The translations under genes and the position numbers were made by a program. A stretch of 37,044 nucleotides of DNA from a virus: IMG/VR virus record IMGVR_UViG_3300027906_000060, positions 1-37,044 of that record; one strand, 5' to 3'. The notes below the pieces were generated by a model. That model was not told the DNA's origin and made no database searches. It was given only the letters and a program-made list of their open reading frames with translations. Below are positions 1 through 37,044 of the stretch, in pieces. Each line of letters begins with the position of its first letter. Positions within the stretch are counted from its first letter, which is position 1.

Positions 1-100
1 GGGCAAATAGAAACGGTACGATCAGGGCTTGACTTTCGTTCGGAGGCAGGTTAGATCTTTACTTTCTGTTAGAGGTGGCGAAACACCTATTCAAGTATAG

Positions 101-170
101 ACGATGTGTGTAATTGTGTGATTATGTGTGTTAGTTGTGCTTAGAGCGTGTTAGAAGTGCTTAGACGCTG
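101..170. repeat. Seven tandem 10-bp phased degenerate repeats
   Basis: Seven consecutive 10-mers lie in exact 10-base register; examples are TAATTGTGTG, ATTATGTGTG, TTAGTTGTGC, TTAGAGCGTG and TTAGAAGTGC. The loose consensus is TTAgnNGTGc. The last copies overlap the stop codon of the tiny ORF that ends at 161. A 10-bp period matches one turn of DNA, so proteins bound to each copy would sit on one face of the helix. No coding function is seen in 1-160. Role unknown; it could be a protein-binding array, an origin-like site or relic sequence. Confidence 0.6.
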
Positions 171-262
171 CCAAGTAGGGATTTAATAATATATCCTATA
201 ACGATAAGAGAACATATTGGTATTAGATTTGCGCGTAGCCAACTGTAGAATTTATTCCTCAT
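161..262 (-). CDS. Tiny single-pass membrane protein (33 aa), candidate
   Basis: This short ORF starts inside the last codons of the preceding gene (stop at 252) and encodes 33 residues. A charged N-terminus (MRNKFYSWLR) is followed by a hydrophobic stretch of about 18 residues, roughly residues 12-29, with a single transmembrane helix as the likely result. A weak purine-rich AGAGATC lies upstream of the ATG, and the short overlap with the upstream gene fits translational coupling. The stop falls in the phased repeat. Function unknown. It could be spurious given its size, but the hydrophobic pattern and overlap favour a real small membrane peptide. Confidence 0.45.
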   Translation of the reverse strand: MRNKFYSWLRANLIPICSLIVIGYIIKSLLGSV

Positions 263-566
263 TTAACGGATCTCTCTCTGTATTATCGAATTGATTAGTA
301 CGATTTCCGCCCTGTTCTTTCGATGCTCTCCCTATAGCTCTGTCTATGTCTCCGAATGTCTCTAATGGTGCTGATATAGGCTCTTTATTAATCTCTTCTA
401 CATGCGTTATTCTCTTCTCGCTGTAACTGAATATGTTTGCCTCTAAGTATTCTCTCGCTGCTATAAGGATTGTTTCTCGTGTTGGTTGAGGATATGTCTG
501 ATTATCAAACTGTAATTTAAATGGATGTATTTCTATCTCCACTATGTCTGCTTTATCTTCACTCAT
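252..566 (-). CDS. Hypothetical protein (104 aa)
   Basis: A 104-residue protein without a recognised family. It is acidic and hydrophilic with no membrane segment; the C-terminal third, rich in Asn, Glu and Gly, looks disordered. I chose the start at 566 (MSEDKADI) rather than the longer frame at 584, because it forms an ATGA overlap with the stop of the upstream gene at 563, a common sign of translational coupling. The window gives no clue to its job beyond being the end of a run of small minus-strand genes. Confidence 0.65.
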   Translation of the reverse strand: MSEDKADIVEIEIHPFKLQFDNQTYPQPTRETILIAAREYLEANIFSYSEKRITHVEEINKEPISAPLETFGDIDRAIGRASKEQGGNRTNQFDNTERDPLNEE

Positions 567-784
567 AATATTCCATCCACCCAATTTTCAGCTATACTCT
601 CAGCCCAGGACTCGCTATGATTATAGGCATCTCGTCTTTCCACTAGGACATTTGACTCGTATAGATTTACATAGTATCCTTTAGAGTTTAGATAGACTTC
701 AGCATATCTAGGGTCTCGCCTAAATGTGTGCATTTGTTTATCTACCATGTCGTTGCCTCGCCATCCTGTACCATATACTCCCAT
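563..784 (-). CDS. Hypothetical protein (73 aa)
   Basis: A 73-residue soluble protein rich in Tyr, Trp, Asn and charged residues; no family recognised. A strong Shine-Dalgarno AAGGAG stands 6 nt before the ATG. It is the first gene after a late-type TATAAATA box at 870-877, leaving a leader of roughly 80 nt, and it is coupled to the next gene by an ATGA overlap. This suggests a small late operon of two or three short genes reaching the left edge. Function unknown. Confidence 0.7.
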   Translation of the reverse strand: MGVYGTGWRGNDMVDKQMHTFRRDPRYAEVYLNSKGYYVNLYESNVLVERRDAYNHSESWAESIAENWVDGIL

Positions 785-869
785 TTTATTCTCCTTTATC
801 CGCGTGCTTACTGCGTAATACTTACCAAAATACTGATACGATTAGAGTTATTTCCATCGTATCGTTAAT

Positions 870-877
870 TATTTATA
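870..877 (-). promoter_or_regulatory. T4-like late promoter box
   Basis: An exact TATAAATA on the minus strand, in the 104-nt gap between the genes ending at 889 and starting at 784. T4-type late promoters consist of this single box read by the phage sigma gp55. Unlike other late boxes in this window it is about 85 nt from the start codon, which has its own ribosome site. Confidence 0.6.
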
Positions 878-888
878 TGTGTTATTTT

Positions 889-1074
889 CTAATCGTCTTG
901 TAAACGGTTAAGTGCTTTTTTATTGATTACCTTTCTTGCTGCTATATCTTCTGGCGTGTTCATTATAGGATAGTTTTGTATTTCCTCTATCGTCCGTCCA
1001 CATCCAATACATATATCTTCTATGCCATTGTCTTCCATGAGGCATACTCCTATGCACGGTGATTGAGGTATCAT
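889..1074 (-). CDS. DUF1289 family small cysteine protein (61 aa)
   Basis: This 61-residue protein matches the DUF1289 pattern: an N-terminal SPCIGVC followed by a second cysteine pair CIGCGRT and an I/W-rich turn. The cysteines at about 7, 11, 22 and 25 probably bind a metal. Such proteins are small and common in proteobacteria; their biochemical role is not established. The gene follows the SDR-like gene by two bases and probably shares its transcript. No clear ribosome site is visible. The family call is based on motif recall and is fairly secure; the presence of this bacterial family in a phage is mildly unusual. Confidence 0.75.
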   Translation of the reverse strand: MIPQSPCIGVCLMEDNGIEDICIGCGRTIEEIQNYPIMNTPEDIAARKVINKKALNRLQDD

Positions 1075-1076
1075 AA

Positions 1077-1661
1077 TTATTCAATTGGAACCTGTCTCAG
1101 GCCTACCAGATTATCGTTATCTAAATCTATTATGTGCATTATTGCCATATCAGGATCGTTCATCCAGGCCACTGTCTTATCAGCATATTCATCTATTCTC
1201 TCTGGTGTGATACCATTAGGCGATACTTGTATAATTTTAAGAGTATCTGTGTTATTGGCCATTGCTATTTGCTGTCCCATTGCTCGTTCTACAGCATAAT
1301 GAACATACTGAGGATAATGAGCAGGCCACATTGTTATCGTGCTCGTTACATCACAAATAGTGCAGGGTATTTTGTTATTATTGAACCACTGATATAGTCG
1401 TAATTTCCACAGCCAGGTCTTACTAAATTCCATTAGCATATCTCTCACATCGCCATCAGGAGCATTATGTGGTACTGATAGTTTCTCTTCTACACCTATG
1501 TTTATGAATATTTGATTAGGCAGATGCTGTTGCTTCTTTATAAATGCGTCAAATGATGCGCCATAATCTATATTGTCTCTTCCAAATTTGGTAACACCAT
1601 GACATCTATCCGCTACTGCAACAGAATAATCTGATGTGCTACCTATTACCCATGTTCTCAT
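1077..1661 (-). CDS. Degenerate SDR-like (Rossmann) protein (194 aa)
   Basis: The N-terminus (WVIGSTSDYS, residues 4-13) resembles the nucleotide-binding start of short-chain dehydrogenases. Residues around 107-130 (a TSTIT stretch, then clustered tyrosines and an AMGQQIA helix) and IIQVSPNGI resemble the SDR catalytic helix and the PG motif. The canonical YxxxK is not kept; the nearest match is Y-A-V-E-R, so dehydrogenase activity is doubtful. It overlaps the upstream radical SAM gene by ATGA, so the two are co-translated. I infer a partner role in the same pathway, perhaps substrate binding. The SDR call is a moderate-confidence pattern judgement. Confidence 0.55.
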   Translation of the reverse strand: MRTWVIGSTSDYSVAVADRCHGVTKFGRDNIDYGASFDAFIKKQQHLPNQIFINIGVEEKLSVPHNAPDGDVRDMLMEFSKTWLWKLRLYQWFNNNKIPCTICDVTSTITMWPAHYPQYVHYAVERAMGQQIAMANNTDTLKIIQVSPNGITPERIDEYADKTVAWMNDPDMAIMHIIDLDNDNLVGLRQVPIE

Positions 1662-3292
1662 CCTAACTTCCTCGCTATATAATTATCTATTAATTCTCTA
1701 TGGACTTTCAAATGTTCTAGTCCATATGGTTTTATCTCTTTAAATGTTTTCGTCATGTCCTCGATTGTATTTATTCCGCCAGTCACATATCTGTGGTAAT
1801 AAAATATACCAGGACCTACTTGTTCTGCTGTTGATGGCTCTGTTGCTAAATCAGCAAATAGTTTCCATGCCTCCCAGATGTTAAATGTATCGTGTTTCCA
1901 TTTCAATACACCATCAGCCTCCATGTAAAATTTAACTACACGACGCATGGACTCTGGTATCTCATCATAATCCACACCCATTTCCTCGTTAGTTGTTTCT
2001 TTAAATACTCCTGATGATAATGCTGTCTTTTCAAATATACTAGGATTAGTCATCATGTTTCGTGTTTCGTTCTGTGTAATCATAAGAGGCGAGAATAGGA
2101 CAGACTGTCGTGGCATATTCTTTTGCATCCACTTAATACCATCTATAAATGTTTCAGGAGTTTCATGTGGTAATCCTAATATAAATGCTATCGTTGATTT
2201 GTATAATCCTCTATCAGAATGCTGGAACCACTCTCTCGCTGCTATCAATCCTTCTTTTATTCTCTCTGACTTCATGCCTTTACCTACATATTTACCAGCA
2301 GCATCGTTGAGTGTTTCAATACCATAAAAATGAGACCACAATCCCATATCCCACATTGGCCCCCAATCCTGTGGCCTGTGTGCCATTAAATCACCTCGTA
2401 TAAATCCTTGCAAGTGTGGTTTGAATGGTAGTCGTCCTATTACCTCGGCAAATTTCTCTAGTTTCTCTGTATAATCATTTACAGTTTCATCTGTTAGTGT
2501 GTAAACAGTCGTGCCCCAGCGTTCATAGTTCTCTAATAATTCATTATAAACACTTTCCTCGCATCGTGTGTAATCGCCCTTGACTCCTAATACAGAGAAT
2601 GAGCAGAACTTACATTGAAACCTACACCCTCTGGATAATTCTATTGATAGTATCTCATCAGGCTGTATATAATCTCTATCTTCATATTTAATATGTGCAT
2701 GTGTCCAGGGAAATGCTGGATGGTCATGTCTGCACTCAACGACATTCCTTTCAGCGCCATAATAGGTTCGTTTTCGTACAATTAGATCATGTTCTAGGCC
2801 TCTTTTCATTTTGCAGTATTCTGTTATTGCCTTTTCGCCATAACCAGCGAAATAATAATCACATTGATAACCGATGATTGCTGAAACATTCTGAGCACCT
2901 GATATAAAATCTACTTTGTGTCCAAATTCATTCTTTAATTGTGTCCATATATTATATCGTTCTATGGCATGTTTTTGGTCGTTCTCTCCTGCACCACCAT
3001 TAGGAAATATAGCTGATACTGCTATGAATAATGTATCATCTCTTATTCTGTCATCTAATAGCTGGTGTAATTGTTCGTATGTCCATGCAGGCCAAAAGTC
3101 TATAACCTCTATGTCATATCCTTCTTCTCTTAAATGTGTTGCTATTCTGTGTGCACCAGGAGCTCGTTTAATTCCTGGCCATGAGTCAACAGGCTTTTCC
3201 TCGTCCTTTTGTGATTCCAGATGAATACGACGATCGCCGTTATCTTCTCTCTCCTGCATACCACCAAAGATGATACCATGCCCTAAACTCAT
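1658..3292 (-). CDS. B12-binding-type radical SAM enzyme (paralog A, 544 aa)
   Basis: The iron-sulfur motif CxxxCxxC is at about Cys223, Cys227 and Cys230 (RGCRFQCKFC). The region before it resembles a cobalamin-binding Rossmann domain (GIIFGG; RAPGAHRIATHLREEGYDI near 43-61), as in class B radical SAM enzymes with PXAPxxL-type N-termini, though the DxHxxG histidine motif is not seen. Conserved blocks DETVNDYTEKL and LPFKPHLQGFIRGDL follow. It is a clear paralog of 25866-27452, with an extra insert of about 25 residues near residues 13-38. The start at 3292 makes an ATGA overlap with the upstream gene. Substrate unknown; family members catalyse methylations or other radical chemistry on diverse molecules. 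Confidence 0.9.
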   Translation of the reverse strand: MSLGHGIIFGGMQEREDNGDRRIHLESQKDEEKPVDSWPGIKRAPGAHRIATHLREEGYDIEVIDFWPAWTYEQLHQLLDDRIRDDTLFIAVSAIFPNGGAGENDQKHAIERYNIWTQLKNEFGHKVDFISGAQNVSAIIGYQCDYYFAGYGEKAITEYCKMKRGLEHDLIVRKRTYYGAERNVVECRHDHPAFPWTHAHIKYEDRDYIQPDEILSIELSRGCRFQCKFCSFSVLGVKGDYTRCEESVYNELLENYERWGTTVYTLTDETVNDYTEKLEKFAEVIGRLPFKPHLQGFIRGDLMAHRPQDWGPMWDMGLWSHFYGIETLNDAAGKYVGKGMKSERIKEGLIAAREWFQHSDRGLYKSTIAFILGLPHETPETFIDGIKWMQKNMPRQSVLFSPLMITQNETRNMMTNPSIFEKTALSSGVFKETTNEEMGVDYDEIPESMRRVVKFYMEADGVLKWKHDTFNIWEAWKLFADLATEPSTAEQVGPGIFYYHRYVTGGINTIEDMTKTFKEIKPYGLEHLKVHRELIDNYIARKLG

Positions 3293-3843
3293 ATTGACTC
3301 CAACTGCCCTCGCATTATTAGTTCTCTCCATTGAGGGACTTGCAGTTCCATTTTTGTTTCTTTTATTGCGTTATAAGCTCTGACTTCCTCGCTTACATCA
3401 AATAGATTGACTGGTTCTCCTGGCGGAACCTGTGGTGCCACATAATCAAATACATATTTGTTTAGTTTGGCAAAATCAATATAAAAATCAAATTGAGCAT
3501 TTATGACTTCACCTAAGTGAGGCCTTAAATGCGTAGAGTAGAACATATTATCCCTCTTTATATTTATGTCTCTCATGCTGACACCTTGAAGGTATGCAGC
3601 GTGGTTGTGGCTTTCAATAGGATCTCGTAATATTAATATATGTGTATGATTTGTATAATCATGTGTGATTGATGTCCAATGATATGGTTTGACGAATGCC
3701 AGCATAGTCTGTGTTCCCACATTCTTAAAAAGACTTTCAAATACTTGAACACCCACAGGGCCATGAGCGTAAACTGTTATATTCTGTGTTTCAAGATATG
3801 TGGTTAAAATACTCTCGTCAGTATATCTTTCAGGACTTTGCAT
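3289..3843 (-). CDS. Hypothetical, weakly sulfotransferase-like protein (184 aa)
   Basis: A 184-residue soluble protein. An early glycine-bearing turn (YAHGPVGVQVFESLF) and a later hydrophobic strand ending in LRDPIES recall the P-loop and 3'-phosphate-binding RDP motif of sulfotransferases, but the match is weak and may be chance. The start at 3843 overlaps the previous gene by 14 nt; a longer frame from 3885 would overlap it by 56. It is coupled by ATGA to radical SAM gene A, so it probably acts on or with the same substrate. If it is a sulfotransferase it would need PAPS from the host. Confidence 0.5.
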   Translation of the reverse strand: MQSPERYTDESILTTYLETQNITVYAHGPVGVQVFESLFKNVGTQTMLAFVKPYHWTSITHDYTNHTHILILRDPIESHNHAAYLQGVSMRDINIKRDNMFYSTHLRPHLGEVINAQFDFYIDFAKLNKYVFDYVAPQVPPGEPVNLFDVSEEVRAYNAIKETKMELQVPQWRELIMRGQLESI

Positions 3844-4081
3844 CTTCTTCAATTTTATCAGTAATTCTTTCCAACACCTTAGCATTATATTCTAATGTGT
3901 CTATGAATTCTATGTTTTCACCAAAGAAATGCATCGTTACTAATCCGTTTTTGGATTTCTTCTTACAATAATCTATCATATTGCCTGTACCTTCTTTAAA
4001 GCCAATCCTATATGAGGACCACATGCCTCCACAAAGTATTGCTAAAAATAAGAATCCAAATACTAAAGTGATATCTGTCAT
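3830..4081 (-). CDS. Small membrane protein (83 aa)
   Basis: One N-terminal transmembrane helix is evident at about residues 4-20 (LVFGFLFLAILCGGMW), followed by a soluble tail of about 60 residues with a charged, probably helical end. The arrangement suggests a type Ib or N-in anchor with a cytoplasmic or periplasmic tail. TAATG overlap of one base with the preceding gene implies coupling to another membrane protein. No family recognised. Confidence 0.65.
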   Translation of the reverse strand: MTDITLVFGFLFLAILCGGMWSSYRIGFKEGTGNMIDYCKKKSKNGLVTMHFFGENIEFIDTLEYNAKVLERITDKIEEDAKS

Positions 4082-4395
4082 TACATTAACCTCTCTACTA
4101 AGTTTCTAATTAAAAATAATAATCCTACACCGTTGAGTAATATCAAAGCTCTGTCTTTCCATAGTATAGACACCCAGAGCCAAAGTGCCACACCAAATGT
4201 TGATACAATTAAGTCTGCTTGTTCTAATCCTGCTACTCCTCTCATGGACATAGCAGATAGTATAAAAATAGATGCCACCCATTTTATATACCAGTCAATG
4301 GTATATTTAGGTGTGGCGGATTTAAATATCCTTTTGGAATTTGCTATTTCTTCTTCTGATATCTCTCTCGGCTTCTTTTCGTTCAACAAAGTCAT
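4081..4395 (-). CDS. Membrane protein with two or three TM helices (104 aa)
   Basis: After about 40 charged residues there are hydrophobic stretches near WYIKWVASIFILSA, TFGVALWLWVSIL and ALILLNGVGLLFLI, predicting two or three membrane passes. The frame is open to 4434, but I prefer the start at 4395 because GGAAAGAG precedes it and the other start has no ribosome site. It overlaps the end of the HAD gene by 74 nt, a large but phage-typical overlap. Function unknown; could be an envelope protein that works with the neighbouring single-pass protein. Confidence 0.6.
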   Translation of the reverse strand: MTLLNEKKPREISEEEIANSKRIFKSATPKYTIDWYIKWVASIFILSAMSMRGVAGLEQADLIVSTFGVALWLWVSILWKDRALILLNGVGLLFLIRNLVERLM

Positions 4396-4975
4396 ATATC
4401 TCTTTCCAATTTCTGACAACCTTAGCGTTGCCATTGTAATTTAAATTATGTCCGTGCTCCATGAGTAGTGCCTCGAACCCTACACTAGCTCCTGCCTCAG
4501 CATTTACATATTTGTCTTCTACCCAAATGCTACCATCATATTTATTAGCTAACTGCATTAGAATCTCATCTTTATCAGCACCACATGCTAAGTAATGGTA
4601 TTCAACAAAAGTATCCTCTCCAAATAGTTTTTTAAGATTAGCAGTTCTTAATGCTTGTGCATATACATCATCACTCAAGCTCGTTACTGCTACAAATTTG
4701 TAACCTAATTTCTCAGCCATCATTTTCATATAATGTTGTGCATCTCTTAATGGTGGTAAAAAGCCCATGTGTGCTGAACTATTGAATTGTGCCACTAATC
4801 TATCTGCTAGTGGTTTATCAATATTATATTGGTTACATACACTATATTGTGGTAGTGGATCTCTATTATGTCCATTTGATTCCATCCAAGTGTGGAATGC
4901 AAATTCCCAATCCAGGCATACACCATCACAATCTGTTAAAATTACTTTACTTTTATCATACATTATTTCTTTCAT
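4322..4975 (-). CDS. HAD-superfamily 5'-nucleotidase-like phosphatase (217 aa)
   Basis: Motif I is TDCDGV at residues 14-19, with Asp15 as the nucleophile and Asp17 as the acid/base. Motif II is near VTSLSDD, and the acidic motif IV is near WVEDKYVNAEAG. The layout resembles phage 5'(3')-deoxyribonucleotidase-like HADs, so a role in dNMP salvage or host nucleotide breakdown is likely. I chose the ATG at 4975 with AAGGA upstream; a GTG at 5005 is excluded because it sits on the -10 box of a strong sigma-70 promoter (4997-5025). That promoter suggests early expression. Confidence 0.8.
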   Translation of the reverse strand: MKEIMYDKSKVILTDCDGVCLDWEFAFHTWMESNGHNRDPLPQYSVCNQYNIDKPLADRLVAQFNSSAHMGFLPPLRDAQHYMKMMAEKLGYKFVAVTSLSDDVYAQALRTANLKKLFGEDTFVEYHYLACGADKDEILMQLANKYDGSIWVEDKYVNAEAGASVGFEALLMEHGHNLNYNGNAKVVRNWKEIYDFVERKEAERDIRRRNSKFQKDI

Positions 4976-4996
4976 ATTATTCCTTATTATGTCTAT

Positions 4997-5025
4997 ATTA
5001 TGCACTCTTTAGGACCTTTTGTCAA
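4997..5025 (-). promoter_or_regulatory. Sigma-70 promoter for the HAD gene
   Basis: TTGACA (5020-5025) and CATAAT (4997-5002) are separated by exactly 17 bp on the minus strand. The -10 is preceded by AGAGTG, shared with the promoter at 36648. A GGTCCT motif lies in the spacer. It sits over the last codons of the upstream metalloprotease gene and points at the HAD start at 4975. Confidence 0.8.
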
Positions 5026-5470
5026 GCGATTTAATGTCCTTAATTGTGTAATTTGTTTGTTCTTTAATGTATTTGTGGCCTAGTTTAGACTGCATATCCC
5101 ATGCTTCTAACTCCCATGGATAGCATCTGCCATCTGTGTATTGTTTGTTGAACCACAATGTCCTGGGAAAGTCTTCCTTTAGTTCTTTTCTAGTATATTG
5201 TTTGACATGTACCATCTCATGGCATGTGGTTAAAATAAGATTATATAAATCTTGTTTGTTGTCTATATCTATTTGGAATTCGTTACCGCCAACATGTAAG
5301 CATTGACCCATAACATTTTGTGTTGCTTCGTAATTGCCAAGTTGGACATCTATATCTAAAGTTCTATGCAAAGGGAGCATTTCATCAATACAAAAGGAAA
5401 TAACATTATATACTCTATTCCTTTGTGATTTAAATCCCCCTGTAACATGTATCAAGTTACCTGGGTGCAT
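5009..5470 (-). CDS. HExxH zinc metalloprotease-like protein (153 aa)
   Basis: The zinc-protease motif HEMVH is at residues 84-88, with a likely third-ligand region PWELEAWDMQ about 30 residues on. The order and size resemble SprT-like or minigluzincin proteins found in many phages. The likely role is cleavage of a host or phage protein, but the substrate cannot be named. AGGAG lies about 9 nt before the ATG, which follows the stop of the 57-aa gene by three bases. The end overlaps the next promoter, so downstream expression may be independent. Confidence 0.75.
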   Translation of the reverse strand: MHPGNLIHVTGGFKSQRNRVYNVISFCIDEMLPLHRTLDIDVQLGNYEATQNVMGQCLHVGGNEFQIDIDNKQDLYNLILTTCHEMVHVKQYTRKELKEDFPRTLWFNKQYTDGRCYPWELEAWDMQSKLGHKYIKEQTNYTIKDIKSLDKRS

Positions 5471-5473
5471 GAG

Positions 5474-5647
5474 CTAAACTCCTGATCTAAATTGTTTATC
5501 TAAGTTCTCGAATGATAGCGCTGTTTCTAGTTTCTTGCCCATGTTATCATCACATAAAGCTTCTACTAAAGCTGCTAATTCTTTTGCAGTCATCTGACGA
5601 ATCTCTTCTGCAACTCTTTTAGGACGGGTTATGTCTTGAGTACTCAT
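5474..5647 (-). CDS. Hypothetical small protein (57 aa)
   Basis: A 57-residue, mostly helical protein with a basic and acidic N-terminal half (MSTQDITRPKRVAEE) and a short Ala/Leu-rich helix. GGGGAGGAG stands upstream of the ATG, a strong ribosome site, and the gene overlaps the preceding one by 29 nt and is followed by the protease gene after three bases. These placements make it real despite its length. No family recognised; perhaps a regulator of, or partner to, its neighbours. Confidence 0.7.
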   Translation of the reverse strand: MSTQDITRPKRVAEEIRQMTAKELAALVEALCDDNMGKKLETALSFENLDKQFRSGV

Positions 5648-5894
5648 TTACTAACTCCTCCCCTGTTAATTGTTTGCCCATTGTGATAACTTCACCAGTA
5701 TTAATGATGGTTCTTTTAATTGTGCCATCGTTATATTGAACATCCATTACAGGACCATCATCAGTATCCTGTGGTCTGTCATCATACCACATAGATTTTA
5801 ATTGATGTGAATGTAAACATTTAACACCACCAGCCCATTCTTCAGCAGCTCGTCTTTGTTTAACCATTTCTACTCTCTCGTCATATTGTGTCAT
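5619..5894 (-). CDS. Hypothetical protein (91 aa)
   Basis: A 91-residue soluble protein with an N-terminal charged helix and a C-terminal part rich in Asp, Gly and Thr that may form a small beta sheet. No family recognised. GAGGTATAATA precedes the ATG. It is the first gene behind the sigma-70 promoter at 5919-5947 and a late-type box at 5976-5983, so it may be expressed both early and late. It begins a run of three genes (this, the 57-aa protein, the protease). Confidence 0.65.
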   Translation of the reverse strand: MTQYDERVEMVKQRRAAEEWAGGVKCLHSHQLKSMWYDDRPQDTDDGPVMDVQYNDGTIKRTIINTGEVITMGKQLTGEELVNEYSRHNPS

Positions 5895-5918
5895 TATTAT
5901 ACCTCATTTACTTTACAT

Positions 5919-5947
5919 ATGATAGCAGAAAGAGGACCAACAGTCAA
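5919..5947 (-). promoter_or_regulatory. Sigma-70 promoter upstream of the 5619-5894 gene
   Basis: TTGACT (5942-5947) and TATCAT (5919-5924) with a 17-bp spacer on the minus strand. The spacer holds GGTCCT. The promoter is inside a long inverted repeat (5930-5973), so the same bases may form an RNA hairpin in transcripts arriving from the right. Confidence 0.7.
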
Positions 5948-5973
5948 CCTAGAATAGGGCTTTTGGTCCTCTT
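5930..5973 (-). terminator. Long hairpin, possible terminator overlapping the promoter
   Basis: Perfect 11-bp arms (AAGAGGACCAA and TTGGTCCTCTT) surround a 22-nt interior. It follows the stop of the small membrane gene at 5985, so it could terminate leftward transcription. The following tract (TCTGCTATC) is only weakly U-rich, so operator function on the overlapping promoter is an alternative. Intrinsic termination is therefore uncertain. Confidence 0.45.
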
Positions 5974-5975
5974 GA

Positions 5976-5983
5976 TATTTATG
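5976..5983 (-). promoter_or_regulatory. Late-type box CATAAATA
   Basis: CATAAATA on the minus strand, the same single-base variant found 5 nt before the ATGs at 23077 and 27452. Here it is far from a start codon (the next is at 5894), immediately after the stop at 5985. It could give late expression of the 5619-5894 gene, or it may be fortuitous. Confidence 0.35.
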
Positions 5984-5984
5984 A

Positions 5985-6146
5985 TTATTCGCCTTTTACT
6001 AAGGTCCAAATACCATAAGCCAGTGCTGGCCATGCTAATAGTTTAACAATAGGTGCTGCAACTATGATGAGTAAAGCCCCACCAATTACTACAATACCAT
6101 CCCATGAAGTACGCTCTTTTAAACGAGCCTTAATATAGTCTAACAT
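5985..6146 (-). CDS. Small membrane protein, holin-like by size (53 aa)
   Basis: A charged N-terminus (MLDYIKARLKER) is followed by a hydrophobic hairpin of about 30 residues (IVVIGGALLIIVAAP, then a second segment ending in IWTL). The start at 6146 has a perfect AGGAGGT ribosome site; the longer frame from 6233 overlaps the upstream gene by about 80 nt and is rejected. The size and topology suit a holin or membrane anchor, and it follows the DUF1353 gene directly. Holin function is inference. Confidence 0.6.
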   Translation of the reverse strand: MLDYIKARLKERTSWDGIVVIGGALLIIVAAPIVKLLAWPALAYGIWTLVKGE

Positions 6147-6154
6147 ATTACCTC

Positions 6155-6658
6155 CTATTGGTCTGTTTCCCTTGGTATAATGCTCCATCGTCCGAATAAG
6201 ACTACTGAATAATATGAAGCATACGCCTTCCAAGATGCCACTTTAGGATCTGATTCCTTCATAGCTTCTAGGAACACTTTGTCTGCTACCTTTTTAGCTT
6301 GGGCAGACACTTGACGCGATTCCTCTGTCTCATGGGAGCCTCCAGAGGCAACGGTATAACCGTTTTTCTCTCTAAAGTCTCTGATAGCTGAGTATAAGGC
6401 ATCGTGAATAACTGCTGATCTAGCGATATCAAATGGTGCAATAAATGCCCACGCAATTCTAGGTACTGATGCTAAATCAGTTTTAAAACCTTTTTTGGCT
6501 GTAATTTTACCAGCCTTTGTTACATGTGCTCCAATCTTTTTAAGCACTTTTTTATCTTTTTCATCAAGTTTATCACTATCAAATATTAAACTAGCATCCA
6601 ATGCCCACGATTTAGGTGGAGTGAACTTTGCATCTAGTAGTTTGTTAAATTTAGACAT
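6155..6658 (-). CDS. DUF1353 family protein (167 aa)
   Basis: The core matches DUF1353: a GFKTDLASVPR stretch near residues 58-68 followed by IHDALYSAI around 85-92 and a C-terminal WKAYASYY helix. This family is common in tailed phages near structural or lysis genes; its activity is unknown, though the conserved D and HD residues suggest a metal-dependent enzyme. GGAGA precedes the ATG. A late TATAAATA box at 6690-6697 lies 31 nt upstream, so it is probably a late gene, followed by the small membrane gene. Confidence 0.8.
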   Translation of the reverse strand: MSKFNKLLDAKFTPPKSWALDASLIFDSDKLDEKDKKVLKKIGAHVTKAGKITAKKGFKTDLASVPRIAWAFIAPFDIARSAVIHDALYSAIRDFREKNGYTVASGGSHETEESRQVSAQAKKVADKVFLEAMKESDPKVASWKAYASYYSVVLFGRWSIIPRETDQ

Positions 6659-6689
6659 AATCTCTCCTATTACATATATGTTCTATTCT

Positions 6690-6697
6690 TATTTATA
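6690..6697 (-). promoter_or_regulatory. Late promoter for the DUF1353 gene (left half of a divergent pair)
   Basis: Exact TATAAATA on the minus strand. It shares the palindromic TATTTATAAATA (6690-6701) with a plus-strand late box that begins four bases later, so one 12-bp element can be read in both directions. Confidence 0.7.
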
Positions 6698-6701
6698 AAT
6701 A
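6694..6701 (+). promoter_or_regulatory. Late promoter for the plus-strand cassette (right half of a divergent pair)
   Basis: Exact TATAAATA on the plus strand, overlapping the minus-strand box by four bases. It would give a leader of about 58 nt before the ATG at 6765. A sigma-70 promoter lies between this box and the gene. Confidence 0.6.
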
Positions 6702-6715
6702 ATAAAACATATAGG

Positions 6716-6744
6716 TTGACATATAGTTAACCAAAGTGCATACT
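6716..6744 (+). promoter_or_regulatory. Sigma-70 promoter for the plus-strand cassette
   Basis: TTGACA (6716-6721) and CATACT (6739-6744) with a 17-bp spacer. The spacer end GTTAA then AAAGTGCATA closely matches the minus-strand promoter at 36648-36676. The predicted start is near 6751, and AAGGGA precedes the ATG at 6765. Confidence 0.7.
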
Positions 6745-6764
6745 TATAACAAAAAGGGAAAGAC

Positions 6765-8354
6765 ATGGCTAAATTAGAAAAAAGTTCAATGACAACGGCA
6801 AATATACATTACACGGAGAATATAATTGCTGATGCTAAGTCTGGTGAATTAAAGATGCTGGATGGAACAGTACTTAAAGGTATAACTCATATAGAGACAC
6901 CATCACCAACCCCTAATGGAACTGCTAAATATCATAATATTACGACGATTAATTCTACAACACTAAGAATGGCATTCCAAACAATCCCAGCTCGTAAGTC
7001 CGCATTTTTCGTAAAGAAAGTAGGTACTAGTGTTACTTACCTAGGCAACATATTTGGAAAAAATGGTGTGGATAAGGACAGCATATTTGATAAGCGAGGT
7101 AAAGCTGGCAAAGCTGGTAAAGATGGTGCTTATCCAATGGGCAACCGTGGAGGGATAGCAGAAGGTGTGTATGCTGCTGCTATATTCTTAAGATTTACAG
7201 CCGATCAAAATAGTAGAGCTAAAACAATAAAAGAGGATGATCTAAAGAATTTTATATTTAGTAAGATGAATAAGAGCAACACAGGAGAAGTTAAAGGACA
7301 TGGTCCTAACCGAGATACAAATCTAAAAGATAATGTCTGTTTAACATATGGTCTTAAACTTAAAGATTGGAAATGTTTAGCAGATAAAAGACTGTGGCCT
7401 CATTGGAAAAACGAAAAGCATGTTAAAATAGATGGTTACAAGGAAATTAAAAAGACAGGGCATGACATGATTTCAGCAGCACTAAATTATGTAAATGGAA
7501 TTGCCTATCAGAAATCAGGACAACCAGATTCTGTTAGAGCTTGGGCACATACATTTTGGAATAATGGTGTTGTTAATGATGTTATTATAAATGCTGAAGG
7601 AGAAAAAGCACAAGACGAAACAAAAGTAGATATTAGAGTGAGTGCAAATAATCATGACGGAGATATGGTTGATGATATATTAAGAATCTCATTAAAGTAT
7701 GGTGGTGTTGGACAGTTTGGACAAATGTCTGGTGTAACTTGGGATATAACTGCAAATGTTTTTAAAGAGTGGTTTGGTTTTACAAATACCCAAATAGAAT
7801 ATGGAGAGGATGATTTTAATAGAGCTATTATAAGAGGCACAGGTAATAATAGTCATAAGTCAGATGCTGCAAATGCTATGTTTAAGATGTGGGAAGCACA
7901 AATACCTAAAATTGAAAAGAAAATACAGACAGAAGATGGCGTTAAAGCATTTTCACAAGCATTTTACAAGCATATATCACAAGGTAAGAAAGCAACAGAA
8001 TTTGAGGCTGGTGTTACACTTGTCGATGCTGTTAAAACAGGATCTAAAATTTACAATTTAGATAAACTAAAGGATATAGACTTTACTGGCCACGCTATTA
8101 AAGCAAAATGGGAGATACTTGAGCCTAGTTCTAGATCAGGTAAAGTATCTGGTTTTAGTCACATGCCAAAAGATTTGTGCCAAACCACAATCTCTGGCAT
8201 TATCGCTGGCAAGGAACAAGATATAGTTAGAATCCGTATTAAAAGAGGTGACAATAATAATAAAGGTCCTTATTATAGAACAATATTTGAAAAACAACAC
8301 GGATTAGACGAGCTAATATTAGAAGCAGAAAGAACTTGGGAAGCTGAACACTAA
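6765..8354 (+). CDS. Unknown phage protein, possible PD-(D/E)xK-like nuclease (529 aa)
   Basis: A 529-residue soluble protein not assigned to a named family. Two blocks look conserved: GNRGGIAEGVYAAAIFLRF around residues 126-144, and ILRISLKYGGVGQFGQMSG around 305-323. The second, a strand ending in S-L-K after an acidic VDDI and an earlier VDIRV, recalls the core of some restriction-type nucleases (D...xLK), but the acidic residue normally next to the lysine is missing, so this is tentative. The gene is one of only two on the plus strand and is led by late and sigma-70 promoters. It is joined to a NUMOD3 gene by a TAATG overlap. I suspect an acquired accessory cassette. Confidence 0.7.
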   Translation: MAKLEKSSMTTANIHYTENIIADAKSGELKMLDGTVLKGITHIETPSPTPNGTAKYHNITTINSTTLRMAFQTIPARKSAFFVKKVGTSVTYLGNIFGKNGVDKDSIFDKRGKAGKAGKDGAYPMGNRGGIAEGVYAAAIFLRFTADQNSRAKTIKEDDLKNFIFSKMNKSNTGEVKGHGPNRDTNLKDNVCLTYGLKLKDWKCLADKRLWPHWKNEKHVKIDGYKEIKKTGHDMISAALNYVNGIAYQKSGQPDSVRAWAHTFWNNGVVNDVIINAEGEKAQDETKVDIRVSANNHDGDMVDDILRISLKYGGVGQFGQMSGVTWDITANVFKEWFGFTNTQIEYGEDDFNRAIIRGTGNNSHKSDAANAMFKMWEAQIPKIEKKIQTEDGVKAFSQAFYKHISQGKKATEFEAGVTLVDAVKTGSKIYNLDKLKDIDFTGHAIKAKWEILEPSSRSGKVSGFSHMPKDLCQTTISGIIAGKEQDIVRIRIKRGDNNNKGPYYRTIFEKQHGLDELILEAERTWEAEH

Positions 8355-8887
8355 TGTCTAAAGCTTCGTTATTCTTTTTATTCAATCACAAAGACAGTCT
8401 ATATATCGTAGACAACAATCATGTACAAGATGTTCCAAAGCCTCGTGAATTGATTAGAAGGTTCTCTACTATTGAACAAATAAGAGAGCATGCACTACAT
8501 TTAGGAATACCTATTGCTAACGACACAGCACGAGAAAGAACCAAACACCACACACCTGAAGGATTAGAAAGAATAAGACAAGCAAAACTAGGCAACAATC
8601 ATCCAGCAGTTCGTAAAGGTCGTGGTCCAGAGTTTAGAGAGAAAGTATCTAAAACAATGACAGGTACAAGAGGTGGTGAAAATAATCCTATGTATGGCAG
8701 ACAACATAGTAAAGACACTCGTATAAAAATGTCTTATGCTTCTAACTTTAAAGAGAAAAGACGCTGGTGTGTATCACCTGAAGGTGTGACTACAACAATA
8801 CCTGTATCACAACCATTACCAGAAGGTTATCAATGGGGCAGGTTCTACGATCCTTATAAGCCTGATACTGAACCGTTTAAGTTATAG
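8354..8887 (+). CDS. NUMOD3-containing protein, homing-endonuclease-related (177 aa)
   Basis: A NUMOD3 signature is plain at about residues 114-128 (NNPMYGRQHSKDTRIKMS), with an earlier degenerate copy near LERIRQAKLGNNHP. These DNA-binding modules occur in phage GIY-YIG and HNH homing endonucleases. The C-terminal LPEGYQWGRF matches a tail seen in such proteins. No GIY-YIG or HNH catalytic core is visible in the first 60 residues, so it may be a DNA-binding remnant or use an unknown domain. It starts on the TAATG of the 529-aa gene. Its last 34 nt overlap the convergent SDR gene. Confidence 0.75.
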   Translation: MSKASLFFLFNHKDSLYIVDNNHVQDVPKPRELIRRFSTIEQIREHALHLGIPIANDTARERTKHHTPEGLERIRQAKLGNNHPAVRKGRGPEFREKVSKTMTGTRGGENNPMYGRQHSKDTRIKMSYASNFKEKRRWCVSPEGVTTTIPVSQPLPEGYQWGRFYDPYKPDTEPFKL

Positions 8888-9378
8888 ACTTTACTACTCT
8901 CAACACTATCTAACATTTTAACAATACAATTAGCAGTCGTTTGCCAATTACTTTTAACTAAATGTCCTGGCTCTACGCCAAAGTATATGTCTTTTTCTTT
9001 ATGTGCTAAATAGCGCATTATATGTAAATTTACACTCTTAAATGCAAAATAAGGGCTATATTGTGGCATAAAATGAGCACCTATGCCTTTACTAAGCATC
9101 CAACCTACCTTGGCATTAGGTAATAGTTCTATAGATCCTAATATATGTAGACATACTAGGCAATTCATCTCATAAGACTTATGATCAAACTCCTCAGGCA
9201 TATAGTGGTGATTAAAGAATACTAGATCATACTCTTTTAGTCTAGCATTGTATCCATGTTCTAAAGCAGGTAATACAAATCTAGGTATTACTTCAACTGT
9301 ATAATTATTTCGTTCTAGTTCTTCTCTTAACTCTACACCAAATCCTGAAGAGCATCCTGTTAATAAAGCGTTAGGCAT
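8854..9378 (-). CDS. Short-chain dehydrogenase/reductase (174 aa)
   Basis: The cofactor motif TGCSSGFG is at residues 7-14, an NHH replaces the usual NNAG, and the catalytic YFAFK (Tyr110, Lys114) is kept, followed by a PG turn (VEPGHLVKSN). This makes it a fuller SDR than the protein at 1077-1661, although at 174 residues it is shorter than the usual 250. The start at 9378 overlaps the radical SAM gene by 8 nt; the longer frame from 9453 would overlap more. Co-translation with the SPASM enzyme suggests a two-step modification. Substrate unknown. Confidence 0.8.
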   Translation of the reverse strand: MPNALLTGCSSGFGVELREELERNNYTVEVIPRFVLPALEHGYNARLKEYDLVFFNHHYMPEEFDHKSYEMNCLVCLHILGSIELLPNAKVGWMLSKGIGAHFMPQYSPYFAFKSVNLHIMRYLAHKEKDIYFGVEPGHLVKSNWQTTANCIVKMLDSVESSKVYNLNGSVSGL

Positions 9379-10477
9379 ATATCTTTTCCATTGTTTTACT
9401 TGGACCACAAGCATCATAACATTGTAGCATCGTGTTACTATCCCATTTGTCATACATCTCTTTAAAAGGATCGCCGTCTAATATCTCTTTTAATGACATG
9501 GTATGTAAATTATTATTTATATCTTTAAACACATCTCTTGCTTGTTGCTGGTGTACATAAGATACCGTTCTATTGTCGAGATACTTCTTCATTAAATGTC
9601 CGTAAAAACTACAAGGCCAGACTGTACCATCACAATTAATTCTAACTTCATAACCACCATCACCAAACAGATGATTAGCACTGCATGTTACACAACCTTC
9701 CTTCTTGTTGTACACTTGCTCTAATCTATCTCTCCACTTGTCATAACCTTCATCTTTTAATTGCTCTACAAATTTAGCAACACTCTCTTCTATCACTGGT
9801 ATCTTTCTATCATCTGCTGGTTGTATATAATATTCTACATTATAATCCTTATCCCTAGCAGGCATAGGGCCACCTTCAAAGCCATTAGGATTCTTAAATA
9901 CTATCTTAAAACCTAACTCATCTGCTAACGCTCTTGCCTCAGCATACTGGTGTTCATTATGTTTGAACTTTAAATAGTCCCATTCTGCTTTAGCTCCTGT
10001 CTTACTGTAAGTTCTCATATTGCTTACAAGTTTATCCCACTTAACATTTCGTCTGTATATGTGATTAGTATCTTCTAAGCCATCAACAGAAAATATTACA
10101 TAACTTCTACTGTTCATAGACATACCTAAGTCATGCCAGAACTTTGTAGTCTTCATACCACCGTTGGTATGTATTTTAATTATAGGTGAATGTGTTGTTG
10201 TTTTGTTTATATAATCCATGATAGGAATTATATCTGGTGCAGTACAAGGATCGCCAAAGTCTCCTGCAAATGTCCAGAAGTTTATTTGCCTTACAAAGCA
10301 TATAGGGAAGTCGTTCTTGAATCGTTCTAAGGAATATGATTCCTCTGTGATATTAGGATTTAGATTAGGACTAAAATTATTATACCTTGGGCACCAAGGA
10401 CAAATAGAATTACAAAGAGTAGATACTTCTAAATGTACGCTCTTTATGTTTTCGTATTTCCAATATTTATTTGGCAC
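9371..10477 (-). CDS. SPASM-type radical SAM enzyme (368 aa)
   Basis: Cys22, Cys26 and Cys29 form the CxxxCxxC cluster motif in LCNSICPWC. The C-terminal third has further cysteines (GCVTCSAN, then INCDGTVWPCSF, then QCYDACGP) in the pattern of a SPASM or twitch domain that holds auxiliary iron-sulfur clusters. Such enzymes often modify peptides or act in cofactor synthesis. It begins with GTG at 10475-10477, overlapping the DUF6433-like gene by 11 nt. No precursor peptide gene is obvious next to it. It is more distant from the two B12-type paralogs than they are from each other. Confidence 0.88.
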   Translation of the reverse strand: MPNKYWKYENIKSVHLEVSTLCNSICPWCPRYNNFSPNLNPNITEESYSLERFKNDFPICFVRQINFWTFAGDFGDPCTAPDIIPIMDYINKTTTHSPIIKIHTNGGMKTTKFWHDLGMSMNSRSYVIFSVDGLEDTNHIYRRNVKWDKLVSNMRTYSKTGAKAEWDYLKFKHNEHQYAEARALADELGFKIVFKNPNGFEGGPMPARDKDYNVEYYIQPADDRKIPVIEESVAKFVEQLKDEGYDKWRDRLEQVYNKKEGCVTCSANHLFGDGGYEVRINCDGTVWPCSFYGHLMKKYLDNRTVSYVHQQQARDVFKDINNNLHTMSLKEILDGDPFKEMYDKWDSNTMLQCYDACGPSKTMEKIYA

Positions 10478-10967
10478 TCTTCTTGACAGCCTTCTTCCTT
10501 TTCTTCTTAGGTTTTACATATTCAGTAATACCTAAGTCAGGTAAGATCGCTTCAAGTTTAGGATACAAGTTTAAAAGTTCTACATCTTTAACAGCTGTCA
10601 TAAACTCTGCTTCTTTATGATGTATTCCTTCCATAATAGACATCCAATTCATTTCCTGTTTCCAGGCTGGCAAGTTCTTCATATTACTCTGAGGATCTGT
10701 AAATGCTTTTATCCTTCTAAACTCTAATGTAATAGTTGTTTCACCCATGCCTTCAGGTATATCATCTTTAATCTTAGATGCTTCAGGTAGTCCTGCAGGT
10801 AACCCCCAGTCTACTTCTTCAGCGCCAACGCCCCACCTTGTAAGTGGGACAATGGTTTGATTCTTAGATGCAATAGTTTTTAGTCGTTCTACTTGATCTT
10901 TCTTAGGTGCTTCGAACACCCAGTCAAAAGCCTCGTTTAATTGTCTAAACTTTGTAGGCTCTACCAT
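10467..10967 (-). CDS. DUF6433-like phage protein (166 aa)
   Basis: The MNWMSIMEGIHHKEAEFM helix, followed by a short KDVELL stretch and a basic end rich in Lys, resembles DUF6433 proteins of marine T4-like phages. Those contain a similar LEGLH-x-EA motif. Function is not known. I prefer the ATG at 10967, which has GGAG six bases upstream, over the ATG at 10979, which has no ribosome site. The basic tail (KKKRKKAVKKS) could bind nucleic acid. It leads directly into the SPASM enzyme gene. Confidence 0.65.
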   Translation of the reverse strand: MVEPTKFRQLNEAFDWVFEAPKKDQVERLKTIASKNQTIVPLTRWGVGAEEVDWGLPAGLPEASKIKDDIPEGMGETTITLEFRRIKAFTDPQSNMKNLPAWKQEMNWMSIMEGIHHKEAEFMTAVKDVELLNLYPKLEAILPDLGITEYVKPKKKRKKAVKKSAK

Positions 10968-10981
10968 TGTCTTCTCCATAG

Positions 10982-11572
10982 TTAAAAATTATATGCTAGA
11001 CTTATAACCGCTTCAGATCCTAAGTCATCTCTGCCTTCACCATAAATAGCTGCTAATGTGTAACTACCTATGTCCTTACTTATATTTATACCATAAAAGT
11101 CAATAGGGTCTTGCCAAAAGACTGACACGGATACCATTTCAATAGGCAAAGCATAACTATACTCTGCGAAATGGTTATCATCGTTGTCTAAGTCTTCCCA
11201 ATAATATGCTGAGAAACCTCTAAATGTTCCACCAACATACCACTCTTCCAATTGATTTCCTGGCTCGTTGTTAAAGTTATATTGAATAACACCGACATCA
11301 ATAGATAATTCATCGTTAATATCATGTGAATATCCTGTATAGACATCCCACTCATAGTCTGATTTATCTCCATAATCTACTTCTGATACCCATGCTCCTG
11401 AATACCAACCGTTATGTTCTGCTTCTACTCCTGCTGATATAGCACTACTGCCTTTTTGACTAGTGCCTCTCCACAAATAGTCAGAACCTACTGTGATACC
11501 ACCTGATACATCAAGTGATTGTGCGTAAAATGGTGCTACTATTAATGTAGCTAGTATTAAAAATTTTTTCAT
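10982..11572 (-). CDS. Gcw_chp/TorF-type putative outer-membrane porin (196 aa)
   Basis: A signal peptide (MKKFLILATLIVAPFYAQS) precedes a beta-rich mature part starting ISAGVEAEHNGWYSGAWVS-like strands, with VGSDYLWRGTSQ and a final aromatic SLAYNF typical of an outer-membrane barrel. This matches the TorF/Gcw_chp family, which is also seen in marine phages. The start at 11572 is chosen because AAGGAAG precedes it. It would sit in the host outer membrane; receptor masking or nutrient uptake during infection are possible roles, both inference. It follows the RNase H gene by 16 nt. Confidence 0.82.
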   Translation of the reverse strand: MKKFLILATLIVAPFYAQSLDVSGGITVGSDYLWRGTSQKGSSAISAGVEAEHNGWYSGAWVSEVDYGDKSDYEWDVYTGYSHDINDELSIDVGVIQYNFNNEPGNQLEEWYVGGTFRGFSAYYWEDLDNDDNHFAEYSYALPIEMVSVSVFWQDPIDFYGINISKDIGSYTLAAIYGEGRDDLGSEAVISLAYNF

Positions 11573-11588
11573 TTGCTTCCTTATGTTG

Positions 11589-12476
11589 TTAAAACTCATC
11601 AATAACATCAATCATATGTTTCATTTTGTTCTTGATAAAGTAGTCCAACAGGTGACTCTTGTCTTTATTAGTCTGTGAACTGTAACTATTTATAATTGCA
11701 TCTTTAATGTCGTCAGGAGTTTTGGTTAAATCTACAAGTTGTGAATTACGGACATAGCCTGATGCCATATCTCCTGTTACCCAATCTTCTGGTTTTTGTT
11801 TAACCCACTTCTCTACCTGTGCCTTACGAATAGGTTTTTGTCGTTTACCTTCTACGAAACAATCATCAGGAGATAACATATTAGGAACACCATCACCTTT
11901 ATCTCCTCTGATAATATGTTCCATTAGAACTTCATGTGCTGGTACTTTAATCTTAACCCATTTCTTTTGTGCAGGTGCCCATTGTTTTACATTACTATAT
12001 TTCTGTAACTGCTGGAAGTCATGATCTCCTGATACAATAAGAAAAGGATCAGGAGTTATATCACCAAACAATGGAGACTCTTCACCTATTGTCTGACTAT
12101 ACTCTGCTAATGTTCCTATAACATCATCTGCCTCTGCACCGTCAACATTAATAACAGGATAAGGAAACACCTCATCTAGTTCTTCTCTAACAATATTAAG
12201 AGCATCAAATATAGTATTCCAATCCATACCACTAGACTCTCTGGTAGCTTTCCTACCTGCTTTGTAATAAGGAAATACTTCTCGTCTCCAATACTTCCTG
12301 TTATCACATGCAATAATTAACTCACCAAACTCTTCTTTATGTTTCTTATTATAAGATCTAATGGTGTTCAATATCATATGTCTAAGTAATGGCAAGTTAA
12401 CATCTATATCTGTCCTGCCTCGAATCTCTGCCATGAAGGCACCAATAGCTACCTGATTATAATCTATGACTATCAT
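11589..12476 (-). CDS. rnh: T4-type RNase H, 5'-3' exonuclease (295 aa)
   Basis: This FEN-family nuclease removes RNA primers from lagging strands. The acidic active-site residues are visible as VIDYN at the N-terminus, the arch region RKYWRREVFPYYKAGRK, GAEADDVIG, SGDHDFQQL, and GDKGDGVPN of the helix-hairpin-helix region. At 295 residues it fits T4 RNase H (305). It is coupled by TAATG to the preceding conserved gene. A role in phage DNA replication is well supported, and it pairs with the gp61-type primase at 20614. Confidence 0.92.
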   Translation of the reverse strand: MIVIDYNQVAIGAFMAEIRGRTDIDVNLPLLRHMILNTIRSYNKKHKEEFGELIIACDNRKYWRREVFPYYKAGRKATRESSGMDWNTIFDALNIVREELDEVFPYPVINVDGAEADDVIGTLAEYSQTIGEESPLFGDITPDPFLIVSGDHDFQQLQKYSNVKQWAPAQKKWVKIKVPAHEVLMEHIIRGDKGDGVPNMLSPDDCFVEGKRQKPIRKAQVEKWVKQKPEDWVTGDMASGYVRNSQLVDLTKTPDDIKDAIINSYSSQTNKDKSHLLDYFIKNKMKHMIDVIDEF

Positions 12477-13591
12477 TATTGTACCTTCAATAATAACATG
12501 TTAGGATTGATACGAGTCTTAACTTTCATTTGTTTACCTCGTATTTTACCTACCACATCATGTATTGCCTTTCTAGATTTAGACATTATTAACTTGAGCT
12601 GTTCATCTGGCTTACGCAAAGTCTTTTCATATGATAAGCCTTCATCATAACCTGTAACAGATGTGCCTTTAACACCTAGTCCACCATCACCCTTAGACTT
12701 ATATAGCCCTAGTCTACGGCGTTTCGTGTCATATACCCACACCTCACTACTACCTAGGATATCTACAGGGTTAATAGATGCTATGTTTAAGTCCTTATCT
12801 GCTTGTAAATGTCTTAATCGTGCTACTATCTTACGAGGATCTTGTGGCTTCTTACGCCTAACAACCTTAGTTTCCTTCATAGTTAGCAGTTGCATGTTAG
12901 CATCTTCTAAATAGTCAACGATCTTTTTAGTTTGTGGTCTGGATACATGACTATAACCTTCCACTAACTGTTCGTCCCAATCATCTCTATCTTTAATCTT
13001 ACGAACTCTTACTAATTCCTTAAACTCATCTAGAATACTAGATATTTCTTCGTAAGCTTCTGATGCCTCTTCCTTCTTTAGTGGTAGGGATTTAAGTAAC
13101 CCTTCTACATTTGAAGACTTCTTGCCATCACATAATGCCTGTACTGATAGTTCAACAGCATCTAGGAACATAGGTAGTTCCTGTCTAATAACTTTAGGTT
13201 TGATCTTAACAACCTTTTTAGCTGCTTTCTTTTCAGCTATAGCTTCGTTGCCTTTCTCAATAAGTTCAGGTAGTTTGTTATCAATCCAAGTTCTAACTTG
13301 AACTGGCATCCATCCTACCTTGTTCTGAAAGAAGGCATACTGGCCTATTGTTAAGTATCGCCAGTCAGGACAACCAAGCACAGATGTCTGTGTCTTTTTA
13401 TCCCAGCCAGAATGTTTCTTAACCCATTCCCGAAACTCTTTGTAAGTTTCTTTGTTTGCTATTTCCTGGTGTATCCAGTATCCTGTATCTTTAAAAGCTT
13501 TATATCGCTCTTCCTCATCGTTAAGTAGGCTGAGTGCAGCCCAGTTAGGTTCAGCCATGAGGTACTGAGTTCGTTTTTTCGTTCGTGCCAT
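12476..13591 (-). CDS. Conserved marine T4-like phage protein (371 aa)
   Basis: A lysine- and arginine-rich soluble protein of 371 residues, with no named domain that I recognise. The opening (MARTKKRTQYLMAEPNW) resembles proteins common in T4-like cyanophages, where they lie beside replication genes, as here beside rnh. The basic central part with long helices (EASEAYEEISSILDEF) hints at nucleic-acid or protein binding. AAAGGAG precedes the ATG. It is the first gene after the sigma-70 promoter at 13622-13650, so expression is likely early. Confidence 0.75.
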   Translation of the reverse strand: MARTKKRTQYLMAEPNWAALSLLNDEEERYKAFKDTGYWIHQEIANKETYKEFREWVKKHSGWDKKTQTSVLGCPDWRYLTIGQYAFFQNKVGWMPVQVRTWIDNKLPELIEKGNEAIAEKKAAKKVVKIKPKVIRQELPMFLDAVELSVQALCDGKKSSNVEGLLKSLPLKKEEASEAYEEISSILDEFKELVRVRKIKDRDDWDEQLVEGYSHVSRPQTKKIVDYLEDANMQLLTMKETKVVRRKKPQDPRKIVARLRHLQADKDLNIASINPVDILGSSEVWVYDTKRRRLGLYKSKGDGGLGVKGTSVTGYDEGLSYEKTLRKPDEQLKLIMSKSRKAIHDVVGKIRGKQMKVKTRINPNMLLLKVQ

Positions 13592-13621
13592 GAAAGGACT
13601 CCTTTATTAATCATACTACTA

Positions 13622-13650
13622 ATTATAAGCGCAGTACAACCTAGAGTCAA
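13622..13650 (-). promoter_or_regulatory. Sigma-70 promoter upstream of the 371-aa gene and rnh
   Basis: TTGACT (13645-13650) and a consensus TATAAT (13622-13627) with a 17-bp spacer on the minus strand. The -35 lies inside the inverted repeat CTAGAGT-attg-ACTCTAG (13641-13658), a plausible operator. GGTCCT lies about 8 nt farther upstream. Confidence 0.85.
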
Positions 13651-13669
13651 TACTCTAGAGGACCATTTC

Positions 13670-14002
13670 TTATGATTTGTCTTCTGTGAATGTAGAAACT
13701 TGCTCTTTAGGTGTGTTTGTAGGACCTAAAGATGTAAACCTTATAACACTATCATATCTAAGTGATCGCCAGCCTTCTTTCTCTGTGTCCCATACTACTA
13801 ACAAACCTGGATTAGAATTAGACTCTTCTCCTGCGTATCCTTCTGGTAGAAGGTGTGCTTGTAGTGTACACTTCATCTCTCTGATACTTCCGTCTACTTT
13901 CTGAAAAGTAAATTGTCCGTGATTATATCTAAGAAACTCTTCTGTTTCTCTTCTATAGTCATCATCGTTTCGTCTTGGTTCAAACTCTATTACATTAGGC
14001 AT
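13670..14002 (-). CDS. Small SH3-like (DUF2693/WYL_2-like) protein (110 aa)
   Basis: The middle (TFQKVDGSIREMKCTLQAHLLPE) followed by VVWDTEKEGWRSLRYDSVIRF fits the pattern of phage proteins grouped as WYL_2 or DUF2693, small Sm-like SH3 beta-barrels. They may bind nucleic acid or another protein; no activity is established. AAGGAGG lies upstream, and the gene overlaps the end of the coiled-coil gene by 8 nt. The end is 20 nt before the -35 of the next sigma-70 promoter. Confidence 0.6.
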   Translation of the reverse strand: MPNVIEFEPRRNDDDYRRETEEFLRYNHGQFTFQKVDGSIREMKCTLQAHLLPEGYAGEESNSNPGLLVVWDTEKEGWRSLRYDSVIRFTSLGPTNTPKEQVSTFTEDKS

Positions 14003-15503
14003 TTTTGCCTCCTTTTTTCTTATCTATTAACCATTGTAAGTCTACTTCCTTCTTCGGGTCCATTTTAGACTCACTCCCATATTTTTTCTCAACCCATTCT
14101 TCAACATGTTCTTCTATTTCAACAGGCTCTCCCTGCATCATAGGTCCTTGCATTGTAGCGTCAGGCGGTAGTTCTATGTCAATATGTACATCATCAGTTA
14201 TACCTTCTAATCTATCTTCTAGTTTAAAGTATAAATCAGTTTTACCTGATGACATACTAGCCCACGAGCCTTCCTCAGGAGCGTCAACAGTTTCCATCTC
14301 TGGATTTTCTTCAACGAAATCTACCTCACTAGGCATACTCATTGCTGTTATTCTACCGCCCCGTCTTTCCTTAAAACTTAAATTAGCTGCTATAACTAAT
14401 ATAATCGCTAAAGGATCAAAAACAAATATAAGTAGCATTATAACAATTTGTACGGCAGAATCAACTGCTGCTGTACCAGAACTGCCATAAAGTAATTGTG
14501 CTATATATTTGACTGGTCCTACTTCATTGTCTAATTGTCTGACAATAGCTCTCTTCTCAAATAATGTTTCGTTATATCCTTCTATTGTTATATAAACTGT
14601 ATCTATTTGAGCCTGTAGATCGTCTATTGCTATATCTCTACCTGTTTGTGCTGAACTCTCATTATCTCTTAATCTGTTTATTTCAGCATTAGCATTGTCT
14701 ATTGTTTCTTGTGTATCTGCTCTGTATTGTGATATCTGATTACGATAACCGGCAATTTGTGTCTCTGCATAATCTCGTAACTCTTTCATTTTAAGATCTA
14801 TTTCATTACGCTCTGCTTGTTGCTGTTCCCTAACTTCTAATCCTTTTGCCACATTATCTGTACGACTAAAGGCATTTCCAGTAGTACCTTGGGTCGTATA
14901 AGATGCTACTATAGCGTCTAAACCGTCAAGTTTTGACTGTTCTATCGCCAAATCTGAGTCTAATGAGGCTCTAATCTTATCAATTTGTTCCTCGGCGTAG
15001 TCTATGTCACCCTGTATCCTATCCCATGCTGTATCTCTAATCTCTTCCTGCTGACGAATAGAATCAGTAACATCTAAAACTCCACCGTCATCTATTCTTG
15101 TTATCCTATCTTCTAATGCTGATATTTTACTTTGTTCTCTTAATACTAATTCTTCTAGTCTAGTTACTTGTGCACCAGCATCTCCAGCACTTGCTGCTTG
15201 GTCCATGTGTGCTTTACTTAGGAATCCAAATATACCTATAGATGTAATTAGTGATAAAACTACAACAGCAGTAATCATATATGCTTTCATCATGAACGCT
15301 ATTCGTTCCCAATATTGATATACCCATGATGCTGTTACTAGTTTAGCAATCTCTAATACAATACCCATTGCAAGTATGGACATGGGTAGAGCAGAAAATA
15401 TTGCTATAAGTCCTACAATAGAAAAGTATGCAGCTACTGCTGATACTGCCAATGCAGAGAATAATGTCATTACAATAAATGATAAATTACTTTGCTTAAA
15501 CAT
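13995..15503 (-). CDS. Membrane protein with long coiled coil (502 aa)
   Basis: Three hydrophobic segments sit in the first 100 residues, then a long polar helical region (about residues 105-345) rich in heptad-like EEL, QQEEIRD and EINRLRD stretches, then a fourth and possibly fifth hydrophobic segment near IMLLIFVFDPLAIILVI. The last 110 residues are acidic and probably disordered. Similar proteins occur in marine T4-like phages with the same FDPLA motif, but I cannot name a function. It overlaps the GIY-YIG gene by 8 nt. It may span or deform the inner membrane. Confidence 0.7.
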   Translation of the reverse strand: MFKQSNLSFIVMTLFSALAVSAVAAYFSIVGLIAIFSALPMSILAMGIVLEIAKLVTASWVYQYWERIAFMMKAYMITAVVVLSLITSIGIFGFLSKAHMDQAASAGDAGAQVTRLEELVLREQSKISALEDRITRIDDGGVLDVTDSIRQQEEIRDTAWDRIQGDIDYAEEQIDKIRASLDSDLAIEQSKLDGLDAIVASYTTQGTTGNAFSRTDNVAKGLEVREQQQAERNEIDLKMKELRDYAETQIAGYRNQISQYRADTQETIDNANAEINRLRDNESSAQTGRDIAIDDLQAQIDTVYITIEGYNETLFEKRAIVRQLDNEVGPVKYIAQLLYGSSGTAAVDSAVQIVIMLLIFVFDPLAIILVIAANLSFKERRGGRITAMSMPSEVDFVEENPEMETVDAPEEGSWASMSSGKTDLYFKLEDRLEGITDDVHIDIELPPDATMQGPMMQGEPVEIEEHVEEWVEKKYGSESKMDPKKEVDLQWLIDKKKGGKNA

Positions 15504-15825
15504 TTGGCCTCCATTCGATAGGATTAAAATCTTTTAGGAAACTACTTCGTATCCTTACATGCAACATATCGTTGACACACCTATCGTCGTGTCGTTGTTG
15601 CCATTGTAATAAAAACTCCTGCATCTTTGCTGGTGCTCTTGTTTCATATTCTGCTATTACTTCCTTCTTTAACTCATCTATTGATTCTTTTACAATAGTT
15701 GAACTCCCAAAATACTTCTCAAATTGTTTGTCTGTCTTGCATGAGTAACCGATATAATACCTACCATCTGGGAAGTAGGTACAATATACTCTATGCTTTT
15801 TAGGTTCTTTCTTTTTTCTAGCCAT
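15496..15825 (-). CDS. GIY-YIG-like nuclease domain protein (109 aa)
   Basis: After a basic N-terminus (MARKKKEPKK), VYCTYFPDGRYYIGYS carries the paired strands of a GIY-YIG domain, followed by FEKYFGSS. The conserved Arg and Glu of the active site cannot be placed with confidence, so activity is unproven. The ATG is preceded by only five bases after the late box TATAAATA at 15831-15838; there is no Shine-Dalgarno, so a leaderless late mRNA is predicted. It overlaps the coiled-coil gene by 8 nt. Confidence 0.65.
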   Translation of the reverse strand: MARKKKEPKKHRVYCTYFPDGRYYIGYSCKTDKQFEKYFGSSTIVKESIDELKKEVIAEYETRAPAKMQEFLLQWQQRHDDRCVNDMLHVRIRSSFLKDFNPIEWRPNV

Positions 15826-15830
15826 AGTAG

Positions 15831-15838
15831 TATTTATA
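15831..15838 (-). promoter_or_regulatory. Late promoter, 5 nt from the ATG
   Basis: TATAAATA then CTACT then the ATG at 15825. The 18-nt gap to the cupin gene is almost wholly this box. The T4 late consensus continues TATAAATACTATT, very close to the sequence here. Confidence 0.75.
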
Positions 15839-15843
15839 TGTGC

Positions 15844-16194
15844 CTAATGGGATCTATTTCCATCAAAGACACATACAAAATACAAGTTGCTAGATGTATC
15901 GTTAATTACTTGATGAAATTGTCCATCCTCGATTAGGATAGTATCTCCTGCTTTTACAGGAAACATATCATCATCTATCTTCATAACGCCTGAACCTGAT
16001 ACAAATATATAAACTTCTTCTTGTCCAGTATGACTATGTCCACCTGTCTTTTTAAATGGCTTTAAGTCTGTACTGCTTATTACAAGATTGTTAAGGTGTG
16101 TATTGTCTTTTAAAAGATAAGTATCATTATCTTTAACTACTACACCACCTATATCATTAAGCGTTAGCTTCGTATTCTTCTTCGAACGGGTCAT
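15844..16194 (-). CDS. Cupin-domain protein (116 aa)
   Basis: A single cupin fold is clear: the first motif is GHSHTGQEEVYIFVSGSG around residues 62-79 (two His and a Glu as metal ligands), and the second is GDTILIEDGQFHQVIND with a further His. It resembles the mannose-6-phosphate isomerase-like cupins. Whether it is an isomerase, an oxygenase or a sugar binder cannot be told. Its start overlaps the zinc-ribbon gene by 38 nt and GAGGAA lies upstream. It ends 18 nt before the late-driven GIY-YIG gene. Confidence 0.8.
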   Translation of the reverse strand: MTRSKKNTKLTLNDIGGVVVKDNDTYLLKDNTHLNNLVISSTDLKPFKKTGGHSHTGQEEVYIFVSGSGVMKIDDDMFPVKAGDTILIEDGQFHQVINDTSSNLYFVCVFDGNRSH

Positions 16195-16333
16195 TAATTT
16201 CCAATTCCTCTTCTAGTTCTAATTCCTCACCACAAAATGGACAGAACTTTATTATATAAAAATGGTGTTCCATTTCAGTATCAATTTTTGCAACACCCTC
16301 ACATTTTAAACATTCAATAAGTTTATTAACCAC
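16157..16333 (-). CDS. Small zinc-ribbon protein (58 aa), GTG start
   Basis: Two CxxC pairs (Cys8/Cys11 and Cys31/Cys34, as CLKC and CPFC) make a compact zinc ribbon; the last 20 residues are strongly acidic. GGGGAG stands 8 nt before the GTG at 16331-16333, which overlaps the end of nrdB by 8 nt. It runs 38 nt into the cupin gene. The short length and the non-ATG start make it easy to miss. The role is unknown; the ribbon could bind nucleic acid or a protein such as RNR, which is inference from the neighbour. Confidence 0.75.
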   Translation of the reverse strand: MVNKLIECLKCEGVAKIDTEMEHHFYIIKFCPFCGEELELEEELEINDPFEEEYEANA

Positions 16334-17318
16334 CTTTTACTGCTCCCCAAACATCTCCCCAAGTTCCTTCTAAGGCTCCTCTAGCATAGTCTGTAGATCT
16401 GTTTTCAAAAAAGTTTGTATGAGTAGGAGCGTTAATCATCTCTTCTACCCACAATAAAGGATTTCTTTTTACTTTAAAGATACCTTTCATTCCCATAGCT
16501 ATTAATCTCCTATCAGCTATATATCTAATATATTGTTTAACTTGTGCTGGTTTCAAATTTTCCATATCTCCCATAGCAAAACATGTATCAATAAACATTT
16601 CTTCTAAGTCTACCATCTTCTCAGCGATATCGTATATATCTTTCTTTAGTTTATCGTTCCACAGTTTCCTATTTTCTCTTACATAAGTTTTAAATAGTTT
16701 AATCATAGATTCTGCGTGCATTGTTTCATCAACAATAGACCATGTAATAATTTGTCCCATACCTTTCATCTTACCATGACGAGGAAAGTTTAATAGCATA
16801 ATAAAAGATGAGAATAGTTGCATACCTTCTGTGAATGCTGAGAAAGCTGCTATATTTGTGGCCACAGATTCTTCTGTTCCATTTTGTCCTGATAGTTCCA
16901 TGAAATATTCATGTTTTTCTACCATCGTTTGATACTCTAAGAACTCACTATAGGTAGACTCAGGCATACCTAGAGTTTCTATTAAATGTGCATAGGCAGC
17001 AACATGAAGTGCTTCCCTAGCAGCAAATCCTGATAACATCATACGAACTTCTGGTTGTGGAAAATAAGGTAAATAGTTATTAATATAACCTCCTGCCACA
17101 TCTATATCTCCTTGTACAAAGAATCTAAATATGTTTGTAAGAAAGGCCTTTTCAGGATCGTCTAATTTATCTTTCCAGTCTTTTACATCCTCTGCCATAG
17201 GTACTTCTGTATGTAACCAATGTGATTGTTCATGTTTCAACCATGCGTCATAAGCCCATGGATAGTTGAAAGGTTTGAAATATTCTCTTTCATCTGTTAG
17301 TTTAAGTTTTGCCACCAT
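16326..17318 (-). CDS. nrdB: Class I ribonucleotide reductase beta subunit (330 aa)
   Basis: This subunit carries the di-iron centre that generates the radical for reducing ribonucleotides to deoxyribonucleotides. Glu102, His105 and Tyr109 (REALHVAAY) match the E-xx-H-xxx-Y pattern that includes the radical tyrosine, so it looks like a tyrosyl-radical enzyme. Further ligands are Glu164 (FTEGMQ) and Glu198/His201 (DETMHAES), and an Asp near 71-73. Length fits the family. It lies 10 nt from queC-like, within the nrdA to nrdB run, and overlaps the zinc-ribbon gene. Confidence 0.95.
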   Translation of the reverse strand: MVAKLKLTDEREYFKPFNYPWAYDAWLKHEQSHWLHTEVPMAEDVKDWKDKLDDPEKAFLTNIFRFFVQGDIDVAGGYINNYLPYFPQPEVRMMLSGFAAREALHVAAYAHLIETLGMPESTYSEFLEYQTMVEKHEYFMELSGQNGTEESVATNIAAFSAFTEGMQLFSSFIMLLNFPRHGKMKGMGQIITWSIVDETMHAESMIKLFKTYVRENRKLWNDKLKKDIYDIAEKMVDLEEMFIDTCFAMGDMENLKPAQVKQYIRYIADRRLIAMGMKGIFKVKRNPLLWVEEMINAPTHTNFFENRSTDYARGALEGTWGDVWGAVKGG

Positions 17319-17328
17319 TGTCTTCCTC

Positions 17329-17940
17329 TTAGTTTATTCCATCCAATTGAACATTATAATCAAATGCCCAAGCTCTTTCTTGACACCAGAAACATGATCC
17401 ACATCTTCCTCTGTCTTGGGTTACGCAAGAATGTGTAACCTGCTTTATATTATCTAATATATCTTCATCAATTGCTATTTTTACTAATTGTTCTTTTGTC
17501 AATATATCAAATGGTTGTTTACATACATCTTCCCATTCTGTGCCTCTAGTAAAATTTCTATCCCTAGGTGCTCTTATCATTTTAAACTTCTCGACAAGAT
17601 GTTTTGGAAATGGACTAGCTCCTGTATATACTACATCTGCTAATGGTATGTCTGCATATAATATCTCTCTTAAACCTGATACTAATTGTTCTAGTAATGT
17701 GGCTCCATCAGGATATCTATTTGTTTGATCTACTTCTCCTACTCTTGTTGTATGTATTCTTTTTATTCCGTTCTTTTTACTGTATGCTTCTAACATCATA
17801 TTAGCATGACGAATAGAACCATCTACTTTAGGTACAGTATAAGGTTTTACCGTAGCTCCTGTACCCTCATATAATTTATTAATTTTATGCCACAATACAG
17901 CACTATCAAATCCACCTGAAACTACTACTGCTACTCTCAT
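17329..17940 (-). CDS. queC: QueC-like 7-cyano-7-deazaguanine synthase (203 aa)
   Basis: The PP-loop ATPase signature SGGFDS is at residues 8-13, and Cys172, Cys180, Cys183 and Cys186 make the QueC zinc site (SCVTQDRGRCGSCFWC). QueC converts 7-carboxy-7-deazaguanine to preQ0. Phage copies usually serve deazaguanine modification of DNA or tRNA, but no queD, queE, folE or dpdA is visible in this window, so the pathway may be completed elsewhere or by the host. ATGA overlap with the SGNH gene and a 10-nt gap to nrdB place it in the nrd operon. A related PP-loop enzyme is possible. Confidence 0.75.
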   Translation of the reverse strand: MRVAVVVSGGFDSAVLWHKINKLYEGTGATVKPYTVPKVDGSIRHANMMLEAYSKKNGIKRIHTTRVGEVDQTNRYPDGATLLEQLVSGLREILYADIPLADVVYTGASPFPKHLVEKFKMIRAPRDRNFTRGTEWEDVCKQPFDILTKEQLVKIAIDEDILDNIKQVTHSCVTQDRGRCGSCFWCQERAWAFDYNVQLDGIN

Positions 17941-18659
17941 AATCTAGACTCTATTAATTTTGCTATATTCTTTATCGTTAAAGGGCCAGGATGACTGTTA
18001 TCACTTGCCTTATCAAAATATCCTAAAGGTTCAATCCCTGTTGTTAATGGTGTACTACTTACTCGTCTAATACCTGTACCACTACGATCTAATCCACCAT
18101 ATCTATCATCTCCATCTTCAAAAAATACTGCCTGACTCCAATTGTTTTTACCAGGACCTTCCTTAACATCTTTTAAGTTATGGAATAGTGTCCAATGTAT
18201 TAATTTATCTCCACATATCATTTTCATAGAATCCACAATAAGTTTAGAATATTCTTCTTGTGTGATTTTCATATTCAATACCCACTCTTTACCTATCTTT
18301 TGTGTCGTATGGTTTTGTTTTGTCCAATGACCTATAGGAAGTATTTCTTTCTCTGCAGGAATACCTTCATTATATAATGCTATTCTATAAGGAGCAGTCC
18401 AACCAATACAAATTCTATGTGGCATACCATACTCTTTAATACAGTCTATAGCTTTCATCCACATGTGCCAATTAGATTCACCAGGATAGGCAAAGTTATT
18501 TACAGGCCTATCTGTTTCTATCACATTATGTAAATGATCTTTAGGATCTAAATAATGTCCATATGCACACGAGCATCCAAATATAGCAATAGATCGTTCC
18601 CAATCTGTATAATCAATTGGGTGAGGCTTCTCATTACCATTTATGTAATAGTTCCTCAC
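17937..18659 (-). CDS. SGNH/GDSL hydrolase-like protein (240 aa)
   Basis: The blocks expected of SGNH hydrolases are present in order: FGCSCAYG near residue 30 (nucleophile Ser), YPGESNWHM near 60 (Gly/Asn), and NSHPGPLTI near the end (catalytic His, block V). Such enzymes are esterases or acetylhydrolases that act on lipids or sugar esters. The start is GTG, with GAGGG a few bases upstream, directly after the nrdA stop. Position between nrdA and queC suggests a modification-related job, but its substrate is not evident. A tail or surface-glycan esterase is less likely given the location. Confidence 0.7.
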   Translation of the reverse strand: MRNYYINGNEKPHPIDYTDWERSIAIFGCSCAYGHYLDPKDHLHNVIETDRPVNNFAYPGESNWHMWMKAIDCIKEYGMPHRICIGWTAPYRIALYNEGIPAEKEILPIGHWTKQNHTTQKIGKEWVLNMKITQEEYSKLIVDSMKMICGDKLIHWTLFHNLKDVKEGPGKNNWSQAVFFEDGDDRYGGLDRSGTGIRRVSSTPLTTGIEPLGYFDKASDNSHPGPLTIKNIAKLIESRL

Positions 18660-20456
18660 CTAACCCTCACACGCTAGACATTCTCCGTCAGCAATTGCTG
18701 TCATGTCAAGTTCTTGTATGATCTCTCGTTCAATCCTTTTACTGACTTTATCAGCTTTACCAAGTTTTTCTGAACGACAATAATATAATGTCTTAACACC
18801 TGACTTCCATGCTAAGAAATGAACAGCATGTAGATATGATATATTAACATCTGGCCTGAAGAATAAATTTAAACTTTGTGCCTGATCTACATATATCTGT
18901 CTATCTGCTGCATGTTCTACTAACCACCTTTGATCTATTTCCATAGATGTTTTAAAGATGGCTTTTTGTTCATTTGATAATTTTGTTAAGTGTTGTACAG
19001 AACCATCGTTACTTATAATACTAGACCATACCTCGTCATAGTTTGTTCTAGGATGTTTCTCACAATATTCTGTAATCATTTTGTCTAAATACTTATTTTT
19101 ATTTAAATATGCTCCCGATAAAGTATCCTGCCTATAGGCGTTAGCTCTAAACGGCTCAATAGATGGCGAAGTGTTGCCCATAATAATACTACTGGAAGCG
19201 TTGGGAGCAATAGCCATGACATGACTAAAACGGAGCCCTCTGCCTTCAGCATCTGGCGCCTCTCCTCTGTCTTTTCCGAGCGATAAGTTTGCCTCATCTA
19301 ATTTTCCCCTAATGTGTCTGAACATTCTTAGATTAGCACCTTTAGCTTCGTTACTTTCCCAAGCTATTCCGTTCTTCTGAAGATAGGCATGGAAACCTAG
19401 GGCACCAACTCCTATACTCCTTTCTTGTTCTGCTGAGTATTTAGCTCTCCCTACTTCATCAGGTGCGTTCTCAATAAAAAATGTTAAGACATTATCTAGC
19501 ATTTCTGCTACATCTTTTAAAAATAGTGGTTGTCTACTCCAAGCGTCATAGTATTCTAAATTGACTGAGGATAAACAACACACCGCTGTTCTTTCTTCGT
19601 TTGTTGGCAAAATAATCTCAGAACATAAATTACTTTGATTTATTCGTAATCCTTTTTCCTTTTGGAAATCTTTCATAGCATTATTACTATGATCTATATA
19701 ATGAATATAAGGTTCACCTGTTTCCATTCTAAGTTCTAATATCTTCTGCCAAAGTTCTTTAGCAGATACAGTATCTCTTATTAGTCCTGAATTAGGATCT
19801 ACTAAGTTCCACCCATCATCTGCCTCTGGATCTGTCATGCATCTTTCTATAATTTGCATGAAATTATCTGTTATGTTTATACCGTGATGTAAGTTTAAGC
19901 ATCTCATATTAGGATCGCCTGTTGGCTTCCTCATTTCAAGATACATTAAAACATCTGGATGGCTAATATCAAGGTAAGTAGCATAACTACCCCGTCTAGT
20001 ACGCCCTTGACGGTATGCCAAGCATGAGGCGTCATAAGTCTTAAGATGAGGCATGACGCCAGTAGATTTATCATCACTGCTTCGAATGCCAAAGCCAATG
20101 CCCACACCACCACCAAGCATAGAAAGCCAATTTGTTTCTGATAAGTTTTCAACTAATCCCTCCGCTGTGTCGTTTATGTAATTTAAAAAACAAGAGATTG
20201 GCATTCCTTTTTTACTCCGTCCATAGGAAAGAATAGGAGTACTGTAAGAAAGCCAATGTTTACTGCTATACTCATATAGTCTTTGTGCATGTTCTGGATT
20301 AGAACCAAATGTAGAACTTACATAGGCAAATCGTTCTTGGGGAGATTTTTCTGTATCCATCATATAAGATTCTTTTAATCTTTGTACGCCTAACGGATCG
20401 AAGAGTTCGTCCCTATCATAATCAATGGTAATACCATTAATGTTGCCTTTTGCCAT
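18660..20456 (-). CDS. nrdA: Class I ribonucleotide reductase alpha subunit (598 aa)
   Basis: The catalytic subunit of ribonucleotide reductase. Cys89 sits in SYGRSKKGMPISCF, and the active-site N-x-C-x-E is Asn276, Cys278 and Glu280 in NLCSE. The C-terminal ECLACEG carries the redox-shuttle CxxC. At 598 residues it is shorter than the E. coli enzyme (761) and apparently lacks the N-terminal ATP cone, as is usual in phage enzymes. It starts three bases after a small coiled-coil gene. It supplies dNTPs together with nrdB 1.3 kb downstream. Confidence 0.96.
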   Translation of the reverse strand: MAKGNINGITIDYDRDELFDPLGVQRLKESYMMDTEKSPQERFAYVSSTFGSNPEHAQRLYEYSSKHWLSYSTPILSYGRSKKGMPISCFLNYINDTAEGLVENLSETNWLSMLGGGVGIGFGIRSSDDKSTGVMPHLKTYDASCLAYRQGRTRRGSYATYLDISHPDVLMYLEMRKPTGDPNMRCLNLHHGINITDNFMQIIERCMTDPEADDGWNLVDPNSGLIRDTVSAKELWQKILELRMETGEPYIHYIDHSNNAMKDFQKEKGLRINQSNLCSEIILPTNEERTAVCCLSSVNLEYYDAWSRQPLFLKDVAEMLDNVLTFFIENAPDEVGRAKYSAEQERSIGVGALGFHAYLQKNGIAWESNEAKGANLRMFRHIRGKLDEANLSLGKDRGEAPDAEGRGLRFSHVMAIAPNASSSIIMGNTSPSIEPFRANAYRQDTLSGAYLNKNKYLDKMITEYCEKHPRTNYDEVWSSIISNDGSVQHLTKLSNEQKAIFKTSMEIDQRWLVEHAADRQIYVDQAQSLNLFFRPDVNISYLHAVHFLAWKSGVKTLYYCRSEKLGKADKVSKRIEREIIQELDMTAIADGECLACEG

Positions 20457-20458
20457 TT

Positions 20459-20614
20459 CTATTCCTTGTTTTTAAGTTTGCTTAATTCTGAATTAAGCTC
20501 GTGAATTCTTTTGTATGCTGCTTGTAATTGACCCTGCACGGTTTTTACTTCACTCCTAAGCAAGTCGTTAAGTTTACTCTGTGCTATTACTTCTTTTCGT
20601 TCTACTTCGTCCAT
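20459..20614 (-). CDS. Small coiled-coil protein (51 aa)
   Basis: A 51-residue, wholly helical and charged protein with heptad-like leucine spacing (LQAAYKRIHELNSELSKLK), so probably a short coiled coil. It starts on a TGATG overlap with the primase stop and ends three bases before nrdA, so coupling on both sides makes it credible in spite of its length. It could pair with primase or helicase components, which is inference only. Confidence 0.65.
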   Translation of the reverse strand: MDEVERKEVIAQSKLNDLLRSEVKTVQGQLQAAYKRIHELNSELSKLKNKE

Positions 20615-21636
20615 CAACACTTTCTCCAACTAGTATATTTTAACTCTGCTTCTAAATTTTGGAATGTATTATAATTTATAATTTCTTCAACATCTAGATT
20701 AGCCAGTACCATGTCGTTAATATCTTTTTCTTCTATATTATCTGGCCATATAACGACTCTATGACCCTTGCTAATATGCTTATGTAATATATCACAAACC
20801 TCTTTATTTTTAGGCTGATTATCTATTACAATAATATCATTATCGCCTGGAATTATTTTGTTAAATGCTGTACCTGCACATGCTATGCTGTTGTCCAAAA
20901 ATAAACTGTCTAATGGACCTTCAACAATCTTTACAGGCTTATCTTTACTTATACGATCTAGGCCAAAAATTGTGGGTGCATCATCAACTATTTTTACCAT
21001 TATATACCTTAAAGTTGAATTAGCATAATCTCTTAATGTAAGTCCTGTTAATTTACCTTGTTCGTTGAAAAATGGGATAGCAAGACGAGGCTCTGTAGTT
21101 TTAATCCTATCTTTATATTTAGGAGCTAACTGATGTATCTTTGAGATGTCTTCTATATGATATAGTCTATCCCATTTCTCTCGAGGTATTCTTCGCCGTT
21201 TACAATAGTCTACAGCGATATGATTAGAATCACTAAGTTCACATTGTTCATGCAACTTATCAACTCTATCCATAAGTTGATCTATTAAACCATCTTTAGG
21301 CGTATTAAACACAGGTGGTTTAAAATCAAACTCTGGAGTCTTATTTGCACGGGGTCCTGCTACACCTTCGCTATATCTTTCCATTACATATTCCTTATGT
21401 AAGAGAGGATCTGTTATCTTCAACAATCCGCCAAAAGTTTTTCCAGCATCACAATTATGACACTTGTAGAACATGTCGTTCTTTTTCTTATATAAGTAAC
21501 CCCGTGCTTTATTCTTTTTGGTACTACTGTCGCCACAGATAGGGCAACGGAAGTTGAATAGATAATCGTCTTTCCGTTTAAATCTTTCAAAACGGTGCGA
21601 GATCATATTGATATATTTCAAGTCAATGTGTAACAT
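20614..21636 (-). CDS. 61: T4 gp61-type DNA primase (340 aa)
   Basis: An N-terminal zinc ribbon (Cys31/Cys34 as CPICGDS, and Cys59/Cys62 as CHNC) precedes a Toprim-like core with the acidic IVEGPLDSLFL and the DNQ of IIVIDNQPKN. This is the DnaG-like architecture of T4 gp61, which makes RNA primers with the gp41 helicase. The start at 21636 lies only about 3 nt past the predicted transcription start of the sigma-70 promoter at 21646-21674; there is no Shine-Dalgarno, so the early mRNA may be nearly leaderless. An internal ATG at 21606 is possible but would cut the N-terminus. Confidence 0.9.
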   Translation of the reverse strand: MLHIDLKYINMISHRFERFKRKDDYLFNFRCPICGDSSTKKNKARGYLYKKKNDMFYKCHNCDAGKTFGGLLKITDPLLHKEYVMERYSEGVAGPRANKTPEFDFKPPVFNTPKDGLIDQLMDRVDKLHEQCELSDSNHIAVDYCKRRRIPREKWDRLYHIEDISKIHQLAPKYKDRIKTTEPRLAIPFFNEQGKLTGLTLRDYANSTLRYIMVKIVDDAPTIFGLDRISKDKPVKIVEGPLDSLFLDNSIACAGTAFNKIIPGDNDIIVIDNQPKNKEVCDILHKHISKGHRVVIWPDNIEEKDINDMVLANLDVEEIINYNTFQNLEAELKYTSWRKC

Positions 21637-21645
21637 ATAGTCGTA

Positions 21646-21674
21646 ATTATACGACCTAACTAAGTAATTGTCTA
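21646..21674 (-). promoter_or_regulatory. Sigma-70 promoter for primase and downstream nrd genes
   Basis: TAGACA (21669-21674) and consensus TATAAT (21646-21651) with a 17-bp spacer on the minus strand. The -10 sits in an inverted repeat GTCGTA-TAAT-TACGAC (21642-21657), a candidate operator. Confidence 0.8.
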
Positions 21675-21699
21675 GTGGTTATTGTACCTTTTGGTATTA

Positions 21700-22179
21700 T
21701 TAATTTGATAGCATGGACACGATTTTGCCCATGTTTGGTACGACAGCTGATATGGCAATCAATACTCCTATGAGTATCCATCTCCATTGTTCTAATTTAG
21801 CAATTCTATCTTCTAGATGTTCTTGTTCTCGATTAACATCTTTTCTCAGTTCATTAATGGCGTCTAAAATTTTAGCTTCGGACTCTTTCATATCTTGTTG
21901 AACTTGTCTATGCTCTTCCATTCTTTCCCTCGATGCGGTTGTAATACGACTATGGAGTTCCTTAACTGCATCTGCAGACTCCTTTCGTCTTTCGGTTACT
22001 AATTTTTCTGCATTATCTATTCTCTCATCGTGTACTGCAAGAATAGCACTAATATTAGCACTGGCATTACCAATTTTATCTATAGCATCGTCTAGTTTTG
22101 AGAAAAGATGGCCCATTGCTGCTACATCTGCTTTAATTGTAGCAATCTGGGTGTCGTAATTTTTATTTGCCGTTGCCAT
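21700..22179 (-). CDS. Coiled-coil protein with C-terminal TM, XhlA-like layout (159 aa)
   Basis: Residues 1-130 are polar and helical with many Glu/Lys/Arg heptads (HRQVQQDMKESEAKILDAI), and the C-terminus has one hydrophobic helix (WILIGVLIAISAVVP) after an EQWRW. This resembles the hemolysin XhlA-type phage proteins that attach a coiled coil to the inner membrane, sometimes as lysis helpers. It starts inside the preceding gene (17-nt overlap) and ends about 26 nt before the -35 of the primase promoter. A structural or lysis role is likely; the exact one is not known. Confidence 0.6.
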   Translation of the reverse strand: MATANKNYDTQIATIKADVAAMGHLFSKLDDAIDKIGNASANISAILAVHDERIDNAEKLVTERRKESADAVKELHSRITTASRERMEEHRQVQQDMKESEAKILDAINELRKDVNREQEHLEDRIAKLEQWRWILIGVLIAISAVVPNMGKIVSMLSN

Positions 22180-22687
22180 TCTTTTTCTTCTTTTTCCGTC
22201 TAGCTAGTGGCATCATTCTAGGATCAACTCCAGGTTCCCCTTGTGGTCCTACGCCTATACCTGCCACTGCACCGCCTCCAACTCCATTCATTTCCTCTAT
22301 ATCCATATAAGATTTAAATGATATTATTTTTCTTTCTAAGAGTTTAGCCTGTCGTTGTGTTGATTCGTCTAACATGTGAAGTTCTAATAAGGATAATATT
22401 TCTGCACTATCATCTTCTTCTTTGTACTCTTTCAACAGAGCCATTGCTGCTGCAAATGAAAGTAATCTTTTAGCATTCATATTAGGTGACTTTGTTAAAG
22501 CATATTGTACTTTAAAAACGAATCTGTTTAGGAATGTATAATATTGTCTTTCGCCACTTGTAGGGTTTCTAAGTTTTTTACCCTGATCATTAATTATCCC
22601 TAGCTGAAAAGCTTTGGATTTTTGAATAGGTGTGGATAATAATTTAAGTATCCTTATTCCTACTACTGTATCTAATGCTGAAGACAT
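22163..22687 (-). CDS. Probable virion or late phage protein (174 aa)
   Basis: A helical protein with AFQLGIINDQGKKLRN near residues 25-40 and a glycine/proline-rich C-terminal part (GVGGGAVAGIGVGPQG) ending in a Lys run. Similar openings occur in structural proteins of marine T4-like phages, but I cannot name the subunit. AAGGAAT stands upstream of the ATG, and it follows the previous gene with no gap. It sits at the start of the late block and probably shares its promoter at 23083-23090. Confidence 0.65.
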   Translation of the reverse strand: MSSALDTVVGIRILKLLSTPIQKSKAFQLGIINDQGKKLRNPTSGERQYYTFLNRFVFKVQYALTKSPNMNAKRLLSFAAAMALLKEYKEEDDSAEILSLLELHMLDESTQRQAKLLERKIISFKSYMDIEEMNGVGGGAVAGIGVGPQGEPGVDPRMMPLARRKKKKKNGNGK

Positions 22688-23077
22688 TTATATATTCCTT
22701 AATATTTTAATTAGTTCATTATTTAATGGTATATCAGTTATTATCTTTTTAGGTAATAATGTTCTACTGTAAACCTCTTCTAATGGTAATCTATTTAAAA
22801 ATACTAGATAAGTTTTTAAGTTTGTCCAGTACTTTTCCTCCAATTTAAAAAACAACATTTCTGTTGTTGCATTACCAAATACATTATACAATAGAGTTAA
22901 GTGATTAATTATAAGCCTATCATTAGGATCGCCTGTTTTCTCATAACGATTAAACAAGCGCTTCAAATACTTAAACCTTTTTAAATCATCTTCTAACTCT
23001 GCCATTCCAGTACAAGAAGCATTCCTGTAATGCTTTATGGCAAAAATCAAAAAGTTATCATCATTTAATTCATTCAT
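22688..23077 (-). CDS. Conserved marine T4-like phage protein (129 aa)
   Basis: A helical protein of 129 residues. It opens DDNFLIFAIKHYRNASC and continues KYLKRLFNRYEKTG and LLYNVFGNAT, a pattern I recall from small proteins of T4-like cyanophages with no assigned function (a DUF7207-like assignment is a recollection, not checked). There is no Shine-Dalgarno: the late box CATAAATA is 5 nt before the ATG, predicting a leaderless message. Its start region overlaps no other gene; the preceding gene's stop is 9 nt away. Confidence 0.65.
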   Translation of the reverse strand: MNELNDDNFLIFAIKHYRNASCTGMAELEDDLKRFKYLKRLFNRYEKTGDPNDRLIINHLTLLYNVFGNATTEMLFFKLEEKYWTNLKTYLVFLNRLPLEEVYSRTLLPKKIITDIPLNNELIKILRNI

Positions 23078-23082
23078 GTAAC

Positions 23083-23090
23083 TATTTATG
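23083..23090 (-). promoter_or_regulatory. Late promoter variant CATAAATA, 5 nt from the ATG
   Basis: CATAAATA then GTTAC then the ATG at 23077. It overlaps the stop codon region of the upstream gene (stop at 23086), so the gap is only 8 nt and is filled by the promoter. Confidence 0.6.
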
Positions 23091-23532
23091 ATACCGTAGA
23101 ATTACCTCCAATAAAGTACCATTTCGTTAATCCCGCATCATATAACAATGTAGCAGAGCTACCTGAGGCAGTCATTGTTACTGTATTAGCAACATTTGCG
23201 CCTGCTATTGTTATCGAATGGCCACCACTATTGGAAGACATAATTACTATCTTTATCTGTCCGTCTGTGCCTGCTCCTATTGAACAAGCTCCAGCCCCTG
23301 AAGGGTCATTTATAAAAGTTACATTTGTATCTGTGGATAGTACACCAGCTGCTGTAATCGTATCGTGATCGCCGATTACAACCTTGTCATTAAAGACTGC
23401 TGGTGTTGCTATTCCCCCGAATAAGTTGGCTGCTGTAATTGATTTAGAGGTTGAACTCTGAACCAAATAAAGTTGATCTGCCCCAGCTGCTGCTGTTGCT
23501 GCTGTAAGGTCTGAGACTTTACTATCTGCCAT
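23086..23532 (-). CDS. Probable virion-associated beta-rich protein (148 aa)
   Basis: A low-complexity, Ala/Gly/Ser/Thr-rich protein without charged clusters, with VSDLTAATAAAGADQLYLVQ at the start and beta-strand-like segments (HSITIAGANVANTVTMTAS, then LLYDAGLTKWYFIGG). This is typical of tail fibre or head decoration proteins of marine phages that start with a SDLTAA-type domain. GGGGTAAG precedes the ATG. It follows the SwmB-like gene by 10 nt. The exact virion position is unknown. Confidence 0.6.
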   Translation of the reverse strand: MADSKVSDLTAATAAAGADQLYLVQSSTSKSITAANLFGGIATPAVFNDKVVIGDHDTITAAGVLSTDTNVTFINDPSGAGACSIGAGTDGQIKIVIMSSNSGGHSITIAGANVANTVTMTASGSSATLLYDAGLTKWYFIGGNSTVS

Positions 23533-23542
23533 TACTTACCCC

Positions 23543-24127
23543 TTATGCTACGACTGTTAATGTACCAGCTGCTGTACCAATACCTACTGCACTTGTGATA
23601 GTGGAATTTGAGTTAGTTCCTTTATCTTTAATTGTGCCACCGTTTAAGGCAAGTGGATTAGCTCCAAAGCTTAATACATCGTCTGCATTAGTAGCTGCGT
23701 TTGCTGCTGCTATAACTAGTGAGAATGTAAGTTCGTTTGAACCTGTTCCACTAGCATATGAAAGTACATGTGGGCCACGACCTGAACCAGTACCTTCGTT
23801 GCCGTTAGTTACTGATAGTTGAGGTGTTCCTGTTACATCTACTTCTTCATTGAATCCTACAATAGCTGAAAGCGTAAAGCCTGCTGACTTATCTGCTGCT
23901 GTTGTAACCCATTCAATTTGTGTAATATCTGCTACACCTAGGTTAGTTGTAAGAGAAGACATGGCTACTAGAACTTCTGGATCAGCGCCTGTACGGCCAT
24001 TTCCTGTCATAGTAGAACCTGCTTCAACAACCCATCCACTGGTGTTAGCATATACTTCTTTTTTCTGAGCAGTCGTTAACCACTTAGGTTTAGCTTCGTC
24101 TGCGTCAGTTGCTCCCCAATTTGACAT
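23543..24127 (-). CDS. Virion protein with SwmB-like beta domain (194 aa)
   Basis: The start (MSNWGATDADEAKPKWLT) matches a family of T4-like marine phage structural proteins. The second half resembles SwmB/Ig-like repeats: FNEEVDVTGTPQLSVTNG, then SYASGTGSNELTFSLVI, then LNGGTIKDKGTNSNSTIT. Such domains often carry calcium or mediate adhesion, which fits a head or tail surface protein. TAGGAGA precedes the ATG. It lies between two late-driven genes, so it is probably late; no box of its own is seen. The precise role is not known. Confidence 0.7.
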   Translation of the reverse strand: MSNWGATDADEAKPKWLTTAQKKEVYANTSGWVVEAGSTMTGNGRTGADPEVLVAMSSLTTNLGVADITQIEWVTTAADKSAGFTLSAIVGFNEEVDVTGTPQLSVTNGNEGTGSGRGPHVLSYASGTGSNELTFSLVIAAANAATNADDVLSFGANPLALNGGTIKDKGTNSNSTITSAVGIGTAAGTLTVVA

Positions 24128-24139
24128 ATTTTTCTCCTA

Positions 24140-25843
24140 TTAATCTATGTGTTTTTTAAAGTTATCATGAGATGCATGTCCATGAGACTGCATTTTCTCT
24201 TTATCTGCTGGCTTACCTGACATATATTTGTTTAAAAATTTATGTGCATGTGATGCCTTGACTTTGTGTGTTTTTCCATCTTGGAACTTAACACCATCAT
24301 GTTTGTCGCCTAAACTAATTGCTTTCCTTAGTTGAGAAACAATATGGTCTGGGCCTTTATTCTCTGAACCGTCATGTTTGGATTTTTTCTTCATGCCTGA
24401 TCGATTGTTATTAGACTTACTCCAATCTCCACTAGATTTGACTTTTGCCATACCTTTTGTAGCTCCTGGAGATCTCATATCTCTCATAGCGTCCTCTTTA
24501 GCACCTTCTTGAACATTAACTGTTCTATCTAGTTCTGCTTGCATTTCTACATTAGGATCTACTACTAATGGTTCGTCTGAAACTTCTATTGTTCTACCGG
24601 CAAGTACATCTGCCACAGTTTTATGAACATCTCTAACTGCTTGATTAGGATTCTTTGGTAATTCCTTAGTATCCTCTTCTTTAACAGTTGCAGGTTTCTT
24701 TTTCTTAGCATAAGAAATAGTTTTCTTACTACCTGCTTGTTTAGATAACCAGTCCTTATCGGCTCTTTTTGCTTTGCCTTCACTTGAATTATCAAAATAA
24801 CCATGTCCTAAAGCAAAGTCTTTAAGTGAACCTTCTTCTAATGGTTGTTCTAATTCTTCATTGGCTTGTCTAAGTGCATTTGAAACTTTTGGATGATCTG
24901 AAAGTCCTTTCTTAATCTTTTCCATTTGTTTAGCAGCACCTGTCATGTTACCGCCTTTATAGCGTTTGTCAAAAGCAATACCCTTAGCCATTTTAATTTG
25001 TTTGTCTGAGTATGTTGCTTCTTCAACATGTTTAAATAAATCGCCTTTAATAGACTCTGGAATATCTCTTACATTGTCTACTTTATTGTTAGCCAATGCA
25101 GTTTCTAAATTAGATTTATAAAGTTCGTTAAATTTAAGAATTTCTTCTGCTACACCAGCTTTCTGCTTTTCTTTTCTAAGTGCTGCTGGAAGTGCTTTTA
25201 ACTTATCTTCTTTAGATCTTTTACCTAGTTTCCTGGCAAGTCTAGTAGCTCTAGATCTCATACCTTCTGAATCTAAGTCTGCTATAAGTCCTTCTTTAAT
25301 AGAAGGTTTAGAGTCTTGCTTAATATTAGGTTCGTCAATTTTAGGTTTTTCTGAACCGCCTTGTTTAGGAGACTCTTGATCTCCCTTCTCTTGTCCTTCG
25401 TCTGCTGGACGACTAGCAACAGCTTCTGTTACTGCTTCGTCGTCTTTTTGTTGGTCTTTGGCTTGTTTAGAAGAACCTTTCTTTTTGACTTTTTTGTCTC
25501 GTTTTACTTCTTCCTCATCCTCAGAGCCATCAAAAACTTTGACATCTTCTTCGCTCATTGTATTCTCCTCGGTTTGATATTTTGTCTTTTGAGTATGTAA
25601 CCTAGCTCTATTGTATGTGACATCATCTCCAAATTGGAAACCCATCATTTTATCTAAAAGTTTAGACAATGCCTCTCGCTCATATGGAGCTAGAATCTTA
25701 CCCATTTTAATATTTGCTAATGCTCTATGCAAAATAGGTAATTGTCTGGAAGGCATTAAACCTTGTCTTATTAGTTTATCGAGACGCTGTTGTTGGGTCT
25801 CCACCTCTAATAGATATTCTAAGTTCTCATTTAACTCTTTCAT
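24140..25843 (-). CDS. Large polar virion-associated protein (567 aa)
   Basis: Residues 95-200 are low-complexity and acidic-basic (EDEEEVKRDKKVKKK), probably disordered; the middle (around 205-330) holds repeated basic helices (SRATRLARKLGKRSKEDK, then IAFDKRYKGGNMTGAAK); the C-terminal 75 residues (from about 490: HIVSQLRKAISLGDKHD, then HAHKFLNKYMSGKPADKEKM) resemble a domain recurring in marine T4-like phage structural proteins. The late box TATAAATA lies 5 nt before the ATG, with no Shine-Dalgarno. It may be an internal head or scaffold-type protein; the function is inference. Confidence 0.7.
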   Translation of the reverse strand: MKELNENLEYLLEVETQQQRLDKLIRQGLMPSRQLPILHRALANIKMGKILAPYEREALSKLLDKMMGFQFGDDVTYNRARLHTQKTKYQTEENTMSEEDVKVFDGSEDEEEVKRDKKVKKKGSSKQAKDQQKDDEAVTEAVASRPADEGQEKGDQESPKQGGSEKPKIDEPNIKQDSKPSIKEGLIADLDSEGMRSRATRLARKLGKRSKEDKLKALPAALRKEKQKAGVAEEILKFNELYKSNLETALANNKVDNVRDIPESIKGDLFKHVEEATYSDKQIKMAKGIAFDKRYKGGNMTGAAKQMEKIKKGLSDHPKVSNALRQANEELEQPLEEGSLKDFALGHGYFDNSSEGKAKRADKDWLSKQAGSKKTISYAKKKKPATVKEEDTKELPKNPNQAVRDVHKTVADVLAGRTIEVSDEPLVVDPNVEMQAELDRTVNVQEGAKEDAMRDMRSPGATKGMAKVKSSGDWSKSNNNRSGMKKKSKHDGSENKGPDHIVSQLRKAISLGDKHDGVKFQDGKTHKVKASHAHKFLNKYMSGKPADKEKMQSHGHASHDNFKKHID

Positions 25844-25848
25844 ACTTG

Positions 25849-25856
25849 TATTTATA
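25849..25856 (-). promoter_or_regulatory. Late promoter, 5 nt from the ATG
   Basis: TATAAATA then CAAGT then the ATG at 25843. The 22-nt gap to the radical SAM gene is filled by it. Confidence 0.75.
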
Positions 25857-25865
25857 CATATTGAT

Positions 25866-27452
25866 CTATTGATTTAATTTTTTCTTAATATAGTTGGTAA
25901 TAAACCCTGCAGCTAGTTCTTTGGGTAATGGTAATTCGCTCTGAGGGTTCATCATATCTGCCCATGTATAACTAGGGTCTATAAGCCAATTATGATATCC
26001 AAATACTAATGGAGGTTGTCTTGTTATACAGGGTTCGTCGGTGTACCATTCATGTTCTAAGAAGTCTATTGCCTGATATAAGTTCATATTATCATTTTTC
26101 CAGTTCATAAATGCCATTTCTTCTTCAAAGGTACTCTCTTTAGATTTAAGTGTTCTTGATATACCTTCATCTTCTCGCCTAATCAGTTCCTCATATAAGC
26201 CTCTAAATCGTTTTTGATCTCCATCTACCCATGGTGCATTGTTGCCATTACTTTCCTCTATTGTGGTTCTAAGATAACCATACTTAGTTGGATTCTCAGC
26301 AAACCTACTTTGTTCTTCAAAAGGCCTTGCAACATCAGGTATCCATAATGGATTCATTGTAGCTGAATTACCTACGCTATGTGTTGTGCTTCCCCAATAA
26401 TCTCTATACCACTTTTTTGTTTCTCTTAATGTTTCTAATGTTTCGTGTGGTAGTCCTGCTATTAAACTACAATGTCCAGAGTAAGGTCCTCTCTCCCTCA
26501 TATATTCCCTGTAACGCAAGAGTCCATCTTGTAACTTAACAGACTCCATACCCTTTCCTACACTCTTAGCAGACTTTGTATTAAAGGATTCAACACCATA
26601 GAACTGTGAATTTAATCCTATATCATCAATCATTTGCCAGTTTTCAGGTTTAGATATTAATAAATCTGCTCTGATATAACCACTCATATTAGGTTTAAAG
26701 GGCAATTTAGTTATTACATTGGCATACCTTTGAAGTTTTTCTGTGTAGTCGTTTACTGTTTCGTCGGATATAGAGTAGTTTGTTGTGCCCCATTTATTAT
26801 AATTTTCTAATAGTTCGTTATATAGATTATCCTCAGCTCTACTGTGGTCGTCTTTTATATTCCTATGTGTTAATGTACAGAAGTGGCAATTAAATATACA
26901 ACCTCTACCAAATTCTACTGTTAATACTTCTTGAGGTTGAATATAATCTCTCTCCTCATAATGTGTAGATAAATCCTTCATACGAGCTGCCATATAATCA
27001 TGTGTAGCATCTACTCGTTTAAATGTAGGTCCATCTAACCATTTGTGTTCTGTATATTTAGCTGTTCCTTTAAGAATAGCATCCATAGCTAATTCACCAT
27101 AACCATGTACCATATAGTCTAATGGTAGTCCTTGTGTATTATAGAGTGCCTGAGAACCTCCTATGATTATAACATCTGGATATTGTTCTTTAAACCAAGG
27201 TACAAATTCGTACAATGTTTTAAATCTAATTGAGAATGTGGCGCTAAGTCCTAGAAATTTTGTTTTGTTTGTTACTCTTTGCCTAGCGAATTCTTTTAAT
27301 TCGTCAAGAGTCCACGACTGTACAAAATCTAATACCTCGACATCCCAGCCCTGTTTCCTGAGATGTGTTGCAATTTTGTGTGCTCCGGGTGCTCGTTTGA
27401 TTGAATCATAATAATAGTCAACCACACCACCCAATATAATACCGTGGTTCAT
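25866..27452 (-). CDS. B12-binding-type radical SAM enzyme (paralog B, 528 aa)
   Basis: The Fe-S motif is Cys185, Cys189 and Cys192 (RGCIFNCHFC). The N-terminal part (NHGIILGGVV, IKRAPGAHKIATHLRKQGW) and the DETVNDYTEKLQRYANVI and LPFKPNMSGYIRADL blocks match paralog A at 1658-3292 nearly position for position, without that protein's insert near residues 13-38. It is placed between two virion-type genes and has its own late box (27458-27465), so paralog B is probably late while A is not. The late context suggests a substrate present during assembly. Reaction unknown. Confidence 0.9.
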   Translation of the reverse strand: MNHGIILGGVVDYYYDSIKRAPGAHKIATHLRKQGWDVEVLDFVQSWTLDELKEFARQRVTNKTKFLGLSATFSIRFKTLYEFVPWFKEQYPDVIIIGGSQALYNTQGLPLDYMVHGYGELAMDAILKGTAKYTEHKWLDGPTFKRVDATHDYMAARMKDLSTHYEERDYIQPQEVLTVEFGRGCIFNCHFCTLTHRNIKDDHSRAEDNLYNELLENYNKWGTTNYSISDETVNDYTEKLQRYANVITKLPFKPNMSGYIRADLLISKPENWQMIDDIGLNSQFYGVESFNTKSAKSVGKGMESVKLQDGLLRYREYMRERGPYSGHCSLIAGLPHETLETLRETKKWYRDYWGSTTHSVGNSATMNPLWIPDVARPFEEQSRFAENPTKYGYLRTTIEESNGNNAPWVDGDQKRFRGLYEELIRREDEGISRTLKSKESTFEEEMAFMNWKNDNMNLYQAIDFLEHEWYTDEPCITRQPPLVFGYHNWLIDPSYTWADMMNPQSELPLPKELAAGFITNYIKKKLNQ

Positions 27453-27457
27453 ATTAG

Positions 27458-27465
27458 TATTTATG
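27458..27465 (-). promoter_or_regulatory. Late promoter variant CATAAATA, 5 nt from the ATG
   Basis: CATAAATA then CTAAT then the ATG at 27452, in an 18-nt gap. Same one-base variant as at 23083-23090. Confidence 0.65.
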
Positions 27466-27470
27466 TAGGT

Positions 27471-28724
27471 TTAACCTACTGAATATGAGAATGCCTTGTA
27501 CGCCTTACTTGCTTTCTTAAGTGTAGGTCCACCGGATCTAATTCTAGATGGTGCTTTAGGTTTCTTAGGTGCTTTGTATTTACCACCAGACTTAATTTTA
27601 TATCGTTTTGCCTTTTGTGAAGATGCTGAACGAACTGGTTTAGCTGCTTTATACCGTTTACTATGAGATGGCCTTCTTTTACCTCTTTGAGTAAGACGCT
27701 TGATCTCATTCTTTCTCATCTGAGGTAATAGTTTAACTGATATACGACTTACTAGTGGAGCAAATCGTTTAATCATTCTTTCTAAACGAGCCTTCTCTGC
27801 AGGTGGTAGGCTTCCTCTATCCCTACCTCTAAGTAGTCGTTTATAAACCATGAGCCTTGCACCCCTGGTTGCTCTTCTTTTTAATCTGTCAGGAGTTGAA
27901 CCCCTTCTTAGTGCTATGTTTCTAGCTACTCTTAATTTTTGTTTATTTCTTCGTGCGTTAAATCGTCTTTTTAAACGACCCTGTACAGATAATGCCTCTG
28001 TTATTTCTACTTCGTTATCAAACCCTGGTGTATTATCAAAGTCTTGATCTATAAGTTCTTCTTCATCATACAATCCATCTTTTACTGCTTGATCAAATGT
28101 ATAATTCTCTGCTTCTTTATCTAAGAAGTCTATATCTTCTTGTTCTATATACCAATCACCATCTTTACCTGTTAGCCAATGTCCTTTATCACCTGTATCA
28201 AATGTTTCTTTTTCATTGTTAATAGGATATTGGTGTTTACTATGGTCTGCTTGATTAGGTTCAATTGAAGTTAAATCAAATTCTTCTTTGTTATGATGTT
28301 TCCAAGCAGTAGCGTATGCTATAGACTTTTCTCTGTCTGTTAGTTTGCCGTCTTTAGAATATGACTTTTTAATGTGTTTAACCATTCTTTCTGCTTTGGC
28401 AGTAGGTGGTGCGTCTTCGTTTATACCTCTGTCTTTTTTCCAATCCAACTCAGGTTTCTTTTTAAGTCCTAGTTTACCTCTGATTTTATTTCCTACTCGT
28501 CTTTTAGCTTCTGAATACTCAGGTTCAAATTGTTGGCGTAGTCCTTCTGTAACTTTAACACCTTTCTCGTCTTCAGGTTTTCTTGCCTTTATATTAAGAG
28601 GCTTTAATGGCATTTCTCTTTCTTTGCCTTCACCAGGTGTTAAAGATTTAAAATAGTCTGTGCCTTGAGGTGTTCCCCATTCCATACCACCCGGAGTAGG
28701 ATCATATCTAGCATCTTCAGACAT
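27471..28724 (-). CDS. Basic virion-type protein, possibly made only by frameshift (417 aa)
   Basis: The first half has patches typical of marine phage virion proteins (KLTDREKSIAYATAWKHHN near residues 128-147), and residues 250-417 are extremely basic, rich in Arg and Lys (SRRPSHSKRYKAAK-like stretches). The ATG at 28724 has neither a Shine-Dalgarno nor a promoter box upstream, unlike its neighbours. The same frame is open upstream without a start codon as far as 28810, where it meets the A9 run at the end of the previous gene. I infer it is translated as a -1 fusion with that gene; independent translation is the alternative. Confidence 0.65.
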   Translation of the reverse strand: MSEDARYDPTPGGMEWGTPQGTDYFKSLTPGEGKEREMPLKPLNIKARKPEDEKGVKVTEGLRQQFEPEYSEAKRRVGNKIRGKLGLKKKPELDWKKDRGINEDAPPTAKAERMVKHIKKSYSKDGKLTDREKSIAYATAWKHHNKEEFDLTSIEPNQADHSKHQYPINNEKETFDTGDKGHWLTGKDGDWYIEQEDIDFLDKEAENYTFDQAVKDGLYDEEELIDQDFDNTPGFDNEVEITEALSVQGRLKRRFNARRNKQKLRVARNIALRRGSTPDRLKRRATRGARLMVYKRLLRGRDRGSLPPAEKARLERMIKRFAPLVSRISVKLLPQMRKNEIKRLTQRGKRRPSHSKRYKAAKPVRSASSQKAKRYKIKSGGKYKAPKKPKAPSRIRSGGPTLKKASKAYKAFSYSVG

Positions 28725-28807
28725 AGCTTTATCTTGGTGATGCCACCAATTTTTATCTCTTGCTTTGGATTGTTTATTTAAGTCCTTCTTTGCAGACTTA
28801 GGATAGT

Positions 28808-30082
28808 TTATCTTTTTTTTTGAGATGCCAGTCTTTTGGCAATGTTCTTGCCAGATACTGGATTTGAATGTTTGTTTTTGCTAGGATCTACTTTATAACC
28901 TGTTCTCTTTTCTGCATCTTTAATAGATGCTCGAGCTTTGTCTAATCCTCTGGATACTAAGTTTGCTAATGACTCTGCAACTCTTTTTTGTTCTTCTTTA
29001 AGACTTGGGAAACCTTGTGGTGCTGTAGATGTTCCCATTACATCAACCATCTTACCTGTTTTCTTATCTCTTTTTTGTCCAACTCTTACTGTAGATGTTT
29101 TTGCTTTTGTTCTATTAAATGAATTAGACTTAGGATCTCTTTCTATTCCTTCAGACCAATCTTTTCTAACTATTTCTTTTCCGCCAGGTCCAATGTCTGT
29201 TACTTTAGTTTTAATAGGTTTGTTATATTTAATCTTAACTGTTTTAAGACTATCTTTACCTTTAAAATGTACTACAGGTTTCTTAGCTTCCATTACTTTA
29301 GGAGACTCAGGTGGTAGTCCAGCCTTCTTAAGTTTTTCTTTTGTTCTTTTATCTGAAACAACCGGGTTATAATTGTCTCTAGAAGACTCTTTAGTGTAAG
29401 TTCTTTTTCTTTCGTAACCACCTTTAGTTTTAACAATACCTGAGTCTGATGTCTTTTTATAACCTGCTGCAGCGTGTGCTTTATCATTTAGTTTATCTGC
29501 TTCTTCTTTACTTCCTGTCTTAATAGTAACAGCTTCTTTAAAATGCCATGTCTTACCTTCTTTATCTGCATGGTGTTTTGTGAAGTGTTTGTGTATTTGT
29601 TCTCTTGAAGCTGTATCTGAAGCACCATGTTTTTCATGTTTCTTCATAGCAGCGTCTACATGTTTAAGATCTCCTGAAGGATGCGTTACAGCTTTATGTA
29701 TATCATCATGTGCTTTTTTATCTGGGTGTCCAGTTTTGTCATTGCTATAAAGTTGATATTTGTTTTTCTTATGATCGCTCCAATCTTCAGATAGTCTTTT
29801 AGATTCTTTAGCTCTTTCTTTAGGTGTAAGTTTCATAAAACCTGATGCTAATGCTTTTTCGTTCTCTTTAGCTCTTTGCTTTAATAAGTTACTTGATACT
29901 GGTTTCTTTAAAGGTCTGCCAGAAGCTAAATCCTCTCTAACAACATGATATCTTTTAGGTGAACCACAGCTTCTACATTGATCGCTACGGTTTTTCTCTG
30001 CACCACAGTCGCCACAATCCCAGCCTGTCTTAGCTGCTCGGCCACCATCATACATTTTTCTAGCTTCTAAGAATGTCTTCAT
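28808..30082 (-). CDS. Basic virion-type protein with zinc-ribbon N-terminus (424 aa)
   Basis: The N-terminus carries a zinc ribbon (CGDCGAEKNRSDQCRSCG near residues 23-40). It is followed by a histidine-rich stretch (KKAHDDIHKAVTH, HKHFTKHHADKEGK) and a long basic tail with conserved-looking segments of a DUF5872-like kind (GASDTASREQ, GYKVDPSKN). The last codons are CAA AAA AAA AGA TAA, an A9 run compatible with -1 slippage into 27471-28724. The late box TATAAATA stands 5 nt before the ATG. Homologues of these segments occur in T4-like marine phage structural proteins; the subunit is not known. Confidence 0.7.
   Translation of the reverse strand: MKTFLEARKMYDGGRAAKTGWDCGDCGAEKNRSDQCRSCGSPKRYHVVREDLASGRPLKKPVSSNLLKQRAKENEKALASGFMKLTPKERAKESKRLSEDWSDHKKNKYQLYSNDKTGHPDKKAHDDIHKAVTHPSGDLKHVDAAMKKHEKHGASDTASREQIHKHFTKHHADKEGKTWHFKEAVTIKTGSKEEADKLNDKAHAAAGYKKTSDSGIVKTKGGYERKRTYTKESSRDNYNPVVSDKRTKEKLKKAGLPPESPKVMEAKKPVVHFKGKDSLKTVKIKYNKPIKTKVTDIGPGGKEIVRKDWSEGIERDPKSNSFNRTKAKTSTVRVGQKRDKKTGKMVDVMGTSTAPQGFPSLKEEQKRVAESLANLVSRGLDKARASIKDAEKRTGYKVDPSKNKHSNPVSGKNIAKRLASQKKR
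28813..28822 (-). other. Candidate -1 frameshift or slippage site (C plus A9)
   Basis: The minus strand reads C followed by nine A, in frame as CAA AAA AAA AGA TAA. A -1 shift here reads AAG ATA AAC TAT CCT, which is open without stop through 28725-28810 and joins the ATG frame of the 27471-28724 gene. A_AAA_AAA is a known slippery heptamer type, and A9 also permits transcriptional slippage. No clear stimulatory hairpin was seen. A one-base sequencing error in the homopolymer would give the same picture. Confidence 0.55.
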
Positions 30083-30087
30083 ACTCT

Positions 30088-30095
30088 TATTTATA
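30088..30095 (-). promoter_or_regulatory. Late promoter, 5 nt from the ATG
   Basis: TATAAATA then AGAGT then the ATG at 30082, in an 18-nt gap after the o-spanin gene stop at 30101. Confidence 0.75.
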
Positions 30096-30100
30096 CAAGT

Positions 30101-30499
30101 TTAGTCTTTGGCTTTTTCATCTTCCAAAACTATTTCTGCTTTAACTCCTGTAATAGATTGTTCGTAGTATATAATAATAGTCTTTTGTTGTTCTATATAT
30201 CGTTTTAATTCACCTATGTTAAGTGATAAGTTCTCATAATCAGGAACAGATAGAGCAAAATATACTATATCTGGATTATTTTTAGCGAATTTTTCTTTAA
30301 ATTCTTCATAATTATCTTCTGTAACTGCATAGAATTCTACAGGAAACATTGTTACACCCTTAGGATGCCCTTGTATTGGTATTTGCTTTTCTACGAATTT
30401 AGTTTGTACTTCTACCTGTTTGGGTATTAGACTACAACCACTAGTCAATGCTAGTAGCAGTACTAGACTCGAGATCGTCAAGAATCTTTTTTGTTGCAC
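30101..30499 (-). CDS. o-spanin-like outer-membrane lipoprotein (132 aa)
   Basis: A lipoprotein signal peptide ends in the lipobox LTSGC with the lipidated Cys at residue 22, so the mature protein sits on the inner leaflet of the outer membrane. The remainder is short, with predicted helix. It overlaps the i-spanin gene by 59 nt in a different frame, the classic Rz/Rz1 arrangement. Together they would fuse inner and outer membranes in the last lysis step. The pairing is a strong structural inference; there is no sequence family I can name. Confidence 0.75.
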   Translation of the reverse strand: MQQKRFLTISSLVLLLALTSGCSLIPKQVEVQTKFVEKQIPIQGHPKGVTMFPVEFYAVTEDNYEEFKEKFAKNNPDIVYFALSVPDYENLSLNIGELKRYIEQQKTIIIYYEQSITGVKAEIVLEDEKAKD

Positions 30500-30812
30500 T
30501 ATTCACTCTCCGTTCAATTAACCCTGGTTTCTTCAGAGTCAACATTGTTAAATCATGTTCTCTTAACTTTTTCGCTAAGTTATCACCGTAAGCCTCAGAG
30601 GCTTTTAATTTTACATTTAGTTCTTTGTTTAGAACTTGTTGTTGTTCGTAATCCTGTGTTAATTTATCTATTGTGTCTTGGTTAGTCCTTGCCGCAATAG
30701 TTAATTTAGCATTATTTTCTGTTAAAACTGTCAGCCTTTTTTCCGTTAGCCAATAGTAACCACCAAAAGCTAATACCATGGCAACAATAATACCAATCAG
30801 GATTTTGCTCAT
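30441..30812 (-). CDS. i-spanin-like inner-membrane protein (123 aa)
   Basis: One N-terminal transmembrane segment (ILIGIIVAMVLAFGGYYWL, residues 4-22) and a long coiled-coil-prone periplasmic domain (TQDYEQQQVLNKELNVKLK) fit an inner-membrane spanin. Its end overlaps the o-spanin gene by 59 nt and its start overlaps the upstream gene by 4 nt (ATGA). The partner for lysis is the lipoprotein above. The assignment rests on topology and gene arrangement. Confidence 0.75.
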   Translation of the reverse strand: MSKILIGIIVAMVLAFGGYYWLTEKRLTVLTENNAKLTIAARTNQDTIDKLTQDYEQQQVLNKELNVKLKASEAYGDNLAKKLREHDLTMLTLKKPGLIERRVNSATKKILDDLESSTATSID

Positions 30813-31051
30813 TTCTTATAGACCTCTTTTTCAAGTTTATCTATTCGTTCAGCTAACATGGGATAATCTGATCTCCATTTAGCTTCTTTTTTGGCAATTT
30901 CAATATTATATCTATCTGCTAAAAATGCCATTAGTTTGTTTATTTTAAGTTGAAACCATGCGCCAACTTTTGTATTAAGAAACCACTTACTAAATGCGTT
31001 TCCAAATACTGCTGTTACACATGCAATTGCTAGTCTAGTTAATATTAGCAT
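30809..31051 (-). CDS. Small membrane protein of the lysis region (80 aa)
   Basis: Hydrophobic segment at about residues 2-20 (LILTRLAIACVTAVFGNAF), then an amphipathic basic helical part (SKWFLNTKVGAWFQLK) and a charged C-terminus. Comparable proteins (MLILTRLA...) occur beside spanin genes in marine T4-like phages. It could be a holin-like or anchoring protein, but this is inference. ATGA overlap couples it to the i-spanin gene. Confidence 0.6.
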   Translation of the reverse strand: MLILTRLAIACVTAVFGNAFSKWFLNTKVGAWFQLKINKLMAFLADRYNIEIAKKEAKWRSDYPMLAERIDKLEKEVYKK

Positions 31052-31668
31052 TCTTCTGTTAAGAATGTTTTGAAATCTAACATTCCCCTCTCCTCTTTTT
31101 GTAAATTCATACCCTGTCTTGTTGCTTTAAATAACTTCTTAGCATGATCGTCTGAATGGTTAGGATGTAATCCTGCTTTAAAAGATTTATAATCATTACC
31201 ACTAGCATGATTTCTCATCTTTGTTCCACTAATTCCTGCTACTCCTTCTGCATCAGGGTCTCTATGTCCTGCAGATAAGATGTGTATCTTTTTATAATTA
31301 TATTCTTTTCCATTGTATTTGTGTGCTAGAGCTTTAAACTGTTTTACTCTATCACTACCCACAACCATTGTTGCGTGTGTATGTCCTTCTTGATGAAACT
31401 TTTTAAGTTGCGCTAAAAAGTGTGGGTGTTCTTTTGTAGAATGTTCAAAATTTACATCAGGGTGAATATGTTTTAAATACTCTTTTTTGTGCTCGTGATG
31501 TAATGGATCTTTTTTACTGTTTTGTGAATGACTTACAACGACTGCATGGTTAGCACCTATTTTTTGTGCATGTGAATGGACTTTATCCACTACCTTACTA
31601 TGTCCAGCAGTAGGTGGGTTCATCCTACCATATGAAAATACTATATGTTTTTCTTGTTCGTCTGCCAT
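31045..31668 (-). CDS. Histidine-rich cytidylyltransferase-like protein (207 aa)
   Basis: The nucleotidyltransferase signature PTAGH (residues 19-23, the HxGH type) and the ISGTKMR motif near 146-152 (the ISxTxxR type) place it among NMN-adenylyl- and cytidylyltransferase-like enzymes. It is remarkable for about 24 histidines in 207 residues, many in pairs or next to Lys. Like the DUF6267-like gene before it, which it overlaps by TAATG, it recurs in marine T4-like phages. The substrate is unknown. The His-rich composition may suit metal binding or acidic interiors of the virion; that is inference. Confidence 0.7.
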   Translation of the reverse strand: MADEQEKHIVFSYGRMNPPTAGHSKVVDKVHSHAQKIGANHAVVVSHSQNSKKDPLHHEHKKEYLKHIHPDVNFEHSTKEHPHFLAQLKKFHQEGHTHATMVVGSDRVKQFKALAHKYNGKEYNYKKIHILSAGHRDPDAEGVAGISGTKMRNHASGNDYKSFKAGLHPNHSDDHAKKLFKATRQGMNLQKEERGMLDFKTFLTEEC

Positions 31669-32831
31669 TATCCTTTGTTGAAATTAGCTGCGCTAAATTC
31701 ACTCCTGTCTACAAATTTAGAAGGTCTGCCATTTCTTATGGCAACAAAACCTTCTGGTTTACTTTTAGCTCCGCCTATCTCATGCCCCCATTCTGACTTT
31801 TGAGATAGTGTATTTGTAATAATATTCTTTGCCGCTTGTAAATGCTTGTGCATATTCATTGGGCCTTCAAAGTGTTCCTTATTCTTATTTATATGACCTA
31901 TGGTGTTATCCATAGTTGTTTGATGTCTTGCTTTAGCTGCGTCTGTTTTAACACCATCTATTTTTTTCTGATGTTTAGCACTAGCATGCGCTACAAATCC
32001 TTCATGAGAATATGCTTCTCCTGTTCTTACCGTGTGGTTAATATATGTTTTCTTAGCCACTGCATGTTTCATTACAGTATCGTGATGTTCTTTAGGTGTG
32101 TTTTTAAAGTGTGCCACTGCTTGTTCTAAGTGATGATCTACTTGTTTACGATCTTCTAGGCTATACCTATGTGTGCTAGTATCATGATTAGCACTCATTA
32201 GGTGTACATCTTTATGTTTTTTGAATGTAGAATTGTCAATAGCACCATGTTTTGCTTTCAAAGATGCTATATTTTTCCCTTCGTATTCTGTATGTATTGC
32301 TAATCCTAGTTTAGAACTTTTAGCTGCTTTACCATGATCTGAATCTGCTGGTGCGTGATATGTAATTGTGTTAGGTGTAAAATCTACTCTATTATTCTTT
32401 TTATCATGTTTAACATCTCCAGAGTGCATGATGTCTGCTTGATATATACCATTAGGTTCTATTTTATGTGCGTGATCTAATGCTGCACTTAACTTCTTCA
32501 TAAGTCCAGGCGCATGTCCGTGATTTTTTGCTATGTCTTCGTGTGTATGGTTTATCTTAGGATTCTTATTAAATGCTGATTTAGATGAAACAAAAAACTT
32601 ACCATTCTCTGGGTGTTTTCCAAATACAATAGCAGGACTTCCATCATATTTAACAGTTGTCTGCGTCTGTCCTGAACCTTTACCTTGTAATCCGTTATGA
32701 ACATCATTAATAGTATGGAACGCATGTCCAAAACCCTCATGGCCAGCATGAATGACATGGTCCTCAACATGTTCTAAATGTTTGAGTTTATCCTCTTCTT
32801 TATCTTCTTTTAAAAATTCAGTAAATCTCAT
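31668..32831 (-). CDS. DUF6267-like, ligase-like nucleotidyltransferase candidate (387 aa)
   Basis: Residues 57-66 (QTTVKYDGSP) hold the KxDG motif I of DNA/RNA ligases (Lys61), and GIYQADIMHSGD and FVAIRNGRPSK could be later motifs. It resembles the DUF6267 family of T4-like marine phages by overall layout. About 41 of 387 residues are histidine. The late box TATAAATA is 5 nt before the ATG, without Shine-Dalgarno. RNA- or DNA-ligase activity is a motif-based inference; the family may use the KxDG chemistry for something else. Confidence 0.65.
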   Translation of the reverse strand: MRFTEFLKEDKEEDKLKHLEHVEDHVIHAGHEGFGHAFHTINDVHNGLQGKGSGQTQTTVKYDGSPAIVFGKHPENGKFFVSSKSAFNKNPKINHTHEDIAKNHGHAPGLMKKLSAALDHAHKIEPNGIYQADIMHSGDVKHDKKNNRVDFTPNTITYHAPADSDHGKAAKSSKLGLAIHTEYEGKNIASLKAKHGAIDNSTFKKHKDVHLMSANHDTSTHRYSLEDRKQVDHHLEQAVAHFKNTPKEHHDTVMKHAVAKKTYINHTVRTGEAYSHEGFVAHASAKHQKKIDGVKTDAAKARHQTTMDNTIGHINKNKEHFEGPMNMHKHLQAAKNIITNTLSQKSEWGHEIGGAKSKPEGFVAIRNGRPSKFVDRSEFSAANFNKG

Positions 32832-32836
32832 GTTAG

Positions 32837-32844
32837 TATTTATA
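32837..32844 (-). promoter_or_regulatory. Late promoter, 5 nt from the ATG
   Basis: TATAAATA then CTAAC then the ATG at 32831. It overlaps the last codons of the glycosyltransferase gene. Confidence 0.7.
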
Positions 32845-33649
32845 ATAATTTAATAAACGGAAAGTCTAACCGTTGTTTTTTTGTTCCTTTAAGTTTTTCT
32901 ACTTCTGGGATAGGTAATGGTGCATAAAAATAATCTTCGCTTATGTACTCTGTCTTTTTAACTTTATTTGTTACTGAACCGTGCCTACCTCTTCTATTTA
33001 ATAGTACTACTTGACCTGAATGTCTTTCTACTACATCTGGAAGTTCTGTTATTCTTTCTATAAACTCTCTATCTCCGTGATGATGTCCTGTAAAAGACTC
33101 GTCATAACCACCAGCTTCCCAATATAAATCTTTGTGTATTAAAAATGAATTCATATGTCCTGGATAAGGTTTTAATTCTTGTATATGTTTTACCCAAAGA
33201 TCATGTCTGTAAAAAGATCTTTCTGAATACTTTTTAACAATTAGTCTACCTACTGTTTCTGTACTAAGTTGCATGTCTATATCAAAAAATGCAATATAAT
33301 CTGATAGTGCATATTTTGCTATTAAGTTTCTACAACCGTGTGAATTGAATCCTAAATTTCTAGTACATCTCCAGAGTTGGAATGTAGGTCCATAGTCAGG
33401 TAAATCCCAATTACAATCTAATATAACATCTAATGCTTTATCTATTTCAGAGCCATCATCAACCAAAAAGATATCTACAAAGGAAGGATAATCCTTCCAA
33501 AGTTCTAATTGTTGTTCTAGGTATTGAGGGTCTTGAAAGTAAGTGTATCCTAATGTAACTCTAGGACCACTACCCTTCGCCCATGTCCGAAGATTCAACA
33601 CCTGAGATCTGGGTGACATCTGTCGCTGGGAAGTCAATTTCGTCTCCAT
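32840..33649 (-). CDS. Glycosyltransferase family 2-like enzyme (up to 269 aa)
   Basis: A GT-A fold is clear: VTLGYTYF near the start, FLVDDGSEID (nucleotide-sugar binding), FFDIDMQLS (the DxD metal site) and GGYDESFTGHHHGDREF, as in family 2 enzymes. It transfers a sugar, perhaps to DNA, lipopolysaccharide or a virion protein. The true start is uncertain: the frame is open to 33649, with ATG codons at 33619 and 33649 but no good ribosome site, and it overlaps the upstream gene by 50-80 nt. It precedes the DUF6267-like gene. Confidence 0.8.
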   Translation of the reverse strand: METKLTSQRQMSPRSQVLNLRTWAKGSGPRVTLGYTYFQDPQYLEQQLELWKDYPSFVDIFLVDDGSEIDKALDVILDCNWDLPDYGPTFQLWRCTRNLGFNSHGCRNLIAKYALSDYIAFFDIDMQLSTETVGRLIVKKYSERSFYRHDLWVKHIQELKPYPGHMNSFLIHKDLYWEAGGYDESFTGHHHGDREFIERITELPDVVERHSGQVVLLNRRGRHGSVTNKVKKTEYISEDYFYAPLPIPEVEKLKGTKKQRLDFPFIKLL

Positions 33650-33920
33650 ATTTTAGTTGAAAATGTTCGTTATGTGTTAAAGATTCTTTTAGATATACTT
33701 CATATCCTGAGAATACTTCTACAACGGATTCTGTAACCTTACCTTCTAATGTATGTTGAAATTGATCTACAAATCTTCCTATCTCAGAAAGTGTAGGTTC
33801 TTCTTCAGTATATCCTATAATGTATTCGTTACTACCGACTGGTGTCCACATAGGAAATTCCTTGGACACACCGTTTGCTTGCCAAACTCTAGTGGTAGCT
33901 ACTACTTTTAGTTTCTGCAT
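33570..33920 (-). CDS. Hypothetical protein (116 aa)
   Basis: A 116-residue soluble protein with a mixed alpha/beta look, VVATTRVWQANGVSKEF at the start, and an acidic C-terminal part. No family recognised. It starts inside the 69-aa gene (32-nt overlap) and its end overlaps the glycosyltransferase frame by about 80 nt (by 50 if the GT starts at 33619). The overlapping run of 33570-34600 suggests one operon with the cytidylyltransferase and the glycosyltransferase. Confidence 0.6.
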   Translation of the reverse strand: MQKLKVVATTRVWQANGVSKEFPMWTPVGSNEYIIGYTEEEPTLSEIGRFVDQFQHTLEGKVTESVVEVFSGYEVYLKESLTHNEHFQLKYGDEIDFPATDVTQISGVESSDMGEG

Positions 33921-34098
33921 TATATAACTCCAAATTATTCTTAACTCTATCTATATCTATATCATTTTTAGAGGCAATATTTTGAGCTGTCTGCTTCCAA
34001 TAGGATTTAAATTCTCCATGTAATGCTCTTTTCTCAGCATTCAGACAATTAACTATCCTTCTTATTGCGCTTGTTTCCTTTTTCACTTGGTTCATCAT
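33889..34098 (-). CDS. Hypothetical small helical protein (69 aa)
   Basis: A 69-residue helical, basic protein (AIRRIVNCLNAEKRALHGEFKSYWKQ). AGAGGAT lies before a double ATG (34098 or 34095). It overlaps the TagD-like gene end by 50 nt and the next gene by 32 nt. No family recognised; nucleic acid binding is possible from its charge. Confidence 0.55.
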   Translation of the reverse strand: MMNQVKKETSAIRRIVNCLNAEKRALHGEFKSYWKQTAQNIASKNDIDIDRVKNNLELYNAETKSSSYH

Positions 34099-34600
34099 CT
34101 ATCCTCTTTTTGTTAGCGGCTACAACCTCAGGCATTACTGCATCCTTGTAACCAGTTATTTTTTCAATTTCATTGGATCGTATTCTTTGTCTGAGACTTG
34201 TACTCGAGAAAGAGTGATCTCTGACATTGTAAAACAATTCAATATTACGATCCAAACATATTTGTTTAGCCGTAAATTCTTTGTCCCTATATTCAGTACC
34301 TAGTATTCTAATATTTAAAGGTAGTGTAAGGAATAAATCTTCTAATTCTTTTTCTGTAGAGTACATAACTATCTCATCAACATACTTTACAGCTGCTAAT
34401 TGGATTTGTCTTTCTACTATACTTTGAATAGGCTTGTTTTTATTATCTCTATCTAGAGTAGGATCTACTTGCAGAGCTGCTATCAGGTAATCACAATGCC
34501 TTTTGGCTTCCTCCAGCATAACAACATGGCCTGCATGTAGTAAATCAAATGTACTACAGGTAATGCCAATTGTGCCACAGTCTTTGTAATCTAACCTCAT
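34049..34600 (-). CDS. TagD-like cytidylyltransferase (183 aa)
   Basis: A single-domain nucleotidyltransferase of the TagD / glycerol-3-phosphate cytidylyltransferase kind: FDLLHAGH at residues 18-25 and FSSTSLR at 131-137 are the HxGH and ISSTxxR motifs. The last 30 residues are basic (RKDDEPSEKGNKRNKK-like). It would make a CDP-activated alcohol or sugar for an unknown transfer, and a glycosyltransferase lies downstream. The start is coupled by ATGA to a tiny ORF at 34597-34674. The specific substrate is not determined by these motifs. Confidence 0.85.
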   Translation of the reverse strand: MRLDYKDCGTIGITCSTFDLLHAGHVVMLEEAKRHCDYLIAALQVDPTLDRDNKNKPIQSIVERQIQLAAVKYVDEIVMYSTEKELEDLFLTLPLNIRILGTEYRDKEFTAKQICLDRNIELFYNVRDHSFSSTSLRQRIRSNEIEKITGYKDAVMPEVVAANKKRIDDEPSEKGNKRNKKDS

Positions 34601-34674
34601 ATCTCCATCTCCATCTTGACGTCTTGTTGACCTTTGGTTGAAGTTGTCTTAACAAGCCTCAAGTCTTCCTCCAT
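34597..34674 (-). CDS. Tiny ORF coupled to the TagD-like gene (25 aa), candidate
   Basis: Twenty-five charged residues beginning MEEDLRLVK and ending MEMEI, with stop TGA overlapping the ATG of the next gene. No ribosome site is seen before its ATG. The frame is open upstream and overlaps the 30-aa ORF at 34649-34741, so one longer product by frame change is conceivable. Low confidence as a separate gene. Confidence 0.25.
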   Translation of the reverse strand: MEEDLRLVKTTSTKGQQDVKMEMEI

Positions 34675-34741
34675 TATGTATAAGAACAGAAGAAGTAGGA
34701 GATTGTGTACTATATGTCTCCATTTTTTCCACAAACCGCAT
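34649..34741 (-). CDS. Small ORF with good ribosome site (30 aa), candidate
   Basis: Thirty residues starting MRFVEKMETYS and ending GGRLEAC. GGAG lies 7 nt before the ATG, a better signal than many genes here. The 175-nt gap 34601-34775 would otherwise be non-coding. No family recognised. It is too short to be sure. Confidence 0.4.
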   Translation of the reverse strand: MRFVEKMETYSTQSPTSSVLIHNGGRLEAC

Positions 34742-34774
34742 TATATATCTCCAGAACATACAATCAACATAAAA

Positions 34775-35263
34775 TTAACACAATTCATCCAACCATTCCG
34801 TTTGTATATCTTCTACGAACTCTAAAAAGTCTAACTCTTCTAAACCGTCTATTTTATCATATTCGGCTTTAAACCATCCTCCAGACTCTTCAATATTCTT
34901 ATCATTAACATATAAACCAGCAAAGTTTAGAAATTCATCTTCATATTGCATACTTAATACAACATCTGAATCTGTTGATCTTAAATGTTCTAATAATCCT
35001 GAAAAGAATACATGAGGTGAAATCCAAGCAGATTTAATTTCTACTTCTGTTCCCATGAATTTTGTCATAACTGCTTTTTTAGGTCCTACCCAATCTTCCA
35101 TAAACTCTTCATCTACGATTTCTTGGTTAGTGAGAAAGAAGTCTGCGAATTCTAATCCTTTCTCATCAAAGGTTTCAATAAATTCAAAAACTCTTACGAA
35201 TTCTCTTTCTGCTTCATTGTTTCCTTTTTCAAATTGTATAGTTGAATATACATTATTTGCCAT
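34775..35263 (-). CDS. Api92/DUF1281-like phage protein (162 aa)
   Basis: The frame starts at 35263 with MANNVYSTIQFEKG and a GGAG 8 nt upstream; the longer frame from 35305 lies inside the preceding gene. Central aromatic and acidic segments (EIKSAWISPHVFFSGLLEHL, MQYEDEFLNFAGLYV) recall the ferredoxin-like Api92/DUF1281 proteins common in phages, whose function is unknown. The protein is strongly acidic overall, with many Glu and Asp. The assignment is tentative. Confidence 0.55.
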   Translation of the reverse strand: MANNVYSTIQFEKGNNEAEREFVRVFEFIETFDEKGLEFADFFLTNQEIVDEEFMEDWVGPKKAVMTKFMGTEVEIKSAWISPHVFFSGLLEHLRSTDSDVVLSMQYEDEFLNFAGLYVNDKNIEESGGWFKAEYDKIDGLEELDFLEFVEDIQTEWLDELC

Positions 35264-35453
35264 GCAGTTTCTCCCTTTGTCTAACGAATGTCTTTGCTGT
35301 ATCAACAGCTATATTTCTATCACCTACAAATTCTGTAAAGACCAAATTATCTTTACTATAAAACTCTACTTTGAACATTCCGTCTGGCACCTCCACGGGT
35401 GAGATCTCTGCTCTAAAAAATTCGTTACCAAAGGTTGATTCTAATTTATTCAA
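35253..35453 (-). CDS. Hypothetical protein (66 aa), TTG start
   Basis: A 66-residue protein with beta-type alternation (GMFKVEFYSKDNLVFTEFVG). No ATG is near its start; TTG at 35451-35453, overlapping the stop of the upstream gene by 8 nt, is the best candidate, with CAGGAG about 12 nt upstream. It overlaps the next gene by 11 nt. No family recognised; a late start at an internal ATG cannot be excluded. Confidence 0.55.
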   Translation of the reverse strand: MNKLESTFGNEFFRAEISPVEVPDGMFKVEFYSKDNLVFTEFVGDRNIAVDTAKTFVRQREKLHGK

Positions 35454-35703
35454 CTGGATATTTATCTCCTGAAAAATTAAATCGTCTGCTATTGAGAATT
35501 TCTAATTTCTCTTGGTTTTCTGCTATAATTGCTATCTGCGTATCGAGGGCTTGAACTACATCTGGGTGTTCACCTATACCTGCTGGGTTTTCTAAATATA
35601 CTCTTACATTGGCCTTAGCAGAGGCAATATTACCTCTGTACTGTTGCTCTAAAGCTTTGATCAACTCTCTGCCTATGTTATCTTCGTATGCCTCGCCTGC
35701 CAT
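35446..35703 (-). CDS. Conserved T4-like marine phage protein (85 aa)
   Basis: A helical, acidic protein with NIGRELIKALEQQYRG, NVRVYLENPAGIGEHPD and QEKLEIL; this sequence is recalled as very well conserved among T4-like marine phages, but no function is assigned. GGAG precedes the ATG by 9 nt. The tRNA-Thr gene lies 21 nt upstream, so they may share the late transcript from 35892-35899. Confidence 0.7.
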   Translation of the reverse strand: MAGEAYEDNIGRELIKALEQQYRGNIASAKANVRVYLENPAGIGEHPDVVQALDTQIAIIAENQEKLEILNSRRFNFSGDKYPVE

Positions 35704-35724
35704 TTATATCTCCGTTTATCTGTC

Positions 35725-35800
35725 TGGAGCTCGGAATAGGATTTGAACCTACGACCTGATGATTACAAATCATCTGCTCTACCAACTGAGCTATCCGAGC
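35725..35800 (-). tRNA. tRNA-Thr (anticodon UGU)
   Basis: A full cloverleaf reads on the minus strand: acceptor arms GCTCGGA and TCCGAGC, a D arm with TAGCTCAGTTGGTAGAGC, an anticodon stem GATGA/TCATC with loop TTTGTAA (anticodon TGT, decoding ACA), a T arm with GGTTCAAATCC, and an encoded CCA end after a T discriminator. The anticodon bases are at 35765-35767. An AT-rich phage would benefit from ACA decoding. Gene size is 76 nt. Confidence 0.95.
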
Positions 35801-35879
35801 AAAAATTCTGTGGGTCTTTTATTTCGTCTGTCGTACCCAGGACAGATATGTTTTTGTTATGGTTTTTAGTGAGGTCCAT
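35763..35879 (-). CDS. Short ORF running into the tRNA (38 aa), candidate
   Basis: An ATG at 35879 has GGAGAGAGG upstream and follows the late box at 35892-35899. The frame continues 38 residues (MDLTKNHNKN...) and ends with TAA inside the anticodon region of the tRNA. Overlap with an RNA gene is unusual and the reading may be incidental. Listed for checking only. Confidence 0.3.
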   Translation of the reverse strand: MDLTKNHNKNISVLGTTDEIKDPQNFCSDSSVGRADDL

Positions 35880-35891
35880 CCCTCTCTCCTT

Positions 35892-35899
35892 TATTTATA
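35892..35899 (-). promoter_or_regulatory. Late promoter upstream of tRNA-Thr
   Basis: Exact TATAAATA on the minus strand, about 92 nt before the tRNA 5' end. The rest of 35801-36002 holds no recognised gene beyond the candidate ORF and the terminator. Confidence 0.6.
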
Positions 35900-35950
35900 G
35901 TTGGCCTTTTGCCCTCTGACGAGCCCGGTGTACCAAACCTCAAAAATTGT

Positions 35951-35992
35951 AATGGAGCACATGCGCTAGTTCCCGACTTAATGTGCTCCATT
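35951..35992 (-). terminator. Rho-independent terminator after the HTH gene
   Basis: Perfect 12-bp arms (AATGGAGCACAT and ATGTGCTCCATT) around an 18-nt loop. In the leftward direction the right arm is followed by ACAATTTTT, so a U run comes soon after the stem. It lies 11 nt past the stop of the gene at 36003 and ends the early run from 36615. Confidence 0.75.
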
Positions 35993-36002
35993 AGCATCTA
36001 GC

Positions 36003-36254
36003 TTAGCTAAATGATACGCCAGCTGCAAATGCTGCTGCTACCATTGCTCTGCTAGGAGTACCCAAACGATAGGTGGCGTTGCCCCTATTGTTTGTGTTAG
36101 TGTAAATAGGATATCCCTGTCCTCTAAGAACATTAATCTTAGCAGGAAGTCTATTTACTTTGAGTTTGTGTGTTGCCACAGCATTACTCAGGGAATTGCC
36201 AGCAGTCAAAAAGTTAAGAACTTTTTGCTGTTGACTCACTTTACGATTAGCCAT
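36003..36254 (-). CDS. Small winged-helix/HTH protein (83 aa)
   Basis: The segment VLNFLTAGNSLSNAVATHKLKVNRLPAKINVLRGQGYPI fits an HTH_39-type helix-turn-helix with a wing (residues 12-52), followed by NRGNATYRLG as the second strand. A DNA-binding regulatory or accessory role is likely. The start at 36254 is one base after the previous stop, with GGAGAGC upstream; the frame from 36305 is rejected. It is the last gene before a strong terminator in the short early operon. Confidence 0.7.
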   Translation of the reverse strand: MANRKVSQQQKVLNFLTAGNSLSNAVATHKLKVNRLPAKINVLRGQGYPIYTNTNNRGNATYRLGTPSRAMVAAAFAAGVSFS

Positions 36255-36255
36255 A

Positions 36256-36615
36256 TTAGCTCTCCATATTGTTGGCATCATTGCCAGTTGAAATTGCACC
36301 CTCATTTACAGTCACAGTAGCAGAAACAGTATTACCTGTTGTTACCGTTCTTGTAGACTTAGGTACATTACGATACACGACTTTCTGTAAAGCATCTCTT
36401 ACATCAAAGTTGGATTTAATCTCCTCCTTCTCAAGCAAGTAATTAGATGCTTCCTTCTTAGTCATGGCTTGCGGCAATTCAGCAAACCAAGTATCTTGGT
36501 TCCCCTTAGCCGTAAGTTTTTTAATGCGAGAAACCATATCGTTTCCGAATCTAGCCTTTGTTTGGCCTTTTTCAGTCACGCTATAGCCTGCATACTTAAA
36601 TAATTGATCAGTCAT
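36256..36615 (-). CDS. Hypothetical early protein (119 aa)
   Basis: A 119-residue soluble protein, mainly basic and helical in the first 80 residues, with a Thr/Ala/Val-rich end. No family recognised. The ATG at 36615 has AGGTGAT in front; the longer frame from 36636 is not preferred. A sigma-70 promoter (36648-36676) lies about 33 nt upstream, so early expression together with the HTH gene is predicted. Confidence 0.65.
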   Translation of the reverse strand: MTDQLFKYAGYSVTEKGQTKARFGNDMVSRIKKLTAKGNQDTWFAELPQAMTKKEASNYLLEKEEIKSNFDVRDALQKVVYRNVPKSTRTVTTGNTVSATVTVNEGAISTGNDANNMES

Positions 36616-36647
36616 ATTATCACCTTTTTTTCTCATTTACTATACAC

Positions 36648-36676
36648 ATTATGCACTCTTATTAACCAAAGGTCAA
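36648..36676 (-). promoter_or_regulatory. Sigma-70 promoter for the 36256-36615 and HTH genes
   Basis: TTGACC (36671-36676) and CATAAT (36648-36653) with a 17-bp spacer on the minus strand. The AGAGTG before the -10 is shared with the promoter at 4997. GGTCCT lies 9 nt upstream of the -35. The gap 36637-36700 holds nothing else. Confidence 0.85.
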
Positions 36677-36700
36677 CAAGTAATAGGACCAAAATAGCAA

Positions 36701-37044
36701 TTAAGCTGCTAATCTAGCCAATACCCTTTCCTTAGAGTATGAAACCCTTTTGTGGTAACAATAGAATCCAAAATCTTTGAATCCTTCGTGTACACAATCC
36801 TCAGCTTGCATATCCCAATGAAGAGCTTGTCTAAAGTCTTTTGCTCCCATATTAACTAAATTGGCAAGATGTGACTTGAGCTCATTCCAAGATTCTTTCT
36901 CAATATTCTGTATGCGTTCTGCTTCTTCAGCAGCTTCCTCATAAAGTCTATCAAGCCAATCGCTGAGCTCTTGGACAGACATACCAGAGTAGTCGCCTCT
37001 AGGTCTAAACCCGTAAGCTTCTTTATGAGTATCACTTATATAAG
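36701..37044 (-). CDS. Hypothetical helical protein, partial (runs off the right edge)
   Basis: The ATG at 36982 is not the likely start: the frame stays open upstream to the window edge, giving DTHKEAYGFRPRG and then MSVQELSDWLDRL. That opening resembles an N-terminal sequence (KEAYGFRPR) seen in related phage proteins, so the gene begins beyond 37044. The rest is helical and charged, with Trp-bearing stretches. It stops 25 nt before the -35 of the promoter at 36648. Function unknown. Confidence 0.65.
   Translation of the reverse strand, partial: YISDTHKEAYGFRPRGDYSGMSVQELSDWLDRLYEEAAEEAERIQNIEKESWNELKSHLANLVNMGAKDFRQALHWDMQAEDCVHEGFKDFGFYCYHKRVSYSKERVLARLAA

Follow-up and report, generated by a model that had tools for sequence, protein, structure and literature searches.

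A conserved A9 run, very probably a programmed slippage site, joins two genes in the -1 frame in marine T4-like viruses

The window analysed here is a whole metagenomic virus record from IMG/VR, 37,044 bases in length. On its minus strand lie two consecutive coding regions, gene A and B, whose coordinates are collected with those of the associated features in Table 1. The product of gene A has a zinc-ribbon-like CxxC...CxxC motif at its N-terminus, and the remainder of the protein is basic, of low complexity and modular. Read directly on the minus strand, the 3' end of the gene is GCA TCT CAA AAA AAA AGA TAA, and the initial annotation was therefore right to place an A9 run at the very end of this ORF. 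Its further claim, that the -1 frame stays open across the junction into the downstream gene, also held over the whole length of that frame. The -1 fusion has a computed length of 423 + 1 + 446 = 870 residues, the figure of about 870 that had been proposed; B accounts for the 446 residues after KKK and has the C-terminus ...SKAYKAFSYSVG, followed by the stop codon. The AAG codon of the run is separated by 87 nt from the first in-frame ATG (28722-28724), and ATG, GTG and TTG are all absent from this stretch, as the initial annotation had stated for standard start codons. Upstream of that ATG we looked for a ribosome site and for the TATAAATA box and found neither, which bears out the description of B as an ORF lacking both.

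Table 1. Features at the A/B junction of the window and at the related junction of cultured cyanophages
Feature	Position	Strand	Remarks
T4-type late promoter box TATAAATA	30088-30095	minus	5 nt upstream of the gene A ATG
Gene A, 424 aa	28808-30082	minus	0-frame product terminates ...LASQKKR, then stop
-1 ORF including the C-terminal extension B	27471-28880	minus	open throughout
Possible hairpin 5' of the run (CCAGT...ACTGG)	28828-28861	minus	6 nt before the run; also in L003, L006 and L060
A9 slippery run	28813-28821	minus	phase CAA AAA AAA AGA; in-phase heptamer A_AAA_AAA
0-frame stop TAA	28808-28810	minus	immediately 3' of the A9 run
-1-frame stretch from the run to the first in-frame ATG	28725-28811	minus	conserved as protein (IPKSAKKDL..NWWKHQDKSM)
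Possible stem-loop 3' of the run (TAAGTCT / GGACTTA)	28779-28800	minus	
Annotatable ORF B, from ATG 28724	27471-28724	minus	ATG without Shine-Dalgarno site or late box
T4-GC842 slippery site	L022:10463-10479 (S-PM2 NC_006820 ~107517-107533)		also in L114, L115, L116 and L117

The gene just upstream of A (30101-30812, minus strand) overlaps its neighbour and gave an Rz-like spanin match (phrog_812), and a gene pair that includes the Rz-like spanin gene precedes A in most relatives too. On the other side of the junction, a radical SAM protein with a B12-binding-like domain (25866-27452, minus strand; Pfam E 1.3e-10) adjoins B, as it does in several relatives. A tRNA-Thr with the anticodon tgt (35725-35800, minus strand) was the sole RNA gene detected in the window. 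Late boxes of the form (T/C)ATAAATA lie a few nucleotides before the ATG of gene A and of the genes starting at 32831, 27452, 25843, 23077 and 15825. The genes with such ATG-proximal boxes have no Shine-Dalgarno sites, and the combination of the two properties suggests that the late mRNAs are nearly leaderless.

For the comparison of the junction among relatives that the initial annotation had proposed, A and B individually, and alignments of the two, served as queries against IMG/VR. The results showed a run at the A/B junction in thirteen lineages. In eleven of them, comprising 19 contigs (the window, L002, L003-L005, L006, L007-L009, L010-L013, L014, L015, L031-L032, L060 and, as a variant, L037), an A9 or A10 run ends one gene and the continuation lies in the -1 frame. 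The run is A9 in ten of these lineages and A10 in one (L014). In ten lineages, 0-4 codons separate the slippery codons from the frame-0 stop, and the reading phase is NAA AAA AAA in every case. In the variant L037 the run reads GTA AAA AAA AAG, frame 0 stays open about 14 codons longer, and the short module reached in the -1 frame is that of L015. The module that follows the run differs by lineage (IPKSAKKDL..., IDHFDGSVLKS..., EVAPPSAKHERM... or MIAGSAASG...), and the run persists through this exchange of downstream modules, in constant phase and with a continuation in the -1 frame. L035 and L041, on the other hand, have a single unbroken fused ORF with A10 and A11, respectively, at the same place (CAA AAA AAA AAG and CAA AAA AAA AAA). 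Because these two lineages encode the fusion as their default ORF, the fused protein appears to be a natural product. L061 has no run and encodes A and B as two distinct genes, with an ATG for B immediately behind the stop of A. Further scans for the junction yielded no additional lineage.

These comparisons bear on the possibility, raised at the outset as the dull reading of the junction, that the run is a homopolymer sequencing or assembly error, in which case the actual genome would have A10 (or A7) and a continuous ORF. In favour of an error, the window is a contig assembled from a metagenome, long homopolymers of A are prone to misreading, and two relatives do have a continuous ORF with A10 or A11. 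However, the frame break is not private to one sequence but is common to all 19 contigs of the eleven lineages, the run length is identical between near-identical contigs of different samples and thus in independent assemblies, and frame-0 stops occur within five codons in ten lineages despite different downstream sequences. An error is therefore so improbable that we regard it as effectively excluded. The initial annotation would have counted against slippage any relatives with an unbroken ORF and no A run; the two unbroken relatives found carry A10 and A11. Long A runs found in metagenome contigs accordingly call for comparison with relatives before they are dismissed as errors. A different role for the run would be phase variation, in which replication slippage alters the run length and whole genomes switch between the short and the fused form. 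Lengths of 9, 10 and 11 across the lineages and the in-frame fusion in two of them would fit such switching, but the run length does not vary between near-identical contigs of different samples, and each length is tied to its own neighbouring sequence and not to a single-base change. We therefore consider phase variation very unlikely.

To place the run against the background of its genome, A runs were counted and compared with synonymous shuffles. The window contains 3 runs of at least seven A's against 23.6 expected and 1 run of at least eight against 11.1 expected; that one is the A9 run of the junction. A pooled count over 141 genes of fourteen representative loci, junction runs included, gave 34 runs of at least seven A's against 195 expected, and the depletion was similar in all three frames. 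Frame-independent avoidance of A runs (A7) has been attributed to transcriptional slippage or to mutation (PMC4066793; PMC1088944), and the avoidance of long A runs seen here could reflect mutation instead of slippage. Related loci amounting to about 1.07 Mb, with redundancy, were also scanned for ORFs that terminate at an A7 or A6G heptamer from which a -1 ORF continues. The scan found 15 distinct sites, ten at the A/B junction and five at one cyanophage junction, and the identical scan in the +1 frame found 1 site. Both non-fusion frames are closed within 15 nt in 12 of the 13 lineages. Third-frame stops were considered as proof of polymerase slippage and dropped, since the third frame closes within 15 nt about 50% of the time by chance and the observation is not significant.

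In most lineages B has no start signal of its own. The first in-frame start after the run lies at +88 in the window, L003, L006 and L010, at +87 in L014, at +109 in L060 and at +199 nt in L002. In L008, L015 and L037 it falls inside the conserved motif SAK.ERM(V/I)KHIKK, and initiation there would consequently cut the module. The stretch before the ATG has the pattern of a coding sequence in the -1 frame: among the five lineages with the IPKSAKKDL module, the variable columns number 13, 7 and 17 at codon positions 1, 2 and 3, and the codon changes between L010 and L014 are synonymous in six cases and non-synonymous in two. In L041 the IPKSAKKDL motif recurs within the fused ORF, and in L031 it recurs at a site farther downstream; FDGSVLKS..QQ is common to L002 and L060, in the -1 frame and upstream of their first ATGs. 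In L015 and L037 the -1 extension is short and its end overlaps the ATG of B, from which we infer that B may be coupled to the slipped product in these two lineages.

These data can be set against the view that B is a separate gene, translated from an ATG of its own through reinitiation or coupling behind the stop of A, and that the run is incidental. Such an arrangement is what L061 has, with no run and an ATG of B right behind the stop of A; in L031 an ATG sits 10 nt after the run, and relatives of B are found alone or fused to other domains. In most lineages, however, the first in-frame start lies 40-199 nt past the run and has no Shine-Dalgarno site, the codons upstream of it are conserved as protein, and A9 is kept at the junction against the avoidance of such runs. 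The separate-gene explanation is thus highly improbable.

Little can be said of the two proteins from their relatives. A tblastn search of 50,697 phage records returned no named relative of gene A. B contains a KHIKK...AYATAWK module (phrog_30733) and a conserved basic helical region (phrog_23027). The latter is also present in the phages HTVC008M, phiM12, DLP_6 and BUCT-ZZ01, where the gene settings differ: in Pelagibacter phage HTVC008M it is a separate small gene, and in Stenotrophomonas phage DLP_6 it lies within a protein annotated as a cytidyltransferase. The predicted structure of the conserved part of B has a low overall pLDDT of 62 and shows a helical bundle only at about residues 230-345. 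A PDB search with this structure gave no match, and its matches among viral structures were uncharacterised or “cytidyltransferase-like” phage proteins. Searches of Pfam and NCBIfam found no family for A or B, and neither these nor the structure search assigned the proteins a function; the GTDB genomes searched held no relative. The window also has a cytidyltransferase-like gene at 31045-31668, related to one annotated in S-WAM2, and the T4-GC190 “citidylyltransferase” has been detected in S-SM1 virions (PMC3037559). Given the late box before A and the neighbouring gene of a type found in S-SM1 particles (PMC3037559), a virion role for A and B, which the initial annotation took as given, is plausible. 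The likely purpose would be to supply a small, constant share of a late protein, nucleic-acid-binding (DNA-binding) or structural, in its long form.

A parallel to the A/B junction exists in cultured cyanophages. Gene A of L060 and T4-GC842 of S-PM2 have in common a module (GLDGKACWKGYK...VDNCV) and phrog_4359. In S-PM2, Syn1, S-CAM1, Sf-CH3 and Sf-FR1, the T4-GC842 gene ends with GAA AAA AAG and then a stop at the T4-GC842/GC843 junction. These five sites are canonical A_AAA_AAG heptamers with a conserved -1 continuation, and in S-PM2 and Syn1 an SD-like AAGGAGG lies just upstream. The cyanophage site resembles the A9 junction in that the stop stands directly behind the slippery codons, the -1 continuation is conserved and a module is common with gene A. 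It differs in having the canonical seven-base site, the SD-like AAGGAGG (S-PM2 and Syn1) and a short extension, which is not B. In S-WAM2, S-H9-1, S-RSM4, S-CAM4 and two ACG-2014 phages, the GC842 junction is an ATGA overlap instead. It thus seems that the devices linking a modular late protein to the module behind it differ among related loci, and the cultured cyanophages with the GC842 junction offer systems in which the question is testable. Existing annotations of the cyanophage T4-GC842 genes miss the -1 extension or start it too late.

Taken as such, and whichever machine slips, the A9 run is very probably a conserved programmed slippage site, a reading that is based on the sequence comparisons above. 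A published criterion for functional slippage is that the 9A overlap is conserved in homologues (PMC1088944), and here the layout and the run are conserved in eleven non-identical lineages. The suggestion of the initial annotation that slippage would give a short and a long form, which drew no distinction between polymerase and ribosome, is likewise supported by the conservation of run, phase and -1 continuation in these lineages. In the proposed mechanism, most expression would yield the default product, A alone, with 424 residues and the end QKKR. Some transcripts would acquire an extra A (or be two A's short), and/or some ribosomes would slip by -1 on A_AAA_AAA. Either event would produce the A-B fusion of about 870 residues, which would bear the conserved basic helical domain of B.

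We consider it somewhat probable that RNA-polymerase slippage on the nine A's is the main route, with ribosomal -1 slippage as an alternative or an addition. Runs of nine A or T allow efficient slippage by bacterial RNA polymerase (PMC5009743). The junction has sequence features expected of transcriptional slippage, namely a run of at least eight to nine A's and a frame-independent avoidance of such runs elsewhere. It also has the in-phase X_XXY_YYZ heptamer expected of ribosomal slippage, in the form of A_AAA_AAA in all -1 lineages. What favours the polymerase is that nine A's are kept, that no stimulator common to all lineages was found and that the in-phase heptamer is A_AAA_AAA and not A_AAA_AAG, which is a strong slippage motif in E. 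coli (PMC4066793). With regard to stimulators, no Shine-Dalgarno sequence was found upstream of the A9 run, and no universal RNA structure was found at the junction across the lineages. The window, L003, L010 and L014 keep the possible 3' stem-loop, which has undergone a single compensatory change in L014; the stem is broken in L006, and it is absent elsewhere. A search of the window for Rfam families returned none except a tRNA.

Ribosomal -1 frameshifting alone, by tandem tRNA-Lys slippage on A_AAA_AAA with the adjacent stop and the 3' stem-loop and with no polymerase slippage, would differ from this preferred route in the machine and would still fall within programmed slippage. The heptamer is correctly phased in every -1 lineage, the possible stem of four lineages includes the compensatory change in L014, and A_AAA_AAG occurs at the related junction of some cultured cyanophages. 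Moreover, the majority of known phage frameshifts are ribosomal (PMC5009743), and it is possible that the 3' stem would suit ribosomal frameshifting in one sub-group. On the other hand, most lineages lack an intact stem, the upstream Shine-Dalgarno sequence is missing and the heptamer in phase is not A_AAA_AAG, the stronger one. Seven A's suffice for ribosomal slippage, and yet the two surplus A's are conserved against the genome-wide avoidance. These additional A's could be retained for protein reasons, as they encode Q-K-K-R in frame 0 and K-K-K in the -1 frame. We therefore regard the ribosome-only explanation as a reasonable possibility that falls short of being probable.

With polymerase slippage as the preferred route, the nearest known systems are bacterial. 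Transcriptional slippage at A9 or T9 is known in Thermus thermophilus dnaX, in IS elements and in Shigella mxiE and spa13, and Chlorobi dnaX has a two-ORF form with A7-A10 (PMC5009743; PMC1088944; PMC3711429). The A9 junction resembles these genes in having nine (to eleven) A's at the end of an ORF, a continuation in the -1 frame, homologues that encode the product as one ORF, and avoidance of such runs elsewhere in the genome. It differs from them in belonging to a late gene of a T4-like phage, in the exchange of the post-run module between lineages, and in being a predicted slippage site. Ribosomal -1 frameshifts of phages include those of the tail chaperone G/GT and of the major capsid extensions of T7, T3 and Listeria phages (PMC5009743). 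The likeness here is a minority product, predicted in the present case, with a C-terminal -1 extension near the stop of the first gene. However, the proteins are others, the homopolymer is longer than a heptamer, there is no shared stimulator, and the extension is modular and as long as the 0-frame product, unlike in those frameshifts.

The A9 junction thus appears to be one more programmed frameshift site of a class already known, and of the two readings polymerase slippage is both the likelier and the more novel. In the literature searched we found no prior report of this junction site, and it would therefore represent a conserved programmed frameshift in marine T4-like viruses that has been unreported so far. 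Gene callers would split its product in two, and the predicted fusion protein of about 870 residues is absent from every annotation. If it is the polymerase that slips, this would be a first clear instance, as far as the literature searched shows, in which a tailed phage uses transcriptional slippage in a late gene. We put forward, as a tentative proposal that stops just short of probable, a model for this T4-like marine phage lineage in which RNA polymerase and not the ribosome slips on the A9 run and so sets the ratio of the two late-protein forms. In the same model, the run would be an exchange point for C-terminal modules, and the default would have switched in evolution from the short product with A9 to the fused product with A10 or A11.

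In addition, second long A runs occur inside the long ORF of three lineages that otherwise avoid such runs (A9 at L008:5325, A10 at L035:5223 and A9 at L041:5330). Slippage at these runs would truncate the product.
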